This document shows, in pieces, positions 1 to 64,000 of a stretch of 64,000 bases of DNA. The position numbers were made by a program, and so were the translations under genes. Position 1 is the stretch's first letter. Every line of letters starts with the position of its first letter. Source of the stretch: Mesotoga sp. BH458_6_3_2_1 (GTDB lineage Bacteria; Thermotogota; Thermotogae; Petrotogales; Kosmotogaceae); assembly GCF_003664995.1 (NCBI RefSeq), contig NZ_JFHL01000021.1, forward strand, positions 188,880-252,879, given 5' to 3'. Under the pieces are notes generated by a model. The model was not told the origin of the DNA. It did not search any database and worked only from the letters and a program-made list of their open reading frames with translations.

Positions 1-344
1 TCTTCTGTGTGAAACTCTGTCTCTGATACTTTCTTTTACATTTTCCTGACTCTCTACTTCAGATTATTAGCCGATTCCATCTACCAACAGCTTACTGACC
101 GAAAAATTGAATATTCGAAGAGGAGGAGAAAGGTCAATATTTGAAATGAAACGGATACCTATCTAACACAGGAGATCAACGAAATAGTCCCTGATTGGAA
201 TCCGATTCTTTAAACGCACCTTCCAACAAAAGAGTTACCTTAGAGAGCTGTAAACGGTATCAAAAGAGTGTTTTGCCATCCCAAAAATTCAATGATATCT
301 GACTATGCTATCATTAGACTGTTGAATGCTTTGAGGTGAACTTC
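1..344. other. Leader region without a recognisable gene
   Basis: No open frame with a convincing SD was found on either strand. The only readable signal is an extended -10 element, TG-C-TATCAT at 306-314, with no good -35, about 30 bases before the start codon of the following gene. It is a plausible promoter for that gene. The first 120 bases could be the far end of a gene outside the window, but no frame looks coding. Confidence 0.4.
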
Positions 345-3300
345 TTGAATAGAATCGGACTCTGCATAGGCTCAAGCACTATCTCCTGGTATGATGGGCA
401 AACACCCAGAAGACTCTTGCACGAAGGAAATCCACTGAAAGTACTCAAGAGCTTTCTTCCAGAGATTCTTGAAACGGGTTTGGTTGTGGTAACAGGAAAG
501 AAGGGAAGAAAACTGTTGAATCTCCCCCAGATCCCCGAAGTTGAGGCCACTGAATTTGCCTACAAAGAACTGAAAAGCAAGTACGGATATCATGAGGCAA
601 TTGTGAGCGTGGGCGGAGAGAATTTCACCCTGTATAAGCTAAACGATAAGGGAAACATTACTGCCGTCTTCACAGGCAGTAAATGCGCTTCAGGAACAGG
701 AGAGTTCTTTCTCCAGCAACTGAAGCGAATGGATATCGGACTCGATGACGCAAACGCCGTGGAAACAGACGAGATTTACGAGCTTTCATCAAGGTGTACC
801 GTATTCTGCAAGAGCGACTGCACACATGCTCTCAATAAGGGAACACCTAAAGAATCCGTCCTAAATGGACTTGGAAAGGTCATGTCTGATAAGATCGGCG
901 AACTCATGCACAGAGCTGGAGTAAAGAAGATACTTCTAGTTGGTGGAGTAACAAAAAATCGACTCATGCTCAACCATCTAAAAGAAATCGCAGAAATCAC
1001 CATACCAGACGAGGCTCTCTTCTTCGAGGCCTTCGGTGCCTATCTCCATGCCAATACTCTAGAAGAAATCGAGATAGAGAAAGAGAGTGTCTTCAAGGAA
1101 GGAGTAATGACTTTCCCGAAGAACGAGTCCCTTTCGAAGTTCGTTAACATGGTTGATTTTAAGGACATGCCTTTCAAAACAGCTGAAAGCGGCGATTCTT
1201 GCATTCTCGGCGTGGACGTTGGATCGACCACGACCAAGGCAGTTGTTATGAGAGCAAGGGACAACGCTATTCTAGCGAGTTCATATCTCAGGACTATGGG
1301 AGATCCGATAAACGCTACTCGACAGTGCCTGGATGAGATCCGTAATTCTCTAGACGTTCCCGTCGAGATAATTGGTCTCGGGGTCACCGGTTCCGGAAGG
1401 AAGATAGTGGGTCTTTATTGCGAAACGAGTGCCGTTTACAATGAGATCATGGCTCACGCAAGGGCTGCCTCATTATTTGATAGAGAAGTCGACACGATAT
1501 TTGAGATTGGCGGCCAGGATGCCAAATACACTTTCTTATCCAACGGCGTTGCCCTTGACTATGCAATGAACGAAGCCTGTTCTGCTGGTACAGGCTCGTT
1601 TCTCGAAGAATCCGCAAAGGAATCTCTGAACATAGATTACAGAGAGATTGGAGAGTATGCGCTTAAGGGTCAATCTCCCCCAAACTTCAGTGATCAGTGT
1701 GCGGCTTTTATCAGCAGCGACATAAAGACTGCAATCAACGAGGGTATCTCCAGAGAAGATATCTGCGCCGGCCTGGTTTACTCTATCTGTCTGAACTACA
1801 CAAACAGAGTAAAGGCCATGAGACCGGTCGGGAAGAAAGTCTTCATGCAGGGAGGTGTGTGTCTCAATCAAGCTGTCCCAGTTGCAATGGCGGCAGTTAC
1901 TGGAAAGGAGATAATCGTCCCACCTCATCCTGGACTCATGGGTGCCTTTGGTGTATCACTAATGGTTAAGGAAAAGCTTCAAGCGGGTCAACTGGAAGAA
2001 GAACGCTTTGAGCTTGAAGCCTTGATCTCAAAAGAAGTACGCTATCTCAACACCTTCATTTGTGACGGTGGAGCAGAGAAGTGCGACAGGAAGTGCCCGA
2101 TCCGAATAATTGAAGTTGGAGGGAAGAAGTTTCCATTCGGCGGCGCTTGCAACAAGTATGAAAATGTTCGTCTTAACCTTCCCATAAACAGAAACGAATA
2201 CATATATACTACCGAAAGAGAGAAGATAGTCTTTGAACTGCCAGAAGAAAAGGGCCTGGAGACTATTGGAATCAGCAAGTCTCTCTCGATGAATACCCTC
2301 TTCCCCCTGTTCTCAAATTTCTTCAGCAGTCTAAGGTTCAGAATTGTCGTACCGGATAAGTCCGACCCCAGGGGCTGGGATAGAAAGAAATCTGAATTCT
2401 GTTTTCCAGTCGAACTATCACATGGTTATACTTATGATCTTCTGGATAAGAATCCAGACTACTTCTTCATTCCTGCAGTCAAGGGCTTAGAGGTTGAGAA
2501 CTCCGTTGAAAACTCGGTCTTCTGTCCATTTGTCCAGAGCGAGCCGGACTGGCTAATGGGGAGTTTCGAAGAACTCAGATCGAAAAGGATCCTGACAGAT
2601 TTCTTCGATTTTTCGCAGGGCTTTGAGAAAGAGAAGGAGAAGTTCGTTTCACTTGCGAAGTCAATGGGAAGGAACCGCGAAGAAGCTTTGGCAGCCTTTT
2701 CCAACGGAGTGAAATCATACGAAGATAGTGTTAGAAGGATAAAAGAAATTGGAGAGAGGTTTCTTGAGAACCTAAAGAATTCGGATTTTGGTGTCGTTAT
2801 CTTCGGCCGAGCCTACAATGCTTTTTCCAGTGACGCCAACATGGGAATACCAGAAAAACTAGCTTCACGCGGAATCCCGGTGGTAACTTTTGACGCTCTT
2901 CCTTATGAAGGCGAAAGATCGTATGAGAAGATGTACTGGGCCTGGGGTGAAATGAACTTGAAAGCGGCCAGATATGTAAAGAACAATCCAAAGCTATTCG
3001 CACTCTACATAACAAACTTCAGCTGTGGACCTGACTCGTTCTTGATTTCCTTCTTCAGAGATATTATGGGGAAAAAGCCGTCCCTGATTCTGGAACTGGA
3101 TAGTCATACGTCAGATGCCGGAGTAGAGACAAGGATCGAAGCCTTCGCCGATGTCGTCAGAAGCTCTCTCGAAAGAAAGACTGATTTGGGCGAGAAGAAA
3201 AGGGCGAAGAGGCCAAAACTTCTGACGAACAACGGGACATTCAGTATAGAGCTACAGGATGGAAGACACATACCAATTACAGATCCTTCGGTCAAAGTAA

Positions 3301-4553
3301 TCGTTCCCACCATGGGCGAGTTTGCGGCTCAGCTTATAGCTGCGGCATTCGAAAAAGTCGGTATAAACAGTCACGTCCTCCCGAGACCGACCGAACTGGA
3401 GTTTCAACTGGGGAAATCCAACTCATTATCTAAGGAGTGTTTACCTTTTCACCTGACTCTGGGAAGCCTAATTCGTTACCTCGAGGAGAACAAAGACGAC
3501 GAAAGCATATTAATGTACTTCATGCCAGACACTCGCGGCCCTTGCCGATTTGGACAGTACAGTACTTACATTGATCTCTGGCTTGACAAGAACAACGCGA
3601 ACAACGTTCTCCTATTCTCTCTCAATTCTGAAAACGGCTATGCGGGCATAGGACTCAAGGCGAAACTGCGAATCTGGGCGAGCATGATTATTGCAGACGA
3701 ATTCTGCAATCTTGAAAATGCCTTGCTAACACTGGCATCCGACAGAGATGAGGCAATCAAAGCGGCCAAAAAAGCGCGCAAGATTATGCTTGAGAGTGTC
3801 AAAAGAGATTCCTTCAGCGAAATGACCAAGAAACTGGAGGAGATTTGTGAAAACATCTCTCGCATTCCTCTGAAGAGTGATTTCGAAAGTGCACCTAAAG
3901 TCCTTCTCTCGGGAGAGATTTACGTCAGGAATGATGAATTCTCCAGAAAGTCTCTGGAGCTGTTTTTCGCCGACAACGGAATAATCATGCATGCATCTCC
4001 AATTGAAGAATGGATATATTATCTCGACTACATTCTGCTGAAGAGATATGTACCGACCGAACTCGGTCCGCTCAAGAGGGGAGCGAAACACGTTGAAATT
4101 CTTATAAAACAGGCATTTGAGAAAAGGATTAAAAAGATTCTTGAAAAGAGTGGCCTTTACAAGTCACACTTAGTCGACATCGAGTCCATGGTGAACACTT
4201 CTAAGGACTTCTTGAATCCGAAGCTTACCGGAGAGGCAATACTGACTCTTGGAGCCGTTTTGTTCGAATCGATAGATACTTACAATGGAGTTATTTCTAT
4301 AGGCCCATTTGGATGTATGCCTACAAGGATCGCCGAAGCTATTGCAGAAAGAGGTCTGGAGCACCTGAGAGAAAACTCTAGCAAACTCAAGAGGGAGATC
4401 TTCAAGATCGCTGGCAACATTCCAATTCTCTTCTTTGAGTCCGATGGAAACCCGTTCACTCCAACCGTTGAGAGCAGGCTTGAATCGTTTGTGGTGCAGG
4501 TGAAGAGAGTTAAATCACTTTCGATGGAACTTCAAAGTCAGAAGTTCAAATAA
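345..4553 (+). CDS. Giant CoA-dehydratase activase-like protein (BadF/HgdC repeat protein)
   Basis: About 1,400 residues. Two ASKHA ATPase repeats of the BcrA/BadF/BadG/HgdC type occupy roughly residues 1-260 and 280-600; the phosphate-binding loop of the second is DVGSTTTKA. Cysteine motifs that normally hold a shared [4Fe-4S] cluster are present in both (KCASGTGEF with CTVFCKSDC; ACSAGTGSF with DQCAAFISSD). After these come a DUF2229-type region and a C-terminal part resembling the dehydratase D component. Known relatives use ATP to inject an electron into 2-hydroxyacyl-CoA dehydratases or benzoyl-CoA reductases. No separate dehydratase genes lie nearby, so the substrate is unknown. The TTG at 345 is chosen because GAGGTG (333-338) sits six bases before it; the GTG at 336 lies inside that SD. 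Confidence 0.85.
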   Translation: MNRIGLCIGSSTISWYDGQTPRRLLHEGNPLKVLKSFLPEILETGLVVVTGKKGRKLLNLPQIPEVEATEFAYKELKSKYGYHEAIVSVGGENFTLYKLNDKGNITAVFTGSKCASGTGEFFLQQLKRMDIGLDDANAVETDEIYELSSRCTVFCKSDCTHALNKGTPKESVLNGLGKVMSDKIGELMHRAGVKKILLVGGVTKNRLMLNHLKEIAEITIPDEALFFEAFGAYLHANTLEEIEIEKESVFKEGVMTFPKNESLSKFVNMVDFKDMPFKTAESGDSCILGVDVGSTTTKAVVMRARDNAILASSYLRTMGDPINATRQCLDEIRNSLDVPVEIIGLGVTGSGRKIVGLYCETSAVYNEIMAHARAASLFDREVDTIFEIGGQDAKYTFLSNGVALDYAMNEACSAGTGSFLEESAKESLNIDYREIGEYALKGQSPPNFSDQCAAFISSDIKTAINEGISREDICAGLVYSICLNYTNRVKAMRPVGKKVFMQGGVCLNQAVPVAMAAVTGKEIIVPPHPGLMGAFGVSLMVKEKLQAGQLEEERFELEALISKEVRYLNTFICDGGAEKCDRKCPIRIIEVGGKKFPFGGACNKYENVRLNLPINRNEYIYTTEREKIVFELPEEKGLETIGISKSLSMNTLFPLFSNFFSSLRFRIVVPDKSDPRGWDRKKSEFCFPVELSHGYTYDLLDKNPDYFFIPAVKGLEVENSVENSVFCPFVQSEPDWLMGSFEELRSKRILTDFFDFSQGFEKEKEKFVSLAKSMGRNREEALAAFSNGVKSYEDSVRRIKEIGERFLENLKNSDFGVVIFGRAYNAFSSDANMGIPEKLASRGIPVVTFDALPYEGERSYEKMYWAWGEMNLKAARYVKNNPKLFALYITNFSCGPDSFLISFFRDIMGKKPSLILELDSHTSDAGVETRIEAFADVVRSSLERKTDLGEKKRAKRPKLLTNNGTFSIELQDGRHIPITDPSVKVIVPTMGEFAAQLIAAAFEKVGINSHVLPRPTELEFQLGKSNSLSKECLPFHLTLGSLIRYLEENKDDESILMYFMPDTRGPCRFGQYSTYIDLWLDKNNANNVLLFSLNSENGYAGIGLKAKLRIWASMIIADEFCNLENALLTLASDRDEAIKAAKKARKIMLESVKRDSFSEMTKKLEEICENISRIPLKSDFESAPKVLLSGEIYVRNDEFSRKSLELFFADNGIIMHASPIEEWIYYLDYILLKRYVPTELGPLKRGAKHVEILIKQAFEKRIKKILEKSGLYKSHLVDIESMVNTSKDFLNPKLTGEAILTLGAVLFESIDTYNGVISIGPFGCMPTRIAEAIAERGLEHLRENSSKLKREIFKIAGNIPILFFESDGNPFTPTVESRLESFVVQVKRVKSLSMELQSQKFK

Positions 4554-4736
4554 CTCTTGAGAGACTAGGATCTGCATTGCGACACGAGTCATCCAAAGCC
4601 AGATGGCCAATTCTCCAGTCGGCAGCTCCCAAAAATGCTATTGAGATAATCGCTAATATAGATTATCCGGTAAGAACCAATCCAAATGCTTTCTTCCTCT
4701 GGACTTAATTGATTGGCTCTGAGAATTCTCTAGCCG

Positions 4737-5954
4737 CTATTTGGTTTCCATCTCCTTTTGTATTCTATCTATAACGAACAGAATGTAAAGCAAGTACAGG
4801 AGCACCGCCCCATTAGCCGCCAAAATCACGCCAATAACCAGTCCCGGCAAGAGATGAGAGATCAGCATTGACAGCCCGAATGTTATTGCAAGAACATTCA
4901 GAGTGAGTTGCGCGATAGTCAACTTAATGAGCACACTGGGTATCTTACTGTCTTCTCTGCCTGTCCTGCTTGCTTGTTGACCGATGAATTTGCCGAGCGA
5001 AAGCGCTCCACCCAATATATTGAGGACACCGACAAGCAAGGTAAGCGGATATACCAAGATCTCCGGAATAATGCAAGATACGGTTCCAAGAGCTGCAAAT
5101 ACAAGACCGATAAGGATCACCGGCAGAGATCTGGGGAAAACTCCTATCGGGGTGCTTCCCGAGGCAATCATCTGGATAGCAAAAATCATCATTAGTAGGC
5201 CAAGCTGGGCACTTCCCGAAAAAGGCAGAAGCCCGAGATTTACTGGTATTAATAAAACGCCCAGAATAATCATAAAAACACTTGTAAATAGAATCATGGC
5301 CCTGTCGATGGGTAGTTCTACTTCTCCGTCTTTGCTCTTCTGTTCTTGCGGGTAAGTGCTGTATATATTTCTCAAAACAAACGAAAGATATACGACAGCG
5401 GCTCCATAGATCAGAACAAGGATCGCCGTCATTTGAACACTTAACAGGCTCTGATTCCAAAGAAGTACTGATATGAGAATCGATGAAACATATGCCACCG
5501 TGCATCCGGCAATCAAGTGTTTGAAGATTCCACCATATTTGGACCAGGCTTTGAGCTTATCCTTCGAAAGGATCATCTGAAGAAGCAATAGAGCTCCTCC
5601 CGGGCCAAAGAAAAGGAATAGCAGAAGCCTGGGAATATCATTGAAGGCATCTGGAATGAAACAGGTTATCGTTCCAATTCCACCAACGATAAGCCCCGCC
5701 AACACGACAAACTTCGATCGTCTTAAGTCGCCAAATGGTGTTTTCCCCATTGAAATGATCTGCAGGGAGAACATGACCAGCAGAAGTCCGTAAAGTCCAT
5801 TCTCATAATAGGGAAGTCCTCCGGTAGCCACTGGAAAGAGCAGTATCCCCGTAATAAGAAGAATAAGCCCGGCTATCATCAAGATTACTACTTCAAGAGA
5901 CAGCTCCGATTCGCTAAACACTTTTGTCAAATTCATAGGCAGCCGCCCAATCAA
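4737..5954 (-). CDS. Polytopic membrane protein with internal duplication
   Basis: 405 residues, mostly hydrophobic, roughly 11-12 membrane segments. The two halves are homologous: LLFPVATGGLPYY...SMGKTPFGDL...GTITCFIP in the first matches LLIPVNLGLLPFS...ASGSTPIGVF...GTVSCIIP in the second, so it arose by duplication and fusion. I do not recognise the family. It is the last gene of a three-gene minus-strand operon after the decarboxylase-like and SDR genes, its TTG start overlapping the SDR stop codon. An ATG 18 bases inside (5936) is an alternative start. A role in transporting or sensing the substrate or product of those enzymes is only inference. Confidence 0.7.
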   Translation of the reverse strand: MIGRLPMNLTKVFSESELSLEVVILMIAGLILLITGILLFPVATGGLPYYENGLYGLLLVMFSLQIISMGKTPFGDLRRSKFVVLAGLIVGGIGTITCFIPDAFNDIPRLLLFLFFGPGGALLLLQMILSKDKLKAWSKYGGIFKHLIAGCTVAYVSSILISVLLWNQSLLSVQMTAILVLIYGAAVVYLSFVLRNIYSTYPQEQKSKDGEVELPIDRAMILFTSVFMIILGVLLIPVNLGLLPFSGSAQLGLLMMIFAIQMIASGSTPIGVFPRSLPVILIGLVFAALGTVSCIIPEILVYPLTLLVGVLNILGGALSLGKFIGQQASRTGREDSKIPSVLIKLTIAQLTLNVLAITFGLSMLISHLLPGLVIGVILAANGAVLLYLLYILFVIDRIQKEMETK

Positions 5955-6757
5955 TAGTAGTTACCTTTGGTTCTGTAGTTCTCCAGTCTCTCTGCAGCCA
6001 AATTCAGTGCAAACTCATCAAATTTCTCTCGATCTGTTCTATACATTTCGTCAAAATCGCGGTATTTCTGCGGGAAGACTATAAGCAGATCTCCTTTCTC
6101 CATCTTCTCGAATATGTAGCTCACCGCTTCTTCGACAGACACTGAATCTGGTGGAGGAGTAAGTCCTCTGAAGATAGCCGTTCTAACATTTCCCGGACAT
6201 ACAACACTGAATCTCAAGCCCTCATTTTGAAGCTCGTAATACAAGCTTTCAGTGATAGTCTTCACCGCACTCTTTGTACCTGCATAAAGCGCTTGATATG
6301 GAACTGGGACCAGTCCCGCTATAGAAGCTGTATTTACTATGTGACCAGATTTCTGCTCTCTCATAATTGGAATGGCTTGGTATGTTCCGTAGATCACTCC
6401 CCAGAGATTGATATCTATCAAATTCTTCCAGATCTCAAGAGTCACCATCTCGGTTGGAATCGTCATTCCTATTCCGGCATTGTTGAATACAAAGTCAAGA
6501 TGTCCTTCGTACTTTCTTGCTGATTTGATGATCTTCTCCACCTGCTCTTCTTTTGTCACATCAGTGAGGAATGGTACTGCTTCCCCTTCATACTTTGAAT
6601 TCAGTCTTTCCGATTCTCTATCGAGATTTTCCTGACTTACATCTGCCATAAATACAGCCTTCGCGCCTCTAGAAAGCATTCCCTCGGCCAAACCGAGCCC
6701 AATTCCTGAAGCGGCCCCAGTAACAACAGCAACTTTCTTCTCAAAGTATCCGTTCAT
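5951..6757 (-). CDS. Short-chain dehydrogenase/reductase (SDR)
   Basis: Classical SDR of about 268 residues. The NAD(P) fold shows GAASGIGLG near the N-terminus, NNAG in the fourth strand, a serine in NTASIAG and the catalytic YAGTK (Y-x3-K). The Asp of MADVS after the second strand suggests NAD(H) preference. Family members oxidise or reduce alcohol/carbonyl pairs; the substrate is unknown. The start is ATG at 6757 because GGAGGAGGAAGAG immediately precedes it; the open frame runs 16 codons further upstream into the preceding gene. It lies 19 bases after the decarboxylase-like gene, suggesting a beta-keto acid to ketone to alcohol sequence. Confidence 0.88.
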   Translation of the reverse strand: MNGYFEKKVAVVTGAASGIGLGLAEGMLSRGAKAVFMADVSQENLDRESERLNSKYEGEAVPFLTDVTKEEQVEKIIKSARKYEGHLDFVFNNAGIGMTIPTEMVTLEIWKNLIDINLWGVIYGTYQAIPIMREQKSGHIVNTASIAGLVPVPYQALYAGTKSAVKTITESLYYELQNEGLRFSVVCPGNVRTAIFRGLTPPPDSVSVEEAVSYIFEKMEKGDLLIVFPQKYRDFDEMYRTDREKFDEFALNLAAERLENYRTKGNYY

Positions 6758-6776
6758 CTCTTCCTCCTCCTGTAAT

Positions 6777-7586
6777 TTATGGAAGTATCCTGGAATCGCC
6801 GACATTCAACCTGACAATTCCTTGGGCCATACTTGCCGATGTAAACCTTCTGATCGGCAAAGCTTCCAATGATCTTATGATCCTTGTCTGCAACGGATGT
6901 TGCTCATAAGAAAGGCCAGTCCACTCCACGGAGCCTGTACCAATCCACATTTTCTTCAACACCATCTCTTGAGGATACAGAGTAGCATGGCTCAGAGTAG
7001 CACCCCCCTTTCCTAAATTGGGCAAATATCTCCATCCAAACAGATTGATCTTCGGATTCTTGTTTAGCTCGGTAAGATTCTCTTCACTTACCTCATCACC
7101 TCTTTGAAGATCGATTCTCAGGAAGGTGAACTGCTCGTAGCTGGCCGCCACAAACCAGTGATTCTCCAGATGACGCTCAGACGAAATGTCTGCGAAAACC
7201 TTCGGCACTCCATCCTCTTCACGCCCCCCAATTATCGGGCAGGTTTTGTTTTCCCATACGACAAGCGCATATACTCCTTCGAGACCCTCTGAATTTCCAA
7301 CATACTTCACAGGTGTCGTCACCTGGATGAGCCTGTACTCTCCCCCAATCATCCAATCTACATCCCTGCAATTGGTATACTGAACATTGACAACCGGCTC
7401 CTTCAGTTCAAAGTCTTCGGGGATGTAGTTTAGCAGCGCATCTTCGTCTGTTTCATAGTCAACAGAGATAACTGTATTATCACCGTAGACAACCCTTATA
7501 GGGTGAAATGGGTCCCCCCCAAAATGAGCAGGCATCTTGTAGATGAAGTCCTCGTTAAAGACGAATTTCCCTTTTTTCCCAGACAC
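6777..7586 (-). CDS. Acetoacetate decarboxylase-like protein
   Basis: About 269 residues of the acetoacetate decarboxylase superfamily. The active-site region reads GREEDGVPKVFADI. In the clostridial enzyme the equivalent segment ends PKK, the first Lys forming the Schiff base and the second lowering its pKa. Here the first Lys is kept but the second is Val, so a true acetoacetate decarboxylase is doubtful and a related Schiff-base enzyme is likely. It is the first gene of an operon with an SDR and a membrane protein. The GTG at 7586 is chosen because GGAGG lies seven bases upstream; the ATG codons further out lie at or before that SD. Confidence 0.78.
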   Translation of the reverse strand: MSGKKGKFVFNEDFIYKMPAHFGGDPFHPIRVVYGDNTVISVDYETDEDALLNYIPEDFELKEPVVNVQYTNCRDVDWMIGGEYRLIQVTTPVKYVGNSEGLEGVYALVVWENKTCPIIGGREEDGVPKVFADISSERHLENHWFVAASYEQFTFLRIDLQRGDEVSEENLTELNKNPKINLFGWRYLPNLGKGGATLSHATLYPQEMVLKKMWIGTGSVEWTGLSYEQHPLQTRIIRSLEALPIRRFTSASMAQGIVRLNVGDSRILP

Positions 7587-8150
7587 TTCACTTCCTCCTC
7601 TCATCACGATGAATGATGGAACTCAATATCCTGCCGCACGCATATTCTTCTAGACCCACAAGATTCTGGAAATTATCTCGGGAAATTTGCTCTATCATGG
7701 CCCTTTAATGAATCTAAAACCATCTGGCAATCGTCGAAAAACTGGTAGATGAAGTCAGGACGAATAGGGATTGTAATGAGAAGCCCGGCCTCTAGTTCAT
7801 GTTAATTAGATCACAATGCCTAATGAACTTCCAAGCAAAAATGAATGCATGACAACACGAGCAATAAGCTTAATGTTCAAGTAATATCAGCATAAATTAT
7901 GTCGCTACATTCCCAATGATTTTGTCCCAGAGGCCTTGCTTCATAGTCTCTCTTTAACTACACGGAACAGCGATTTTGATCGATCAGTAGTGCTATCATA
8001 TTTCCCCATATATAATCGCTGTTCAGTAGCTGTAAAAGATTCCAATGTCAAAGGTTCAAACACTGTATAATTGGAGCAAATTCGCGCTTCTATGTAGATT
8101 CCGTAGTTAGTCCGAGAAAGAATGCGCTTTTTGCACGGAGGGGATGGAGA
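7587..8150. other. Divergent intergenic region of 560 bases
   Basis: No gene was recognised. It separates the minus-strand operon ending at 7586 from the lipoprotein gene at 8151. Visible signals are a 10-bp inverted repeat (listed separately) and two TATAAT hexamers at 8011-8016 and 8066-8071. The second is suitably placed to serve the lipoprotein gene, although neither has a convincing -35 box. Confidence 0.35.
7965..8024. repeat. Inverted repeat, 10-bp arms 50 bp apart
   Basis: GAACAGCGAT at 7965-7974 is the exact reverse complement of ATCGCTGTTC at 8015-8024. The second arm overlaps a TATAAT hexamer. The spacing could be two operator half-sites on a DNA loop or a long-range hairpin. No neighbouring regulator gene explains it. 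Confidence 0.45.
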
Positions 8151-8525
8151 ATGAAGAAACGCTTTTTGACCGCACTCTCGATATTTGCGATAATCGTCCT
8201 GTTATCTGGGTGTCTTTTTTTCGGACTTCCAAACTTGAACGGTAGCTGGGATGCCGTGATGCTTTATTCCGATGGATCATCCGACATTGCAACTTTTCAT
8301 ATTGAACAGCACGTAGTCTACAATTACAGGGGCAGATTCTGTCTTGATTCAAACTGTAAAGAGCTCTTTGGAATGATCTCGAACGATCATGAGGTAAGTA
8401 TCAACACCTGGACCTCTGAAAGTGGAATAGATTTTGCTGGATCAGTCAACAAGAATACGATGTCGGGAACCTTCACAATATTCGAACCCTTAGCTGAAGG
8501 AACTTGGGAGGCAACTAGACGTTAA
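8151..8525 (+). CDS. Small lipoprotein
   Basis: 124 residues. A signal sequence of about 19 residues ends in the lipobox LLSGC, so the mature protein should be lipid-anchored. The mature part starts with NGSWDAVMLYSDGS and ends with a GTW motif, a pattern of short beta-rich lipoproteins with a repeated G-x-W strand, possibly lipocalin-like. No enzymatic motif is visible. A strong SD (GGAGGGG, 8137-8143) precedes the ATG by seven bases. It appears to be a single-gene unit. Function unknown. Confidence 0.72.
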   Translation: MKKRFLTALSIFAIIVLLSGCLFFGLPNLNGSWDAVMLYSDGSSDIATFHIEQHVVYNYRGRFCLDSNCKELFGMISNDHEVSINTWTSESGIDFAGSVNKNTMSGTFTIFEPLAEGTWEATRR

Positions 8526-8743
8526 GCCGACATATTCGAAAATCAGCAAGTGGGTAAGAGTTACCTTTCTGAAACTGCCTTAGAATCCATATATTCATCT
8601 CACATATTGATCTCTGGAACCCAAGTCTTAGAAAAATGGGTCGAGCACTCTGAGTTACTGCATACTGCTCTGTGAGTTTTGACCAGAAAACCTTCAGACC
8701 AAATCTGTTATTATCTTCTTGAGCAACTTCATGGAGGCATAAA

Positions 8744-9427
8744 ATGACAACAATATATCTGATGCGCCACGGCCAGAGTCAGGCAAATGTTGAAAGGATA
8801 TTCGCAAATAGCAATGAAGGTTTCCCGCTTACAGAAGAAGGGATACTGCAGGCCGAAATGGCGGCGCGCTTTTTGAGATTAAAGAATATACGCAGGATAT
8901 ATTCCTCGCCGATATTGAGAGCAATTGAGACATCGAGCATAGTATCTTCAGAATTGGAAATTGAGGCCAAACCCCTGGACGAAATCAGGGAGTTTCACGT
9001 CGGTGAACTTGAGGGTAAGTTGATTGAAGGCGAAGCAGCGAGCGCATTCCTAAAGCTTGTCAGAGACTGGATCGGGGGTAAGAAAGATGAGCGAATTCCC
9101 GAGGGTGAGAGCCATAGACAGGTTATCAAACGATTCTGGAAAGCAATGAATACTATCGTAGATGAATGCCCAGAGGGAGAAGTCCTGGCCATAAGTCACG
9201 GAGGCTTTCTGTCAATGACACTTCCCTTCGTCTGCAACGGGATTGATCCTGAGTATTTCTTCTCGAGATCAGGCGTCTCGATAGCCAATTGCGCCATTAC
9301 CACGGTGAAGGCATGCAGATATGGCGATTCGATTTCTCTGGAGCTTCTAGACTGGGCAAACACATCGCATATGGAACTGGATTTCGAAAAGGAACCAATA
9401 GAAAATGTCTGGAACTCAGAAGATTGA
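8744..9427 (+). CDS. Histidine phosphatase family protein (phosphoglycerate mutase-like)
   Basis: 227 residues. The catalytic phosphohistidine motif RHGQS is at residues 8-12, and the second catalytic histidine is in ISHGGF near residue 150. The acidic residue (REFHVGELEG) and second arginine (SSPILRA) of the family are also present. The family hydrolyses phosphate esters or moves phosphates via a phosphohistidine; substrate cannot be told. GGAGG precedes the ATG by seven bases. A flavodoxin-like gene follows 32 bases downstream, probably co-transcribed. Confidence 0.88.
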   Translation: MTTIYLMRHGQSQANVERIFANSNEGFPLTEEGILQAEMAARFLRLKNIRRIYSSPILRAIETSSIVSSELEIEAKPLDEIREFHVGELEGKLIEGEAASAFLKLVRDWIGGKKDERIPEGESHRQVIKRFWKAMNTIVDECPEGEVLAISHGGFLSMTLPFVCNGIDPEYFFSRSGVSIANCAITTVKACRYGDSISLELLDWANTSHMELDFEKEPIENVWNSED

Positions 9428-9459
9428 AGGATAGATGATTTTGGAAGGAGGCGACAGTC

Positions 9460-9882
9460 GTGAAGATTGGAATAATTGCCTATTCAAAGACAGGAAATAC
9501 CTTGTATGTTGCTGAAAAACTAAGAGATAAGTTGATTTCTGAAGGAAAAGAAGCATCTGTGATAAGGCTGAGATCGGAAACCCCCGATCTCGAAAGATAC
9601 GAGGGCCTTGTCTTTTGCTCTCCAGTTAATGGCGGAGCACCCGCCGATCCCATGAAGAGCTATCTTGCCAAAATGAAGTCACTCCAGGGCAAAAAAGTTG
9701 CTCTTATGGCTACTGGTCTATTTCCGGCCGCTTTGGGAAGGAAACAGACACTGACCTACATGAAGAAAGTCTGCAGAGAGAAAGGTGCAGAGATCTGCGG
9801 AGAGGGTAGCGTGGGATCGTGGAGATTTGGCCGAGAGAGAAAAATTGAGAGGTTGGTACAAGATCTTGCTTCTTGTTTCTAG
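9460..9882 (+). CDS. Flavodoxin-like protein
   Basis: 140 residues with the FMN phosphate-binding loop SKTGNT at residues 9-14 and the flavodoxin order of alternating strands (GLVFCSPVNGG as the loop facing the flavin). It is short and lacks a clear acidic surface, so it resembles the domain in protoporphyrinogen oxidase HemG-like and NAD(P)H-dehydrogenase-like proteins as much as an electron-carrier flavodoxin. It starts with GTG at 9460, preceded by GGAAGGAGG. Likely cytosolic redox role, partner unknown. Confidence 0.8.
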   Translation: MKIGIIAYSKTGNTLYVAEKLRDKLISEGKEASVIRLRSETPDLERYEGLVFCSPVNGGAPADPMKSYLAKMKSLQGKKVALMATGLFPAALGRKQTLTYMKKVCREKGAEICGEGSVGSWRFGRERKIERLVQDLASCF

Positions 9883-10234
9883 CCATCAATAACACAACTG
9901 TTTATGAAGTGATCGGAATCGCAATTTCGGCCTAGTTTGGTTTCAATGGAGCTAATGGGTTGAGCCAGATCTGAAATAAACACCTCGTTCCAAGAGACCC
10001 ATTTTAAACAGCCGGTTGCGATTTGCCCAGCAGCTGAAGTGATATGTCACGCTCAATACGAAGATTTTTGAAAACACATCAATTCCTACGAACGATTCGG
10101 TAATGCTGAAAGCTCAGGCCCCGAGTAAAGCCTTCAAGGTCCTCTCGACTGATATACTAATAGTGAAGATAAAATCATCGCGGTCTCTGGGGTTTGTGTA
10201 TTTTGGGAGACTGTCTGTGCCGGAGGCTGCTTCC
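9883..10234. other. Intergenic region with a possible extended -10 promoter
   Basis: About 350 bases without an SD-supported gene. TGATATACT at 10150-10158 is an extended -10 element and could start the transcript for the following exported protein. An open frame runs through from 10103 but its first 44 codons have no SD and precede a signal peptide, so they are not counted as coding. Confidence 0.35.
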
Positions 10235-11053
10235 ATGAACAGATTCCTCTCGCTTATTATTATCGTTATTTTCGCTTCTTCACTCTGTGCTTCAATACCG
10301 GAACAGGTTCTCGTAAACAGGGGAAGCTTTCTCATGGGAACGACATGGAGAGAAGAAGGTGTCGATTATGAACCGGTTCGACGGATTCATCTGAATTACG
10401 ATTACTACATCGGGAAGTTTGAAGTCACCTTTGAAGAATATGAGGCTTTCTGTGATGAAACGGGTAGAATCCTTCCAGACGACTCCGGTTGGGGAAAAGG
10501 CTCCAGACCAGTTATGAACGTGAGCTGGTGGGACGCGATAGCTTATTGCAATTGGTTGAGCAATAAGCAGGAGATACCCCTTGCCTACGATTCCGAGGGC
10601 AACCTGCTTGATGGAAGGGGCAAAATAACAACTGATCCCTCCGAAGTAGAGGGGTTCAGGCTGCCGACAGACCCAGAGTGGGAATTTGCGGCAAGAGGCG
10701 GTAACGCAAGTGAAGGCTACACAAGATCGGGAGGGAACTCGGTTGATTCGGTAGCATGGTATAAGACTAACTCCGAAAATATGACCCATCCGGTAGGCAC
10801 CAAAGCTCCAAATGAACTGGGAATTCACGATATGTCGGGAAATGTTTGGGAATGGGTTAGCGATTATCACACAGACTACTACTCTTCAGAAGAAACGAAT
10901 CCATATGTTAGCTCCTTCTCAGCTTACAGAGTTAAAAGAGGTGGCAGCTGGATAGATTGCCCCGTCGGTGTGAGTGTCGATGTGAGATCTAAGGGTTTGC
11001 CAAGTCACGCCATCACAAATCTCGGCTTCAGAATTTGTAAAACAGCAAAGTGA
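10235..11053 (+). CDS. Exported formylglycine-generating-enzyme (FGE) fold protein
   Basis: About 272 residues. A signal peptide (MNRFLSLIIIVIFASSLCAS) is followed by an FGE-sulfatase domain: RGSFLMGTT, NVSWWDAIAYCNWLS, FRLPTDPEWEFAARGG, DMSGNVWEWVSDY and RGGSWID. True FGEs have two active-site cysteines at fixed places after the RGGS motif; here there is one Cys, in RGGSWIDC, shifted by one residue, and no second. It is therefore probably a binding or structural member, not a sulfatase-activating enzyme. The ATG at 10235 is chosen because CGGAGG precedes it by eight bases. Confidence 0.8.
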   Translation: MNRFLSLIIIVIFASSLCASIPEQVLVNRGSFLMGTTWREEGVDYEPVRRIHLNYDYYIGKFEVTFEEYEAFCDETGRILPDDSGWGKGSRPVMNVSWWDAIAYCNWLSNKQEIPLAYDSEGNLLDGRGKITTDPSEVEGFRLPTDPEWEFAARGGNASEGYTRSGGNSVDSVAWYKTNSENMTHPVGTKAPNELGIHDMSGNVWEWVSDYHTDYYSSEETNPYVSSFSAYRVKRGGSWIDCPVGVSVDVRSKGLPSHAITNLGFRICKTAK

Positions 11054-11263
11054 AGGCTTCTACAACAATCTTCATTCCATAATAGAACCGTGTCCCGAAT
11101 CATCTGGTGTCAAAGCTAACCCATAACTTGATTATCTGCTGCAGCAGAAAAGAACGGAAATTGAACAGTACCACACCTTCATGGGTCAAAACGCCGAAAC
11201 CAATTTCACTCCTATTCCTAATCGTTCACCCAAAATAAAACTGCCAAATCCTTTGCTTCAGTT

Positions 11264-11313
11264 TTGTTTTCTTAAAGGAATGTACTATAATCTAGGTACA
11301 TATGTTCTGAACA
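11264..11313 (+). promoter_or_regulatory. Promoter and candidate operator of the catabolic operon
   Basis: TTGTTT (11264-11269) and TATAAT (11286-11291) are 16 bases apart. The -10 is framed by TGTAC and GTACA, and just downstream lies a perfect 5-1-5 palindrome, TGTTC-T-GAACA (11303-11313). A SorC-family regulator is encoded in the operon, and such regulators usually act on palindromes at their own operon promoter, so this is the natural operator candidate. Binding is inference. Confidence 0.55.
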
Positions 11314-11331
11314 AATGATAGGAGAGATGTC

Positions 11332-12069
11332 ATGACGGGAAAACTGATTAGAATGAACCGGATACTCAGAGAAGACGGAAAGACGGTGATCGTTGCTATG
11401 GATCACGGGCAGTTCCAGGGTCCGATAGAAGGCATCAAGGATGTCAGGAGGACATTAAGCAACATAGTCGCTGGCCGGCCCGATGCAATGATTCTAAATC
11501 CGGGCGTAATCGAAAAGAACGGAGATTTGCTAGGAGGAAAGGTTTCGATTCTATGTAGAATAACGGGGGCCTCTACTAACTACTCCACAAAGTTTGACTA
11601 CCACAGAATCACTACTTCCGTCGAACATGCGTTGTCAATAGGAGCTGACGGTGTGGTTGTTATGGGATTCATGGGTGGAGACGGTGAAAACGCGTCGCTT
11701 GAAATTATCGGAAAAGTGGCAGAAGAATGCAGCAAGCTAGGAATGCCCTTGATTGCAGAAATGCTTCCTCAGGCCATGGATCACTTTACTGATCCGGAGT
11801 ATATTGCACTGGGAACGAGAGTAGCGTATGAGCTGGGTGCCGATATTGTAAAAGTCTATTATACTGGCTTTGAGTCATTTACGAAGGTTCTGGAATCAGT
11901 ACCTCTGCCCGTCGTAATTGCCGGGGGACCGAAGGGAAAGGATGCCTTCGAAATGGCAATAGAGGCTCTGGAGCTCGGCGCAAAGGGGGTTGCTTACGGC
12001 AGAAATGTATTTCAAGCCGATGACCAGACTGAATATGTCGAAAAGCTTCTGAAAACTGTTCACGGCTAG
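11332..12069 (+). CDS. Class I aldolase, DeoC/LacD/LsrF family
   Basis: 245 residues, an (alpha/beta)8 aldolase resembling archaeal-type class I fructose-bisphosphate aldolase and LsrF. AMDHG near residue 22 is the conserved N-terminal motif, and the Lys in DIVKVYYTG (about residue 180) is the expected Schiff-base lysine. A C-terminal phosphate-binding loop is seen in GGPKGK and GVAYGRN. It would cleave a phosphorylated sugar or keto-acid. It is the first gene of a 12-gene operon with a sugar kinase and a dehydrogenase, so it probably performs the final carbon-carbon cleavage. GGAGAG precedes the ATG. Confidence 0.85.
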   Translation: MTGKLIRMNRILREDGKTVIVAMDHGQFQGPIEGIKDVRRTLSNIVAGRPDAMILNPGVIEKNGDLLGGKVSILCRITGASTNYSTKFDYHRITTSVEHALSIGADGVVVMGFMGGDGENASLEIIGKVAEECSKLGMPLIAEMLPQAMDHFTDPEYIALGTRVAYELGADIVKVYYTGFESFTKVLESVPLPVVIAGGPKGKDAFEMAIEALELGAKGVAYGRNVFQADDQTEYVEKLLKTVHG

Positions 12070-12089
12070 TCTGAAAAGAGGGGGCGTTT

Positions 12090-13691
12090 ATGAAGAAAGC
12101 ACTCTTGCTCGTTTTCTTATTTCTTTTTCTCGGCGCTGTTTTCGGAATTGAGGGCCATGTGTTTGTTGATCTGAACTCAAACGGGATACTCGACTCGGAA
12201 GATCAGACCCTTCAGGGTTGCCTTATTTCAAACGGAGTTGAGATAGTCTCTTCAGACAGTGAGGGGGTCTATAGTATTCCCGGTTCAGATGGTTATGTAT
12301 TCTTGATCAAACCTGACGGATATTTGTGCAGCGAATGGTATGTTAAGGGGCTTGAGAATCACGATTTCTTGCTGATGCCATCTGTGGAGAATGGTGTCTT
12401 TGCCGTTGTAAACGATATTCACTACGCGGATGACCCCGACCTCTTCTATGAATCTCTAGGTGACAGAGAGATGATTGACAGTCCAGATGAATACATGACC
12501 AAGCTTGTTTCGATTCTCGAGACAGTCAAGCCCGATTTCATCGTATGCAACGGAGACATGGGAGCAAGCATCAAAGATATCGACGACGAAGTTGCAACCA
12601 GATGGGCTACAAAGGTTAAAGACTATCTAACCATCTCGAATATCCCTGTATATTACTCCGTTGGAAATCACGAGACAAACAAGAAGAAGGCCGATCCGTA
12701 CGACATTTTTCACAACGTCTATGGGCCCGCGTATTACTCTTTCAACAGCTTTGGAACACACTACATAGTTCTTAACACTCACAACATCGTCGAAGGCAGT
12801 TTCGTCTACGAAGTCGATTCTGAGCAGCTTGAATGGTTGAAGAAGGACATTGAGCTAGTTTCCAATAATACAAGTATTGTGATTTTCTCACATGAACCGA
12901 TATTTAGTCTAGCCAAGACCGATAACTACTACGATCTGATGCAGATTTTTGCTGATGATTGTTCATACCACATTACCGGTCACAAGCACACGATGATTGA
13001 GTACTTCGATGCTCCATTTGTGGAGCTAACCTGTGGTGCTGTTTCTGGAGCATGGTGGGAAGGCCCATCTCCAACTGGTGATGAATATGGGTTCACACTT
13101 TTTGAGATGAAGAGAAGCGATTTGAATTACTGTTTCGTAACTCTTGCAGATGATAATTCCGGCTGGTTCGACATGAGAAGAGAGGCCCCCTATTCCGGAG
13201 TCGAGTACGTCAGATTCTGCACGTTTCCTTCAACAGAAGATATCGTAGTACTTCTCAATGACCGTATCGTGGAATGCGATGTTTTGAAGAAAGATATGAG
13301 ATTCTGGAGCGAATACTACTTCAATGTCAATCTTTCTTCCAGTGACGATGGGCTGAATGAGATAGTTGTTCGCTCTGGAGATATAGAGTTCAGAAAGAAG
13401 CTCTTCGTTAGAAGCGCCCCGGTAGACATCAAATCTATGAAAACCAATCCAGAATACTTCGAGGGATCACTTGTGCTTGTTTCGAATTGTTCCAATACCG
13501 GTCAGTGGGGTAAAACCTACACATTCAACGATGGTAGTGATACTTTCATGGTTCAAATAACCAATCTGGACGTTCCCTTCACCATTTCAAAAGACGATAG
13601 ATACTCTCTGTACGGAATATTCAGAAACAGCGAGAGAGTGGTTGATCCAATCAAGCTGTTGGTGGCCGAGGGAATTGTTCAGGAAGAATAA
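12090..13691 (+). CDS. Exported calcineurin-like metallophosphoesterase
   Basis: 533 residues with a signal peptide ending near FGIEG. An N-terminal Ig/SdrD-B-like segment carries DLNSNGILDSED, an EF-hand-like calcium loop. The metallophosphoesterase core shows NDIHYAD, CNGDMG, YYSVGNHE, FSHEP and TGHKHT, giving the dimetal ligands D, H, D, N, H, H. A C-terminal beta-domain follows. The family cleaves phosphomonoesters or diesters, often nucleotides or glycerophosphodiesters. Outside the cytoplasm in a sugar-uptake operon, it may release the transported compound from a phosphorylated precursor; that role is inferred. It begins 20 bases after the aldolase. Confidence 0.85.
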   Translation: MKKALLLVFLFLFLGAVFGIEGHVFVDLNSNGILDSEDQTLQGCLISNGVEIVSSDSEGVYSIPGSDGYVFLIKPDGYLCSEWYVKGLENHDFLLMPSVENGVFAVVNDIHYADDPDLFYESLGDREMIDSPDEYMTKLVSILETVKPDFIVCNGDMGASIKDIDDEVATRWATKVKDYLTISNIPVYYSVGNHETNKKKADPYDIFHNVYGPAYYSFNSFGTHYIVLNTHNIVEGSFVYEVDSEQLEWLKKDIELVSNNTSIVIFSHEPIFSLAKTDNYYDLMQIFADDCSYHITGHKHTMIEYFDAPFVELTCGAVSGAWWEGPSPTGDEYGFTLFEMKRSDLNYCFVTLADDNSGWFDMRREAPYSGVEYVRFCTFPSTEDIVVLLNDRIVECDVLKKDMRFWSEYYFNVNLSSSDDGLNEIVVRSGDIEFRKKLFVRSAPVDIKSMKTNPEYFEGSLVLVSNCSNTGQWGKTYTFNDGSDTFMVQITNLDVPFTISKDDRYSLYGIFRNSERVVDPIKLLVAEGIVQEE

Positions 13692-13706
13692 GGAGGGGAA
13701 ATACGT

Positions 13707-14204
13707 ATGAAGAAAGCCTTACTGGTTGTTCTTGCGGCAATGCTTCTCATTTCTGCTGCGGTAATCGCAGATCCTGTAATCAAAATCAGTGGCGTGATCG
13801 CATTGAGAAATGAGGAAGGTGTCTGGCAACTCACGCTGGATGAGTTCAAAGAACTGCCTCAAACCGAGTTCTTTGTAACCGATCCGTGGATGGGAGACAA
13901 GACATATGTTGGAGTTACTCTCGCCGATCTTTTGAAGTTCGTGGGAGTTCCTTCCGGAACAAAGAATGTTGTTCTGGTATGCTCTGATGAAAAGGAATTT
14001 GCAGTCTCTTACGAGGACGCATTGAAGTATCCGGTAATGCTGACTCACTCAACCAGATCGGGCGAAAACCTTAGGGCTCTTCCTGCGAGCCAGGGTGGCC
14101 CCATAAAGCTTGCATATCCGATCAACGACTTCCCGGAGATCACCGACAAGTATCCGTCTGACAACTGGGCATGGTACGTAATCGAAGTTAGGGTTGAGAT
14201 GTGA
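13707..14204 (+). CDS. Exported protein with a molybdopterin-binding (sulfite-oxidase) fold
   Basis: 165 residues with a signal peptide (cleavage near VIADP). The rest resembles the PF00174 oxidoreductase fold: ISGVIALRNEEGVWQLTLDEFKELP, VGVTLADLLKFVGVP, and the C-terminal signature ASQGGPIKLAYP. Stand-alone short members often lack the molybdenum-ligating cysteine; the only candidate here is Cys in VVLVCSD, so cofactor binding is uncertain. It sits between the exported phosphoesterase and the dehydrogenase and may be a ligand-binding periplasmic protein. GGAGGGG precedes the ATG. Confidence 0.7.
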   Translation: MKKALLVVLAAMLLISAAVIADPVIKISGVIALRNEEGVWQLTLDEFKELPQTEFFVTDPWMGDKTYVGVTLADLLKFVGVPSGTKNVVLVCSDEKEFAVSYEDALKYPVMLTHSTRSGENLRALPASQGGPIKLAYPINDFPEITDKYPSDNWAWYVIEVRVEM

Positions 14205-14209
14205 TTTCG

Positions 14210-14235
14210 TAATGGGGGAGGCAACTCCCCCATTA
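14210..14235 (+). terminator. Perfect 11-bp hairpin with GCAA loop
   Basis: TAATGGGGGAG at 14210-14220 pairs exactly with CTCCCCCATTA at 14225-14235 around a GCAA tetraloop of the stable GNRA class. No T-tract follows and the next gene starts 22 bases later, so it is more likely a processing or stability element, or a partial attenuator, than a full terminator. It separates the exported-protein part of the operon from the dehydrogenase and transporter. Confidence 0.75.
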
Positions 14236-14257
14236 TCTTCGATAAGAGGTGGTTCAT

Positions 14258-15268
14258 TTGAAGGCAGCAATCTACAAGGGCATCGGGAAGATCGAAATCA
14301 ATGATATTAGCAAGCCCACTATCCAGGCAGATGAAGGTCTCGTGAAGATAGGTATGGTTGGCGTCTGTGGCACAGACATAAAGACATTCAACAAAGGGCA
14401 TCACATGTTCAAACCGCCATGCATTCTAGGGCATGAGTTCACCGGAAAAGTTGTTGAAAAAGGAGCATCGGTAAACTACGATTTCGGCGATACTAGCTAC
14501 GTGATTGCTCCCTACATAGAGTGCGGCAAATGTGAAATGTGTCAGAAAGGAGTTCCCGAGCTCTGCTCAAAGAAACATTGGGTCGAAGGAGCATTTACCG
14601 AGTATGTGAAAGTGCCCTCAGAGATCCTGAAAAGGGCAACTCTTAAGATCCCGAATCATGTCCCCGAGAGTACCGCAACCCTGACAGAACCGCTGGCCTG
14701 TGCAATTCATGGCATAGACAAAGCCAGGATAATTCCCGAAGACAGAGTCCTGGTTGTTGGAAGCGGTCCTATGGGCTTGCTCCTTGGAAACGCTCTGAAA
14801 AACATGAAATGTGAGACATACATTTCCGATATCGATAAGAACAGGCTATCTATGGCTGAGAACTGTGGCCTCAAAACGATAGACTTCAGTGAGTCTGGTT
14901 TCGAAAGCTTTAAAAACAGTGATCTTCGCTTCGATTCAATCATCCTTGCAAATGATAGAAAGGAACTTGTCAATCCGCTTCTACCTTTCGTGCATCCAGG
15001 CGGAACATTTGAGTTGTTTGGTGGAATGTCGAGAGACACGGTCCTGGAGATAGATCCTTACTTTATTCACTATAAAGAGATAGACCTCGTCGGCACTTTT
15101 GGTTTCTCCGAGAAGGATTTCAAGAAGGCCTTCGGCTTCATCACCAGTGATCCAGATTCTTTCTCTAAACTGATTTCCAAAGTATGGGACCTCGAGAATA
15201 TCGTAGAAGCTTTCAAAGACGCTACAGATAAGACCAAAGCCAAGATTGTCGTAAAGGTCTCAAGCTAG
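14258..15268 (+). CDS. Zinc-dependent alcohol/polyol dehydrogenase (MDR family)
   Basis: About 336 residues. Catalytic zinc ligands are visible in VGVCGTD, GHEF and TEPLAC. The structural zinc site is the four-cysteine lobe ECGKCEMCQKGVPELC. The Rossmann motif VVGSGPMGLL starts near residue 165, and the Asp in ISDIDKNR favours NAD. It resembles sorbitol, threonine and glucose dehydrogenases that oxidise a secondary hydroxyl; here it would oxidise a sugar or sugar alcohol before aldol cleavage. TTG at 14258 is the likely start, with AGAGGTGG ending five bases upstream; the in-frame GTG at 14249 lies within the SD. Confidence 0.87.
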   Translation: MKAAIYKGIGKIEINDISKPTIQADEGLVKIGMVGVCGTDIKTFNKGHHMFKPPCILGHEFTGKVVEKGASVNYDFGDTSYVIAPYIECGKCEMCQKGVPELCSKKHWVEGAFTEYVKVPSEILKRATLKIPNHVPESTATLTEPLACAIHGIDKARIIPEDRVLVVGSGPMGLLLGNALKNMKCETYISDIDKNRLSMAENCGLKTIDFSESGFESFKNSDLRFDSIILANDRKELVNPLLPFVHPGGTFELFGGMSRDTVLEIDPYFIHYKEIDLVGTFGFSEKDFKKAFGFITSDPDSFSKLISKVWDLENIVEAFKDATDKTKAKIVVKVSS

Positions 15269-15279
15269 GAGGGATTTAA

Positions 15280-16533
15280 TTGAAGAAGGTATTTGTCATT
15301 TCATTGCTTCTAACAATTACCGCGGCGATCTTCGCCATTACCCTGGACTTCTACTGTCTTGCCTGGCAACCTGCAGCCGTTGACAAGATATACGATCTGG
15401 TCGATATATGGAACATGGACAATCCAGATATTCAGGTGAACATTATCTGGGGCACCTGGGAATCTTCAGACCAGTATCTGCTGACAAGTTTTCAAGGCGG
15501 AAACGCCCCGGATGTCTTTCATACTGACGCCGAGAAATTCCGAGAATATGGAATGATGGGATATGCAGCCCCCCTTAACAGTTACGTGACTGCCGATATG
15601 ATTAGTGACATTCCTGCACATATATTCGAAGACTGCTACGATTTTACCGGAAATTTATACGGGATCCCTTGGTGCCAGGAAACGCAGGTGATCTTCTACA
15701 ACAAGGACATATTCGAAGAAAATGGAATTAGATTACCTCTCGACAGAATGATTTCGTGGGAAGAGCTGCTTGACATTGCTCAAAGAGTTACAAAGAGAGA
15801 TGATAACGGAAATGTAATAACCTGGGGAATCCTTGCTCCTCTTATGGAGAGGTTTCACTGGACCTTGATCGCTCAGAAAGATGGAACGATACTTACAAAG
15901 GACAGCAATCATAAGTGGAAGGTTGAGATCAATGAGGGGGCAAGAGAGGCAATTGAGTTTTACCTTTCACTAATAACTGAACACCAGGTGATGCCTAGAG
16001 ATGTCATAAGCATTGACTACACTTCTCTAATGCAGGGATTCATAAACGGGAAATACGCAATGGTTACCTTTGGCTGCTGGAACAGGCGCTTCATGCTTCA
16101 GAATAAAGGCTTCAACTGGGGTATGCTTCTTGTCAAGAACGAAGACAACAGGATCAATGCATCTGACCCCCAGGCTTTTGGTATCTCAAAGCTCTCCAAA
16201 CATAAGGATGAAGCCTATGCATTTATAGAATTCATGACAAATACCGAGAACTCAGCAGAGATAAGCTTCAGCGACTATCTCTTCCCAGTAAGGGAATCGG
16301 CAATTGGCGACCCGCGATTTGACTCGGCTGAGAACGAATGGGACATAGCGAAATCCTGGCTCCAATACTCAGACAACGTTAAACCCGGCATGCCTGGATT
16401 CTATACTTTCGAATGGAAACTGTTTGTTCCCAATCTGGAAAAGGTGATTCTTGGGAGTATGCGTCTAGACGAAGCTCTTAAGGATACAGTTGTTGAGGGA
16501 AACAAAATGCTGAAGAAGCTCGGGCTTCAATGA
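15280..16533 (+). CDS. Sugar ABC transporter substrate-binding protein
   Basis: 417 residues, family 1 (MalE/UgpB-like) extracellular binding protein. A signal peptide of about 20 residues is followed by LDFYCLAWQPAAVDKIYDL. The characteristic PDVFHTDAEKF and GIPW motifs occur near residues 85 and 125. There is no lipobox, so it is probably released to the periplasm. It starts at TTG 15280 behind GGAGGG. Two cognate permeases follow after a structured gap. Ligand unknown; from the operon a sugar, polyol or glycoside is expected. Confidence 0.9.
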   Translation: MKKVFVISLLLTITAAIFAITLDFYCLAWQPAAVDKIYDLVDIWNMDNPDIQVNIIWGTWESSDQYLLTSFQGGNAPDVFHTDAEKFREYGMMGYAAPLNSYVTADMISDIPAHIFEDCYDFTGNLYGIPWCQETQVIFYNKDIFEENGIRLPLDRMISWEELLDIAQRVTKRDDNGNVITWGILAPLMERFHWTLIAQKDGTILTKDSNHKWKVEINEGAREAIEFYLSLITEHQVMPRDVISIDYTSLMQGFINGKYAMVTFGCWNRRFMLQNKGFNWGMLLVKNEDNRINASDPQAFGISKLSKHKDEAYAFIEFMTNTENSAEISFSDYLFPVRESAIGDPRFDSAENEWDIAKSWLQYSDNVKPGMPGFYTFEWKLFVPNLEKVILGSMRLDEALKDTVVEGNKMLKKLGLQ

Positions 16534-16554
16534 TTTGCTGCAACTTGTAGGAGA

Positions 16555-16706
16555 ATGAAAGGAAATACCCTGAAGAAGCTCTTTGCAACGTGGAAAGGGT
16601 TATTTTAGATGTTCCTTTCATGATTCTCGAATCAATTAGAGTGTATTCGCCAGTATGAGGTGATACTGGCAATCAATGAGATATATATTACCGATTCACT
16701 CGGTAA
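16555..16706 (+). other. Three consecutive hairpins between binding-protein and permease genes
   Basis: First, ATGAAAGGAA (16555-16564) pairs with TTCCTTTCAT (16612-16621), with weaker pairing inside. Second, GCCAGTAT (16649-16656) pairs with ATACTGGC (16663-16670) around the loop GAGGTG, itself an SD-like sequence. Third, TTACCGA (16688-16694) pairs with TCGGTAA (16700-16706). No T-tracts follow. Such intercistronic structures typically protect the upstream binding-protein mRNA and reduce permease expression. The SD-like loop could be a decoy or regulated ribosome site; that is speculation. Confidence 0.65.
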
Positions 16707-16764
16707 CTGTCGGGAGTGATGACAAATCAGAAAGAGCGAAACGGCGAAAGCACTGCCATATATA

Positions 16765-17592
16765 TTGCCAGTACTGATAGTAGTGGCGCTAATAAGCGTA
16801 TATCCATTTGTCAACGGGATATACAACAGCTTCTTCTCCGATGCTGTCTTCGGAGGAGGAAAGTACTACTCCGGCCTTGAGAATTTCAGAGACCTGATGT
16901 CTGACAATCTTTTCTGGACCGGGCTCAAGAATAACCTTATATGGTCTGCTGCTTGTGTCGGATTTGAGCTTGTTCTGGGCATGTTGATAGCTCTACTGCT
17001 CAATCTGCCATACATAAGGCTAAGAGGTCTATACAGAGCACTGATCCTTCTGCCCTGGGCGACAACCCCCGTTGTAGCGGCACTGGTATGGAGATACATC
17101 TTCGGAGTTATGGGACCGCTTAATTCCTTTCTGAATACAGTGGGCTTTGCAAATCCTCCTAATTGGCTGGTAACTCCAGGCTATTCTCTCTTCGCCTGCA
17201 TAGTCGCAAACATTTGGATAGGCCTCCCGTTCGTTATTGTGACTCTTCTGGCTGGATTGCAATCCCTACCTTCTGATGTGTACGAAGCTGCCGAGATAGA
17301 TGGTGCCGGAGTATTCAAGAGGTTCTTCCATCTCACTCTGCCTTTAATGAAAAGTCTGATTCTTATCCTCGTTACACTAAACACGATCTGGACTTTCAAC
17401 ATGTTCGACATAGTCTACTCAATGACCAATGGCGGACCGGGGAACTCTTCAATGCTACTATCACTGTATTCTTATCAAAATGCTTTCGCATACTTCCAGC
17501 AGGGATACGCCTCTGCAATCGGCGTCATATGTTTGCTTATACTACTTCTACCTGTTGCCTTCTATATAAGGGAGGTAAGAAATGAGGCCTAA
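16765..17592 (+). CDS. Sugar ABC transporter permease 1 (MalF type), uncertain N-terminus
   Basis: At least 275 residues, six predicted membrane segments and the EAA loop (YEAAEIDGAGVFKRFFHLTLP) that contacts the ATPase. The given start is a TTG with no SD. A better N-terminus would be ATG 16719: it reads MTNQKER and then needs removal of one A in the AAA run at 16739-16741 to continue as TAKALPYILP into this frame. So there is either a one-base insertion or sequencing error, or a rare start such as ATC 16726 behind GGGAGTGAT. It overlaps the next permease by 11 bases. No ATPase gene is in the operon. Confidence 0.85.
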   Translation: MPVLIVVALISVYPFVNGIYNSFFSDAVFGGGKYYSGLENFRDLMSDNLFWTGLKNNLIWSAACVGFELVLGMLIALLLNLPYIRLRGLYRALILLPWATTPVVAALVWRYIFGVMGPLNSFLNTVGFANPPNWLVTPGYSLFACIVANIWIGLPFVIVTLLAGLQSLPSDVYEAAEIDGAGVFKRFFHLTLPLMKSLILILVTLNTIWTFNMFDIVYSMTNGGPGNSSMLLSLYSYQNAFAYFQQGYASAIGVICLLILLLPVAFYIREVRNEA

Positions 17593-18409
17593 GAGAAGCG
17601 TAGTAATAACTATGAACATCGTGGCGTTTTTGGTGGTTTTGCTGATCCTCTCTCCTCTCTTAATGCTAATACTAAATTCTTTCAGAGAAACTAATGACAT
17701 TTATCAGAATCCTTTGAAGCTTCCGGAGAAATTCTATCTGGGAAACTACTCGAAGATCTTCCAGGACACCAGTTTCGGCAGGAACTTCGCAAACAGCATG
17801 ACGGTTACCCTCGTTACCGTCATGCTATGCATAATTATCACTACACTGGCAGGCTATGCAATGTCCAGATTCAAGTTCAAGGGCAAGAATCCTTTGATAC
17901 TATGGCTTCTGGCTTCCCAGGCTTTCCCGGGAATTCTAATGATAATCGGTCTCTTTTCTCTCCTTAACCGGTACTCCCTTCAGAACAACCCCCTGGGCCT
18001 GATTATTCTATACACTACCTTTACTATCCCGTTCTGCAGCTGGTTACTTAAGGGATACTTCGATGAGATTCCCCAGGCACTTGAAGAAGCTGCAATGATT
18101 GATGGTTGTAATCGATTTCAGGCAATGCGGAAGATAATCGTGCCAATGGCAGTTCCGGGGATAGTCGCTGTCGGAACGTTTGCGTTTCTTCTCTCTTGGA
18201 ATGAGTTCTTTTTTGCGCTCGTAATCATGAGAGAGAATGCAAATTATACCCTTCCCGTTTTCCTTTCGAGGTTCGTTGGAACCGGAGGTGCCGTAGAGTG
18301 GGGCGCTCTATCGGCCGGCGCCCTAATCACTGCTCTTCCTCCTATCCTTCTGTTTCTCCTATCACAGAAGTATCTAATCGGAGGGCTTACGAGAGGTGCG
18401 ATCAAATGA
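17582..18409 (+). CDS. Sugar ABC transporter permease 2 (MalG type)
   Basis: 275 residues with six membrane segments. The EAA motif is LEEAAMIDGCNRFQAMRKIIVP. MalG-type features include the first-helix SPLLMLILNSF and the C-terminal QKYLIGGLTRGAIK. It forms the channel heterodimer with the preceding permease. Since no ATP-binding protein is encoded here, a shared MsmK-like ATPase from elsewhere in the genome is presumably used, as common for this class. Its stop overlaps the next start (ATGA), so translation is coupled. Confidence 0.93.
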   Translation: MRPKRSVVITMNIVAFLVVLLILSPLLMLILNSFRETNDIYQNPLKLPEKFYLGNYSKIFQDTSFGRNFANSMTVTLVTVMLCIIITTLAGYAMSRFKFKGKNPLILWLLASQAFPGILMIIGLFSLLNRYSLQNNPLGLIILYTTFTIPFCSWLLKGYFDEIPQALEEAAMIDGCNRFQAMRKIIVPMAVPGIVAVGTFAFLLSWNEFFFALVIMRENANYTLPVFLSRFVGTGGAVEWGALSAGALITALPPILLFLLSQKYLIGGLTRGAIK

Positions 18410-19239
18410 GAATCGCCGTCATCGGAGCCGCCTCTATCGACAGGTATGTGATTCTCGATTCATTTCCAGAAAGAGATTCTATGGTATTTGCAAGAAGCAC
18501 ACATGATTTCATCGGAGGCTCAGGAGCGAACATAGCTTTGAATCTCTCGCATTGCGCTGAAACGGACTTCTACTTCGGAACGGGAAATGATCTATCTTCG
18601 AAGTGGATTCTAGAGAAGCTCTCTTTGCCAAGCATGAATCTTAGTTACGTCGTGGAAAATGGATCTGGCGCCGAGACTTTAATAATGCTGGATTCACAAG
18701 GAGAGCGAAGAATCATATCCCTTGGAGGCCATGCTCTCTTTCGCGGTGTAATCGACGAAAAGAGGTACAGTGCGATTTGCGTGGCGGACAGTTTCAAAGA
18801 AGTCGCGCTCGATGCATTCCGAAAGACAGCTGAATCTCTGAAAGTCTATGTACCGGGTGGATGTGGTCTGTATTTTGGAACCGATACCGTTGTTGAGGTA
18901 GCTTGTTTATCGGATTTCACTATTTTGTCGGAAGGAGAAGCAGAGAACCTTCAGAGAAGGATCAGTGAGATCTCTTCGAATATTATAATAACCAGAGGAT
19001 CCGCTGCAACGATCTGGATAGATAGAAACAAGAATAGCCGCTCCTTCGAGGTTGAAGGAATCGCTGAAAAAATCTTGGATACTACGGGAGCCGGTGATGC
19101 TTTCGCCGCAGGATTTATTGAGAAGTTTACGAAGTGCGGTGATCCAGTCCAGAGTATCAATTACGGCCACAAGAATGCGGCAAAAGCGGTTTCTGCAATT
19201 GGACCCAACCTCGTAGAAGGGAGGAAAGATTTAAGATGA
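18406..19239 (+). CDS. PfkB family sugar kinase
   Basis: About 277 residues of the ribokinase/PfkB fold. The N-terminal substrate motif is GGSGANIALNLS near residue 40, and the C-terminal signature DTTGAGDAFAAGF holds the catalytic Asp and anion hole. It transfers the ATP gamma-phosphate to a sugar or nucleoside hydroxyl. ATG 18406 is chosen because it overlaps the permease stop as ATGA; the longer open frame starting at 18298 lies inside the permease gene. It would phosphorylate the imported compound before dehydrogenase and aldolase steps. Confidence 0.88.
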   Translation: MRIAVIGAASIDRYVILDSFPERDSMVFARSTHDFIGGSGANIALNLSHCAETDFYFGTGNDLSSKWILEKLSLPSMNLSYVVENGSGAETLIMLDSQGERRIISLGGHALFRGVIDEKRYSAICVADSFKEVALDAFRKTAESLKVYVPGGCGLYFGTDTVVEVACLSDFTILSEGEAENLQRRISEISSNIIITRGSAATIWIDRNKNSRSFEVEGIAEKILDTTGAGDAFAAGFIEKFTKCGDPVQSINYGHKNAAKAVSAIGPNLVEGRKDLR

Positions 19240-20183
19240 AGGGGCTTATGGCCAATAGAGACACAATGATGAAAGTTTGCAAACTCTACTATATCGAGGA
19301 CAAGACACAGAGCGAAATCGCCAGATTGGTTGGAATATCCAGACCCCAAGTCAGCAGGCTGCTCACAAAAGCCAAAAACGAGGGAGTCGTTAGGATAGAG
19401 ATTGATTCGGGAAAAGTGGAAAATCTCGAAGAGATTTCGATAGAAATGAAAGAGAGATTCGGACTGAAGAACGTCATCGTTGCGGACGAAGCATCGGATG
19501 GAGGAACCATCACTTCAATTGCGATGTCTGCAGCGAAATTCCTCCCCGATTACGTGAAGAATGGACAGCTTGTGGGGATCTCCTGGGGTCGAACTCTGTA
19601 TGAGACAGTTGAAAGAGTCGTATTCAATAGTGAGCTTCCAAACACAACATTCATACCCCTGATCGGTGGCGTCGGCCAGTTGCGTCACGAGTATCAGATG
19701 AATTCAATTGTTGAGAAGATTGCGAATTCCTTTCACAGTAACCGTTACTACCTTTTCGCTCCAGCCTTCATAGAAAACGCGAAGACTCTAAACATGATGC
19801 TTGAAGACAGTTCGATAAGATTCATGTCGGAGATGTGGAAGAGGTTGGATCTGGCCATTGTCGGGATAGGGGAACCCATATCTCTGTCCAATGCCTTCAA
19901 GAACATCTACGATAAGGAGTTCCTTGCTAACCTTATGAAACACGAGGCGGTTGGCGACATAGCAGCGAGATTCTTCAACGTGGACGGAGCACCTTGCGTT
20001 TCCGGAAATGAGAATATCCTCGGGATATCTCTTGATCAGCTGAAGGAAGTGCCCGAGGTTATCGGGATTGCAGGTGGCAAAGAGAAAGCTCAGGCAATTC
20101 ATGCGTCAATAAAGGCCGGATATATCAATTCAATCGTAACGGATAGGAGTACTGCTCTTCAAATACTCCGAATGCAGAGGTAA
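19236..20183 (+). CDS. SorC/DeoR-type sugar-binding transcriptional regulator
   Basis: 315 residues. A helix-turn-helix near residues 25-50 reads TQSEIARLVGISRPQVSRLL. The C-terminal sugar-phosphate sensing domain of the SorC family (GISWGRTLYE, PLIGGVGQ, GIGEP, ISLDQLKEVPEVIGIAGG) follows. Such proteins are released from operators by phosphorylated sugars. It overlaps the kinase by ATGA. Encoded inside the operon, it should control the promoter near 11290, where a TGTTC-T-GAACA palindrome is found. Confidence 0.9.
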   Translation: MKGLMANRDTMMKVCKLYYIEDKTQSEIARLVGISRPQVSRLLTKAKNEGVVRIEIDSGKVENLEEISIEMKERFGLKNVIVADEASDGGTITSIAMSAAKFLPDYVKNGQLVGISWGRTLYETVERVVFNSELPNTTFIPLIGGVGQLRHEYQMNSIVEKIANSFHSNRYYLFAPAFIENAKTLNMMLEDSSIRFMSEMWKRLDLAIVGIGEPISLSNAFKNIYDKEFLANLMKHEAVGDIAARFFNVDGAPCVSGNENILGISLDQLKEVPEVIGIAGGKEKAQAIHASIKAGYINSIVTDRSTALQILRMQR

Positions 20184-20184
20184 T

Positions 20185-21156
20185 ATGAGAATCGGATTAG
20201 TCTATAATCCTAACTCTGGTAAGCGAGAGAAAGATCTTGCTCTCATGAAGGCTCTTGCCAAGAAGCTTGAGGGATTGCACCTATTCTGTACGAAATCTAC
20301 CCATCTTCACCTGAAAGAGTACTTCAATCTGGAAGTAATCGGATCGGGGACGACCCACAACGATTACAGAGACACCATAAACGCGGGTAACGCCCTTTCG
20401 GAAATGAATCTGGTGATATCGATCGGAGGGGATGGAACCGCATCCGATGTTGTCGCCGGTATGCGGTTGACTGGGAGGCTTGCGCCAGTTGCGGGTGTCG
20501 CTTTGGGAACAGCCAATTGCGGACCACTTATTGCTATCAGATCGGTTGCTGACATAGTAGACTTTGACTTCCTTAATATAAGGCCAAAATGGGTAATCGG
20601 ACTAGACGTATTCGAAGAAGAATACATAAGTTCGGCATTCAACGATGTGGTCATTTCCGAAACTTTGATTTCGACAGTAGAAGGAAAGAGCTTAACAATC
20701 GACGCTTCGAACTTCTTCTACAAGAATGAGAGAACACCAAGAGAACCTGTGTCAATCTCTTCAGAAACAAGCAGATTGGAGATCAACGGAGAGGAAGTCT
20801 CGCCTCATTTTCGTACATCACAAATCATTATCTCTCCATTTCCAAAAGACACAAAGGGATTGTTCGCCTATAAAGCAGTGAGCGGCCTCCTTTGCTGGCT
20901 GCCTTACTCGAGCTGTGACTCTGCAATGATTGTCTCTTCAAGACCGATAATAACTATGGTTGAACCGGACGAGACAGTCTCTGCGGATATCAAGCAGTTC
21001 ATTCTAACTAACAGTGATACAGTAAGATTATCTGGCTTCGAAGCTTTCTGCGTGATCGATGGAAATCCAAGGGTAGATCTTTCAGCATCCGAGGGAATCG
21101 AAGTGAAAACAAATGGAAGGGCAGGACTTGGCGTGAAAAGACGTGATGAAGAATGA
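20185..21156 (+). CDS. NAD-kinase-fold protein (AcoX-like)
   Basis: 323 residues. The start MRIGLVYNPNSGK and the central ISIGGDGTASDVV are the NNE/GGDGT signature of the NAD kinase/diacylglycerol kinase superfamily. Closest in form to the AcoX or ATP-NAD kinase-like proteins found in catabolic operons, whose biochemical role is poorly defined. It could phosphorylate NAD or a pathway metabolite. It starts one base after the regulator and overlaps the next gene by ATGA, so it belongs firmly to this operon. Confidence 0.8.
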   Translation: MRIGLVYNPNSGKREKDLALMKALAKKLEGLHLFCTKSTHLHLKEYFNLEVIGSGTTHNDYRDTINAGNALSEMNLVISIGGDGTASDVVAGMRLTGRLAPVAGVALGTANCGPLIAIRSVADIVDFDFLNIRPKWVIGLDVFEEEYISSAFNDVVISETLISTVEGKSLTIDASNFFYKNERTPREPVSISSETSRLEINGEEVSPHFRTSQIIISPFPKDTKGLFAYKAVSGLLCWLPYSSCDSAMIVSSRPIITMVEPDETVSADIKQFILTNSDTVRLSGFEAFCVIDGNPRVDLSASEGIEVKTNGRAGLGVKRRDEE

Positions 21157-22133
21157 ACAGGATTTTCAGGGCACTTGAAGCATTCACCGTTGGCGATGCG
21201 ATGGGAATGGTAACGGAATTCATGACCCGCCGGCAAATCTCTGCCAGGTTCGAGTTCGTAAGTGATTTGCTAGAACCGGAACATTCGCTTATCCATAAGA
21301 ATCTAGCAAGAGGTCAGATAACTGACGACACAGAGCAGGTGCTTTACTTAATAAAGCTCTACAATGAGAAAAGAAACTTCTCACAAGAGACGGTCAAGGA
21401 AGCTCTTTGCAGGTGGGTCGACGAGTGTGACCCTGTTAGGAAGGGTTACATAGGGCCAAGCACTAAGAGAGCTATCGAAGCCTTCAAGAACAAAGAGGAA
21501 TTCGAGAGTCTGGGCACTACCAGTGGGGCTCCAATGAGAGTGCTTGCTCCAGTCTTATGTAGTCTCAACAAAAGTGAAAAGCATCTAGTCGAAGTAATAA
21601 GAGAGTGTACAGTTCCTACTCATAACACGAATCTCGCTCTCGAAGCTTCCCTCTCAGTCGGATTCGCCTACTACTATGCAGCAAAGGGGCAGGGTGTTAA
21701 TCAGATTGTAGAAGCAGCCATTAGAGGCTCAAGATTAGCTGGAGAAAGCTCTTGCGCAGAATTCGTAGGACCTTCTGCCGGTGAAAGACTTTCCGTGATC
21801 GGAGATCAAATCGGCGGTGAATTGCCTGGCGATTTTCTTGACAGAATCTACTATCTGTTTGGCACAACTATGGAGGCGGTAGACGTAGCAGTTGCAGCGA
21901 TTGCCATCGGGCTTTTCTGCAGAGATGATGTGTGGCAAGCAATAAGGATGGGTGCATCAATCGGCGGAGACACCGATACCATTGCAGCAATAGCAGGCGC
22001 ACTGTCTTCTCTCCAAGGCGAAACTAACAATATCCCTCATTTCATAACTCAGAAAGTATCGAAAACAAACGAAAATCTTGATCTGCAGAAGTATGTAAGA
22101 TACGTAGAGGAAACGAGTGATATAGATGATTAA
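21153..22133 (+). CDS. ADP-ribosylglycohydrolase family protein
   Basis: 326 residues, all-helical ARH/DraG fold. The two metal-binding motifs are visible: GQITDDTEQVLYL near residue 55 and GASIGGDTDTIAAIAG near residue 275, supplying the threonine and aspartates for two magnesium ions. Characterised relatives remove ADP-ribose from proteins or cleave other alpha-N/O-ribosyl bonds. In this sugar operon there is no ADP-ribosyltransferase, so hydrolysis of a small ribosyl or glycosyl metabolite is more likely than protein de-modification. This is inference. It overlaps both neighbours. Confidence 0.85.
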   Translation: MNRIFRALEAFTVGDAMGMVTEFMTRRQISARFEFVSDLLEPEHSLIHKNLARGQITDDTEQVLYLIKLYNEKRNFSQETVKEALCRWVDECDPVRKGYIGPSTKRAIEAFKNKEEFESLGTTSGAPMRVLAPVLCSLNKSEKHLVEVIRECTVPTHNTNLALEASLSVGFAYYYAAKGQGVNQIVEAAIRGSRLAGESSCAEFVGPSAGERLSVIGDQIGGELPGDFLDRIYYLFGTTMEAVDVAVAAIAIGLFCRDDVWQAIRMGASIGGDTDTIAAIAGALSSLQGETNNIPHFITQKVSKTNENLDLQKYVRYVEETSDIDD

Positions 22134-23307
22134 ACTATTGTCCGGAAGTGCCTCTGTGGGGGTTATCTACGGGATCTTCAATTTCGTTCTAATACCGTAT
22201 CTCAATGGCAAGTTTCACTCAACTGCTCTGGCTGGAAACCTGGTTTCAGCAGGAATGATTATAACGATCTTCACCGGAATGCTAATTGGCTATCTAGGCG
22301 ACCGAAACAGGAAATACCTGTTCTTCATTAAAGGTCTCTTCATCATCGCAATTGCCAGCATGTTTATGCTTAGCACAGGCAATGAAATCTTGTTGGGAAT
22401 TGCTGCCGTCGTTTTCACCATGTCAATATTCAGTCTTCTTACTCCATACTCTGCCCTTGTCAGCAACGTGAGTAAGCCTGGCAGAAAGGACAGAAACTAT
22501 GGATTCATGATGGGTGTTATGAATATAGCGACCTTCCTCTGTTCCCTGTTCATTGGAGTCGCCCTTTCAAGAAGCGAAGAGACCGCATTTGTGATTTTCT
22601 CGATTGCTGCAGCTGTCCTAGTTGTTCCGATTTTCTTCTTTCGTTCTGGTTCTCAAGTAGATGATGCCGCTGTAGGTATTAGGGAAGAAGACTTGAGATT
22701 CAAAATTGACAGAAAAATAGTCTTTGTAATGATCTCTCAGTTTGGCTTATGGTTTTCCATGGGTGGGATACTTCCTTACTTGACCTCTTTCATCAGCAGC
22801 GATATAGGTGTGTCTCTTGGCACTGCCTCGTCGATAATGGGAATATCAACTCTTGTGAGTGGCGTGACTTCTCTTTTGACTGGCACTCTGAGCAAAATGC
22901 TCGGACAGAGAAGGCTGCACATTACGGCGCTTTCTATCCTAGCCGGCGTTTTCTTGTTAGTGAGTATCTTCTACTCTGGATTCCTGGATCTTGGCCCATT
23001 TCTTATGCTGATCGTCTTGATTTTCTTCAGCTTTGCTTTGGGAATTGTTCTCGCCCTCAACGTGACAATAGTCTCAGATACGGTTTCCCTTGCAAATCAG
23101 GGAAAGATCTTCGGCCTAAATAACATAGTAATGGTGCTCTCTCAATCGCTTGCCCTAAGTCTTATAGGTTCTTTGATAGCCCTGAGTGGCTATAATCTGG
23201 CATTTGTTTTTGTTGCAGGAGGCTTCGCGACCGCAATACTATTCTTCGTAATAAGCACGCTTAATTATCAAAGACCACTAAACGAGCAAAAGTCAGGTAA
23301 GACGTAG
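22126..23307 (+). CDS. Major facilitator superfamily transporter
   Basis: 393 residues, about 12 membrane helices. The loop between helices 2 and 3 (GYLGDRNRKYLFF) is the MFS motif A variant. Halves are separated by a charged central loop near residues 180-200. It overlaps the ADP-ribosylglycohydrolase gene by eight bases and ends the operon. It could be an alternative importer or an exporter of a pathway product. No terminator hairpin was found after it. Confidence 0.85.
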   Translation: MIKLLSGSASVGVIYGIFNFVLIPYLNGKFHSTALAGNLVSAGMIITIFTGMLIGYLGDRNRKYLFFIKGLFIIAIASMFMLSTGNEILLGIAAVVFTMSIFSLLTPYSALVSNVSKPGRKDRNYGFMMGVMNIATFLCSLFIGVALSRSEETAFVIFSIAAAVLVVPIFFFRSGSQVDDAAVGIREEDLRFKIDRKIVFVMISQFGLWFSMGGILPYLTSFISSDIGVSLGTASSIMGISTLVSGVTSLLTGTLSKMLGQRRLHITALSILAGVFLLVSIFYSGFLDLGPFLMLIVLIFFSFALGIVLALNVTIVSDTVSLANQGKIFGLNNIVMVLSQSLALSLIGSLIALSGYNLAFVFVAGGFATAILFFVISTLNYQRPLNEQKSGKT

Positions 23308-23355
23308 AAACAGACCCAGCGATAAAACTAAACTAATCGGCCTGGAGGATATTCA

Positions 23356-23738
23356 CTACGTACTGTTTCGCATCAACTTCAACTCTTTGTGAAGACGTTC
23401 GCATCTTTCGTACCAGAGCATTCTGTAATCCTCGTGGATAATTATTCTGCAAACAAAGTCAAAAGGTTGAAAATCTATTACTCTAGGCACCAATTCTTAC
23501 ATTCCTTATTTAGCTAAAGGTCCTGCTTCTCATCTGTAATGTAGACGAGCACTGAATCCTGACCTTGATGATTGCCGCAACGGCTCTTGTATGCCCGTCG
23601 GTTATAGCAAGTCTTTCATCAAGATAAATGACCGGAATCGAAACACTCTTCACTCTGAATAGCTCTCAGTTTGGTAAACGATACATAAAGCTGACTGGGC
23701 TACAAGTCCCTTGCTCGAATCACAAATCTACTTGACAT
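23356..23738 (-). pseudogene. Decayed ParB-like nuclease-domain gene
   Basis: No long frame survives, but successive frames read as one protein: start ATG 23738 giving SRFVIRARDL, then TAG in place of an expected Lys, PSQLYVSFTKL, a frameshift, ELFRVKSVSIPVIYLDERL, ITDGHTRAVAAIIK, a frameshift, GQDSVLVYITDEKQDL, more stops around NKECKNWCLE, and finally DFVCRIIIHEDYRMLWYERC to a TAG at 23356. The IPVIYLDE...TDGHTRA core and the DYRMLWYERC tail match stand-alone ParB-like proteins. At least two frameshifts and several stops make it non-functional. Confidence 0.75.
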
Positions 23739-23902
23739 GACTACCCCATATAATTAATTCACAGCCGACAGACTTCACGACTTTCATGAGCATGGCGCTG
23801 GAGTGAGCCCTCCTCCACAGATACTAACTCTATAAACACATCTTCAAGAAGGTGGAAGTGCTATTATTCTATTGTCTTTATTTTAGAGCTCATACTTGTA
23901 GC

Positions 23903-23924
23903 GACGATATGAAGACGATATGAA
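23903..23924 (+). repeat. Tandem 11-bp duplication
   Basis: GACGATATGAA occurs twice in immediate succession (23903-23913 and 23914-23924) in the gap between the ParB-like pseudogene and the propeller lipoprotein. It looks like a small slippage duplication. Nothing else recognisable lies in 23739-24038. Confidence 0.6.
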
Positions 23925-24038
23925 CAGGATGCTCAGGATTCGTTCCATAGAATGCGACTACAGATTTCGACTATCCCCAAGACAACCTTTCATGGCATCG
24001 ACAATTAGTCTTGTAGAGTGAATTCAAAGGAGGAGAAA

Positions 24039-25091
24039 ATGAAGAGGAAGATACTGATAGCATTTGTAGGTCTTCTGGTGATTCTATTTCTAGTGAGCAG
24101 CTGCATCCCTTTTCCCAAAGCAAAGAATTACCGCGCATGGGTAGTGGGACAGACAGACACAAACGGAATCGCAATACTTTACTTTTCGGACGATTCCGGT
24201 GAAACCTGGACGCGCCAGGCAATGGACATCCTGCCTGAAGGTAAGAGTTTGGAGGACGTTTTTTCAGTAGATCAGAATACAGTCTGGGCTTGTGGTTCAG
24301 GCGGGCTATTGCTGAAAACGACTAACGGTGGCTCCGACTGGGAGACAGTTGAAGTATCTGAAGTTGCTACTGATTCTTTTCTCTCTTTCCTTTCGATTTT
24401 TGAAGATAGAATTTGGGTAAGCGGTGACGAAGGACTTGTAATCTTCTCTGATGACTACGGTGGGAGTTGGACAGTATGCGACCTTCCCGAAACGGCTTCA
24501 GAATACTTGATTCAAGGAATCCATGCAATAAACCAGAATGTGATCTATGCGGTTGGGAACAAGTCAACGCCCAGAGCCGGCATAGTTCTCAAAAGCGAAA
24601 ATGGTGGTCAGAACTGGGAAGAAATTGAGCTGCCAAACAGCTACAACGACAATGGATGGATAGGTGTAAAGGCTACGGATGAAAATCACATAGTCATCCA
24701 TGGTGGTCAGGGCCATTATGTGGTAACCGCGAATGGTGGGAAACAATGGGTCACAGGAGGTCCTCTTTTCGCTAAAGACCTGAACTCCCTGGTAATGCTG
24801 GACAGTTCAACTTACTGGGCAGCCTGCGATTTTGATACGATAATTCTTACAAAGAACAGCGGAATAAGCTGGGAGGAACAGCCGCCGGCAGGAACGAGCA
24901 ATTCATTTCTGTTAGGGATAGATGCTCTCAACAAGAATAACGCGTTGGTTGTCGGCTCATCGGCCGGATACCCGCAGTTCGGAAAGATACTGCGCACAGA
25001 AGACGGAGGAAAGAATTGGGAGGTTGTTCTTAGCGCAGAGGAATGTCCAGTTACCTTAACTCATGTTTCGATAGCCGAAAAGAGTATGTGA
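24039..25091 (+). CDS. YCF48-like seven-bladed beta-propeller lipoprotein
   Basis: About 350 residues. The signal sequence ends in the lipobox LVSSC. The rest is a propeller with about seven BNR/YCF48-type Asp-box repeats: SDDSGETW, TTNGGSDW, SDDYGGSW, SENGGQNW, TANGGKQW, TKNSGISW, TEDGGKNW. Repeats are separated by phrases such as NTVWACGSGG and NVIYAVGN. Asp-box propellers bind ligands or proteins on the cell surface; no sialidase catalytic residues are seen. ATG 24039 follows AAAGGAGGAGAAA; the GTG seven codons earlier is rejected. Confidence 0.85.
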   Translation: MKRKILIAFVGLLVILFLVSSCIPFPKAKNYRAWVVGQTDTNGIAILYFSDDSGETWTRQAMDILPEGKSLEDVFSVDQNTVWACGSGGLLLKTTNGGSDWETVEVSEVATDSFLSFLSIFEDRIWVSGDEGLVIFSDDYGGSWTVCDLPETASEYLIQGIHAINQNVIYAVGNKSTPRAGIVLKSENGGQNWEEIELPNSYNDNGWIGVKATDENHIVIHGGQGHYVVTANGGKQWVTGGPLFAKDLNSLVMLDSSTYWAACDFDTIILTKNSGISWEEQPPAGTSNSFLLGIDALNKNNALVVGSSAGYPQFGKILRTEDGGKNWEVVLSAEECPVTLTHVSIAEKSM

Positions 25092-25133
25092 AAACCATGG
25101 ATTAGTTCCAAGTTCCAAGTTGTGAGTTGTAAG

Positions 25134-25268
25134 ACCGTGGTTGGGGGTCGGTGGTCGGGGGTTCGTAAGAGCAAGAGAAACTCGTTGACCGTGTTGAATG
25201 GTTCTCCGTTCGCCGAAAAGATCCGCTGGTCGCTTGCTAAAAGACGCTGTACGCTGGAAAGAGCGAAG
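25134..25268 (+). repeat. GGTTGGGGGTCGG-type dispersed repeat, copy 1
   Basis: Its first 80 bases match 40301-40383 almost exactly. The whole 130 bases matches 51987-52113 at lower identity, including CCGCT..CGCTTGCTAA and ACGCTGGA.AG.GCGAAG. A shortened copy starts at 26130. The repeat is preceded by GTTCCAAGTTGTGAGTTG both here and near 51945. It is not coding; origin unknown. Confidence 0.75.
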
Positions 25269-25505
25269 TAACTGGTTCGCCGTTAGACGAGGAAATCTGT
25301 TCTTCATTCTTGGTCAGACCATTTATTCAGAGAGTAGAGAGAAGGGGAAAGCAAAGAGGCCAAGTAAGGATCCGGGATCTTGAAAGGTCTTGAAAAGCTC
25401 TTTAATAGCCTCTCGAGAGCCCATCATTATCCATAAGTCAGGGAGTTAAATTCCGCTAATATGCTTGTTCTCGTGTGAATGCTGTGTTTGGCTCCTGATG
25501 ATCCT

Positions 25506-25560
25506 GATCTTAAATCCTCCCTTGAGGGAGGAGGGCCACGTAGTGGCGGAGGGTGTTGGT
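25506..25560 (+). repeat. Two-hairpin palindromic element, copy A
   Basis: Flank GATCTTAAAT, then CCTCCC-TTGA-GGGAGG (25516-25531), then GCCAC-gta-GTGGC (25535-25547), then GGAGGGTGTTG. The flanks and TTGA loop are shared with copy B at 25740, while both stems have different sequences that still pair. Confidence 0.75.
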
Positions 25561-25739
25561 CTTAGTATGCGAAAAAAACCGATGCTCCGAAATAGTCCTC
25601 TGAGAGCGGTTGCTAGGTGTTAGTTTAGGTCTCTGGCAGGAGCATACCTATGGATCACAGACCAAATAACGCGAAGTATTGAATACATCGTTCAAATTCG
25701 AACAGGCCAACCTATTCTAAACGTTGTTCAAAGAGCACA

Positions 25740-25785
25740 CACCCCACCGCAAGCGGTCCCCCCCGCTCAAGCGGGGATTTAGATC
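25740..25785 (-). repeat. Two-hairpin palindromic element, copy B (inverted)
   Basis: Read on the minus strand: GATCTAAAT, CCCCGC-TTGA-GCGGGG (25776-25761), then ACCGC-tt-GCGGT (25757-25746), then GGGGTGTG. Same architecture and flanks as copy A, different stem sequences with pairing preserved. Confidence 0.75.
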
Positions 25786-25945
25786 AAGAACGTGCACACC
25801 AGGAGGGACGCCGGAAAACCTACCTGTCCCCACATTTCGGGCGAATCGCCGTTCGTCCCTACAGAATCACCTAAAATTGTCATCCCGCAGAGCCTGCCCT
25901 GAAAACCTGCCCCAAAATTCTCCTGTTTGGGGTCTCCTGTTAAGG

Positions 25946-25972
25946 GTCATCCCGAACTTGTTTCGGGATCTG
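25946..25972 (+). repeat. GTCAT...ATCTG palindrome
   Basis: ATCCCGAA pairs with TTCGGGAT around CTTGT. An identical 27-base copy is at 40522-40548. Variant copies with compensating stem changes are at 26086-26117 (ATCCTGAA/TTCAGGAT), 26250-26282 inverted (ATTCTGAA/TTCAGAAT) and 40464-40496 inverted (ATTCCGA/TCGGAAT). Confidence 0.75.
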
Positions 25973-26476
25973 GGCTTACGCAAGTGGTCGGAGGTAGCTG
26001 GTTGGGGGTTGGTCAGGAGCAAAAAAGAGATTGACCCAGTCCTCAAGAAGCAATTAAAACCATCTGATCAGAACCAACTCATTTCGTCATCCTGAAGCGC
26101 TCCTGTTCAGGATCTGGTTTTTTTTAGGAACCGTGGTTGGTGGTGGGAGATCAGTGTTCGGAAAGAGCGAAGTGAAACCGGTTCTCCGTTAGACGGTTCA
26201 CCGTTCTCCAAATAAAAACATCTTCGTTCTTGGTTAAAGCGAAAAAACGAGAGATTCTGAAACAAGTTCAGAATGACGGATTCTTTCACTTAGTGACCAG
26301 CGGGTTTTTGCTCTTAAGCGAACAGCGGTTCTTATGCTCGCAACTGGAACAGTCAACTTGCAACTGCTCTTCGAAGTACGGGTTCATGGTCCAAGATGAA
26401 AGACCAAGGACGGCTCTTCACAGCGCTCAGCGTCTTCTAGCCAGCGTTCGGCGGATCTTGTGGCCCGCGAATCGGA

Positions 26477-26668
26477 ATTGGCCGCACGCAGTGCGACGGT
26501 CCTGATGTTCTGCATCAATTGTGTTTTTCGGTTATTCTTGCCACTGCTTGCAGTGACTGGCCTCAGCTTGAAGCTGAGCCTGGCACCACGAAGTGGTACT
26601 GGCGAAGGCGAAGCCTTCCTGGCGGCGATGATTCTCGCCTTTTGACTGGCCTGCGCCAGCAGACTGGC
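26477..26668 (+). repeat. ACTGGC-linked hairpin array
   Basis: An outlying unit is ATTGGC then CGCAC-gca-GTGCG (26483-26495). The main run is CACTG-cttg-CAGTG (26542-26555), ACTGGC, CTCAGC-ttgaa-GCTGAG (26562-26578), CCTGGC, ACCAC-gaa-GTGGT (26585-26597), ACTGGC, GAAGGC-gaa-GCCTTC (26604-26618), CTGGC, GGCG-atgattct-CGCC (26624-26639), ttttg ACTGGC, CTGC-gcca-GCAG (26651-26662), ACTGGC. Stems are unrelated to each other but each is self-complementary; linkers are nearly constant. Period 18-26 bp. Confidence 0.8.
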
Positions 26669-27063
26669 TTCAAAACCGCCTCCTGCCGAAGGCAGCCTTG
26701 CGACCTGGCATGTTCTTGGCCGGCATTGCGACCTGGGCCGTTCTTGCCCAGCCTTGCGTCTATTGTTTTATTCTTCCTCGCGCCAGCGAGCCTCGCCTTC
26801 TCGTGAGCTCAGCAAACTCTCGACAATGCTCTTTCGAAGGACAGGTCTACGTTCTGCGACGACAACGAATGACGGCTCTTCATAGCGTGCAGCGGATCTT
26901 CTGCCGCCAAGTATCTCGAAGTCTTCTAACTCAATCAAGATTGAAGTCAAGTCCACAATCTTTGTAAAAGCGATCTTCTCTTTTGTGCAACATGTAGGAA
27001 AGATTGCACCTTTGCTGACCAACAAGAGAAGAACCTCAGCTTGAGTGTTTGCTTGTCATATCG
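26647..27063 (+). repeat. Duplicated block shared with 40686-41140
   Basis: Near-identical to 40686-41000, then diverging while still alignable to about 41140, where the second copy runs into a complete zinc-ribbon gene. The main difference in the conserved part is a 28-base segment present at 40749-40776 and absent here. The second half of the block carries the remnant of that gene's 3' end. Confidence 0.85.
26931..27063 (-). pseudogene. 3'-terminal remnant of a zinc-ribbon protein gene
   Basis: On the minus strand one frame ends GQQRCNLSYMLHKRED, RFYKDCGLDFNLD, stop at 26931. This parallels the C-terminus of the intact protein at 40999 (GYKKCSLCYMLNKKEN, RFCKNCGHDFNLD). Two zinc cysteines have become Ser and Tyr. 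Homology upstream continues in degraded form to the stop codon of the carboxypeptidase gene at 27064, where it is cut off. There is no start or promoter; it is a fossil of a duplicated or lost paralogue. Confidence 0.75.
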
Positions 27064-28539
27064 TCATTTTCCATAGAACTGCTTCAAGTCATCCTTCAGA
27101 TCTTCAAGGGCTTCAGGATTTACGTAAATCATATGGCCACCATCATAGCAGTTGTGAATGATACTGGAACGAACTGAATCCGGGATTCTTAGATGATCGA
27201 TACTATAAGCAACAGCTTCAAAGGGGCATTCAAGATCGAACCTTCCACCTGCGATGAAGACTTTGAGATAGGGAGCTCTAGTCAGTGCATGTGAGAGAGA
27301 GCTACTTGCATCAGGAAAGCCCAGATTAAGAGAGTCAGGCATTTCTGGCTCAACTATTCCACTCTCCCAATTCCAATTCAGATATACATCAGCATTTCCA
27401 CTCTTGTAAGGCAAATCTGTATCATATCCGATCTCTCTCTTTATGTAGTCATTTGCACAGGTCTTCAACTGACCGGATAGATTGAACATTGTTCCATCGT
27501 TGGAGTCCCCCACATAGGGTCCAATCGCTGTAATTCTAGAATCATATACGCTTAGAGATCGGCCCTTTTCTTCAAGCAGCAATGTCGAAAAGTCAACCTG
27601 ATTCATCCTTAGATTCCGTTCATAGAAAGCATATGAGCTTATCCCGGTTAGCTTTTCAAGTGTTTCTGCAATATCCCACTTTTCATTGTCACCAAGATTG
27701 TCTCCCTTCCAAAGGGCACCTATATACTCTTGACTAACCCATCCATTGGCTTCTTCGACCAGGATTTCTAGATTCCCCGAAACCATACCATGGTACCAAG
27801 CAGACGCAACATAGACTGGAATTGATAGAGCAAGTGCTCTATCCTCCATCGAACTCCATTGAATTGTCCCGAGATCGAAGACAGGAGAAATGAAAATCAG
27901 TCCAGAAGGGTAAACTCCGATATCCTGAAGGTGCTCTGAAAGGTAGGATCCTCTAACGCCTCCATAGCTCTCACCAAGGATGTAGATTGGCGACTGCCTT
28001 CTGCCTTTTGCGTCAAGATATGATTGTATGAACTTTCCAATTACCGCCACATCTTCCCTCACATCCCAGAATCTCTGAGAATCGATTCCATCTGCTACTT
28101 CAGTGTAACCTGTGCCGACCGGGTCAATGAAGACAAGATCGGTTACGTCAAGTAGAGTATATGGATTGTCCACTAGTTTGAAGGGAGGTTCGGGCTAACC
28201 TGTACCATCTCCACTTCTCTCGGCCACCCTCGGTCCAAATGCTCCAAGATGCAGAAACATCGCAGCGGCTCCCGGACCACCATTGAAAGCGAATGTGATG
28301 GGTCTAGATGAGTCTTCTTCATCCAGCATTCTCTCGTAGGAAACACTGAATATTCTCACAAGTTCATTTCCGTTGTTATCAAATACTGGAAGTAATCCCG
28401 CCGCTACTGTATAGACTATTCGCTTACAATCTACTTCAACAGAACCTGTCTTCGAAGTGCCCGAAATCTCATTCACTGCCAGAGAAACAACACAGACTAG
28501 TAGAAGTGATAGAAATACCAATGCTAGCTTTCTTGACAT
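27064..28539 (-). pseudogene. Serine carboxypeptidase-like (S10) gene interrupted by one in-frame TAG
   Basis: Reading from ATG 28539 (SD AAAAGGAGGTG) gives a signal peptide and the S10 N-terminus with FAFNGGPGAAAMFLHLGAFGP, then TAG at 28195-28197. The same frame continues unbroken with PEPPFKLVDNPYTLLDVTDL, FIDPVGTGY, the nucleophile GESYGG, the Asp region GRFDLECPF and the His region DGGHMIYVNPEAL to the stop at 27064. So 491 codons are intact except one. It is an exported alpha/beta-hydrolase peptidase that is either recently inactivated, read through, or affected by a sequence error. A TATAAT sits at 28566-28571 on the minus strand, without a clear -35. Confidence 0.85.
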
Positions 28540-28639
28540 AGCGCACCTCCTTTTGGTTACAACAGATTATAATCCTTGAAAGTACATGAACTTACCGCAA
28601 GAAAAACACTGAATTGCCAAGCTCCCAAAAACCTTTCTG

Positions 28640-29090
28640 ATAGAGAGTACGGTGTAGGGGTAGGAAGATGCTAAGGACGGAGGTTTTCCGTTGACCGTCA
28701 TCCGTTCTCCGATAGCTCTCGACGGGGGACTGAGGACCGTTGACGGTTGACCTGAGAGAAGCCTCCTGCCGAAGGCAGCATTGCGACCGACGATGCTTCT
28801 CGGCGCACTATGTCTAATGTTTTATTCTCCCTCACGCCAGCGAGCATCACTTCCCGACGAAGTCGGCCTCACTTCCCCGGACGCTTTTCCGGGCATCACT
28901 TCCTGGGATGCTCTTCCCAGCATCACTTCTTGAAATGTTCTTGCCCAGCCTTGCGTCCCACCAAAACCAGCTTAACTTTAGGTCTTATCCAAGGATGGAT
29001 TTGTGGTCTTGAACTACGAAACAAGGGTGTCTTTTTCTTCACCATGAGACATTGCACATTCCCGGCCCCCCACTTCACGAATTTTTAACC
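28640..29090. repeat. Repeat island 2 with catcacttc-linked hairpins
   Basis: No supported gene. Contains CTGCC-gaa-GGCAG (28766-28778) with cattgcgacc, as in the other islands. A run follows of CCGAC-gaa-GTCGG (28854-28866), cctcacttc, CCCGG-acgctttt-CCGGG (28876-28893), catcacttc, CTGGG-atgctctt-CCCAG (28903-28920), catcacttc, then a ttgcccagccttgcgtccc half-unit shared with island 3. Stems vary, linkers are constant. Confidence 0.75.
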
Positions 29091-29097
29091 AACACTA

Positions 29098-29139
29098 TAT
29101 TATGACGTCATAATAGTACTGTGTGATACACTGTATACT
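29098..29139 (+). promoter_or_regulatory. Operator/promoter region of the PadR operon
   Basis: TATTATGACGTCATAATA (29098-29115) is a perfect 18-bp palindrome. It is followed by an imperfect palindrome, TACTGTGT-gat-ACACTGTA (29117-29135), and a TATACT hexamer (29134-29139). PadR regulators are commonly autorepressed by binding palindromes at their own promoter, so this is the likely binding site for the product of the next gene. Confidence 0.6.
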
Positions 29140-29167
29140 ATTATCAACATAGTACAGAGGTGATGTT

Positions 29168-29491
29168 ATGGACATAGGAAAACTGGCAACGGAAATGAAC
29201 AGGGGCTTCATTCAACTCTTAGTCATGGTTATGCTCGATGAACCAATGTACGGCTACGATATCGTTAAAACACTCGGAGAAAGGAACTTCTCAATCGACG
29301 AGAACACCCTGTACCCTCTTCTACGAAGACTTGAAGAAAGGGAGATTCTTTCTAGCGAGTGGAGAGTTGAGGAGAACAAACCCAGGAAATACTATTTCGT
29401 ATCGGAAACTGGAAGACAGGTAAGGAAAGAACTGCTGAGAATCTGGAACGAACAGGAACAACTTCTAAAGAGCTTTGTTGGGGAGGAATGA
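29168..29491 (+). CDS. PadR family transcriptional regulator
   Basis: 107 residues, winged helix-turn-helix. Typical PadR features: LLVMVMLDEPMYGYDIVKTL, NTLYPLLRRLEEREIL and the wing RKYYFVSETGRQ, plus a short C-terminal dimerisation helix. It likely represses its own operon. SD AGAGGTGAT precedes the ATG. It overlaps the following membrane protein gene, the usual PadR/HAAS pairing. Confidence 0.92.
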   Translation: MDIGKLATEMNRGFIQLLVMVMLDEPMYGYDIVKTLGERNFSIDENTLYPLLRRLEEREILSSEWRVEENKPRKYYFVSETGRQVRKELLRIWNEQEQLLKSFVGEE

Positions 29492-29493
29492 AA

Positions 29494-30426
29494 ATGGAAA
29501 GACTGAAAAAGTATCTTGACGATGTGCGAACGTTCTTACCGGGAACCAATCCAAAAAAAGTGGATGAGATTCTAAGAGAGATTGAAAGTCATGTACTGGA
29601 AAGAGCAGAGAGGGAACATGGAGAAATTAATGACACTGCAGTCGCGATGACGATCAAGGAATACGGTTCACCAGAAGAGGTTGCGGCAAGGTATTATGAA
29701 GGCGGTCCAATCATCGCCCCTCATCTGAAGAACTATCTCTTCATGTACACCGGAATTCTTTTCGCAATTCATCTTGGACTTCATCTTATCGCTTTTGTTT
29801 TTGGCGAGAATGGCGCGATCTTTGATTTCAGGGGAACGGATCTGCTAAGCCTTCTCTCACAGCTTCCAGTGACTTTTATATTTGACTTCGGACTTGTCAG
29901 CTTGATTCTTTACTTCGTGACGCAGGCAAAGGCTACTGCGAAGCTTCCCCACTTCACATATTTCATAAGAGCAGAAAAGACACCTTCAATGGGAAAGAGA
30001 ATAGGAGCGCTAATAGGCTCTCTTGTTGGGGCCGGGATAACCTTTCTTGCTTTCACTTACGGACCATTCTATTTGGGCGGCGGAGAGCTAACGGAGATCG
30101 CGATAATCGCGTTGGATTCATTCAAGTTCGCGCTATTCCTTGCTTTTGGGCTGCTTGTCATAGATTCAGTATCCAACTTAATCAACATATTCAATTACTC
30201 CCGGTTCAGCAAAATCGTATCGAACACTCTTGGCCTTGTCTTTCTCTTCCTGGCCGTTTCACCAGACTATAAACCAGATATTGCATCCTATCTGAGTTTG
30301 AATCCCTCAAGTATAGATCATCCACTCCTTGTAGCGATTCTATTCTTGATGGCAATTGTAATAATTGTCGATCTGGTCTTTGAGACGATTAAGTTTTGGG
30401 CCAGCAGAATTGTTAGAACTAATTGA
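29494..30426 (+). CDS. HAAS-domain membrane protein (PadR partner)
   Basis: About 310 residues. An N-terminal helical HAAS/DUF1700-type domain (residues 1-75: YLDDVRTFLPGTNPKKVDEI, EYGSPEEVAARYYEG) is followed by five to seven membrane segments. Such proteins are encoded next to PadR regulators and are thought to act in stress or envelope sensing. ATG 29494 is preferred over the ATG at 29488 because GGGAGG (29481-29486) is then at seven bases. A rho-independent terminator follows. Confidence 0.85.
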   Translation: MERLKKYLDDVRTFLPGTNPKKVDEILREIESHVLERAEREHGEINDTAVAMTIKEYGSPEEVAARYYEGGPIIAPHLKNYLFMYTGILFAIHLGLHLIAFVFGENGAIFDFRGTDLLSLLSQLPVTFIFDFGLVSLILYFVTQAKATAKLPHFTYFIRAEKTPSMGKRIGALIGSLVGAGITFLAFTYGPFYLGGGELTEIAIIALDSFKFALFLAFGLLVIDSVSNLINIFNYSRFSKIVSNTLGLVFLFLAVSPDYKPDIASYLSLNPSSIDHPLLVAILFLMAIVIIVDLVFETIKFWASRIVRTN

Positions 30427-30446
30427 GACTATTCGGAATATCTCTG

Positions 30447-30469
30447 GAGGGGCACTGCCCCTCTTTTTT
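30447..30469 (+). terminator. Rho-independent terminator
   Basis: GAGGGGC (30447-30453), loop ACT, GCCCCTC (30457-30463), then six T. It ends the PadR/HAAS operon 20 bases after the stop codon. Confidence 0.92.
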
Positions 30470-30647
30470 CTCAATTGGCAGCCATTCTTGAGAACAACAA
30501 AAAGAGCTCTTGTTCTTTGACTGTTACGCTTAAGTTTTCGCGGCAGAAACTACTTCTAAGCCTTAAAAAGCTTGTGGTCGCAGAAATCAGTTTAGGTGCG
30601 TTTGAGAAAGCGTGTTTGGTTGATTTGTAAGCAGCAAAGTCCGTTAG

Positions 30648-30656
30648 TGATACAAT
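30648..30656 (+). promoter_or_regulatory. Possible extended -10 promoter
   Basis: TGATACAAT matches TGn plus a -10 hexamer, in the 290-base gap between the terminator and the orphan permease gene. No clear -35. The leader would be about 100 bases. Confidence 0.35.
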
Positions 30657-30760
30657 TCATTAGGCAGTATTCTAGGAGCCTCGAATGACTCCCTTTGTGA
30701 GGGTGGGACTTTGGAGTTCTGCTTTCGATTGAGTTCATTCACTGATTCGGGAGGTTAGAC

Positions 30761-31798
30761 TTGGCGCCTTATATTCTAAGAAGGCTTCTTTTCTTACCAC
30801 TTGTCGCCTTTGTTGTCACTCTAGTTGTATTTGCAGTAGTCTGGTCGATGGGCCCTGATGTGCTATTGAGAGCATACATGACGGGGAACGCTTCGAAATC
30901 ACCAAACGCTGAACAGAGGATAATCAAGAAGTACGGGCTCGACAGACCTGCAGTTGTCATGTACTTCAAGTGGATTGGCAACACCATTACAGGCGATATG
31001 GGATACTCATTGACTGCCAGCTCGTCGGTTTCTGAAGCAATTATCTCAAGGTTTCCAGCAAGTCTCGAATTGCTCGTACTTGCACTTATCCCAATAGTCT
31101 TGGTAGGTTCAAGGCTCGGCATAAGAGCGGCGATGTATCCAAATGGGGTCGCAGATTCTGTTTTTGGATTTTTCTCGATAGTAGGATGGGCAACTCCCGA
31201 CTATATTATGGCTCTTCTGATTCTCGTCGGAAGTTTCAGCGCTTTTGGCTGGTTGCCAATAGGTAATTTGAGTGTAGCTCTCATAAAAGAATGGAATTCT
31301 TATACTAATTCCCTGATAATCGATTCCATACTTAATCTGCGCTTCGACATCTTGCTGTCTCAACTGGCAAACCTCGCTCAACCCGTCTTGACTCTCTTCC
31401 TTGTGCACTCGGCTTATGTTTTCCAGATAAGTAGGGCAACTGCACTCGACATCAAAAAGAGAGATTTCATTAGGGCTGCAAGATCAAGAGGCGTGAGTGA
31501 GAGAACGATAATGTTGAAGCATGTTAGAAAAAATGTACTGATTCCCGTCGTAACTGTTGGAGGAGAGCTCTTCGCATCGCTTTTCGCAGGTCTTGCCTTT
31601 GTCGAGACTATCTTTGCGAGACCAGGTATAGGAAGACTGCTGACCAACGCCGCAATAAGCGTTGAAGTACTTACTCTATCGGGCTGTGTACTTCTTATAG
31701 CCGCCATGATGATTATTGTGAACATCGTTGTAGATATTATCTATTCTTTTCTCGACCCTAGAATCCTTCTGTGGGATAACGGAACGGCGAGAGTTTAG
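30761..31798 (+). CDS. Orphan DppB/OppB-type ABC permease
   Basis: 345 residues. The N-terminus APYILRRLLFLPLVAFVVTL and the loop DFIRAARSRGVSERTIMLKHVRKN are hallmarks of the peptide/nickel permease B family. The C-terminal IIYSFLDPRI motif is also present. Unusually there is no binding protein, DppC partner or ATPase next to it: a terminated operon lies upstream and a small envelope protein downstream. It starts at TTG 30761 behind GGGAGGT. Possibly a displaced component of another operon. Confidence 0.88.
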   Translation: MAPYILRRLLFLPLVAFVVTLVVFAVVWSMGPDVLLRAYMTGNASKSPNAEQRIIKKYGLDRPAVVMYFKWIGNTITGDMGYSLTASSSVSEAIISRFPASLELLVLALIPIVLVGSRLGIRAAMYPNGVADSVFGFFSIVGWATPDYIMALLILVGSFSAFGWLPIGNLSVALIKEWNSYTNSLIIDSILNLRFDILLSQLANLAQPVLTLFLVHSAYVFQISRATALDIKKRDFIRAARSRGVSERTIMLKHVRKNVLIPVVTVGGELFASLFAGLAFVETIFARPGIGRLLTNAAISVEVLTLSGCVLLIAAMMIIVNIVVDIIYSFLDPRILLWDNGTARV

Positions 31799-31912
31799 CC
31801 AGGGACTTTTCCTGCATCGGCGTGAGCAATCTCCAGTAGATCTATGTACAGTATAGAAATTGCATAGTTTTTTGTCAGAGTTGGCTTACAATAAACGTTG
31901 GGGGTGAGAGTT

Positions 31913-32416
31913 ATGAAGAAAATGTCTCTAATTGTTTGTATGTTGGTTATGGCTTCAATCTCATTTGGCAGCTTCTCCTTGGGGTTAACGAACATTGCAG
32001 CAAAGACTGAGTCTTTTTCAGATACTCCTCTCTCCGGGTTTGTTGGAATAGATGTACTTGGTTTAGATTTGCGATACGATTTTGGTCCGTTTTCGGTAGG
32101 AGTGGCAACTCCATTTCTCTTATTTACTCTTTCAGAGGACACTGGGGTGAAACCCACTTTTATTATTCCGGGAATTGCATGGTATAGCTACATTGGGCTG
32201 AGACTTAATCTAGGTGCTTTTTACTTTAGAGGAGACATTGGCCATACTCTCGCCTTTGGGGAACAGCTGAAACTCGGCTTCTCGCCAATCAGACTGGGAG
32301 TGGGAATGAGCTTTAGTCCGAATTACTATATTGAATTGAACGCAGATGCTGTACTTCAGAAATTCAGTGCGACTGTCGGGAAGATCTTTGACTTCAAGAT
32401 AGGATACAGATTCTAG
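31913..32416 (+). CDS. Small outer-envelope beta-barrel-like protein
   Basis: About 167 residues. A signal peptide (MKKMSLIVCMLVMASISFG) is followed by alternating hydrophobic/polar strands (DLRYDFGPFSVGVATPF, GLRLNLGAFYFRGDIG). The sequence ends in an aromatic residue (IGYRF), typical of small membrane beta-barrels. Family not recognised. ATG 31913 is preferred over the GTG five codons earlier, which is embedded in the SD GGGGGTGAGA. A lipoprotein gene follows 20 bases later, probably the same operon. Confidence 0.65.
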   Translation: MKKMSLIVCMLVMASISFGSFSLGLTNIAAKTESFSDTPLSGFVGIDVLGLDLRYDFGPFSVGVATPFLLFTLSEDTGVKPTFIIPGIAWYSYIGLRLNLGAFYFRGDIGHTLAFGEQLKLGFSPIRLGVGMSFSPNYYIELNADAVLQKFSATVGKIFDFKIGYRF

Positions 32417-32436
32417 AAGCAGAAGAGGTGTCTGAA

Positions 32437-32931
32437 TTGAAGAGATCTTTGGCAACCGCAATTTTAATAACTGTGCTGGCAATCTCTTGTCTTTCGAGAA
32501 ATCCAATGGTTGAAACGTACAGAAATCTTTTCCATTCGGTCATTTATCTGGATATAGAGAACTTCAGTAAAAATCTGACGACAGATAAGATCAATATATC
32601 AAGAAATGAGAAGCGAATGCTCTTAGATGGAGACATTCTCATATATCTGACAGATGAAGGCAGCCTTGGAAAGATGCTGATACTTCAGCTCGACAGAGAC
32701 GAAGATGGCTTCATGTATTTTGACTTTGTTACCTATGACCGGGAAGGCAAGATATCGATCGAAAAGAGAAATGTGAAGCTTCAGGCTTCATTCATTTATG
32801 ATTTCGACAAAGGAATAATCCCCGAGAAGATCGAGGGAGTCGAGCTATGGTGGCACAACATAGATGATTTGGAAATGTATCTCGTTCCCTGGACTCCTAC
32901 GAAGCTCGGGAAATACCCTGTGCAAAGATGA
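32437..32931 (+). CDS. Putative lipoprotein of unknown function
   Basis: About 164 residues. The signal peptide ends in a lipobox-like LAISC. The mature part is charged and mixed alpha/beta, with no motif I recognise. TTG 32437 is taken as start because GAGGTG (32425-32430) lies six bases before it; the GTG at 32428 is inside the SD. It follows the beta-barrel gene closely. Confidence 0.65.
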   Translation: MKRSLATAILITVLAISCLSRNPMVETYRNLFHSVIYLDIENFSKNLTTDKINISRNEKRMLLDGDILIYLTDEGSLGKMLILQLDRDEDGFMYFDFVTYDREGKISIEKRNVKLQASFIYDFDKGIIPEKIEGVELWWHNIDDLEMYLVPWTPTKLGKYPVQR

Positions 32932-32988
32932 ATTGAGAGAACAAGACAATTCTCAGAAGAAGTATTCTTGGCAGACAAAAGAAACTCT

Positions 32989-33426
32989 CTAGAATTGAAA
33001 CTGCACAAGAAATGTGGGGACGATCTTTAGACTTGTATCGACAAAGAAATCACCTGGCAAGCTAAAGGGAATACCAAGCTCAGCACCGAAGAAGAGTTTG
33101 CCGAAATCCGTATTAAATCCATAACCCCCACCGGCACGAGCTAACATGAAGCCTTCCATCTCTCCGAGGTGAAAGAGTCCCTCGATTCCCCCGTGAACTC
33201 TCCATGAGGCAAGGTCTTTATAGAGAAATAGTCCAGGCACCAACACAATCGATTCATTGTCGAAGATGACTCCCATCTTAAGCTGAAATCCGAGAAGCCA
33301 AGTATCAAAGTTCACCGCAGCAAAGGGCTCAAAATGACCGTGTATCTTGACGCCAACACTGAACCCGACACCAATTACGGAAACGGCAATAACCAGTACC
33401 AGAACTATGCAGATTTGCTTTATCAA
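32989..33426 (-). CDS. Small beta-barrel-like envelope protein
   Basis: About 145 residues. An N-terminal hydrophobic segment is followed by strand-like repeats (FAAVNFDTWLLGFQLKMGV, GGGYGFNTDFGKLFFGAEL), ending FLVQFQF with a C-terminal Phe as in outer-membrane barrels. It resembles in style, not in clear sequence, the protein at 31913. TTG 33426 is chosen because GAGGTG precedes it by six bases; the GTG at 33435 lies in the SD. Convergent with the lipoprotein gene. Confidence 0.6.
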   Translation of the reverse strand: MIKQICIVLVLVIAVSVIGVGFSVGVKIHGHFEPFAAVNFDTWLLGFQLKMGVIFDNESIVLVPGLFLYKDLASWRVHGGIEGLFHLGEMEGFMLARAGGGYGFNTDFGKLFFGAELGIPFSLPGDFFVDTSLKIVPTFLVQFQF

Positions 33427-33590
33427 TGTGAGCACCTCCTCGCATGATCCAATTCTACCTTAAGCCTAGGTATTATTCTTCAGTGAAGAATTCAGAGCTC
33501 CACACAAAACAGATTCCAGAGCCAATCCAGACGGGAGTGGTAGAATGAGGGTGATGAATCACAGTAGCAGTTGTTTAATTCCCGGTTAAC

Positions 33591-33610
33591 TGTGCGAAGC
33601 GGTTCGCACA
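33591..33610 (+). promoter_or_regulatory. Perfect 8-bp inverted repeat upstream of the CrtI-like gene
   Basis: TGTGCGAA (33591-33598) and TTCGCACA (33603-33610) flank GCGG. It could be a 20-bp operator for a TetR-like repressor or a leader hairpin. It ends 30 bases before the start codon. Confidence 0.5.
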
Positions 33611-33640
33611 TTTAGTCTTGACGGTGTTTAGGAGGTAAAG

Positions 33641-35113
33641 ATGGCGAGAATTGCGATTATAGGCGGTGGGATAGGGGGGCTGGCCGCTGGATGTTATGCC
33701 CAAATGAATGGTCTTGAATCAGTGATACTTGAAAAGGCCAGTCGACCGGGAGGCCTCTGTACATCGTGGGACAAGGGCGATTATATATTTGACGGCTGCA
33801 TACGTCATCTTGCTGGGCTTAAGCCAGGCACCCCACTCAACAATATGTGGAAAGACATTGGAGCGATGCCTTCCGATATCTACTTTCCCGAGGAACTGGT
33901 GAAAGTGATAGACCAGAAGGGCAATGAATTCACAGTATTCTATGATCTTGAAAAGCTTGAAACTGAAATGAAGAGAATCTCCCCTGAAGACTCTACACTT
34001 ATTGAAGACTACATAAATGCGATACGCAGGCTTTCCAACACTGACCTGATGGAGGTAGGTTTCTGGGGATTCAGAGACTGGTTGAGGAATCTCTTCACAT
34101 TAATAAAGAACAGAAAGGTCTCTAAATACACCATGATTTCATTCGCACAGAGGTTCAAGAGTCCAGTCTTGAGAACATTCTTCCCGGTAATCCAGTATGG
34201 ATGGGAAAGCATTCCACTAACTCTAAATCTAGGAGTGATGGCCGGATCGGCGGGAAAGAGATATGGCAGATACCTCGGGGGTTCGGCTGAATTCATAGAA
34301 TCGGTTGTGGACCGATATAAATCACTTGGAGGCGAGATTCTTTACAACACAGCTGTGGAAAGAGTTATGGAAGATAGTGGAAGGGCTGTCGGAGTGAGGC
34401 TTGAAAATGGTGAGGTGATCTCCGCTGACTATGTAATTTCAGACGCATATGGCTACGATACATTCAAGAAACTTATAGACGACAGACATCTCACCGATCG
34501 TCTACGCTCAATGTATTCAAAGCCCATAGATAGAATGATGATGGCTTTGCATGTATCTTTCGGCGTGAAAATGGATCTATCTGACAGACCGAATGCATTT
34601 TCTCTTTTCCTTGACGAACCTATCGAGATCGCAGGCGATAACTGTTCTATAGTCAACGTTATCAACTATAGCTACGACAAGAAACTGTCTCCGGAAGGGA
34701 AGACCAGTCTGAAAGTGATGTATGACACCTACTTTTCTTACTGGGAAGAGCTTTCGAAGGATCAGAAGAAATATGAGGAAGAGAAGGAGAAGATCGGCAA
34801 CAGAACAATCGAGGCAATTGAAAGATTTATTCCAGGTATAAGAGCCGCCGTTGAAGTAACCGATGTGGCAACGCCTTTGACCACGAAGAAGTTCACATCG
34901 AATGCCCGAGGATATGGAAGTAAAGAGGAGTTTCGATTGAGAGATACCTTAAAGGGGTTCCTTAACAAACCGATGACTCTGAAGACTCTAAAGAACTTCT
35001 TCGTAATAGGACACTCCATAGGAGGAACAAATCTCTACGGTTGTGCGGCAATGGGCAGGAACGCCGTCAAGAAGATTTGCAAGAAAGAGAAGAAGGACTT
35101 CTATTCTTCTTAG
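33641..35113 (+). CDS. CrtI/phytoene desaturase-like FAD oxidoreductase
   Basis: 490 residues. The N-terminal dinucleotide fold is IIGGGIGGLAAGCYAQ followed by VILEKASRPGGLCTSW, characteristic of phytoene desaturases and carotene isomerases. A second FAD contact is GRYLGGSAEFIESVVDRY, and the C-terminal signature IGHSIGGTNLYGCAAMGRNA is present. No carotenoid genes are nearby, so it may be a retinol-saturase-like or other polyene/lipid oxidoreductase. SD GGAGG precedes the ATG. It appears monocistronic. Confidence 0.82.
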   Translation: MARIAIIGGGIGGLAAGCYAQMNGLESVILEKASRPGGLCTSWDKGDYIFDGCIRHLAGLKPGTPLNNMWKDIGAMPSDIYFPEELVKVIDQKGNEFTVFYDLEKLETEMKRISPEDSTLIEDYINAIRRLSNTDLMEVGFWGFRDWLRNLFTLIKNRKVSKYTMISFAQRFKSPVLRTFFPVIQYGWESIPLTLNLGVMAGSAGKRYGRYLGGSAEFIESVVDRYKSLGGEILYNTAVERVMEDSGRAVGVRLENGEVISADYVISDAYGYDTFKKLIDDRHLTDRLRSMYSKPIDRMMMALHVSFGVKMDLSDRPNAFSLFLDEPIEIAGDNCSIVNVINYSYDKKLSPEGKTSLKVMYDTYFSYWEELSKDQKKYEEEKEKIGNRTIEAIERFIPGIRAAVEVTDVATPLTTKKFTSNARGYGSKEEFRLRDTLKGFLNKPMTLKTLKNFFVIGHSIGGTNLYGCAAMGRNAVKKICKKEKKDFYSS

Positions 35114-35151
35114 CGCTATTCAACGGGTAATGACTATGAATAATAACAAAA

Positions 35152-35180
35152 GAGAGGAATGCCCGAACGCCACTCCTCTC
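35152..35180 (-). terminator. Terminator of the Fe3+-type ABC operon
   Basis: Read on the minus strand: GAGAGGA (35180-35174), a 15-base loop containing an extra TG/CA pair, TCCTCTC (35158-35152), then TTTTGTTATT. It lies 20 bases after the ATPase stop codon, between convergent genes. The plus-strand direction lacks a T-tract. Confidence 0.7.
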
Positions 35181-35199
35181 CTGAAAAGTAGTCCGCTTA

Positions 35200-36321
35200 C
35201 TATGTCAGCTTTAGTGATCCGGCTCCGATCTTCTCCTTTGTTTCTTTGTTAAATAAGAGGTAGTTACTGGACGGAAAAGAGATTTCCATAACAGAATCAA
35301 CCACGAAATCTACTCTTCCGAAAACTACTATTGAGAACATAGTATTCTTGATCTTTGCTCTAACAACTGTCTCCATTCCAGAAGGGAGAGTTGAGTAAAT
35401 CGTGCAGGTATTCTCTCCTATATAAGGTTTCAGCTCGATGTCTTCAGGCCTTAATCCAATTATCACTTCATCTCCGCTCTTGACTTCATAGTCTTTCTTC
35501 ATGAGAAGCATTTCCAGTCTCAGTTCAGAAGTTCTTAGGACAATCATCTCTCCTTCAACTCTATCTACTTTCGCATCGAAGAAGTTCATCGATGGATTGC
35601 CGATGAAATCACCAACGAAGACATTCGCCGGCTGATCGTATATTACAAGCGGCGGCGCAAATTGCTGGAGAACTCCCTCTTCAAGAAGACAGACCTTGGT
35701 TGCCAGAGTCATCGCTTCCAGCTGGTCGTGGGTAACGTATACGACAGTCGATTCTATTTCTCTGTGGAGCCGTTTCAACTCGGCTCTCATCTCCATTCTC
35801 AGTTTAGCATCCAGGTTAGAAAGCGGTTCATCCATCAGAAGAACTTTTGGATTAGGTGCAAGCGTCCTGGCAATGGCAACTCTCTGCTGCTGACCGCCGG
35901 AAAGTTCTGAAGGATACCTGTCAAGAAGATCGCTTATTTTGACTAGATCCCCCATTTCCTTTACGCGCTTTCTAATTTCCTCTTTGCTCCACTTCATGTT
36001 TTCCAGACCGAAAGCAATGTTCTGAAGAACGGTCATATGTGGCCAGAGCGCATAATTCTGAAACAGAAGGCCAACATCTCTCTTGTCGGGTGATAGGTTT
36101 ATCTGTTTCTCGCTGGAGAAGACGACCCTGCCACCGATGCTGATTTCACCGACAGTAGGGGTTTCTAGCCCGGATATCATTCTGAGTGTGGTCGTCTTTC
36201 CACATCCGGAGGGACCAAGGAGCGTCACAAAGTCGCGGTCCTCAATTGTAAGATCTAGATTGTCTACCGCGTTGACACTTCCGAAAATCTTTGTCAGATT
36301 CTTCAGTATAATCTCAGGCAT
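35200..36321 (-). CDS. ABC transporter ATP-binding protein (PotA/FbpC type)
   Basis: 373 residues. Walker A GPSGCGKTT, Q-loop LLFQNYALWPHM, signature LSGGQQQRVAIAR, Walker B VLLMDEP and the switch His in YVTHDQ are all intact. A C-terminal TOBE-like regulatory domain spans about 240-373. It energises the preceding fused permease, probably for Fe3+ or a small anionic organic compound. The SD GGAGG is formed by the last codons of the permease gene. Last gene of the operon. Confidence 0.93.
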   Translation of the reverse strand: MPEIILKNLTKIFGSVNAVDNLDLTIEDRDFVTLLGPSGCGKTTTLRMISGLETPTVGEISIGGRVVFSSEKQINLSPDKRDVGLLFQNYALWPHMTVLQNIAFGLENMKWSKEEIRKRVKEMGDLVKISDLLDRYPSELSGGQQQRVAIARTLAPNPKVLLMDEPLSNLDAKLRMEMRAELKRLHREIESTVVYVTHDQLEAMTLATKVCLLEEGVLQQFAPPLVIYDQPANVFVGDFIGNPSMNFFDAKVDRVEGEMIVLRTSELRLEMLLMKKDYEVKSGDEVIIGLRPEDIELKPYIGENTCTIYSTLPSGMETVVRAKIKNTMFSIVVFGRVDFVVDSVMEISFPSSNYLLFNKETKEKIGAGSLKLT

Positions 36322-36325
36322 CAGG

Positions 36326-38119
36326 TCAACCTCCTATTCCTTTATCCAAACTTGCGCCGGTCACTTTGTTGATGATGAAATTGAATATCAGAACTATTCC
36401 GATTATCAGAAGGACAATCGCATTGGCGTATTGATTCCAGCCCTTCTCGTTATACTTGAAAAGCATTGTAGTCAATATACTAGTCGCCGGTGTTACAAGC
36501 AGTATGTAAAGGGCGAGCTCTCTCATACTAGAGATGAAGGGCAGAAGATATCCGGATATTACTGTTGGCTTCTGAATCGGTATGATTATCTTTACCATCC
36601 TTTTCCACCATCTGACCCCCAGAATTATTGCGGCCTCTTCAATTTCCTTGCCGAGCTGTAGAATTGCATTAATCCCCGCTCTGGATGCAAAGGGCAAATA
36701 CTTCACCGAACCGACAAGAGCTAGAATTGCAAAAGTGCCATAAAGAGGTGGTATAAACCCTCGTTGAACGGAGAACATCGATAAATATATCGCACCAAAT
36801 GCCATACTGGGAATCAGATATGGGAAGAAGGCCAACCTGTCAACCATATTGGAACCGAACTTTCCTCTGGTTTTGGCGACTGAGTACCCTATGAGAATAC
36901 CTATGGTTCCAGCAATTAACGCCACTACAAGTGACAGCGAGAAACTGTTGAACAATCCCTGATAAACATACTTGTTCTTCAGAATACCAGGTTCTCCGTT
37001 TGCTATATCTGGACTACCCTCTCCGGTCCAGAAAATCGTTGAGAGATTGCTAAAGGAATAATTCCCTGGCTCTACAAAGAAAGACTGCGCCGCAAAGGTC
37101 AAAAGCGGGATTATTGCTACTGCAACCAGAATAACCATCATGATTGCCGAAACAGGAGTGCGAAGCTTTCTCAGATTCACTAAAGAAATGTTCCCACTCT
37201 TTCCAGTAACAGTTGTAAACCCCTTTCTCTTGCCAATGATTATCTGGTTTATTGTCAGAATTGCCACCCCAACAACTATCATGAATGATGCGATGATATA
37301 TCCGGCGCCGGGATTAACTCCGTTGATTGTTCTATATAGCTGTGTTGTGAGTACCTGATACCTCACCGGACCTCCCAAGAATGATGGCACTGCAAAGGCA
37401 CTCATCGCACTTGAAAACACAAGCAAGAATGTCGAAAGGATGGCAGGCATCACTATAGGCACAGTTATCTTGAGGATTATGCGTAAACGGGATGTTTTTA
37501 GAATAACAGCAGCTTCTTCGAGGTTTGCGTCCATGTTTCTCAAAATTCCTCCGATCAAGATGAAGGCGAATGGCGCGTAGTGCATACCCAGTACGAGAAC
37601 GATCGGAACAAATCCGTACGCAAACCAGTCTGCAGTTTCAATGCCCGTTAGGGCCGTGAATATCCCCGGTACTCCACCAATGCTTTTGTTCTTGAAGAAG
37701 TTTAGCCAGGCCATAGCCAGTGTCCACGAAGGCATAATATATGGAAACAGCATCATGGTTGATATGGATTTCTTGAACCTCAAATTGGTTCTAGTAACCA
37801 TCCAGGCGAAAAAACCACCGACTATGAGTGCAAAGGCGCAGGTAGCTATTGCTACCAATAATGTATTAATCAGAGGCTTGTAAAACAAGTTGTCGCTTGC
37901 CGCACTGTTGAAGACATACTCCCAGTGATACGTAGTGAAATCTCCAACACTGGAACCCCTTATCCTTCTGAGTTCTGCAGAATGGACTGTCAAGGTGTCT
38001 ACACCGATGTAGAAGAGAGGTACAATTGTCAGATATATGAGTACAACTAGAAGAACTACTAGAATCGTATGCTCTGGCTTTGAGAAATATGCGAGTAACC
38101 TGTTTACGAGTTTCTTCAT
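36326..38119 (-). CDS. Fused two-domain ABC permease (FbpB/ThiP type)
   Basis: About 597 residues, roughly 12 membrane segments in two homologous halves, each with an EAA loop: LEEAAVILKTSRLRIILKIT and IEEAAIILGVRWWKRMVKII. Such fused permeases serve iron(III), thiamine and 2-aminoethylphosphonate importers. The partner binding protein is the preceding gene and the ATPase follows. ATG 38119 is chosen because AAAGGTGG precedes it; the GTG three codons earlier is part of that SD. Confidence 0.92.
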   Translation of the reverse strand: MKKLVNRLLAYFSKPEHTILVVLLVVLIYLTIVPLFYIGVDTLTVHSAELRRIRGSSVGDFTTYHWEYVFNSAASDNLFYKPLINTLLVAIATCAFALIVGGFFAWMVTRTNLRFKKSISTMMLFPYIMPSWTLAMAWLNFFKNKSIGGVPGIFTALTGIETADWFAYGFVPIVLVLGMHYAPFAFILIGGILRNMDANLEEAAVILKTSRLRIILKITVPIVMPAILSTFLLVFSSAMSAFAVPSFLGGPVRYQVLTTQLYRTINGVNPGAGYIIASFMIVVGVAILTINQIIIGKRKGFTTVTGKSGNISLVNLRKLRTPVSAIMMVILVAVAIIPLLTFAAQSFFVEPGNYSFSNLSTIFWTGEGSPDIANGEPGILKNKYVYQGLFNSFSLSLVVALIAGTIGILIGYSVAKTRGKFGSNMVDRLAFFPYLIPSMAFGAIYLSMFSVQRGFIPPLYGTFAILALVGSVKYLPFASRAGINAILQLGKEIEEAAIILGVRWWKRMVKIIIPIQKPTVISGYLLPFISSMRELALYILLVTPATSILTTMLFKYNEKGWNQYANAIVLLIIGIVLIFNFIINKVTGASLDKGIGG

Positions 38120-38145
38120 AGCAACCACCTTTGATGGGACTAAGA

Positions 38146-38163
38146 CTCCCCCAAAAGGGGGAG
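38146..38163 (-). other. 7-bp hairpin between binding protein and permease
   Basis: CTCCCCC (38146-38152) and GGGGGAG (38157-38163) flank AAAA on the plus strand; as RNA from the minus strand the loop is UUUU. It begins 15 bases after the binding-protein stop. Likely protects the binding-protein mRNA or attenuates the permease. Confidence 0.7.
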
Positions 38164-38177
38164 CCTAGCAAGTGTGA

Positions 38178-39260
38178 TCAATATGCGTACATATTCCAGA
38201 AATCTTCTACATCAAGTCTGTTATTGAAAAGGAATTCGGGATCTTCACCTATCAATACCTTCTCCCACACATCGAATGCATTATCACCAGGATATGGAAG
38301 GATAATTGGATTTGACGAGTAAGTTCCTTCAGATCCTGCCCAAGGAGCAAAACCTTCTTCTGTCAATAGATACTCGATGAAGAGCTTTGCCGCGTTAGGA
38401 TGTACGGCGTTGCTTGTAAGCATCATGTAACTGGGGTAGTAAAAGCCTGCGAAGGGTTCCATACCCATTATAGGTAGAAGAGCAAGATTCTTGGTATCTC
38501 TGTAGCGCACTTTCGAATAAGTACAGAGTCCGACTTTGTCGATGCCTTCTCCCCTAATTCCGAGAGACTCGGCCATCGTCGTGTCGCTGTTGATAAAGAC
38601 CAATCCGTTCTCCAGAACGCCTTTCATCCACTCGTAGCCGGCATTTTCAGTTGTAAGCTGAATAGGTTCGCCGAAATATCTCTCATAAGCCAATTCAAGA
38701 TCTTTGACTACTTCTGGAGTGGTTAGCATAGTCAGGAAGTTCATATTGACTCCTTCCTGGAAGGGATCCTTGAAGAAGAATCTTCCCTCAAATGCAGGAT
38801 CGGTAAGTGCCCAGACATTCGTAACGGGCGGGAAAGTGAAAGTCTCGGAATTGTACAAAAACACCTTCGTGATAACGGACAACACGAGAGGATTCTGCAT
38901 AGACTCAGGAATTACATCCTTCATATCTTCAGGAACGTAGTTTATTAAGTATCCAGGTTCGATTAGCTCTCCGAATACTCTCCCGCCATCCTGAGCTATT
39001 ACGAAATCTGCTCCTACGATGCCGCTTCCCACTTCTCTAGAGACCTTTTCGATCATCTCAAAGTCCTTCAAGTTATAGGCTTCTACTGCAATTCCATACT
39101 TCTCTGTGAAGGCTTCGGCCGCGTTTGATATTCTGCTGGTTATAGAATATACAACGACCTTCCCTTCCTTCTTTGCTGCCTCAAGCAGTTCCGGAGAAAC
39201 TGCAAGGATAGAAATTCCTAACATGATAACTAGGACGAGCAAAAACGACCTTAATTTCAT
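38178..39260 (-). CDS. Fe3+-type ABC transporter substrate-binding protein
   Basis: 360 residues, SBP family related to AfuA/FbpA and phosphonate binding proteins. A signal peptide (cleavage near ILAVS) is followed by LLEAAKKEGKVVVYSITSRI, the typical first strand of the family. The iron-ligating tyrosine pair is not obvious; FAGFYYPSYMML is the best candidate. So iron is possible but not certain. SD GGAGGTG precedes the ATG. It starts 30 bases after rapZ ends, so the transporter may be co-transcribed with rapZ. Confidence 0.88.
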   Translation of the reverse strand: MKLRSFLLVLVIMLGISILAVSPELLEAAKKEGKVVVYSITSRISNAAEAFTEKYGIAVEAYNLKDFEMIEKVSREVGSGIVGADFVIAQDGGRVFGELIEPGYLINYVPEDMKDVIPESMQNPLVLSVITKVFLYNSETFTFPPVTNVWALTDPAFEGRFFFKDPFQEGVNMNFLTMLTTPEVVKDLELAYERYFGEPIQLTTENAGYEWMKGVLENGLVFINSDTTMAESLGIRGEGIDKVGLCTYSKVRYRDTKNLALLPIMGMEPFAGFYYPSYMMLTSNAVHPNAAKLFIEYLLTEEGFAPWAGSEGTYSSNPIILPYPGDNAFDVWEKVLIGEDPEFLFNNRLDVEDFWNMYAY

Positions 39261-39290
39261 AAAACACCTCCAAGAATTGAAAGAATATGG

Positions 39291-40169
39291 TCACGAATTC
39301 TCTTTGTGCACCTTCTGCTCTCTATGATCAAGCGAAAGCCTCACACTATCGATTTTTAGTGCTTCGTACAGACGTTCGGCGATATACACAGATCTATGCT
39401 TGCCTCCAGTACAGCCCACAGCTATCTTAATGAAGTTTCTTCCACTTCCAGCGAATCCATCTATCGTCATTCTGCACAGTTTGAAAACAGTATTGAAATA
39501 GCTTTCTATCTCAGGATATTTCTCTAGGTAATCCTTTACTTGCTTATCCATTCCCGTGAGCTCTATAAGATCTTCGTAATAATACGGATTGGGAAGGAAT
39601 CTTACATCGAAAATCAGGTTGGCATCATGAGGGACTCCTTCATTATAAGAAAAACTCTCGATTTCGATTCTCATTGGTGGAAATGTGTACCCCCTGCCTC
39701 CAATTATTGAAACAATTGCCTCTTTCATCTCTTTCATGTCCATTCTTGAAGTATCGATAACATGATCGCAATGCTCTTTCAGGGGCTCCATGATACTTCT
39801 TTCTTTTTGAATGGCCTCTTCAAGTCCTTCCTCATGCTGCAACGGATGTGCACGCCTGGTCTTCTGATAACGATAGTAAAGTACATCATCCTCCGCGTCG
39901 AGAAAAACCGACACGATACTTAATCCTCTTTCCTTAAGCGATTCAAGACTTCCTATTACTTTTTCTATTCCACCGAACTTCTTTGCAGTTCGGATATCAA
40001 TAACAACGGCGCTCTTGTCGATTTCCTGCTCTCCAATCATACTGACAAGTTCTTCGATTATTGATGGAGGAACATTATCCATGCAGAAGAAGCCGAAATC
40101 CTCAAGCACATCTATCGCCGAAGACTTTCCGGCACCTGACATTCCGGTCACAACAACTATGCTTGAAGG
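39291..40169 (-). CDS. rapZ: RapZ/YvcJ-type nucleotide-binding protein
   Basis: About 292 residues. Walker A GMSGAGKS is close to the N-terminus. The C-terminal RapZ domain contains FDVRFLPNPYY and GCTGGKHRSVYIAE. In E. coli RapZ directs RNase E to the GlmZ sRNA and senses glucosamine-6-phosphate; in Gram-positive-like bacteria the homologue hydrolyses nucleotides and affects cell-wall metabolism. Which applies here is unknown. ATG 40169 is selected because GGTGAT lies seven bases before it; ATG 40178 is an alternative. Confidence 0.92.
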   Translation of the reverse strand, partial: PSSIVVVTGMSGAGKSSAIDVLEDFGFFCMDNVPPSIIEELVSMIGEQEIDKSAVVIDIRTAKKFGGIEKVIGSLESLKERGLSIVSVFLDAEDDVLYYRYQKTRRAHPLQHEEGLEEAIQKERSIMEPLKEHCDHVIDTSRMDMKEMKEAIVSIIGGRGYTFPPMRIEIESFSYNEGVPHDANLIFDVRFLPNPYYYEDLIELTGMDKQVKDYLEKYPEIESYFNTVFKLCRMTIDGFAGSGRNFIKIAVGCTGGKHRSVYIAERLYEALKIDSVRLSLDHREQKVHKENS

Positions 40170-40645
40170 CATTCGTAGCATCACCGCCCATCCAGAAAAG
40201 AAAGTAGCAAATGTAAACACAAAGAGATTGATACAATAAATTATACAATAATCTGGAAGAATTCTACTTTAGAGATCAATGTCGAAGGGAAGGCGTGGAA
40301 ACCGGGGTTGGGGGTCGGTGGTCGGGGGTTCGTAAGAGCAAGAGAAACTGGTTGACCGTGTTGAACGGTTCTCCGTTCTCCGAATAAAAAACCTGTTCTT
40401 CGTTCCAGAGCAAGGATCTGTTCTTCGTTCTTGGTCAAAACCGTAAAGCAGCAGCACCAAGATTCCGAACAGGAGCTTTGTCGGAATGACGGAATCTGGC
40501 CTTTAGGAATAACCATTCGCTGTCATCCCGAACTTGTTTCGGGATCTGCTCTCGGCGGGGGGCGGGGGACCGTTGACGGACAACGTCGCCTTCGGCAGCG
40601 CTCAGCGTCTTCTAGCCAAGCGACTATCTGCCCTGCACAGTCGGA

Positions 40646-40707
40646 ACTGGCCTCGCAAAACGCGAGACTTGCCACCGAAGGTGATTGGCCTGCGCCAGCA
40701 GACTGGC
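40646..40707 (+). repeat. ACTGGC-linked hairpin array, second locus
   Basis: ACTGGC, CTCGC-aaaac-GCGAG (40652-40666), ACTTGC, CACC-gaa-GGTG (40673-40683), ATTGGC, CTGC-gcca-GCAG (40690-40701), ACTGGC. The first two stems differ from any at 26477-26668; the last unit is shared. Confidence 0.78.
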
Positions 40708-40722
40708 TTCAAAAACGCCTCC

Positions 40723-40830
40723 TGCCGAAGGCAGCCTTGCGACCTGGCGTGATCTTCGCCAGCCTTGCGTCCCGGCATGTTCTTGGCCGGCATTGCGACC
40801 TGGGCCGTTCTTGCCCAGCCTTGCGTCTAT
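40723..40830 (+). repeat. ttgcg-linked hairpin array
   Basis: Units are CTGCC-gaa-GGCAG, ccttgcgac, CTGGC-gtgatctt-cGCCAG, ccttgcgtc, CCGGC-atgttctt-GGCCGG, cattgcgac, CTGGGC-cgttctt-GCCCAG, ccttgcgtc. Stems differ, spacers share TTGCG. The homologous array at 26683-26760 lacks exactly one 28-base unit. Confidence 0.8.
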
Positions 40831-40998
40831 TGTTTTATTCTTCCTCGCGCCAGCGAGCCTCGCCTTCTCGGTGAGCTCAGCAAACTCTCGACAATGCTCT
40901 TTCGAAGGACAGGTCTAAGTTCTGCGACGACAACGAATGACGGCTCTTCATAGCGTGCAGCGGATCTTCTGCTGCCAAGTATCTCGAAGTCTTCTAAC

Positions 40999-41508
40999 TC
41001 AGTCAAGATTGAAGTCGTGTCCGCAGTTCTTGCAGAAACGATTCTCTTTTTTGTTCAGCATGTAACAGAGACTACATTTCTTGTAACCAATGAGAGAAGT
41101 CCCACAACTGGAACACTTGCTTGCTTTGTCGTCATTCTCTGTGCCGCACTCCGGGCATCTGGAATAGCTTTTACTCTTCGTTTTCTGGATTTTTGCCTCT
41201 CTATCGGATACAAAAGTGTAATCATAGGTCATTTCTTCCTGCACTTCGCGCGTACTAACAGGTTCCTGCTCACTTACGGGACCGGAGAAATTCTTCGTCT
41301 TTGCCACATTTATGAGCATCCTCCCCAGTGTTGTAGCAATGAAACCTAGCACTACGAATACAAAGACACTTCCAAAGACTATGCTTAGATACGGTGCCAA
41401 GAAGATTCCCGCGAAGCTAAATATAATCAAACCTATACCCACCGCGTAGACTATTACACCTACTAACTTGATTATCGTTCTAACTGAATCATTAGAGCGG
41501 CTGTACAT
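40999..41508 (-). CDS. Membrane protein with double zinc ribbon
   Basis: 169 residues. Two membrane helices lie at about residues 12-60. After a charged linker come two zinc-ribbon units: CPECG...CSSCG (residues about 117-136) and CSLC...CKNCG (about 144-163), each with paired CxxC knuckles. Such short proteins are of unknown function, perhaps anchoring a nucleic-acid or protein partner at the membrane. SD GGACGGTGG precedes the ATG. The 3' end of this gene is duplicated as a decayed remnant at 26931-27063. Confidence 0.75.
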   Translation of the reverse strand: MYSRSNDSVRTIIKLVGVIVYAVGIGLIIFSFAGIFLAPYLSIVFGSVFVFVVLGFIATTLGRMLINVAKTKNFSGPVSEQEPVSTREVQEEMTYDYTFVSDREAKIQKTKSKSYSRCPECGTENDDKASKCSSCGTSLIGYKKCSLCYMLNKKENRFCKNCGHDFNLD

Positions 41509-41531
41509 TTTACCACCGTCCTTTCAATTCA

Positions 41532-41594
41532 ATTGTACAATGCAATTCTATTCGTTCAACTCATATCGTACACAATCCCTTTTGCGAGTTGAAC
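41532..41594. promoter_or_regulatory. Palindromes in the divergent promoter region
   Basis: ATTGTACAAT (41532-41541) is a perfect 10-bp palindrome. GTTCAACTC (41554-41562) and GAGTTGAAC (41586-41594) form a perfect 9-bp inverted repeat with 32 bases between arm starts, about three helical turns, fitting two protein sites on one DNA face. It lies between the zinc-ribbon gene (leftward) and the 26-codon gene (rightward). TTGCGA (41582) and TAGAAT (41604) could be a promoter with a 16-base spacer. Confidence 0.5.
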
Positions 41595-41641
41595 GGGAAA
41601 TTGTAGAATTGATTGACAGAAATCAGAAAGGAGCGAAAATT

Positions 41642-41722
41642 ATGGAGATTTCTACTGTGCTTTTGCTCTTAGCTCTTTTTTTTGGTGTAATTACGGTTCT
41701 AGTGATTTTTCTGAAGAGTTGA
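41642..41722 (+). CDS. 26-residue single-helix membrane peptide
   Basis: Small gene with its own SD (AAAGGAG, nine bases upstream). It encodes MEIS, a hydrophobic helix of about 20 residues, and FLKS at the end. The composition is that of a one-pass membrane peptide. Longer in-frame starts upstream lack an SD. Preceded by the palindromes at 41532-41594. It might be a regulatory or toxin-like membrane peptide, but nothing in the sequence identifies a target. Confidence 0.55.
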   Translation: MEISTVLLLLALFFGVITVLVIFLKS

Positions 41723-41752
41723 AGGGGTTTCCTTGAAAAGTGTTCGAATTTC

Positions 41753-42247
41753 CTAGTGCTTCTCTTTTGAAAAGGAGGCCAACTGACCTTCAGTTGCAGA
41801 AACAAGATCCGACGGTCTTAACCATAATTGGAGACCTCGCTTACCGGCACTCATAGAGACACTGTCTTCATTCAACACATCGCTGTCAATAAGTATTCTC
41901 AAGTTCTTCTTCATTCCAAGCGGAGAGACTCCACCTCTCACATAACCAGTAAGCGTCAGGAGTCGTTCTGCTGGAACAGTCTCAATATCCCTGTCTCCGG
42001 TAACTTTAGGGAGTTTTTTCATGTCTATCTCTCTGTGTCCCCCTAAGCAACAAACAAAGATACCACTTCTGTCACCCTTCAAGACGATAGTCTTCACCGT
42101 TTGCGACACAGATAATCCCAGTTTTAACGCGACATTCTCTGCGCCTAGATCGCTCTCATCGACTTCGTATTCCAGAACTTCATATTTTATCCCAAGGCCG
42201 TCTAAAATCCTTGTCGCATTCGTTCTGTGAGTTTTTTTGTCTTTCAT
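41753..42247 (-). CDS. ybaK: YbaK/EbsC-type Cys-tRNA(Pro) deacylase
   Basis: 164 residues, YbaK/ProX editing domain. The catalytic lysine region is QTVKTIVLKGD near residue 52. The GxSP loop GYVRGGVSPLGMKK is present and the C-terminal SAGKRGLQLWLRPSDLV matches the family. It hydrolyses Cys mis-attached to tRNA-Pro in trans. It follows prfA by 29 bases, forming a pilT-prfA-ybaK operon with a translation-related theme. Confidence 0.9.
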   Translation of the reverse strand: MKDKKTHRTNATRILDGLGIKYEVLEYEVDESDLGAENVALKLGLSVSQTVKTIVLKGDRSGIFVCCLGGHREIDMKKLPKVTGDRDIETVPAERLLTLTGYVRGGVSPLGMKKNLRILIDSDVLNEDSVSMSAGKRGLQLWLRPSDLVSATEGQLASFSKEKH

Positions 42248-42276
42248 GGATAACTCCGATCGGAATCCAGCATTCT

Positions 42277-43359
42277 CTAACCGATAAGCTTCTTATGTAG
42301 TAGTTCCAAACGTTTGTTGATATCTGCTGCAGAAAGCTCAGTAACAAGTTCGTCGAGATCTCCGTCCATTATGTACAGGAGTCTGTAGCTCGTGAAGTTT
42401 ATCCTGTGATCAGTTACTCTGTTCTGAGGATAGTTGTAGGTCCTTATCTTCTCACTCCTTTCCCCTGTACCAATCTGCGTCCTTCTGGTCTCAGTTATTT
42501 CATTTTCAGCCTTCAAACTGTACATTTCGTAGAGCCTTGCTCGCAGAATCTCAAGAGCTCTTGCCTTATTCTGGTGCTGAGATCTCTCCTTCTGTACAGC
42601 GACAACAATTCCCGTCGGTTCATGGACTATCCTGACTGCAGAATCAGTCTTGTTGACATGTTGACCGCCGGCTCCAGAAGCCCTGTATGTGTCTATCCTT
42701 AGGTCGGCCGGATCTATCTTAACTTCGGTTTCGCTTGCTTCAGGAAGTACAGCTACTGTTGCCGTAGAGGTGTGGATCCTTCCACCTGATTCGGTTGAGG
42801 GCACTCTCTGAACTCTGTGGACTCCGCTTTCATACTTCAGCTTGCTGAAAACACTCCTCCCCCTTATCTGGAAGATCATTTCCTTTAGTCCTCCGATATC
42901 TGTCTCATTCGAATCAATAATCTCTGATTTCCAGTTGTTTCGCTCGGCATATCTGTTGTACATACGGAATAGATCCGCGGCGAACAACGCAGCCTCCTCA
43001 CCGCCGGTACCTGCCCTTATTTCGATTATTATGTTTCTTTCATCGGAAAGATCGGGAACCAGAAGTCCCTTAAGATTAAGCTCTTGCCTAGAAATGCTGC
43101 TTTCAAGATCAGAAACTGTTTTATCAATTTCCTCAAGTTCGCTCTCATCGGCAGAAGTCTTCATTTCGTGCCAATCCTCAAGTTCACTTTTCATTGAGCT
43201 GATCTCACCGTAGAGATTAATGATCTCGGAGAGTTCCGAATGCTTCTTGCCATATTCCATAAGCTTTTCCGGGTCAGAAGCAACTTCGGGCTTGGAAAGC
43301 TCCTTCTCGACTTCTTTGAAGCGTTCCCTGAAGACTTCCATTATCTTACCTAGATCCAT
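42277..43359 (-). CDS. prfA: Peptide chain release factor 1
   Basis: 360 residues, full length. The GGQ motif ([16 protein letters not shown], about residue 230) triggers peptidyl-tRNA hydrolysis. The stop-codon recognition PxT motif appears as PST in [14 protein letters not shown], the RF1 version rather than RF2 SPF, so it reads UAA and UAG. The N-terminal coiled domain spans 1-100. The start overlaps the pilT stop by one base (TAATG). As RF1 is present, UAG is a genuine stop here, relevant to the interrupted carboxypeptidase. Confidence 0.96.
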
Positions 43360-44408
43360 TAAAAGGCCCTCCTGACCATCGCATTGGCATCTCTTGCATA
43401 ATCCTGTAGCTGATCTTTATCAATAATCCCATTCTTGAATGCGTCCATTAGCGCATCATCAAAGGTGACCATCCCAAATTTTATACCGGCTTGCATCATC
43501 GACTCTATCTGGTGGAATTTCTTCTCCCTGATAAGGTTTCTTATCGCCTGATTAACAACAAGAATCTCAAGAATCGCAATTCTTCCTTTGCCGTCTCTTC
43601 TTCTCAAAAGCCTCTGATAGACTACTGCCAAAAGGGTATTTGCAAGCTGCATGGCTATCTGATTTTGCTGATGAGGTGGGAAGACACCGACTATTCTTTC
43701 GGGAGTCGTTGCGGCCGAATTCGTATGAATGGTTGAAAAGACAAGATGACCGGTCTCGGCAGCCGTCATAGCCAGTTCCATAGTTTCACTGTCCCTCATT
43801 TCGCCAACAAGGATTACATCCGGGTCCTGTCTGAGAGCGTATTTCAATCCATTGTAGAAGGATTTCGTGTCTGATCCAAGCTCTCTCTGGTGGATCAAGG
43901 CACTCTTTGGCTCAAAAACATACTCTACCGGATCCTCTATCGTGATCAGGTGAACGTGCCTTGTACGATTTATGTTCTCGAGCATCGCTGCGAGGGTGGT
44001 CGATTTACCGCTTCCAGTAGGACCTGCTACCAAGACCAACCCCTTATCTGGCTTACAGAAATCTTTGAACAGTGCAGGATACCCGAGATCATCAAGCGTC
44101 TTGATTGTCTTTGGAATCAATCTCAAAGCAATAACCGGTAGCTTATTGGAATAGAAGTAGTTACCTCTTACTCTTGAAGAACTGAATCCGAAAGAAAAGT
44201 CAATTTCCTTACTATCTGAGTCCTGAAGCTTCACCTCAGATATCTCTTGAAGCTCAGTAGTGATCTTCTTCATCATTATTGTATCGGTCAACAGCTTGTC
44301 CTGAATCAACTCTCCGTCAACCCTGTACATAACGTTCCTTCCAGATGTCAAATGTAAATCGCTCGCATTCATCTGTTCACCCTTACTCAGGATTTCCATA
44401 ATCAACAT
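43359..44408 (-). CDS. pilT: Twitching-motility ATPase PilT
   Basis: About 349 residues. Walker [10 protein letters not shown], the Asp box TIEDPVEY, Walker [14 protein letters not shown] and His box [12 protein letters not shown] are complete. The AIRNLIREK motif is diagnostic for PilT retraction ATPases. It drives type IV pilus retraction or DNA uptake at the membrane. ATG 44408 is preferred because GGGAGGTG lies seven bases upstream; the open frame begins 12 codons earlier. No other pilus genes are in the window. Confidence 0.95.
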
Positions 44409-44548
44409 ACGACCGCACCTCCCAGAACAGACAAATTTTAACACACTGTGTCATTCGATAACTATGATAAGATGTAAGATTCTAGAGATAGTAACTATTC
44501 TCGTAGATCAGTCTGATTATTTTGCTGATCAATTCGGGAGGGATTTGA

Positions 44549-45985
44549 ATGTTCTACGAACTCTATCTAAGATCTTTTTATGACGGCAATGGAGATGGAA
44601 TAGGGGATCTTGTCGGAGCTGAAAGAAAACTGGATTATCTTGCAGACCTCGGTATCGATGGAATATGGCTACTGCCTATTCTTCAGTCACCATCCTACCA
44701 CGGCTATAGCGTTACCGACTTCTTCAATGTCAATCCTATCTATGGAAATATAAAGGAACTAAGGAGTTTTCTGGCGTCGGCTCATAAACTAGGCCTTAAG
44801 GTGATACTAGATCTTCCAGTAAACCATACTTCTCCAAACCACGAGTGGTTTCTGAAAGCGCTCGACGGTGACAAACCTTACAGAGATTGGTATCTCTTTC
44901 TCAAGAACAAAGAATGGTTAAAGGCCAGAAGACACTGGGACGGAGAGAAGGTATGGACTGACTACTCAGGCCAGCTGGCTTACACATTGTTTGGACCGGG
45001 AAGCCCCGATCTCAATTATGAATCCCCCTCTCTCTGGCAACAGATGAAGGAGGTCCTCACATTCTGGCTTTCAGTTGGATTTGATGGATTTAGATTCGAT
45101 GCGGCAAAACACATCTTTGACTTCTCACTCGAGAAGGGAATATGTGAATATCAGCACAGCCGCAATCTTGCTTTTTGGAAAGAAATGACTTCTCATTGCA
45201 GATCCATTTCTCCTAATTCGATCTTCGTGAGTGAAGTTTGGGATGACGCCAGAATCGTTGATCTCTACTCTGCGATATTCGGAATAGGATTCAATTTTCC
45301 GCTTGCCGAGGACCTGAAGGCCTCAATAGTTACAAGAAATCCCGAACTACTTGTGAAATCACTGAAAACTGATCTCAATAGATGTTTCAGGTCGAAACGA
45401 AGCTACGAATCTGGACTATTTCTTACAAATCACGACATGAGTCGTCTTGTCTCAGCAATGAATGGCGACAAAGAGCTTTCACTATTGGCAATGTCGATCT
45501 TACTGTCTTTGCCGGGAGTGCCCTTCCTATACTACGGAGAGGAGCTTGGGATGGAGGGGATCTATGACATGTATTTCAACGAAGAACAACTTGAACCATT
45601 TCTCTGGTTTGAAAATGGCTATGGCCCTGGTCAAACGGAGTGGAAAGCTCTGGGGAAGAATCACCCTCACAGCGGCAGATCTTTCGAAGCGCAGAAAGTG
45701 ATCAAAGACAGCTACTTTAAAAGATTCAAAGCTATAATGGAATTTAGAAAGCTGAATCATTGGTTGAGGCTTGCTACCATAAAAAGCGTGAAGATAAAGG
45801 AAGACCTGGTAATGATAAAGGTGGTTGGAGAGAGCAAGACCGCAAATGTATTCCATAATCTTGGGAAAGAGCGAGTTCCTGTAGAGGCTGAAAAAGGTAT
45901 TCAAGTTATAAACGGCTCCATAACCAGATATCGCAACAGAAGATACCTCGGGGCGCTCTCCAGTGCAATTGAGGTGACCTCATGA
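44549..45985 (+). CDS. GH13 alpha-amylase family enzyme
   Basis: 478 residues, no signal peptide, so cytosolic. Conserved GH13 regions: DLPVNHTS, the nucleophile GFRFDAAKH, the acid/base FVSEVW and LTNHD. The N-terminal ELYLRSFYDGNGDGIGDLVG includes a calcium-like loop typical of oligo-1,6-glucosidase and trehalose-acting enzymes. Likely acts on imported oligosaccharides. A GATCAG/CTGATC inverted repeat (44506-44530) lies just upstream, possibly an operator. The next gene overlaps by ATGA. Confidence 0.9.
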   Translation: MFYELYLRSFYDGNGDGIGDLVGAERKLDYLADLGIDGIWLLPILQSPSYHGYSVTDFFNVNPIYGNIKELRSFLASAHKLGLKVILDLPVNHTSPNHEWFLKALDGDKPYRDWYLFLKNKEWLKARRHWDGEKVWTDYSGQLAYTLFGPGSPDLNYESPSLWQQMKEVLTFWLSVGFDGFRFDAAKHIFDFSLEKGICEYQHSRNLAFWKEMTSHCRSISPNSIFVSEVWDDARIVDLYSAIFGIGFNFPLAEDLKASIVTRNPELLVKSLKTDLNRCFRSKRSYESGLFLTNHDMSRLVSAMNGDKELSLLAMSILLSLPGVPFLYYGEELGMEGIYDMYFNEEQLEPFLWFENGYGPGQTEWKALGKNHPHSGRSFEAQKVIKDSYFKRFKAIMEFRKLNHWLRLATIKSVKIKEDLVMIKVVGESKTANVFHNLGKERVPVEAEKGIQVINGSITRYRNRRYLGALSSAIEVTS

Positions 45986-46953
45986 CAGGAGATAGGGCAA
46001 CTCTCTCGAGAAGGGGTTCAATAATCGGTGTAGGTGGAAATGCAGCACTTGCACTAATGAAGGTTTTTACAGGCTTCTTCACGGGCAGTATGGCTATTCT
46101 TGCCGATGGAGTAGACTCTACTACGGATATCCTGACTTCAGTAATAACATGGATTTCCACATCTGTCTCAAACAAGCCGCCTGATGCCCAACATCCCTAT
46201 GGCCACGAAAGAGCAGATGCCGTAGCCTCAAAGATAGTGTCAATGATTATTTTTTTCGCCGGGGCACAGCTTGCAATGAGCTCTGTTCAGAAGCTTTTTA
46301 CGGGTGCGTCTTCAGTTACGAACCTTGCTTTGGTGATAACGGTTGCCTCGATCTCCGCTATTGCGAAGTATCTTCTGTACCGTTACAAGCTCGGGATCGG
46401 AAGAAAGATTGACTCTTCAGTCTTTATTGCAGATGCGATGAACATGAAACTGGACATCATAATTTCGTTGTCTGTTCTTGGGGGTTCAATCTTCGTAGGA
46501 ATTACCGGTCTTCAGATAGTCGACTCAATTGTCGGGCTAATCGTTTCCGCTCTGGTAATCAAGACATCGATCGAGATTTTTTGGGAGACAAACTACGAGC
46601 TGATGGACGGACTGAAACCGGACGACAATATTTATAGGATAATCTTCGATGCGCTGAAAAGAGTCCCTGATGTTTATAACCCTCACAAAGTAAGGGTAAG
46701 AAAGATGGGTTACAAGTACCTCGTAGACCTGGATATAGAAGTAAATCCTAGGCTCTCCGTAAGTAGGGCTCATTCCCTTGCTAAGCAAGTTGAAGCTGCC
46801 ATAAAGAAGGATAAAGAGAACGTGTACGATGTCCACGTTCACGTAGAACCTTCGGGCAATGTTGAAGAAGAGAACTTTGGAATCGATTCATCGAATGAGT
46901 TCAGTCACAACGACGAACAGGGGCAGGAGATTGATCGATACTCTTCTAAGTAA
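45982..46953 (+). CDS. Cation diffusion facilitator (CDF) metal exporter
   Basis: 323 residues, six membrane helices plus a cytosolic ferredoxin-like domain (after about residue 210). Site A ligands: ADGVDSTTD in helix 2 gives DxxxD, and ADAMNMKLD in helix 5 gives NxxxD where zinc exporters have HxxxD. An Asn in this site is associated with manganese-type CDFs, so Mn2+ (or Fe2+) is a better guess than Zn2+. HPYGHERADA is present. The C-terminus carries an acidic His-containing tail. Translationally coupled to the GH13 gene, with no obvious functional link. Confidence 0.88.
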   Translation: MTGDRATLSRRGSIIGVGGNAALALMKVFTGFFTGSMAILADGVDSTTDILTSVITWISTSVSNKPPDAQHPYGHERADAVASKIVSMIIFFAGAQLAMSSVQKLFTGASSVTNLALVITVASISAIAKYLLYRYKLGIGRKIDSSVFIADAMNMKLDIIISLSVLGGSIFVGITGLQIVDSIVGLIVSALVIKTSIEIFWETNYELMDGLKPDDNIYRIIFDALKRVPDVYNPHKVRVRKMGYKYLVDLDIEVNPRLSVSRAHSLAKQVEAAIKKDKENVYDVHVHVEPSGNVEEENFGIDSSNEFSHNDEQGQEIDRYSSK

Positions 46954-47052
46954 ACACCTTTGCAAAGTTCATCTGTGTCTTCAATGTTTGCGTTGGTAGA
47001 GGGTTGACACAGGTTTCTTTAGAGAGATTCGCGATTGTAATCACAAATGTAC

Positions 47053-47058
47053 TATAAT
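47053..47058 (+). promoter_or_regulatory. -10 element of the rubrerythrin gene
   Basis: TATAAT within AATGTACTATAATTGTAC. The same 13 bases AATGTACTATAAT form the promoter core at 11279-11291. No consensus -35 is at the right distance; TTGACA at 47004-47009 is too far. The GTAC copies on either side of the -10 may be a regulator site. Confidence 0.45.
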
Positions 47059-47139
47059 TGTACCAAATGCGTTCTTACCTATGTATCAAAAGCTTATGAA
47101 AACAAAATCAAAACGATATTTCAAACCGGGGGTGAAATT

Positions 47140-47730
47140 GTGAATCTAAAGGGCACAAAGACTCTTGAGAATCTTATGAAGGCATTTGCTGGTGAATCGC
47201 AGGCGAGAAACAGATACACTTTCTATGCTTCTGTGGCCAAGAAGGAAGGTTATGAGCAAATTTCGGCAATTTTCAAGGAAACTGCAGACAACGAGAAGGA
47301 GCACGCTGAAGTTTTCTTTAAGCACATTATAGAAGGTATGGCCGGCGAGTTGCCGATTATGGTCCACGTGGATGCAGATTATCCTGTTGATTTGAGAGGA
47401 ACGAAAGAGAATCTCAAGGCAGCTGCGGCCGGAGAAAACGAGGAGTGGACGGAACTTTATCCAACATTTGCCGATGTAGCAGAAAATGAAGGTTTCAAAG
47501 CTGTTGCTGAGAGCTTCCGGCAAATAGCAAAGGTTGAGAACAGACACGAGGCCCGTTACTTGAAACTCCTTGAGAATATTGAGGCTGGGAAGGTCTTCAA
47601 GAGAGATGAGAAGGTTCTGTGGAAATGCGGTAACTGCGGTTACATTCTCGAAGCAAAGGAAGCACCGGAACAGTGTCCGGCATGCAAACATGCAAAGGCT
47701 TACTTCGAGCTCTTTGTTGAGAACTACTAG
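47140..47730 (+). CDS. rbr: Rubrerythrin
   Basis: About 196 residues. A ferritin-like four-helix domain carries the diiron ligands (ESQARNRY, ADNEKEHAE, AENEEW/ENEGF, VENRHEARY). A C-terminal rubredoxin-like domain has CGNCGYILE...CPACK. It reduces hydrogen peroxide in anaerobes. The GTG at 47140 is chosen behind GGGGGTGA; the longer frame from 47047 overlaps the promoter. A terminator follows. Consistent with an anaerobe coping with oxygen exposure. Confidence 0.95.
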   Translation: MNLKGTKTLENLMKAFAGESQARNRYTFYASVAKKEGYEQISAIFKETADNEKEHAEVFFKHIIEGMAGELPIMVHVDADYPVDLRGTKENLKAAAAGENEEWTELYPTFADVAENEGFKAVAESFRQIAKVENRHEARYLKLLENIEAGKVFKRDEKVLWKCGNCGYILEAKEAPEQCPACKHAKAYFELFVENY

Positions 47731-47751
47731 ATTCATTTCCAGAAGATATAT

Positions 47752-47776
47752 AGGTCCGGCGTTGCCGGACCTTCTT
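47752..47776 (+). terminator. Rho-independent-like terminator of rubrerythrin
   Basis: AGGTCCGGC (47752-47760), loop GTT, GCCGGACCT (47764-47772), followed by TCTTC, a weak T-tract. It lies between convergent genes and may also slow minus-strand transcription. Confidence 0.8.
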
Positions 47777-47782
47777 CATTGA

Positions 47783-49048
47783 CTATTCCAGACGAGTCAA
47801 AGAACTGAATCCATCTTCGAATTTCTTGAATTCCTGATCTTCAAGATCTTTCATATTTGAGTTGTTTATCAAAAACTCAAGAAAACTCATTACCCTTTGA
47901 CAGGAGATATCGTTATACTCTATGTTCTCAATACTTGAACGTACAGCAGAAGTGATCCGCTCGATCAACGTTTGCAAACTGAAGAGTTCAAGTTTCTCAA
48001 GCTCCATAAGCCCTGCAAGCTTATCTAGAAGCACTACCCATGTTTCCAAAGGACTAGTTGTTCCAAAGTGGTTCTGCAATACAGGCACAAGTTGACCGTA
48101 ATAGAAGTGGTAAGTAGACTCGCTCTGCCAGGGTTCAATTCCAAAGATTGCTTTTGCCTCTTTCCTTTTCTTTTCTGGCATTGTGAAGAGCGCTTTTGCA
48201 ATCGTGTCCTGTTTTGCAAAAACATAGTACTCCTCTCCGGCAAGATAACCCAGTTCACTGAGACAGTCGAGATATCCCTCTTTCATAAAATCTCGAGAAA
48301 CTTCGGGATCGAAGTCAAGGACATCTCCATAAAATTCTCTCGGTTTGATGACAAGATGCTTGACTTCCTCCAATCTCTTCAGTGATGCGAGGGTAAGCAC
48401 ATCTCTTATTCTCTTGGGACCGAGATCTACTATGATAATCTCTTTGAAGCCCCTGCCAAGAGCCATATTGACGGGAATATTCCTGTATATACCTCCATCT
48501 ATGAACTTTTCCAAGCCAATTTGCTCTCTTTTGAATACTGGATGATTCGCGCTTGCCAGAATGTAGTCTTCTAGCTCTCCTTTAGGAATATCCTCGATGA
48601 AGAGTTCCCTAGGCTCCATATTGCTGAGAGAATAAGTGACTATACCAATATCAACTACGGCTTTTCGAACGTCCTCTTCCTTAAGGAGACGACCAAAGTT
48701 TTTTCTAAGCGGAGCAGGATCGAACCCCCCACTCTTCAGTGCGCCAATCGCTTTTTCGATCAAGCTGCCGTCAGTTCCATCTATTACGATTTTATCGAAA
48801 TCGATTTTCAGCCATAATTCACGAGCGTCTTCGAACTTGTCCATAGCAACTGCCATTGAGTTTAAGGCTCCTACCGAAGTCCCATAGACTCCCCCAATCT
48901 CGATTCCACAATCCTTTAGAGCCTTCCAGACTCCTATCTGATAAGCGCCTCGGGCACCTCCTCCAGAGAGCACGAGTCCAACTTTATCGTCGAAATTGAT
49001 CCTTTCCTTAGCCGGAATAAGAAGTTCGGACAGATTCAATCTTCCCAC
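47783..49048 (-). CDS. Patatin-like phospholipase
   Basis: About 421 residues. The oxyanion loop LSGGGARGAYQ, nucleophile GTSVG (Ser) and DGG (Asp of FIDGGIY) form the patatin Ser-Asp dyad within the first 220 residues. The C-terminal 200 residues have no recognised domain. No signal peptide, so it acts from the cytosol on membrane lipids. GTG 49048 is preferred because GAGGTG lies six bases before it; the GTG at 49057 is inside that SD. Confidence 0.88.
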   Translation of the reverse strand: MGRLNLSELLIPAKERINFDDKVGLVLSGGGARGAYQIGVWKALKDCGIEIGGVYGTSVGALNSMAVAMDKFEDARELWLKIDFDKIVIDGTDGSLIEKAIGALKSGGFDPAPLRKNFGRLLKEEDVRKAVVDIGIVTYSLSNMEPRELFIEDIPKGELEDYILASANHPVFKREQIGLEKFIDGGIYRNIPVNMALGRGFKEIIIVDLGPKRIRDVLTLASLKRLEEVKHLVIKPREFYGDVLDFDPEVSRDFMKEGYLDCLSELGYLAGEEYYVFAKQDTIAKALFTMPEKKRKEAKAIFGIEPWQSESTYHFYYGQLVPVLQNHFGTTSPLETWVVLLDKLAGLMELEKLELFSLQTLIERITSAVRSSIENIEYNDISCQRVMSFLEFLINNSNMKDLEDQEFKKFEDGFSSLTRLE

Positions 49049-49150
49049 TTTAGTCACCTCTACTCAATTGTATATTAGGCTTCCTCCGAAATCCATGTAG
49101 AATTTTCCTCATGGTGCATGTTCAGCTATAATGCTTAAAGGAGGTGTTAT

Positions 49151-50533
49151 ATGAACCCGGAAAGTTTTAGAAAGCGCTTCGCGGAAATTCCGTCTGAAAT
49201 GGAAAGGATAGTTGCAGAAGGAGAGATTCCCGGAATCTCCTGCGGGGCTCGTTTTGGCGACATAGTCGAAACAGCCTCTTTTGGGGTCACAAACATCAAC
49301 CATCCCTTGAAGGTGAATGATGAGACTTTCTTCCAGATCGGCTCGATAACCAAGACTTTCGTTGCTCTTGCGGTTATGAGATTGGTCGATGCCGGCAGGA
49401 TCGATCTGGAAAGACCCATCAAGGAACTCATCGAAGATTTCGCTCTTTCAGATAAAGGAGCTGAAGAAAAGATCACGATGAAACATCTTCTGACCCATAC
49501 GTCTGGCATGAAGGGAGATTACTTCAAGGATTTTGGTTATGGTAAGGATGCCCTGGAGAAAATGGTGAAGAGCATGTCTGCTATTCCTCAGATCAACCCT
49601 CCGGGAAAGATTCTCTCGTACTGCAATTCCGGTTTCTATGTCGCGGGCAGAGCCATCGAAGTGTTCACCGGAAAGCCCTTCGAAGAAGCCATCAATGAAA
49701 TGGTTTCAAAACCCCTCGAGCTCGATAAGATTCGTTTCTTTCCCGAAGAGATCATTACCGAACGCTTTGCCGTCGGCCATCAGATAGAGAAGGAGCACAT
49801 ATCCATTGCTCGTCCTTGGCATATAGGTAGAGCGATGCACCCGGCAGGCGGTATTATTACCAACGTCAAGGATTTGCTCAAGTATTCTGCATTCTACTTT
49901 GCTGAATCGGCACCTAGAAGATCTGGAATCATAAGCGAAGACTCATTTGAAGCTCTAACCACGGGGAAAATAGACGCTTCTCCCGCCTCCAAAGTTGCTC
50001 TGGGATGGTTCGTCGAGGAAATTGAAGGCGCCAAGGTCCTGCAGCATGGAGGCGGCACCAACGGTCAGATTTCCTTGTTGATAATAGTACCTGATCTTAA
50101 TTTTTCGGCGGCTATCCTTACCAATAGCAGTGAAGGCAGCAAAGCAACCTCTATCTTCACCAGAATCGTAATCGAGAGCATTCTGGGACTAAGCCCCACT
50201 ACTTTGACTCCGGCCAACGATGCGCTAGAGCGGGCAGAGAAGATTCTAGGGATGTATATAGGGGAAATGTCCGATCTGGATATCTTCAAGAAAGACGGCA
50301 AGCTCTTCATAAGAGAGATACCTCGCGGAGGATTCCCCGAAGAAGACTCGGAACCGGCCCCACCATCTCTTCCTCAAGAAGTGTCGATATCCGAGGAAGG
50401 ACTCCTGATAAATCATAGTGAACCTTATCTGTCAAACGCGGGAGAGTTCATGCCCGATCCTTCGAGTGAAGTTGCAGAACTTAGAATAGGGCTTCGCATA
50501 TACAAGAGGTCATTGAGCAATGAAATTCTCTGA
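49151..50533 (+). CDS. Beta-lactamase-fold serine hydrolase (class C/esterase type)
   Basis: 460 residues. The SxxK motif is GSITKTF near residue 60, YxN is SYCNSGF near 155, and HGGGTNG near 300 is the third motif. A C-terminal lipocalin-like extension covers residues 360-460. There is no signal peptide, so it is unlikely to be a secreted resistance enzyme and is more likely an esterase or peptidase. SD AAAGGAGGTG precedes the ATG. A TATAAT at 49127-49132 is very close to the SD, so the leader would be very short. Confidence 0.88.
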   Translation: MNPESFRKRFAEIPSEMERIVAEGEIPGISCGARFGDIVETASFGVTNINHPLKVNDETFFQIGSITKTFVALAVMRLVDAGRIDLERPIKELIEDFALSDKGAEEKITMKHLLTHTSGMKGDYFKDFGYGKDALEKMVKSMSAIPQINPPGKILSYCNSGFYVAGRAIEVFTGKPFEEAINEMVSKPLELDKIRFFPEEIITERFAVGHQIEKEHISIARPWHIGRAMHPAGGIITNVKDLLKYSAFYFAESAPRRSGIISEDSFEALTTGKIDASPASKVALGWFVEEIEGAKVLQHGGGTNGQISLLIIVPDLNFSAAILTNSSEGSKATSIFTRIVIESILGLSPTTLTPANDALERAEKILGMYIGEMSDLDIFKKDGKLFIREIPRGGFPEEDSEPAPPSLPQEVSISEEGLLINHSEPYLSNAGEFMPDPSSEVAELRIGLRIYKRSLSNEIL

Positions 50534-50548
50534 ATTCTCTGGACATTC

Positions 50549-50577
50549 TTGCAGACTCTACCTCTGATAGAATAATA
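50549..50577 (+). promoter_or_regulatory. Possible murA promoter
   Basis: TTGCAG (50549-50554) and AATAAT (50572-50577) are 17 bases apart, 46 bases before the murA start. A reasonable but imperfect match. Confidence 0.4.
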
Positions 50578-50622
50578 GTGCGGTCGTATCTTCTAACTCG
50601 ATGAAAAGATTGGAGGGTTATT

Positions 50623-51891
50623 ATGAGCCAGCTCGTTGTTATGGGAAACACACGTCTTAAAGGCGAGATAAGGGCAAGTGGCTCCAAGAATTCAGTGCTA
50701 CCGATTCTGGCGGCTACAGTAATGATTGAAGAGCCAGTCGTCATAAAGAATGTGCCGGAATTGCGAGATGTCCAGACGATGATATCTATACTTCAGCAGA
50801 TTGGAAAGACAGTCTCTTTCGAAAACGAAACCGTCACAATAATGCCTGGAGAGATTCTGGTAGGAAACGTTCCATATGAACTCGTAAGAAAAATGAGAGC
50901 CTCATTCAATATCATTGGTCCTCTCGCCATGATCTGTGGTTGGGCCAAGGTTGGAAAGCCTGGTGGTTGCAATATTGGCCAGCGTCCTGTTGATTTTCAT
51001 CTCAAGGGTTTGGAGGCTTTTGGATTTAAGATAACCGAAGAGCACGGCGACGTTATGGCCGTAATTCCGCAGAGTTTTGAGAGAGAGATAATCTATGCTC
51101 TTCCGTTTCCCAGTGTAGGAGCTACCGAGCAGCTAATGACTACTGCAGCGCTTATGGAAGGGAGCAAAGTAACGATTGAAAACGCCGCTCGCGAACCCGA
51201 AATTTCTGATCTTCAGAACTTTCTTAACAAGTGTGGTGCGAAAATCAGTGGTGCCTCAACTCCAACCATCAAAGTGACGGGAGTTGGAAAGCTTAGTGGA
51301 GCAGAGTATTCAGTTATTCCAGATAGAGTAGAAATCGGAACGTATTTGCTCGGAGCGATCGCCACCAAAGGTGATATTAAAATCCATGGAGCAATTGCAG
51401 ACCATTTGATCGCATTGTTGAGCATTCTCGAAGAGATGGGTGCAGGCATCGAAAAGAGCCATGAATACTTGCGAGCTTTCTGGAAAGGCCCCTTGAACCC
51501 TGTTAGAGTATCATCTGAACCATATCCTGGATTTCCCACAGATCTTCAACCAATAATAACGGCCGTCTTGGCTACGGTAGAGGGTACTTCGGTGCTTGAG
51601 GAAAACGTCTTCGAAAATCGTTTTGGATACGTAGATGAGCTAAACCGTATGGGGGCCCAGATTAAGGTTTCAAGCAGTCATGCAAATATCCGCGGGGTAA
51701 GCAAGCTGAGTGGAGCAGAAGTAATTGCCCCAGATATCAGGGCCGGAGCAGCTCTTGTCATGGCCGGACTTGCCGCCGATGGAGAGACAATTATCAACAA
51801 CGTCACTCACCTATTCAGAGGTTACGAGAGATTTCAAGAGAAACTGAGAACACTCGGAGCAAAGATAACGTTTTATCCCGACGAAGAATGA
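50623..51891 (+). CDS. murA: UDP-N-acetylglucosamine 1-carboxyvinyltransferase
   Basis: 422 residues, full length. SGSKNSVLPILAA holds the Lys-Asn pair that contacts the substrate. The catalytic cysteine lies in PGGCNIGQRPVDFHLKG, so the enzyme is expected to be fosfomycin-sensitive. It catalyses the first committed step of peptidoglycan synthesis (PEP plus UDP-GlcNAc). GGAGGG precedes the ATG. It stands alone; a repeat tract follows its stop. Confidence 0.96.
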   Translation: MSQLVVMGNTRLKGEIRASGSKNSVLPILAATVMIEEPVVIKNVPELRDVQTMISILQQIGKTVSFENETVTIMPGEILVGNVPYELVRKMRASFNIIGPLAMICGWAKVGKPGGCNIGQRPVDFHLKGLEAFGFKITEEHGDVMAVIPQSFEREIIYALPFPSVGATEQLMTTAALMEGSKVTIENAAREPEISDLQNFLNKCGAKISGASTPTIKVTGVGKLSGAEYSVIPDRVEIGTYLLGAIATKGDIKIHGAIADHLIALLSILEEMGAGIEKSHEYLRAFWKGPLNPVRVSSEPYPGFPTDLQPIITAVLATVEGTSVLEENVFENRFGYVDELNRMGAQIKVSSSHANIRGVSKLSGAEVIAPDIRAGAALVMAGLAADGETIINNVTHLFRGYERFQEKLRTLGAKITFYPDEE

Positions 51892-52544
51892 AGGGAAAAC
51901 CGTGGTTCGGGTCGGAGGTTGGGGGTTCGGAAGAGCAGAAGATCAGTTCCAAGTTGTGAGTTGCAAGCAAGAAAAACACAAAAACGAGGTTAGGGGTTGG
52001 TGGTTGGAGGTCGGAAGAGAAAGAAAACTGGTCGACCGTTGAGTGGTTCACCGTCCTCCGAAAAGAGCCGCTAACCGCTTGCTAAGATACGCTTAACGCT
52101 GGAGAGTGCGAAGGATGAGTTGCATGAATAAAGCCAGACGAGGTTCAAAGATGGTGATAGGAGATCGGAAGATCTAGAGAACTAAGGGTCTTTGAGCGGT
52201 TTTCCGCTAGCGAAGAGAAAGGAACTGGATGCTGAAACAGGTTCAGATACTCTAAGTTGTCAAGTATAGAATTAGGAAAATTATGAGAGTGAAAGGTCAA
52301 ATGGAACGTTATTTTTCAAAAGTTGGTAGACCATTTCAGCTGCATGACGGGATGTAAGACTATCAGCACGATGTTAGATTGGTTGTACGTTAAGGGTTGC
52401 TAGTTAGGCGAACCTGCCAGAAGTGTTCCTTTTCCCTCGTATAACCCAAGCGCAATCTTAGTTTCCCTAGACTCGAATTTGCGTGACTAATCTCAGCTGA
52501 TTGCCTTCCGACAATCTTTAGAGTGAAGAGAAGGAATTGATTGA
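51892..52544. repeat. Repeat tract 4 and following spacer
   Basis: 51900-52113 contains two tandem-like versions of the GGTTGGGGGTCGG repeat (from 51903 and 51987), with GTTCCAAGTTGTGAGTTG at 51946. GCTGAAACAGGTTCAG at 52231 resembles the GTCAT-type palindromes. From about 52250 to 52544 I see no repeats and no gene; the promoter of the following radical SAM and mrp operon is presumably here, but no convincing hexamers were found. Confidence 0.65.
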
Positions 52545-53471
52545 ATGGATTCAAACGCAGAAAGACTCGACAGAGTACAGAAAGCAATAGAAATAACGGG
52601 AGAAAGACTGCGCTCTTGTGACCTGTGCCCAAAGAAATGTCGTGTAAACAGGTATGAGACTCCTGGTTTCTGCATGCAGAGGATCGAACCAAGAGTTTCA
52701 GCAACAGTACTGCACTTTGGGGAAGAACCACCTTTGGTGAAGGAAGGCGGTGCAGGTGCAGTCTTTTTCAGTGGCTGCACAATGAGCTGTCTCTACTGTC
52801 AAAACTTCGCTTTCAGTCAGAAGAACGCAGGTAAGGTCTTTTCATTTGAAGAGCTATCAAAACACTTCATAAAGATTCAGGAGGAAGGAGCCGCTTGCAT
52901 CGATCTCGTCACTCCGACTCCCAATCTGTATGGCTTCCTTAAAGCCTACGAACTTGCACTTGAGGAGGGCTTTTTCCTTCCAGTGGTGTTCAACACTAGC
53001 GGTTATGAAGAAGTAAGTACGCTGCAGCTTCTCGATGGAATAGTCGACATCTATCTCACAGACATAAGATACACCGACGATGCGGTTGGAGAGAAATACT
53101 CCCTTGTCCCAGATTACTGGACCGTCACAAAGAATTCAGTGAAGGAGATGTTTAGACAAACTGGCTCCTTCAGAGAAGAAAACATGCGAGGAGTTATAGT
53201 CAGGCACCTTGTTCTACCTGAAGGAATTGCAGGTACAGAAGAGATGGCGGAGTTTGTGGCTTTTGAATTGTCCTCGTCCGTTCCCATATCGCTTATGTCA
53301 CAGTATCGACCAGTTTACAGGGCTAGAGAGCACTACGAACTATCGAGAAAAATCTCGGAAGAGGAATACGTTTATGCACTTGATGTGATTGATAGATTTG
53401 GTCTTACTGGATGGATGCAGCATTTCGAATGTAAGGAGAATTTCAGGGCCAAACCTTTGAGGTGGGACTAG
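52545..53471 (+). CDS. Radical SAM protein, PflA-like activating enzyme family
   Basis: 308 residues. The radical SAM cluster motif CTMSCLYCQN (CxxxCxxC) is at about residue 78. An additional N-terminal cysteine set, CDLCPKKCRVNR...GFC, resembles that of PflX/AmmeMemo-type relatives. VTPTPNLYGF and NTSGYE are family motifs. These enzymes make a 5'-deoxyadenosyl radical to activate a glycyl-radical enzyme or modify a protein; no target gene is adjacent. Its stop abuts the ATG of mrpE, so they are co-transcribed. Confidence 0.85.
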   Translation: MDSNAERLDRVQKAIEITGERLRSCDLCPKKCRVNRYETPGFCMQRIEPRVSATVLHFGEEPPLVKEGGAGAVFFSGCTMSCLYCQNFAFSQKNAGKVFSFEELSKHFIKIQEEGAACIDLVTPTPNLYGFLKAYELALEEGFFLPVVFNTSGYEEVSTLQLLDGIVDIYLTDIRYTDDAVGEKYSLVPDYWTVTKNSVKEMFRQTGSFREENMRGVIVRHLVLPEGIAGTEEMAEFVAFELSSSVPISLMSQYRPVYRAREHYELSRKISEEEYVYALDVIDRFGLTGWMQHFECKENFRAKPLRWD

Positions 53472-53825
53472 ATGATTTTCGTAATCTCGTTTTTTCTGTG
53501 GATCACCTTTTTTGGAAGGTTCACTATAGCCTCAGAGATATCGGGTTTACTTGTGTCTGTCCTGGTGCAGTATGTATCTGCAAGGCTTATCCGTCCCGGT
53601 CCGGCTCTCGGCACCGTATTTCGAATTATGCTCGCTTTACCTGTTGCAGTCTTCCAATCATTCAGAATTATCTTCTCGAAACCCGTATTTACGGTAAGAA
53701 GCGAAAAGGCACCGGAGAACAGAATCGTTGAATTTGGGAAGATAATCTCTATTACAATGACCCCTGAGGAAGTTGTCATTTCGAAGGACAGGGAAGGGCT
53801 GTTGATCCACGAGGTGAAAAAGTGA
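53472..53825 (+). CDS. mrpE: Na+/H+ antiporter subunit MrpE
   Basis: 117 residues: two or three membrane helices and a short cytosolic tail with EKAPENRIVEFGKIISITMTPEEV, matching the MnhE/MrpE family. MrpE is a small accessory subunit needed for assembly of the Mrp complex in the membrane. It directly follows the radical SAM gene, whose last codons supply the SD (GAGGTG), and overlaps mrpF by four bases. Confidence 0.9.
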   Translation: MIFVISFFLWITFFGRFTIASEISGLLVSVLVQYVSARLIRPGPALGTVFRIMLALPVAVFQSFRIIFSKPVFTVRSEKAPENRIVEFGKIISITMTPEEVVISKDREGLLIHEVKK

Positions 53826-54070
53826 CCTTCTATATCACAATGGCGGCAATAATTTCTTCTATTGTAATGCTGGTCTGGTTTGCCGCAAGTAGTGATCCCT
53901 GGAGGTTGCTGATAGCCTACTCCTCTATTTCGACAAGACTTCTCATAGGCGTCATATTTATTGAAATGGTTACGGGAGTTGATTTCGTTTCAAGCGTAGC
54001 GCTGCTTTTTCTTATACTAAATACAAGTGGTACGATTATTGCTGCTTATTATCTTGGGGTCAGAAGATGA
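53822..54070 (+). CDS. mrpF: Na+/H+ antiporter subunit MrpF
   Basis: 82 residues, three membrane helices, GTG start overlapping the mrpE stop. The helix order and the SISTRLLIGVIFIEMVTGVDF segment fit MnhF/MrpF. Small accessory subunit of the cation/proton antiporter. Confidence 0.85.
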   Translation: MTFYITMAAIISSIVMLVWFAASSDPWRLLIAYSSISTRLLIGVIFIEMVTGVDFVSSVALLFLILNTSGTIIAAYYLGVRR

Positions 54071-54348
54071 CGAGAATCTTAGGGTACCTATTTCTGATTC
54101 CCGGTCTGTTTTTCGTTTTCGCAGGCACATTCAGGGCCATCCTGGCACACACAATCATTGGAACCCTCCATTTCTTAACGGTTGCCGACACTGTCGGGCT
54201 GATATTCATCGTCATCTCCGCTTCTTTCTTTGGCCTGTTGACGATAATTGAGATGCTTGCGTTTATTGTCGCTCTGATGGTCACTGGACCGCTTGTAACT
54301 CACGTAATCGCCAGGGCCTTCATTAACTCGGGGGGAAAAGAGAAATGA
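54067..54348 (+). CDS. mrpG: Na+/H+ antiporter subunit MrpG
   Basis: 93 residues, three membrane helices. FRAILAHTIIGTLHFLTVADTVGLI corresponds to the MnhG signature region. Overlaps mrpF and the next gene by ATGA. Small accessory subunit. Confidence 0.87.
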   Translation: MTRILGYLFLIPGLFFVFAGTFRAILAHTIIGTLHFLTVADTVGLIFIVISASFFGLLTIIEMLAFIVALMVTGPLVTHVIARAFINSGGKEK

Positions 54349-55034
54349 GTTTCGTCTTAATCGGAATCAGTTCTCTTTATCTGATTAGCGCGATGATCGT
54401 CCTTTCATCTAAGAATAACTTCCAGAGTGTTATCTGGTTTGGAATTATGGGTTCGGTTTCGGCCGTCATTATGATGATAATAGGAGCACCGGACGTCGCG
54501 ATGACACAATTTTCTGTTGGAGTTGCATTGGTTCTAATCGTATACATAATGGCACTTAAGAAACAGCGCCGTGTTCGTCTCGGATTTCTCGCTGTGCCTT
54601 CGATGATAGAGGAATCGCCTTCCGGTCTCAGAGGGCTAGAGTGGGAGATTATTCAGCTTGTTGACGAAAAGGAGGGTTATCACGTTGAACCAGTGAAGTT
54701 CTCTTCGAAGGAAGAAGCATTGAAAGCCGTTGAGAACCATGAAGTCGATCTGATTTGCGGAGCATTTACAGAGGACGACGTTTCAGGCAGAACAAAGGGC
54801 ATCCCTTATCTAGAGACTTCAATATTTATCTGCAACGGGGAGGAAATCGATTTTGTGAGACTGAAACACCTGAGCAGAAACGCTATTTCTCCCACACAAA
54901 AATTCCTGAAGAAGAGTAGCTATGTTTTTGTCATTTCCATGAATTCGCCGGATCTGGAAAGAGACATTTATGAAGGATTGAACGAAATCAGCTCTTCAGG
55001 GAATATCGAAAAGATAGTGGGGCGGTACCTTTGA
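54345..55034 (+). CDS. DUF4040/MbhD-type antiporter subunit fused to a solute-binding-like domain
   Basis: 229 residues. Residues 1-75 have three membrane helices with GAPDVAMTQFSVG, the MbhD (MrpA internal) signature. Residues about 90-229 are soluble and resemble the family 3 solute-binding/glutamine-receptor fold: LEWEIIQLV, EEALKAVENHEVDLICGAFT, RTKGIPYLE and the tail DLERDIYEGLNEISSSGNIE. I do not know this fusion from standard Mrp operons. The binding-like domain could sense a ligand and regulate the antiporter; inference. It overlaps both neighbours. Confidence 0.8.
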   Translation: MSFVLIGISSLYLISAMIVLSSKNNFQSVIWFGIMGSVSAVIMMIIGAPDVAMTQFSVGVALVLIVYIMALKKQRRVRLGFLAVPSMIEESPSGLRGLEWEIIQLVDEKEGYHVEPVKFSSKEEALKAVENHEVDLICGAFTEDDVSGRTKGIPYLETSIFICNGEEIDFVRLKHLSRNAISPTQKFLKKSSYVFVISMNSPDLERDIYEGLNEISSSGNIEKIVGRYL

Positions 55035-55702
55035 AGATAGCAGGAATAATTGCAGTTACAATGATCTTTGTCATTGTTTTGCTTTCATTTGACCCTTCGG
55101 GAAGTATTCCCAGTCCGATAGAGCAAATAGTGGATCGAGTAAATGTGCCCAATGCAGTTACAAGCGTTTATCTCGAGACAAGACTCTATGACACGATATT
55201 CGAGATAATCGTTTTCAGCATAACGGCTCTGGGAGTAGCTTCTCTCTTTGCATCGCTGCCGGTTAATCGCGACGAAGATCAGCACGTTTTTGGGACAGTT
55301 ACAGTCTATAGCGGTGGCCTTGCCGCCTTGTCGATAACCCTTTTCTTATATGTCGTAATAAACGGCCACATAACCCCTGGTGGAGGCTTTGTTGGCGGAG
55401 TTGTGCTTGCAACAGGCGTAATCACTTATGGTCTCACTTCCAGTTTCAAGAAGGCAAGTATTCATTATGATAAGTTGAAGATCGGAATATTTGAGAACCT
55501 AGGTCTCGTGATGATTTTCGCATTCTCAACTCTGATTATCCTTTTCCCAGAGACCCACTCGCGATTACTTTCTGCGGCTGGCTTTGGTTCAACTTTCAGC
55601 GGTGGGCTAATCCCGATCCTGAACATTCTCATCGGAATCAAAGTGTATGCCGGTGCATGGAAGATGTCCAGTGAGTTCATAAATAGGCGGGGGACACTAT
55701 GA
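55031..55702 (+). CDS. mrpB: MbhE-MrpB fused antiporter subunit
   Basis: 223 residues. The N-terminal 80 residues match the MrpA C-terminal/MbhE segment (ETRLYDTIFEIIVFSITALG). The rest is the MnhB domain with four helices and NGHITPGGGFVGGVV. It starts at TTG 55031 overlapping the previous stop (TTGA). Together with the preceding gene it supplies the C-terminal half of MrpA without the NuoL-like part. Confidence 0.87.
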   Translation: MKIAGIIAVTMIFVIVLLSFDPSGSIPSPIEQIVDRVNVPNAVTSVYLETRLYDTIFEIIVFSITALGVASLFASLPVNRDEDQHVFGTVTVYSGGLAALSITLFLYVVINGHITPGGGFVGGVVLATGVITYGLTSSFKKASIHYDKLKIGIFENLGLVMIFAFSTLIILFPETHSRLLSAAGFGSTFSGGLIPILNILIGIKVYAGAWKMSSEFINRRGTL

Positions 55703-56058
55703 CTGGAACTATCGTAATCTATTTCTCAATTTCGGGAATGCTCGTGGGAACGATCGGTATGATTCTATCAAAGGACCTCATAAAGAAGATTCTCTCTTTC
55801 GGTATCGTGGAGACCTCAATAAACCTCATGTACACAGGAATCTCGGCAAGAAGCGGGATAATACCTCCCATAGTCAGCGGTGATTTTTCAAACGCTTTCT
55901 ACGCAGATCCCATACCTCAAGCAGTAATAATCACAGGGATTGTGATATCGTTTGCCCTTCTTTGCCTTTCACTCGTATTTGCGATCATAATATACAACAG
56001 ATACCACACAATGAATGTCGAGGCAATCGAAATGATCTTCGAGAGGGAGGAACGGTGA
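55699..56058 (+). CDS. mrpC: Na+/H+ antiporter subunit MrpC (NuoK-like)
   Basis: 119 residues, three membrane helices. GIVETSINLMYTGISA and DPIPQAVIITGIVISFA are NuoK/MrpC landmarks; the glutamate of GIVET corresponds to the conserved helix-2 Glu of this family. Overlaps both neighbours, so translation is coupled. Confidence 0.9.
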   Translation: MTGTIVIYFSISGMLVGTIGMILSKDLIKKILSFGIVETSINLMYTGISARSGIIPPIVSGDFSNAFYADPIPQAVIITGIVISFALLCLSLVFAIIIYNRYHTMNVEAIEMIFEREER

Positions 56059-57497
56059 TCGCGCTCGTCTTTCTACCCGTGCTGGGAGGAATTATCTGTC
56101 TGGTGTTGAAAGACAGAAAGTCAGTTAGTTCGATAGTAGCGATTGTGACTGCTATTGCAAGTGGGAGCGTTCTTCCTTTCGTTATCTTTGAAGATGCTTC
56201 GATTATTCTGGGGAAGTGGGGAGTTCTTGGAATCGGCCTGGCAATCGATGAACTTACTACTCCATTTCTGTTATCTACTTTCATAGTAATGCTGGCAATT
56301 ATTCTGAATTCGATCAATAAGAGTTACGACGGATTCTTCTATGCTTTGATTCTGATACTCTATGGAACCTTGAATTCGATATTTCTTTCGAGAGATCTGT
56401 TCAATATCTTCGTGACTGTTGAGCTGGCATCGATAATCTCGTTCATTCTCATTTCTTACGAAAAGAAGCCGCGGCAGGCGTGGGCGAGTCTAAAATACCT
56501 TCTTCTCTCTTCTCTCGGTCTGAACTTCTACCTTCTTGGTATAGGAATTGTCTACATGGAGACGGGTTCATTTGCCATGGAGAGTCTTGAGAAAGCTTCA
56601 ACGATAGCCTCTGTACTGATCTTTGGAGGGCTTGCCGTCAAATCCGGCCTCTTCTTCTTCTCAATGTGGCTGCCTGATGCTCACTCCAACGCACCCACCG
56701 AAGTCTCTCCAATACTCTCCGGTCTAATTGTCAAGCTCGACGTGTACCTGTCTATAAGATTCATCACTTATTCCTCTTTTAGCTGGATGAGAGATACCTA
56801 TATCTTCATAGGCATACTCAGCGCAATCATTGGCGTAATCTTTGCCGTCAATTCAAAGAACGCGAAGCGGGTTCTAGCATATCACACGATCTCTCAGGTG
56901 GGGTTCATGCTTGTGAATTGTGATAAGTCCTCTGCCTGGCATGGTTTCAGCCACGCGGTTTTCAAGACGCTTCTCTTTCTGGCGGTCGGAAATATTTCGG
57001 CAAGACTCGGAACAAAGGACTATTCAAAATGGTCGGGGAAAATCAGCACAGTTGAATACACCTTTCTATTAATCGGCTCACTCGCCATAGCGGGCTTCCC
57101 TATGACCTCCGGGTGTGTTACAAAAGAAGTCATAATACATGGGGCATGTTGCCCATCATTGAGAATACTTCTATTAATTGCTTCTGTAGGAACGGCAATG
57201 AGCTTCTCGAAGTTTATTTTCCTGAAACCGGTCAAAACAACCACTTGGCCGGCCGCAAATGTTGTTGCCGCATATGTCATTCTCTCAGGGGTGATAATCA
57301 CCCACGGAGTAATCGGCTTTGAGATATACATGTTTGAATCTCTTCTCGCAGTAGTGGCGGGAATTGCAGCCTATCTGATCCTGCGAAGATTCCTGAAGCC
57401 ACTTCCGATCTATCTTGAAAGAATTGATTCGGCTCTTTCTTCGTACCTAATCCTCTTTCTTATAACTATCGGTTTGGCTATTCTTTTCTCCTCTTGA
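56055..57497 (+). CDS. mrpD: Na+/H+ antiporter subunit MrpD (NuoL/M/N-like)
   Basis: About 480 residues, roughly 14 membrane helices. The proton-channel residues are visible: Glu in FVTVELASI, Lys in GLAVKSGLFFFSMWLPDAHS, and Lys in HAVFKTLLF. It is the only large pump subunit in the operon because the MrpA NuoL-like part is missing, as in simple Mbh-type antiporter modules. GTG 56055 is chosen because it overlaps the mrpC stop (GTGA) with GGGAGG just upstream; the open frame begins inside mrpC. Confidence 0.9.
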   Translation: MIALVFLPVLGGIICLVLKDRKSVSSIVAIVTAIASGSVLPFVIFEDASIILGKWGVLGIGLAIDELTTPFLLSTFIVMLAIILNSINKSYDGFFYALILILYGTLNSIFLSRDLFNIFVTVELASIISFILISYEKKPRQAWASLKYLLLSSLGLNFYLLGIGIVYMETGSFAMESLEKASTIASVLIFGGLAVKSGLFFFSMWLPDAHSNAPTEVSPILSGLIVKLDVYLSIRFITYSSFSWMRDTYIFIGILSAIIGVIFAVNSKNAKRVLAYHTISQVGFMLVNCDKSSAWHGFSHAVFKTLLFLAVGNISARLGTKDYSKWSGKISTVEYTFLLIGSLAIAGFPMTSGCVTKEVIIHGACCPSLRILLLIASVGTAMSFSKFIFLKPVKTTTWPAANVVAAYVILSGVIITHGVIGFEIYMFESLLAVVAGIAAYLILRRFLKPLPIYLERIDSALSSYLILFLITIGLAILFSS

Positions 57498-57522
57498 AAA
57501 GGAGTATCGATTCCGCTATAAT
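57494..57522 (+). promoter_or_regulatory. tRNA-Trp promoter
   Basis: TTGAAA (57494-57499), 17-base spacer, TATAAT (57517-57522). The -35 overlaps the mrpD stop codon, and the predicted start is a few bases before the tRNA 5' end. Confidence 0.8.
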
Positions 57523-57531
57523 CGTCTTTGT

Positions 57532-57607
57532 AGGCGAGTAGCTCAATTGGCAGAGCGACGGTCTCCAAAATCGTAGGTCGGGGGTTCGAGGCCCTCCTCG
57601 CCTGCCA
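57532..57607 (+). tRNA. trpT: tRNA-Trp (CCA anticodon)
   Basis: 76 bases including encoded CCA. Acceptor AGGCGAG pairs with CTCGCCT, discriminator G. D-arm GCTC...GAGC. The anticodon stem is ACGGT/ATCGT with one G-U pair, and the loop is CTCCAAA with anticodon CCA at 57565-57567. The T-arm carries GGTTCGAGGC. All stems close. Confidence 0.95.
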
Positions 57608-57610
57608 GAA

Positions 57611-57636
57611 AAGAGAGGATATATCCTCTCTTTTTA
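57611..57636. terminator. Bidirectional terminator
   Basis: GAGAGGA (57613-57619), loop TATA, TCCTCTC (57624-57630), followed by TTTTTATTT on the plus strand and by TTTTC on the minus strand. It serves the tRNA gene and the convergent GNAT gene. Confidence 0.88.
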
Positions 57637-58110
57637 TTTGTTGGATATCTGCTTTGCCATATTCATACTTGTAACTTCATATCCCATCTTCTTATAGAGA
57701 GCAACCGCGACAGAGTTGTGAGCGAAAACATGAAGCGAAAGGTTCTCCACACCTAGTTCTATAGCATAGTCTTCAAGGGCTCCCAGACTTGCCTTCCCAT
57801 ATCCCATGCCCCTGTACTCTTTTTGAATCACAAAATCGTATATGAATCCCTTCTTCTCCATCCTGGGAAAGATATGGAGCCACAGATAGCCTATCGTCTG
57901 ATTATTATCTGTTTCAATTATGCTCAGCAGTTCATGGTTCTTTGTCTCTAATCCCTCAGACAAAAGTGCATCGATTTCCATCCTTGCTTTCTCTAGAGCG
58001 CTGCTTTCCTCCCATCTTCCAGACTTTACGTTTTCAATTGCATAATACCTCACCAGTTTTTCGAAATAGTCCTCAAACTCTTCGTGTTTCATCTTCTTAA
58101 GTCTTATCAA
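57634..58110 (-). CDS. GNAT family N-acetyltransferase
   Basis: 158 residues. Motif A for acetyl-CoA binding is KEYRGMGYGKAS, and motif B is LSLHVFAHNSVAVALYKKMGY. The N-terminal helix is charged. Substrate unknown (amine or protein N-terminus). It starts at TTG 58110 with AAAGGAGG seven bases upstream. Its SD region touches the end of the HPP pseudogene upstream. Confidence 0.9.
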   Translation of the reverse strand: MIRLKKMKHEEFEDYFEKLVRYYAIENVKSGRWEESSALEKARMEIDALLSEGLETKNHELLSIIETDNNQTIGYLWLHIFPRMEKKGFIYDFVIQKEYRGMGYGKASLGALEDYAIELGVENLSLHVFAHNSVAVALYKKMGYEVTSMNMAKQISNK

Positions 58111-58139
58111 TCAAGAACCTCCTTTCAAGACTCGATCCA

Positions 58140-58550
58140 TCAGGTGTTTCTTAAAAAGCTGCCGAAAGATGCTCTGGATCGGTAATAAAAATAACGAACA
58201 TGCTGAATCCGATTGCCGTAAAATCCATCAAAGTAATGGAATGTTCTCAGACAATTCAAAATCGGCTCTGTTAGCCAAAAGGTCTCCTTGCGAATAAGAA
58301 GAACCACAAAAAGGCCGAGAACACTACCGCCCATAAGGGATCAGGTGCTAGAGATTGTTGGATTTGACTTTGTAAACAAAATGAATGTCGAAACCCCAAA
58401 TGAAGTGACGAAAACCTCCTCCGAGATCAAACCGAGAAAGAGCGGCACTGCAAAGACGGACAAAACGGTTGTTACTGTTTGGAATATGTACTTCGAAAGA
58501 TTCTGTCGAAACCTGGAGTCGAGTATTATGGCTTCACCTCCCGAAAACAC
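58140..58550 (-). pseudogene. Broken HPP-family membrane protein gene
   Basis: Minus-strand frame from 58550 encodes FRQNLSKYIFQTVTTVL, FAVPLFLGLISEEV and TSFGVSTFILFTKSNP, then TGA at 58341-58343 where Arg is expected, and the same frame goes on with SLMGGSVLGLFVVLLIRK. This is the HPP-family N-terminal half. After that the frame shifts: the continuation AIGFSMFVIFITDPEH is in another frame, and the expected HPPA motif is replaced. So there is one nonsense mutation and one frameshift. The start is also unclear: GGGAGGTG is followed by ATA rather than ATG. Confidence 0.7.
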
Positions 58551-58650
58551 CGAGAACTACTACAACTTCTAATTGACGTTTTAATCATTATCAGCTGATA
58601 GAATCTTTCTATATAAAGATATTCTAAACCATTTGGGGAGCAAGCCAAGC

Positions 58651-58932
58651 TTGATAACAGTCGAAGTGATTCTCGAAGGAAAAGTTCAGAAGGTTGGAAT
58701 GAGAAACTACATAAGGCGCCTCGCGATTAAGCACAAGATCAAAGGGTATGTCGAGAATGTTGATAATGGGTCAGTGAGAGTAGTCGCTCAAGGTAGTGAA
58801 GAAAAGCTCTCAGTATTTTTGAAGAACATCGAGAAAGTATCTCTTGCAGTGAGACTTTCAGGAGGCAAGATTCTCAAGATGGTAGAGCGACCATCCTGCG
58901 AGCGGGGTTTTGGATCGTTCGAGAAGAGATAA
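58651..58932 (+). CDS. acyP: Acylphosphatase
   Basis: About 94 residues. GKVQKVGMRNYIRRLA has the catalytic Arg, and GYVENVDNGSVRVVAQG has the catalytic Asn. It hydrolyses acyl phosphates such as acetyl phosphate or carbamoyl phosphate. The usual GVGFR reads KVGMR here and W is replaced by Y, a mild divergence. TTG 58651 is chosen by homology and because GGGGAG lies ten bases upstream. Its end overlaps the longer frame of the next gene, but not its true start. Confidence 0.88.
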   Translation: MITVEVILEGKVQKVGMRNYIRRLAIKHKIKGYVENVDNGSVRVVAQGSEEKLSVFLKNIEKVSLAVRLSGGKILKMVERPSCERGFGSFEKR

Positions 58933-58954
58933 TTCGAGGTTTTGGAGGAGAGAA

Positions 58955-59857
58955 TTGATCTTAATCATAATTCTGGTAGTTATTGTGAGTTTCCTAATGA
59001 CAGCGGGTCTGGTTTTCGCATATAAAGTTACAAGGCCAAAGCAGATTCCTTACGATGAGACATACCGCATAGAGGTTGAAAAAGGTAGAATGGATCCTGA
59101 GTGGTTCGAAGAGATTGAAAAGGAAGAGATCTGGATCGACTCTCCATATGGATATAGGCTTCACGGACTGTTCATTCCCTGCAATAATTCCAGTAAAGCC
59201 GTAATAATTTGCCATGGAATCACCTATTCATTGTTTGGCTCGATCAAATACGCAAGGATCTTTCACAAACTGGGCTTCAACGTTATCGCTTATGACCACA
59301 GAAACCATGGCAAGAGCGGCGGAAGCAATACTACTCTCGGATACTACGAGAAGCATGACCTTGCTTCCGTTAAGAGCTGGGTCATCCAAAGGCTAGGAAA
59401 AGATGCTCGCATCGGCCTCCACGGTGAATCGATGGGTGCGGCAATAGTTCTTCAGTACCTTTCTCTCGATCGAGACATTGATTTTTGCGTCGCGGACTGT
59501 GGCTTTTCGGACCTCGAAGAGCTACTTTCGGTAAGACTGAGAGAAGACTTTCACCTTCCCTCGATTCCATTCATTTGGCTAGCTCGATTCTTCGCAAAAC
59601 TCCTAACTGGCGCAAATCTAAAAGAAGTAAGCCCAATAGAATCCGTAAGAGAGTCGTTAATTCCAGTGATGTTCGCGCACGGAGCTGAAGACCATTATGT
59701 TCCAACCTATATGAGCGAAAAGATGCACAGGGAAGGCAATTCGAAAAACCATCTTCTAGTAGTTCCCGGAGCGGCCCACGCTATGGCCCTTACTTCCGAT
59801 CCAGTTGCCTACGAGAAAGAGGTCGAAAGATTCCTTCAGAACAGCAACCTTCTTTGA
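58955..59857 (+). CDS. Membrane-anchored alpha/beta hydrolase
   Basis: About 300 residues. An N-terminal hydrophobic segment (residues 1-25) is a signal anchor. The hydrolase fold shows HGITYS (oxyanion), AYDHRNHGKSGG, nucleophile GESMG, Asp in HGAEDHYVP and His in GAAHAM. Resembles the BEM46/ABHD13-like esterases. Substrate unknown. TTG 58955 is taken as start because GGAGG lies six bases upstream; 15 codons of upstream frame are discarded. Confidence 0.85.
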   Translation: MILIIILVVIVSFLMTAGLVFAYKVTRPKQIPYDETYRIEVEKGRMDPEWFEEIEKEEIWIDSPYGYRLHGLFIPCNNSSKAVIICHGITYSLFGSIKYARIFHKLGFNVIAYDHRNHGKSGGSNTTLGYYEKHDLASVKSWVIQRLGKDARIGLHGESMGAAIVLQYLSLDRDIDFCVADCGFSDLEELLSVRLREDFHLPSIPFIWLARFFAKLLTGANLKEVSPIESVRESLIPVMFAHGAEDHYVPTYMSEKMHREGNSKNHLLVVPGAAHAMALTSDPVAYEKEVERFLQNSNLL

Positions 59858-59983
59858 AAGAATCCATACATTGGATGCTATGGATCTTATTGAAAACATG
59901 ATCTACCATTTTTCAACTTTCATCTGAAAATATTCATTCACTTTCCGAATCTATCAACTATTTACTTCATTAGAGATCAAATT

Positions 59984-60029
59984 ACTGATTTAAGTGCCTT
60001 ATCAGTTTGAACAATACTGATATTATCAG
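59984..60029. promoter_or_regulatory. Repeated CTGAT/ATCAG palindromes
   Basis: Two adjacent sites with the same half-site: ACTGAT-11 bases-ATCAGT and CTGATA-T-TATCAG, about 30 bases apart and 45-90 bases upstream of the TTGACA box. The arrangement suggests tandem binding sites for an activator or repressor of the transporter operon. Confidence 0.45.
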
Positions 60030-60239
60030 ATATTTGCTTATATAATTCAGTAATCAATGAAAATAATAGCTTGACACTGTTGTAATTATTATGATAGACT
60101 TCGTAATGCTTTGATATATGTTCCAGTTACAGCAAAATCTTATTGTGAATTGCTTTATTTTTTTATTATGAGTGCCATTAAGAAGATAAAACTGCATCTA
60201 TTAAGAAAATTATTCTACACTACACATACTAATTAGACG

Positions 60240-60261
60240 TTCTGTGCAATGTCACAGAACT
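60240..60261 (+). promoter_or_regulatory. Leader hairpin before the peptide-binding protein gene
   Basis: GTTCTGTG (60240-60247) pairs perfectly with CACAGAAC (60254-60261) around CAATGT, ending about ten bases before the GGGGGCG ribosome-binding site. Could stabilise the 5' end of a highly expressed mRNA or act as an operator. Confidence 0.55.
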
Positions 60262-60285
60262 AAATGAAAAAGGGGGCGAAAGAAA

Positions 60286-62787
60286 TTGCGTAAGAGACTT
60301 ACCATGCTTCTTCTCGTAACGGCACTAGTTTTCAGTGGCAGTATTTTCGCGACTGAGAAGGGACCAATATCCGACATCATCTACTTCAACGTGAAGATGT
60401 CTCAAGAACTCGGCCTTAGGGACGTAGCTGAAGGACTAACGGATATTTTCATGGAAGGCGTTTCCGGTCCTACTCTTATGGGAATGGACCAAGCAACGAG
60501 AGACAAAATGGATATCTACTCAGTACCGGCACTCACCTATTCTCTTTTCATCAATCCGTATCCGAACCAAGCTCCTTACTTTGCAGAGGTCGGCGGAAAA
60601 GATTTCTTCAACGTAATGGCGATAAACGAGTTCAGGTACGCACTCAACGATCTGATCAACAGGCAGTACGTAGTTGACGAGATCCTCGGGGGAGCTGGCG
60701 GACCGATGCTCTCTATGGCAACTCCAGGTCAGCCCGGTACCTACAGATACGGTCTGGTAGCGAACAAACTCGGCCTTAGCTTTGAAGGTAACGAGACAAG
60801 AGCTATCGAAGCCATGAGAAAAGCTCTTGAAGAAGCCTCCAGGATTCCTGAGAACGAGGGGAGGCTCGTCGAAAGAGCTGGCAAATGGTACTTCGACAAC
60901 GAACCCGTCACCGTAAGGTTCGTCATAAGGGCGGACGACCCCAACGTAAGGGTCAAGATCGGCGAATATGTTTCGCTTCAACTGGAAAAAACCGGAGTAA
61001 CAGTGGATAGACTGGTTTGGGAAAGATCAAAGGCCAGCAACACAGCTTACGGAAGCGATCCTGCTGACATGATCTGGAACCTGTACACGGAAGCCTGGAG
61101 TGCAGGAGCAACCAGGGCCTTCTGGGAACACATCGTTCGTCAGATGTACTCCACCGGTGGTTCTTACATGCCCGGCCGAGGAACCGAAGGGTTCTGGAAC
61201 TTCAGAAACAAGGAACTAGACGAGCTTATAGAAAAGGCGTACACCGGAAACTTCTTGACGGAAGAGGAGTACTGGGATCTCGCTTTGACAGCTCTGGAGA
61301 TGGGACTTAAGGATGCCGTTAGACTATACTTGTGTTATCAGGACGGCTTCTACACGGCCAACTCTGCAAGACTTGTCGACAGATTTGCTTACGGTCTTGG
61401 AGATGGTCTCAACGAGTGGTCTCTAAAGACTGCTGTTACAGATGACAAGGTCCTATTCGTAACACAGTACTCCTCTGTCGGAGCCCTGTTCATGTCTAAC
61501 TGGGATCCGGTCGGACCCGATGGAATTTCTGACACATACAGTGCAAATGTTGTCGGAATTCTCTCCGATTCAAGTTCCTTTGAAAGTCCAGCATCTGCAA
61601 TCAATACTCCTTACAGAGTTTCCTGGACACAAGATGACATAGTCACGAAGGTCGAGAGGAACGATGAAGGTGACGTCGTCGGCATGATTGATGTTCCAGA
61701 AAATGCAATAAGATTCGACAGCGAAACCAAGCAGTGGAAAGAAGTAGGTCCCGGAATCAAGTCAATGTCTATGGGTACTTACACTCTCCTTGGCGGAAAC
61801 ATGCATCAGGGTCAACCGATAACTGTAAATGATTATCTCTATGCCTACGCATTCAGAGATGAATGGATATCGAGGGATGGAGAAAACGACAAGTACTATG
61901 AAGCTTCCTATGAGAACTACATGAGAAGCTCTCAGGATACAATAAAGGGATATGTTGTCAACGATGACGGAACGATCACCAGCTACTTCGATTACAACTT
62001 CCCTGCAAGTGTCGACAGAACGGCCAACTGGGGAGCACCCTTCCTCGGTGTGCACAGGCAGCCTTTCGTAATAGTTTCTTGGGAGATCTATGAGGCCCTC
62101 TCAGAGATCGTTGCCAACGGAAGCAAGTCGGGAACGGTTTACGCTTTCCGAAACGATCCGGCTATTACTCAGATAGATGTCTTGGTACCTAATCATGTGA
62201 AAGACATAAGGGCAAAGCTTGTAGAACTTAAGGAAAACGGCCACATCCCTAACTCCTTGAAGGGACTAATCACTGTAGAAGAGGCTCAGACAAGATACCA
62301 GGCAGCAATCGACTTCATCGACAAGTACGGACATGCTTACATAAGTAACGGACCATACTATCTGTCTAAATACGATCCCACCGCTAACTACGCGGAATGT
62401 AGAGCTTTCAGAGATCCTTCTTATCCTTACGAACCGTACTTCTGGAAAGAGGCGCTGAAGACAGTAAGGCTCTCGATCGACTCTATTGAAGTACCTGCAA
62501 TAATCGCGAAGGGTATGGACACTTCAGTCCAGGTTGTGGTAGCTGAGATCGAGTATCCTTCTGAAGAGGTATCCAAGGCATCCAGAGGAAGCGTTGTCGT
62601 GACGCTAATCACTCCAGATGGAGAGATCAGCTTTGACACCGTTTTGATTGAGCCGGGGATTTTCGAGGCCATGATCCCTGCAGAGGCCATTGAATCTCTA
62701 GAACCCGGATCATACAACGTTCTCGCAATCGCTTCTCTAGAGGGTGCAGTGCCGGCGTCGTCCGTCACTTCCACCATAGTTTACTGA
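60286..62787 (+). CDS. Large peptide/oligosaccharide ABC transporter binding protein (family 5)
   Basis: 833 residues, larger than the usual 500-600 of family 5. A signal peptide (cleavage near IFATEK) is followed by RDVAEGLTDIFMEGVSG and NEFRYALNDLINRQYVV, as in Thermotogales-type DppA proteins. The C-terminal 120 residues form an extra beta-domain (VRLSIDSIEVPAIIAKGMDT to the end). Such long forms bind peptides or oligosaccharides. TTG start at 60286. A perfect hairpin and two DppB/DppC-type permease genes follow. Confidence 0.88.
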   Translation: MRKRLTMLLLVTALVFSGSIFATEKGPISDIIYFNVKMSQELGLRDVAEGLTDIFMEGVSGPTLMGMDQATRDKMDIYSVPALTYSLFINPYPNQAPYFAEVGGKDFFNVMAINEFRYALNDLINRQYVVDEILGGAGGPMLSMATPGQPGTYRYGLVANKLGLSFEGNETRAIEAMRKALEEASRIPENEGRLVERAGKWYFDNEPVTVRFVIRADDPNVRVKIGEYVSLQLEKTGVTVDRLVWERSKASNTAYGSDPADMIWNLYTEAWSAGATRAFWEHIVRQMYSTGGSYMPGRGTEGFWNFRNKELDELIEKAYTGNFLTEEEYWDLALTALEMGLKDAVRLYLCYQDGFYTANSARLVDRFAYGLGDGLNEWSLKTAVTDDKVLFVTQYSSVGALFMSNWDPVGPDGISDTYSANVVGILSDSSSFESPASAINTPYRVSWTQDDIVTKVERNDEGDVVGMIDVPENAIRFDSETKQWKEVGPGIKSMSMGTYTLLGGNMHQGQPITVNDYLYAYAFRDEWISRDGENDKYYEASYENYMRSSQDTIKGYVVNDDGTITSYFDYNFPASVDRTANWGAPFLGVHRQPFVIVSWEIYEALSEIVANGSKSGTVYAFRNDPAITQIDVLVPNHVKDIRAKLVELKENGHIPNSLKGLITVEEAQTRYQAAIDFIDKYGHAYISNGPYYLSKYDPTANYAECRAFRDPSYPYEPYFWKEALKTVRLSIDSIEVPAIIAKGMDTSVQVVVAEIEYPSEEVSKASRGSVVVTLITPDGEISFDTVLIEPGIFEAMIPAEAIESLEPGSYNVLAIASLEGAVPASSVTSTIVY

Positions 62788-62794
62788 TAACGGC

Positions 62795-62821
62795 AAGGCG
62801 GTACCCCACGGGTACCGCCTT
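62795..62821 (+). other. Perfect 12-bp hairpin between binding protein and permease
   Basis: AAGGCGGTACCC (62795-62806), loop CAC, GGGTACCGCCTT (62810-62821), starting eight bases after the binding-protein stop. There is no T-tract, and the permease begins 18 bases later, so it probably serves mRNA stability or partial attenuation. Confidence 0.8.
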
Positions 62822-62839
62822 CATTATTGAGGTGGAAAT

Positions 62840-63880
62840 ATGTTCTGGAAATACATGTTGAAACGAGTCTTCTACGGGATTTTCATATACATTATCCTTA
62901 TCTTCGTCTTTTCGGCACTTTTCAATACTGTTATGGAACAGACTCTGAGAGGGCAGATCGATGAAGAGATAAGAGCTGAATTGATGGCTCTTGACAATGT
63001 AGGTTCTCAGCAAATCCAAAACTTTATCGAAATGAGACGTGCCGAAAAATTCGCTCTATACAAACTTGACAAGCCTATCTTCGAAAGAATAGTCTGGAGA
63101 ACCTGGTCGACCCTGACACTGAACTTAGGAAAATCCAGTTCCATTCGATCTGCCGCAGGCGATCGAAACGTATGGGCCATAGTCTCAGAAAAAATACCGA
63201 GAACGTTGATTCTCTTTAGTTCTGCGATGTTGATTGACATCATTATAGGAATCTGGCTCGGCCTGAAAAAGGCTCAAAAAGCCGGCGGGGTTTTGGACAA
63301 AAGCACTTCGGTTGGAACCATGGTGGTTTTTGGGATGCCGTCATGGTGGTTAGGAATGATTCTTATCATGTTCTTTGCATACACGATAAAAGTCTTCCCT
63401 TCAGGAGGTCTGCATGCAACACCTCCACCAGAAGGGATAGCGTTCTTCTTAGATGCCCTCTATCACCTTGCACTTCCCGTAATGACTCTTGTCGTAATCG
63501 GTTTCTGGGGGCGGGCCTTTCTTACTCGAAATATTGTCTTGGGAGTGCTTCAAGACGACTACATAATGGCGGCAAGGGCTAGGGGAATTCCCGAAAGGAA
63601 AGTCTTGTACGGTCACACGATGAGAACCTCGGCTCCACCAATTGTGACTATGTCGCTACTTGCATTGCTTGCTTCCGTATCGGGAAACATTGTATTTGAA
63701 GGAATATTCAACTGGCCGGGGATGGGCAATCTCTTCTGGTTTGCCCTTCAGCAGAATGATGTTCCAGTCCTTATGGGAAACCTTGCGATAACCACAGGGC
63801 TATACATTTGCGGTCTGATTCTCCTGGATCTCGTTTACGGTTTGCTAGACCCCAGAATCAAAGTGGGTGCAAAAGCATGA
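62840..63880 (+). CDS. Peptide-type ABC permease (DppB-like)
   Basis: 346 residues. N-terminal FWKYMLKRVFYGIFIYIILI, then a long extracytoplasmic insertion (residues 35-95), five further helices, the DDYIMAARARGIPERKVLYGH loop for ATPase contact and LVYGLLDPRIKVG at the end. All are DppB-family features. SD GAGGTGG. Stop overlaps the next start by ATGA. Confidence 0.92.
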   Translation: MFWKYMLKRVFYGIFIYIILIFVFSALFNTVMEQTLRGQIDEEIRAELMALDNVGSQQIQNFIEMRRAEKFALYKLDKPIFERIVWRTWSTLTLNLGKSSSIRSAAGDRNVWAIVSEKIPRTLILFSSAMLIDIIIGIWLGLKKAQKAGGVLDKSTSVGTMVVFGMPSWWLGMILIMFFAYTIKVFPSGGLHATPPPEGIAFFLDALYHLALPVMTLVVIGFWGRAFLTRNIVLGVLQDDYIMAARARGIPERKVLYGHTMRTSAPPIVTMSLLALLASVSGNIVFEGIFNWPGMGNLFWFALQQNDVPVLMGNLAITTGLYICGLILLDLVYGLLDPRIKVGAKA

Positions 63881-64000
63881 GAATCGGCGAAATGAAATCA
63901 TCATTCGATGAATTCTGGGGGGAATTCAGGAAGGTAAAATCAGGAATGATTGGCCTTGTATTTCTTGGACTGTTCCTGATGATTCTGTTTTTTGAACCGC
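63877..64000 (+). CDS. Peptide-type ABC permease (DppC-like), truncated by the window end
   Basis: Only the first 41 codons are inside the window: a charged start (MRIGEMKSSFDEFWGEFRKV) and the first membrane helix (GMIGLVFLGLFLMILFF) as in DppC proteins. Translationally coupled to the DppB gene. ATPase genes are expected further downstream. Confidence 0.8.
   Translation, partial: MRIGEMKSSFDEFWGEFRKVKSGMIGLVFLGLFLMILFFEP

Follow-up and report, generated by a model that had tools for sequence, protein, structure and literature searches.

A twelve-gene operon of Mesotoga in which an ADP-ribosylglycohydrolase-family protein is probably part of a sugar-catabolic set

Members of the ADP-ribosylglycohydrolase (ARH) family are commonly taken to be erasers of protein ADP-ribosylation. 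Pseudouridine catabolism relies on the psuT-psuG-psuK set, which encodes a transporter, a glycosidase and a PfkB kinase; PsuK phosphorylates and PsuG, which does not belong to the ARH family, then cleaves. According to the accessible part of PMC9503650, characterised members of PF03747 free ADP-ribose from protein or from O-acetyl-ADP-ribose. E. coli yegTUV is a published instance of an ARH–PfkB–transporter core; its function is given as unknown, and ADP-glucose is the reported effector of its repressor in the accessible part of PMC10819704.

The window analysed here is a stretch of 64,000 nt from Mesotoga sp. BH458_6_3_2_1 (GCF_003664995.1, NZ_JFHL01000021.1, positions 188,880-252,879, forward strand). 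Positions 11332-23307 are taken up by twelve open reading frames, all on the plus strand and preceded by two candidate regulatory elements:

11286..11291, +, TATAAT, a -10-like box, identical in an upstream alignment of four Mesotoga genomes
11299..11317, +, palindrome and candidate operator, lying past the -10-like box and ahead of gene 1, likewise identical in four Mesotoga genomes
11332..12069, +, class I aldolase of the DeoC/LacD family, DhnA/LsrF-like (PF01791, 138.4 bits, cut-off 23.8)
12090..13691, +, exported calcineurin-like phosphoesterase (PF00149, 50.2 bits)
13707..14204, +, small exported protein with a molybdopterin-oxidoreductase-like domain (PF00174, 28.0 bits, cut-off 24) and no conserved Cys in the alignment
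14249..15268, +, zinc-dependent dehydrogenase of the idonate/threonine/sorbitol type (PF08240, PF16912, PF00107)
15280..16533, +, sugar-type ABC solute-binding protein (PF01547, 123 bits)
16726..17592, +, ABC permease 1, UgpA/MalF type, with a putative start at AUC 16726
17582..18409, +, ABC permease 2, MalG type (family search)
18406..19239, +, PfkB-family sugar kinase (PF00294, 86.2 bits, gathering cut-off 25.8)
19236..20183, +, SorC/DeoR-type regulator (DeoR model NF053881, 223.8 bits against a cut-off of 420; LsrR, 144.5)
20185..21156, +, AcoX-like protein of the NAD-kinase/DAG-kinase fold with a GGDGT motif (PF00781, 34.6 bits; PF01513, 30.6 bits)
21153..22133, +, ARH-family protein (PF03747, 143.6 bits, gathering cut-off 26.2)
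22126..23307, +, MFS transporter, gene 12 (PF07690, 106.7 bits)

Family searches agreed with the first-pass annotation on the proteins it had named and on their single direction; all twelve genes of its set are present, two of which it had left unnamed (13707-14204 and the MFS gene). Its description of genes tightly coupled by overlapping codons fits the 3' end, where seven genes abut or overlap (-11, -4, -4, +1, -4 and -8 bases from permease 1 to gene 12), but not the 5' part, where the genes are separated by 11-192 bases (20, 15, 44, 11 and 192 from gene 1 to permease 1, the sixth). None of the operon products reached an NCBIfam equivalog cut-off (ten products and the permeases searched). 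The importer ATPase gene is not within the twelve, and the PDB relatives of the solute-binding protein are for the most part sugar binders. In four Mesotoga genomes the gene for permease 1 has no canonical codon at its start, TTG 16765 being the first such codon in this reading frame.

In the ARH protein, the TDDT and GGDTDT stretches, which we take to be the metal-site motifs of PF03747, are both complete, and D58, D59, T60, D273, T274, D275 and T276 are invariant in an alignment with 19 relatives. The protein scored 72 bits with the DraG model TIGR02662 and 44 bits with the Tri1 ADP-ribosylarginine hydrolase model NF041672, against equivalog cut-offs of 337.05 and 490. In the ARH tree, homologues from three Thermotogota locus layouts (types A, B and C, described below) and a yegU/plasmid set form two halves of one group, outside which falls the other ARH paralogue of the same genome. 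Beyond Thermotogota, 12 of the 13 loci examined, E. coli yegTUV among them, encode PfkB no more than 3 kb from ARH; an Enterococcus ARH locus has no PfkB. Nucleoside, cytosine-type or ABC transporters are nearby where these loci are annotated. The annotated stretches of the ARH–PfkB–transporter loci hold no annotated transferase, four further records being unannotated.

PF03747 membership, complete motifs and the release of ADP-ribose from protein or O-acetyl-ADP-ribose by characterised relatives (PMC9503650, accessible part) would all suit a regulatory DraG-like de-ADP-ribosylase that switches an enzyme or the importer of an otherwise ordinary sugar operon. We consider this quite unlikely, given the low DraG score, the recurrence of ARH with PfkB and transporters in stretches lacking an annotated transferase, and the absence of an ADP-ribosyltransferase among the twelve products, a point on which the earlier reading was right. 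A DraT search of the genome gave no match, and the control search was likewise empty. A DraG-type switch was discarded as first choice on the DraG score and the gene context. We read the ARH as probably a metabolic glycohydrolase here rather than an enzyme that strips ADP-ribose from proteins.

For the protein at 20185..21156 we use AcoX as an assumed name, since no search of this protein returned it. Its PF01513 (NAD kinase) score exceeds the cut-off of 25.5 and is lower than that for PF00781 (DAGK_cat); with the NCBIfam NAD kinase model NF002521 it scored 19.3 bits (cut-off 309). A confident AlphaFold2 model (pLDDT 89.3) confirms the predicted kinase fold, which had been called an NAD-kinase fold; the fold stands, but the model is no nearer to NAD kinase than to DAG kinase, matching one of each with the same Z of 17.2. 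The protein shares the two-domain fold and GGDG motif of the NAD kinase/diacylglycerol kinase superfamily, yet at 16-17% identity it sits between both families. A scan of genome contigs found it on one Mesotoga contig only; plasmid searches were empty, except for one whose sole matches were distant NAD kinases from Variovorax.

The identical twelve-gene order (type A) also occurs in six other Thermotogota genomes from three families, two of these loci being incomplete (one is cut in its last gene by a contig end, the other in its first gene by the limit of the examined stretch). ARH identity across type A genomes falls to 42-43%, and the recurrence of the arrangement is far beyond chance. Type B loci comprise the aldolase, SorC, Zn-dehydrogenase, importer, AcoX-like and ARH genes, with a xylose-isomerase-like barrel replacing PfkB, so the PfkB–ARH pairing is not universal. 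Type A loci, and most of type B, end with the MFS transporter gene. Type C is a ribose-type importer operon with GntR, a ribokinase-like PfkB, an RbsA-like ATPase, a permease, a sugar-binding protein and ARH. The type B aldolases (those of L042 and L047 excepted), dehydrogenases and SorC proteins stand roughly as far from the window's proteins as do the latter's own paralogues at L098, so strict orthology between types A and B is only putative. L098 is a second SorC–dehydrogenase–aldolase set of this genome; it includes an FGGY kinase and an importer of the ribose type, and has neither ARH nor AcoX.

The existence of such a set fits a pathway for a polyol or free sugar in which the ARH performs metabolite repair, stripping sugars from damaged side products; a dehydrogenase, a kinase and an aldolase could suffice for a tagatose-type pathway. 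However, ARH adjoins the AcoX-like gene in 16 of 22 AcoX loci (matches at E <= 2.4e-11), and elsewhere its sole companions are PfkB and a transporter, leaving no separate pathway that could need repair, which makes this explanation very unlikely. Among the 19 AcoX loci with wider surroundings, one (G003) is broken by a contig end and two have no ARH (L044, and L038, a 4.6-kb contig); in three further loci, seen with short flanks only, no ARH is visible.

The aldolase retains its Schiff-base lysine K174, together with D24, G198-G199 and G223-R224-N225, invariant in 15 relatives, and its phosphate-binding loops are intact in the same alignment. Its best PDB match is MJ0400, followed by LsrF. It fell short of the cut-offs for the LsrF thiolase (NF006081, 154 bits against 297) and for 2-amino-3,7-dideoxy-heptulosonate synthase (TIGR01949, 201.9 against 299.45; NF005556, 224.7 against 241), and an LsrF/AI-2 identity for the operon was dropped on the former. 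A plasmid search with the aldolase gave 275 records, each below 60% identity. PfkB keeps the catalytic GAGD across 13 relatives and scored 77.2 bits as a ribokinase (TIGR02152, cut-off 299.65). In the phosphoesterase, D109/H111, D156, N193/H194, H268 and H298/H300 are invariant in seven sequences; its model is modest, and a weak structural match to Lmo2642 gives no specificity.

This exported enzyme is present in every type A locus that extends that far, as would be expected if it opened nucleotide cofactors (NAD, ADP-ribose, ADP-glucose) for import as nucleoside or sugar phosphate, with ARH and a kinase finishing the salvage; ADP-glucose as the reported yegTUV repressor effector (PMC10819704, accessible part) points the same way. 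Such salvage is nevertheless unlikely: no phosphoesterase was found in the type B and C loci examined, a PDB sequence search with the enzyme gave no match to indicate specificity, and the solute-binding protein resembles sugar binders.

Upstream of the operon, the TATAAT box may be a promoter element, and the palindrome is a single site in the 3.23-Mb genome with up to three mismatches allowed (0.04 matches expected by chance in the window). The operon is probably under its own SorC regulator through this candidate operator. An operator common to types A and B was suggestive by eye and was put aside as shuffle statistics were mixed (5/6 type A and 1/7 type B upstream regions no better than chance at the 5% level).

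We favour, with a probability of roughly 0.6, an operon that breaks down a small molecule bearing a sugar, most likely a riboside or another furanoside, with ARH as a metabolic enzyme. Outside the membrane, the exported phosphoesterase would dephosphorylate the compound, which the ABC importer would then carry inward. PfkB, the AcoX-like protein or both would act as the kinase which, with ARH, would phosphorylate the compound and cleave it at the glycosidic bond, so that an aglycone and a sugar phosphate result. The Zn-dehydrogenase could then form a keto-sugar phosphate and the aldolase cleave it into C2-C3 units, so that importer, kinases, dehydrogenase and aldolase would feed the sugar to glycolysis. 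The MFS protein may export the aglycone or take up a second substrate, and SorC may sense a sugar phosphate and act at the palindrome preceding gene 1. The general idea of the first-pass annotation, breakdown of a ribosyl- or glycosyl-linked metabolite with intracellular cleavage by ARH, is upheld by the PfkB and transporter context, by the ribose-type importer operon of type C and by the distance from DraG, but its chemistry is not. By analogy with PsuK and PsuG, the kinase might phosphorylate the ribose before ARH releases ribose 5-phosphate and the aglycone; the ARH active site would suit a phosphorylated ribose such as that in ADP-ribose, and in type B, which lacks PfkB, the kinase would be the AcoX-like protein, acting on small sugars with an NAD-kinase/DAG-kinase fold. 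This order of events is doubtful; if true, E. coli yegTUV would gain a function.

The conserved coupling with sugar import, kinases, a dehydrogenase and an aldolase suggests that a widespread ARH branch, including E. coli YegU, is probably metabolic, and the question of yegTUV function becomes a plain enzyme assay. The operon also hints that a kinase with the NAD-kinase/DAG-kinase fold takes part in sugar breakdown. Literature searches, mostly outside subscription journals, found no published account of this gene set, in agreement with the earlier statement that no described pathway has exactly these genes, although the core is known as yegTUV (PMC10819704, accessible part). In the accessible text of a T. 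maritima regulon paper and of one on bacterial sugar loci (PMC3750489, PMC5702140), Mesotoga, Kosmotoga, SorC and ADP-ribosyl are absent from one, and COG1397, ADP-ribosyl, DhnA and DeoC from the other.

Like this operon, yegTUV (GgaR regulon) joins a transporter to an ARH gene, which the PfkB kinase gene follows, and it adjoins fbaB, a class I aldolase gene. The two ARHs share 26% identity (103 bits), whereas the PfkB proteins match weakly (28 bits). With three genes, yegTUV lacks the dehydrogenase, AcoX-like and exported phosphoesterase genes, and has a GntR regulator and YegT in place of SorC and an MFS protein without BLAST similarity to YegT (E 0.37). Plasmid operons of Rhizobium, Paracoccus, Mesorhizobium, Pantoea, Plesiomonas and Lactiplantibacillus also carry PfkB and an importer near ARH (24-28% identical to the window's in the four aligned), but not the aldolase, dehydrogenase and AcoX-like genes alongside. 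The psuT-psuG-psuK set is alike in its transporter, glycosidase and PfkB kinase, the present gene set being larger. The lsr (AI-2) operon shares a SorC-type regulator and an LsrF-like aldolase, whereas the importer here is not of the ribose type and no FGGY kinase is present; the L098 locus is closer to lsr (308.7 bits, against 154 for the operon's aldolase). The operon varies on a type of catabolic operon already described, and its ARH–PfkB–transporter core has a precedent in yegTUV.

Twelve ORFs, all on the + strand, occupy positions 11332-23307 of the window, in a genome of 3.23 Mb. Family searches gave their order as a class I aldolase, an exported metallophosphoesterase, a small exported molybdopterin-oxidoreductase-domain protein, a Zn-dehydrogenase, a solute-binding protein, two permeases, a PfkB kinase, a SorC/DeoR regulator, an NAD/DAG-kinase-fold protein (referred to here as AcoX-like), an ADP-ribosylglycohydrolase-family protein (ARH) and an MFS transporter. 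The intergenic gaps are, in order, 20, 15, 44, 11, 192, -11, -4, -4, 1, -4 and -8 bases, and no ABC ATPase was found among the twelve genes. Two adjoining genes are central to what follows:

20185-21156, + strand, AcoX-like protein
21153-22133, + strand, ARH

The twelve operon products were mapped onto stretches around AcoX relatives to compare gene order. The twelve-gene set proposed in the first-pass annotation is real and conserved, since the same order (type A) recurs in six other genomes: three of the same genus (G005, G002 and G004), one of the same taxonomic order (G024) and two of the same class (G058 and G072). The MFS gene of G002 runs off its contig, and the aldolase of G072 runs off the stretch examined. 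A seventh genome (G009) shows just the last three genes, on a 4.9-kb contig. A Mesotoga sp. contig, also of 4.9 kb, bears an AcoX-like gene 89% identical to that of the window. Within type A, identity to the window's ARH ranges from 89 to 42%. The library searched yielded no description of this larger gene set, which is conserved yet composed of known enzyme families.

Among 103 genomes of the phylum Thermotogota, 22 AcoX matches were retrieved at E <= 2.4e-11, and ARH adjoins AcoX, or sits one gene on, at 16 of these loci; in G003, a contig end falls between the two. No ARH was seen near AcoX at L038 and L044, nor at L021, L022 and L031, which were viewed with short flanks only. A search for ARH in turn gave 22 matches at E <= 2.3e-62: AcoX is the neighbour in 16, G003 is split, and no neighbouring AcoX was seen in G048, G036, G033, G042 and G047.

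A second layout, type B, was found in nine stretches (G008, G003, G053, G007, G013, G045, G012, G039 and G051). It comprises aldolase, SorC, dehydrogenase, permeases, binding protein, barrel protein, AcoX and ARH, mostly with an MFS gene. The barrel protein (PF01261) stands in place of PfkB but at a different position, and G053, G045 and G012 have an extra Ldh_2 dehydrogenase. The G013 copy shows AcoX, ARH and MFS only before its contig ends, that of G051, at a contig end, is without the aldolase, and in G003 the contig breaks after AcoX, with ARH and MFS starting another. No MFS gene was recognised in G039 and G051, and only a short piece in G053. When types A and B were mapped, genes for the phosphoesterase and the molybdopterin-domain protein turned up solely in type A. 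Among the ten genomes compared within the genus, the window's included, five carry type A (G009 being known from three genes only), three type B, two neither (G001 and G006) and none both, as if one layout replaces the other. Type C (G036 and G033, with Pfam searches covering the G033 copy) consists of GntR/UTRA, PfkB, an RbsA-like ATPase, a permease, a sugar-binding protein and ARH. Importer, kinase and ARH are common to all layouts, with dehydrogenase, aldolase and AcoX added in A and B.

The small molybdopterin-domain protein (13707-14204), retained across the type A loci, has no conserved cysteine and is perhaps a binding protein that has lost its cofactor.

In a 30-protein ARH tree (midpoint root, several open forks), the Thermotogota set (types A, B and C plus one lone copy) and a set from yegU, the ARH gene of the E. 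coli yegTUV operon, and plasmids form two halves of one group, from which the genome's other ARH stands apart. Types A and B interleave, the type B loci L042 and L047 joining the type A loci L037 and L039 (support 94/91), and the aldolase tree likewise places L042 and L047 on the type A side. Parts have thus been swapped between the layouts, as one would predict for operons that share one kind of function. The remaining type B aldolases, as well as the type B SorC and dehydrogenase, are about as distant from the window's as the paralogues at L098, a second locus in the same genome, which counts against simple orthology with type A. L098 (G000:C26:50000-69000) encodes SorC, a Zn-dehydrogenase, two DhnA-type aldolases, a ribose-type importer, an FGGY kinase and PfkB. 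One of these aldolases scores above the LsrF cut-off (308.7 vs 297), no ARH or AcoX was recognised at the locus, and L098 is an Lsr-like system plus an extra dehydrogenase.

Both the TDDT and the GGDTDT motif are intact in the window's ARH, whose scores fall well below the cut-offs for DraG and Tri1. In the aldolase, the Schiff-base lysine is retained, as are loops that correspond in the alignment to the phosphate-binding loops of MJ0400 and LsrF; a phosphorylated keto-sugar is therefore the probable substrate. The AcoX-like protein was modelled with good confidence (pLDDT 89.3, pTM 0.88) and has a kinase fold that favours neither family: at 16-17% identity, it matches NAD kinase (7qvs) with Z 17.2 over 243 residues (rmsd 3.4) and DAG kinase (4wer) with Z 17.2 over 234 residues (rmsd 3.7). 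The phosphoesterase conserves positions presumed to be metal ligands, and its model gave a weak structural match to Lmo2642 (TM 0.42 by target). The simplest account of the operon would be that the importer takes up a glycoside or riboside, which would be phosphorylated and hydrolysed, in either order, then oxidised and finally split by aldol cleavage. We infer both the assignment of kinase to substrate and the bond that ARH would cut.

The palindrome CATATGTTCTGAACAAATG, downstream of a TATAAT box, has its end 14 bases before the first gene. It is identical in four Mesotoga genomes and occurs once in the genome at <=3 mismatches; the operon's own SorC may bind there. Similar-looking TGAACA/TGCACA elements precede several type B aldolase genes, and in a shuffle test for this pattern the 5% level was passed by one of six type A and six of seven type B upstream regions.

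Around the start of the first permease gene (16712-16770), no ATG, GTG or TTG covers the conserved N-terminus. Four Mesotoga genomes have an in-frame TGA (or TGA-TAA), then ATC/ATA, 9 bases downstream of GGGAG, and IRKSETAKALPYILPV. Each pair of genomes differs in the latter by 2-9 codon changes, every one of them synonymous; read in the frame of an ATG close by, at 16719, the 1-8 changes are without exception nonsynonymous. Translation of the permease would begin at a conserved AUC/AUA start codon, or else at the ATG at 16719 with a frameshift. The gap between the binding protein and this permease (16534-16726) contains strong predicted hairpins (-59.1 kcal/mol, z -3.6 vs shuffles), perhaps an mRNA element setting the level of the binding protein above that of the permease.

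Outside the phylum, a tblastn search with the window's ARH retrieved 53 plasmid records under 18 genus names. We examined 12 of them, one per genus for 12 of the 18 names (leaving aside Escherichia, Salmonella, Listeria, Klebsiella, Yersinia and Limosilactobacillus), and an E. coli K-12 chromosome stretch, giving 13 loci. A profile whose source alignment includes five of these loci detected a PfkB gene <=3 kb from ARH in 12 of the 13, the exception being Enterococcus raffinosus, with a PTS transporter. Eight of the records are themselves annotated with a kinase there, labelled PfkB, carbohydrate kinase or sugar kinase, and four are unannotated in that region. Transporters vary: ABC importers in Rhizobium, Paracoccus and Mesorhizobium, cytosine permeases in Plesiomonas, Paraburkholderia and Lactiplantibacillus, a nucleoside permease in Pantoea and YegT in E. 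coli. The AcoX profile had no match in the 13 stretches. In the literature, yegTUV figures as a module without an assigned function, and ADP-glucose is reported as an effector of its repressor (PMC10819704). In E. coli K-12 (NC_000913, 2177512-2182061), the class I aldolase gene fbaB is divergent and next to yegTUV. Its product bears a weak likeness to the window's aldolase (32 bits), and its place beside yegTUV echoes the company that aldolase, ARH and PfkB keep in Thermotogota.

Follow-up and report, generated by a model that had tools for sequence, protein, structure and literature searches.

The row of small hairpins in an intergenic space of Mesotoga sp. BH458_6_3_2_1 that we describe here is a Mesotoga-specific mosaic repeat resembling REPs and BIMEs: this is the reading we hold with moderate confidence, and in it arrays spread by duplication, exchange units from tag to tag, and may have been seeded by a single-strand DNA process of the HUH/Y1 type. 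The row lies in the window, i.e., the whole 64,000-nt stretch analyzed (contig NZ_JFHL01000021.1, positions 188,880 to 252,879). The family to which it belongs was apparently undescribed before.

A dispersed family of tagged hairpins in Mesotoga

How widespread is the family? A blast search with the array region matched 78 places in the genome that contains the window, and 10 of the 41 genomes searched had matches (9/10 of the genus Mesotoga and one of a neighboring genus). Plasmid and phage records searched in the same way gave no match to the array, and public matches to one unit came from Thermotogales/Kosmotogaceae MAGs. The search of this and related genomes that the sequence-only reading had proposed thus reveals a dispersed, lineage-specific repeat family, found in most Mesotoga genomes in several hundred mostly intergenic copies. 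Its composition varies within the genus: all three tags occur in genomes G000, G001, G002, G004, G005, and G009, whereas G003, G007, and G008 lack the second and third tags or nearly so. Arrays are missing or almost missing in G003 and G008; in G007 they are of the ACTGGC type only, with 113 such matches, and ACTGGC stands beside stems of its own (ATCGC/GCGAT, ACGAC/GTCGT) that fall outside the recurrent set of the other genomes and carry the same loop types.

All parts reported in the sequence-only reading—a row of six hairpins, an outlier, and their linkers at 26477–26668—were found as described (Table 1). The limits it gave were too narrow: beyond them, units with a second tag, TTGCGWC, take the array on to about 26790. 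Of the three linkers that it listed, two (CCTGGC and CTGGC, beside ACTGGC) are damaged copies, with ACTGGC at both points elsewhere. Two further arrays stand on the same strand of the window. One hairpin has mixed arms, the left as in CTGGCG..CGCCAG and the right as in CCGGC..GCCGG; judging from the intact two-unit form at 40744–40799 and elsewhere, it apparently arose by a deletion inside hairpins. Array spacers (e.g., window positions 26400–26440 and 26860–26905) also hold other short recurring phrases (AGCGNNCAGCGG, GGACGGTGAACCGTTGACGGTGGACC, CTCTCGACAATGCTCTTTCTCGA) that are partly self-complementary.

Table 1. Tagged hairpins, arrays, and a neighboring repeat in the window (positions are those of the window)
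Feature	Position	Strand	Remark
Worn tag ATTGGC (from ACTGGC) + outlier hairpin CGCAC-GCA-GTGCG (26483–26495)	26477–26495	+	Other copies: ACTGGC + CGCACGAAGTGCG
Untagged hairpin TGATG-TTCTG-CATCA	26503–26517	+	Kept in most block copies
Unit 1: CACTG-CTTG-CAGTG (26542–26555) + ACTGGC	26542–26561	+	
Unit 2: CTCAGCT-TGA-AGCTGAG (26562–26578) + worn tag CCTGGC	26562–26584	+	ACTGGC in other copies
Unit 3: ACCAC-GAA-GTGGT (26585–26597) + ACTGGC	26585–26603	+	
Unit 4: GAAGGC-GAA-GCCTTC (26604–26618) + CTGGC, A lost	26604–26623	+	ACTGGC in other copies
Unit 5: GGCGA-TGATTC-TCGCC (26624–26639), TTTTG, then ACTGGC	26624–26650	+	
Unit 6: CTGC-GCCA-GCAG (26651–26662) + ACTGGC	26651–26668	+	
Unit of second tag class: CTGCC-GAA-GGCAG + CCTTGCGAC	26683–26704	+	
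Mixed-arm hairpin CTGGCATGTTCTTGGCCGG (26705–26723) + CATTGCGAC	26705–26732	+	
Hairpin CTGGGC-CGTTCTT-GCCCAG + CCTTGCGTC	26733–26760	+	
Hairpin CTCGC-GCCA-GCGAG	26777–26790	+	Tag missing here; often opens third (TCACTTC) block
Second array: CTGCCGAAGGCAG-cattgcgac ... CCGACGAAGTCGG-cctcacttc-CCCGGACGCTTTTCCGGG-catcacttc-CTGGGATGCTCTTCCCAG-catcacttc	28766–28955	+	
Third array: ACTGGC block, then TTGCGWC block	40645–40854	+	
Neighboring CGTC-type REP GATTCTGAAACAAGTTCAGAATGACGG	26253–26279	+	Separate family, already described; cf. CGTC-3 REPs of M. prima (PMC3733652)

A common grammar of tag, stem, and loop

The unit proved to be a hairpin of 11–19 nt followed by a tag, with units arranged head to tail. 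In an unbiased scan, in which all perfect hairpins in ~690 kb of two genomes were collected and the adjoining 3′ 7-mers counted, three tags emerged on the immediate 3′ side: ACTGGC, C[CA]TTGCG[TA]C, and C[CA]TCACTTC. Among these 7-mers, strong enrichment was confined to ACTGGC, TTGCG[TA]C, and TCACTTC (or their complements). Of the C[CA]TTGCG[TA]C occurrences 74%, and of the C[CA]TCACTTC occurrences 65%, immediately follow the last base of a perfect hairpin, compared with 4% of random positions; the figure for ACTGGC is only 14%, because this hexamer often occurs by chance. Stems are 4–7 bp long, nearly all with C as first base, and at least 17 different ones recur. Unit statistics rest on ~1.4–1.8 Mb of stretches, partly picked around array matches, together with whole-genome pattern counts.

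The idea that linkers stay constant while stems change and remain paired is borne out by segments between tags, which were not selected for pairing. Those of 18 nt are paired at 0.91 over the outer five pairs, against 0.63 ± 0.02 with arms re-dealt (maximum 70% in 300), and those of 13 nt at 0.88, against 0.53 ± 0.04. Loops are indeed limited, as first noticed, and on the tag strand fall into three classes: C-GNA-G triloops (34 of 47 distinct triloop hairpins), GNNA tetraloops (15 of 17 tetraloops), and a longer YGNNYY type. Triloops keep their orientation, reading GNA on the tag strand and hardly ever TNC. Most of the GNNA tetraloops are not GNRA, and RNA tetraloop rules therefore do not explain them.

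Relation to known repeats

How does this design compare with named systems? CRISPR arrays consist of long identical direct repeats with unique, nonpalindromic spacers. Here the shared parts measure 6–9 nt, and palindromes that are found again at other places make up the variable parts, so the initial exclusion of CRISPR holds. The genome table of Mesotoga strain PhosAc3 gives nine CRISPR repeats (PMC4603820), and automatic calls of that sort could include hairpin arrays of the present kind. The accompanying statement that no named element has this design requires qualification: the design comes close to tagged REPs and BIMEs, although the parts of the REP literature covered contain no description of these three tags and no mention of modular rows.

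With the REP/RAYT system (GTAG superfamily) the arrays share small, high-copy intergenic palindromes, a constant unpaired end tag, and variable stems, and some REPs, of the Marinomonas REPMb type, have just 5 bp and a short loop (PMC8266576). In GTAG REPs, however, GTAG or GTGG stands directly 5′ of the palindrome, whereas the Mesotoga tags are different and never GTAG. The Mesotoga family further differs in bringing together its many stems within a few related genomes, in having three tag classes that share hairpins, in its head-to-tail rows, and in the lack of a Y1 gene from some array-rich genomes. In G000, G001, G002, G004, and G005, we found no RAYT gene standing between two inverted family members.

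CGTC REPs (including Neisseria dRS3, and CGTC-3 in M. prima and K. olearia) occupy the same genus and often the same intergenic spaces. They too combine a palindrome with an unpaired end motif and have no dedicated transposase known, and they are characterized by an 8–9 bp stem with A/T in the first two positions, a 4–5 nt loop, and one tag (PMC3733652). They form mainly head-to-head pairs and rare clusters, whereas the Mesotoga arrays have shorter stems, other tags, and long rows; end motif and stem of the array units depart from the CGTC pattern. TTGCGTC does contain CGTC, but the variant TTGCGAC exists, and the tag flanks the hairpin on both sides. M. prima is listed as REP-rich (PMC12306157) and carries CGTC-3 REPs (PMC3733652), which appear to be the separate ATTCTGAA..TTCAGAATGACGG elements beside the window array. 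At window positions 26253–26279 and 40470–40545, and in other spacers, we observed further hairpins whose stems vary while their ends (ATTCTGAA..TTCAGAATGACGG, ATTCCGA..TCGGAATGACGG) stay constant; this second family matches the described CGTC REPs. Most long spacers of the window's genome look like mosaics of hairpin families.

Like BIMEs, the arrays are mosaic clusters in which a limited number of palindromic units is combined with fixed linking motifs. BIMEs alternate in orientation and use few palindrome types, whereas Mesotoga rows run in one direction with many stem types: only 1 of 116 clusters (single-unit clusters counted in) is mixed-strand. Lacking the GTAG or CGTC tag, the alternation of BIMEs, and a RAYT partner, the family is thus a tagged-palindrome repeat outside those families.

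Cyanobacterial small dispersed repeats—hairpin elements associated with short repeats—are also very short and mobile-looking. We know of no comparable three-tag grammar among the organellar hairpin elements, which, unlike the Mesotoga arrays, sit in organelles. These elements (double-hairpin elements and the repetitive hairpin-forming elements of sponges) are likewise small intergenic hairpin families (PMC2800124).

Units are exchanged whole

Parsed arrays reduce to about 15–17 hairpin types and the three tags, frequently in the block order ACTGGC, TTGCGWC, TCACTTC with fixed joints between blocks. Among 138 neighbor pairs of hairpins 48 are distinct, and 5 of 15 stems occur with more than one tag. 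Among 383 unselected inter-tag segments, 297 have perfect 4-bp ends; a right arm from another hairpin occurs in just 5 of the 321 segments with a recurrent left arm, and four of these five mixed-arm hairpins involve the CTGG/CCGG pair, one wobble apart. When the window block is aligned with 15 copies, whole hairpins are seen swapped between intact ACTGGC tags, the change falling at ACTGGC, and array variants differ by whole units. A step of unit shuffling is therefore well supported by these whole-unit differences. In the favored model, the unit is a very small hairpin (a 4–7 bp stem closed by a C-G​NA-G, GNNA, or YGNNYY loop) with its constant unpaired tag, and we infer fairly firmly that arrays gain, lose, and swap whole units by tag-to-tag recombination or slippage, since neighboring units have no sequence in common except the tags. 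Tag-to-tag recombination alone cannot place one hairpin beside different tags, a point against the favored model.

Is there a partner enzyme?

The first scattering of units may, by analogy with TnpA_REP/RAYT acting on REPs, have involved single-strand DNA hairpins recognized by their structure and tag; TnpA_REP recognizes tag plus palindrome (PMC8266576). Such recognition would account for a stem that drifts while tag and loop are retained. RAYT-like Y1 transposases do occur in some Mesotoga genomes, with two in G000, and may once have mobilized tagged hairpins. As the partner of the arrays, however, the Y1 transposase was rejected, its presence failing to track them: PF01797 is absent from array-rich G001 and G002, and two such genes occur in array-poor G008. 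The Y1 genes of G000, G004, and G005 are not bounded by array units, and one Y1 gene seems to have a GGGACTGAC-type palindrome of its own at its borders and to have inserted beside or within an array. Two placements were observed in passing: a RAYT-like Y1 gene at 1039–1902 of L124 (G000:C7), with palindromic ends GGGGACTGAC..GTCTGTACCC, directly follows an ACTGGC array, and another, at L123 (G005), has an ACTGGC array within 100 bp. We found no insertion with a matching empty site.

Are the units instead active nonautonomous transposons, present substrates of an HUH/Y1 or other single-strand enzyme that inserts them under guidance of the tag? Tag plus hairpin is the recognition logic of REPs and IS200/IS605, and on the complementary strand the tag precedes the hairpin on its 5′ side, two of the tags being set off by 2 nt, as in Marinomonas REPMb (PMC8266576 for both). 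A weak lagging-strand bias before correction points the same way. The lack of empty sites and of a linked enzyme, and arrays that are static between close relatives, nevertheless make this reading rather unlikely. We likewise give little credence to the possibility that the arrays are hairpin cassettes in which structure is what is inherited: a putative single-strand enzyme or replication process would recognize any stem with a GNA-type loop and tag and move or rebuild hairpins on interchangeable tags, giving combinatorial arrays without a Y1 transposase. The missing empty sites, the Y1 genes that do not track arrays, the single direction of the arrays, and the absence of a GTAG tag also count against the favored model, whose scattering activity seems to be extinct or to depend on an enzyme still to be identified.

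The replication-strand bias was nominal (lagging strand, P = 0.014) and rose to P = 0.15 after correction for local clustering; base 368 of G001 was taken as the site of dnaA, and the terminus was assumed to lie on the opposite side. Arrays are clumped in G001:C1 (0.89–1.27, 1.70–1.92, and 2.41–2.86 Mb), and between 2.16 and 2.86 Mb nearly all recognized arrays lie on the + strand, where replication bias is inseparable from local duplication. In the counterpart of the window's intergenic region (G001:C1:2586800–2590300, L094–L095), a block of ~350 bp is repeated in tandem and there is a group II intron-like element that includes a reverse transcriptase; a TCACTTC array comes next.

Evidence for a DNA-level rather than an RNA-level role

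Do the arrays act as structured RNA, with transcribed hairpins that protect, terminate, or regulate neighboring mRNAs? Pairing is kept across unit families, and tag-strand mismatches are more often G·T than A·C (35 versus 20, P = 0.058), which is only suggestive as to which strand folds. Against this, cluster context matches the intergenic background (31 codirectional, 21 divergent, and 17 convergent, versus 230/110/70), and the clusters favor neither 3′ ends nor convergent pairs nor the coding strand (19 versus 12); 36 of 116 clusters fall inside ORFs of at least 110 aa, which are probably spurious calls of a crude ORF caller. A role as terminator or in mRNA 3′ ends or 3′ UTRs was ruled against, as the spacer distribution follows background. 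Rfam 15 models gave no match in 25000–29000 at E values up to 1, copies decay with broken pairs, and the tetraloops, as noted, mostly fall outside GNRA. As RNA, the strand folds little better than its shuffles (z = −1.9), compared with z = −3.3 to −3.4 as DNA. DNA folding energies fail to separate the two strands of the triloop hairpin, because the energy model has no GNA bonus. C-G-closed GNA loops are described as having extraordinary stability in DNA (Hirao 1994 and Yoshizawa 1997, as cited in PMC6479982), and loops of a class unusually stable in single-stranded DNA point to a DNA-level rather than an RNA-level role. We consider the RNA reading distinctly unlikely.

Copies decay without significant present turnover

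The sequence-only reading had seen in the paired, changing stems either selection on structure or a process copying one arm from the other. Pairing is maintained while stems change between unit families; present-day turnover within copies is not supported. In 11 copies of the window block, pairing holds in 93% of cells, with 21 broken, 7 wobble, and 2 two-sided changes, and compensatory turnover among these copies is not significant, as the two-sided changes were matched by 46 of 500 shuffles. Within such copies we see no sign that selection now maintains pairing. Orthologous arrays of G000 and G001 are nearly identical. This is the outcome that the same reading, in proposing that loci be aligned for stem turnover, had named as contrary to it: stems identical among relatives, with no compensatory changes. 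Near-identical orthologs and the lack of significant turnover in copies together indicate that stem diversity is old and lies between unit families.

Arm-copying mutation, in which template switching in quasi-palindromes rewrites one arm and keeps stems perfect without selection or transposition, would account for perfect stems of unrelated sequence between constant flanks, and slippage and template switching classically act on hairpins that lie between short direct repeats. But loops keep one orientation (GNA), whereas some such events would invert them; imperfect stems persist in copies; and no stem is replaced in situ between close relatives. No arm copying was demonstrated, and we regard it as quite improbable. 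The favored mosaic-repeat model instead has finished arrays carried as blocks within larger intergenic duplications and then decaying neutrally, a step that we consider fairly firm.

The proposed count against shuffled sequence came out in favor of the array: 11 hairpins (perfect, stem of at least 5 bp, loop of 3–9) in the 361 nt of 26440–26800, against 2.15 ± 1.3 and a maximum of 6 in 500 dinucleotide-preserving shuffles. For the 127-nt core alone, the hairpin count is unexceptional (5; shuffles, mean 2.3, maximum 5), while paired bases are exceptional (56; mean 21, maximum 52 in 1,000 shuffles). The window has 13 tag-anchored stems of at least 5 bp and none with the tags read backward, and across the G000 genome, paired or hairpin-adjacent tags outnumber the hits of the backward-pattern control by 140 to 0, 72 to 0, and 101 to 8. 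A chance or assembly artifact, for which the unremarkable hairpin count of the core is the sole argument, has practically no credibility in the face of the shuffle tests, the reversed-pattern controls, and the independent assemblies of several species.

Significance

Few repeats in bacteria are as common, and few as poorly understood, as tagged palindromes. In Mesotoga, arrays like these may be miscalled as CRISPRs or may confuse assemblies. With many stems on three tags in a few genomes, the part needed for spread—tag, loop, or stem—can be read from natural variants, and a seemingly enzyme-less spread is open to testing in the Mesotoga arrays.
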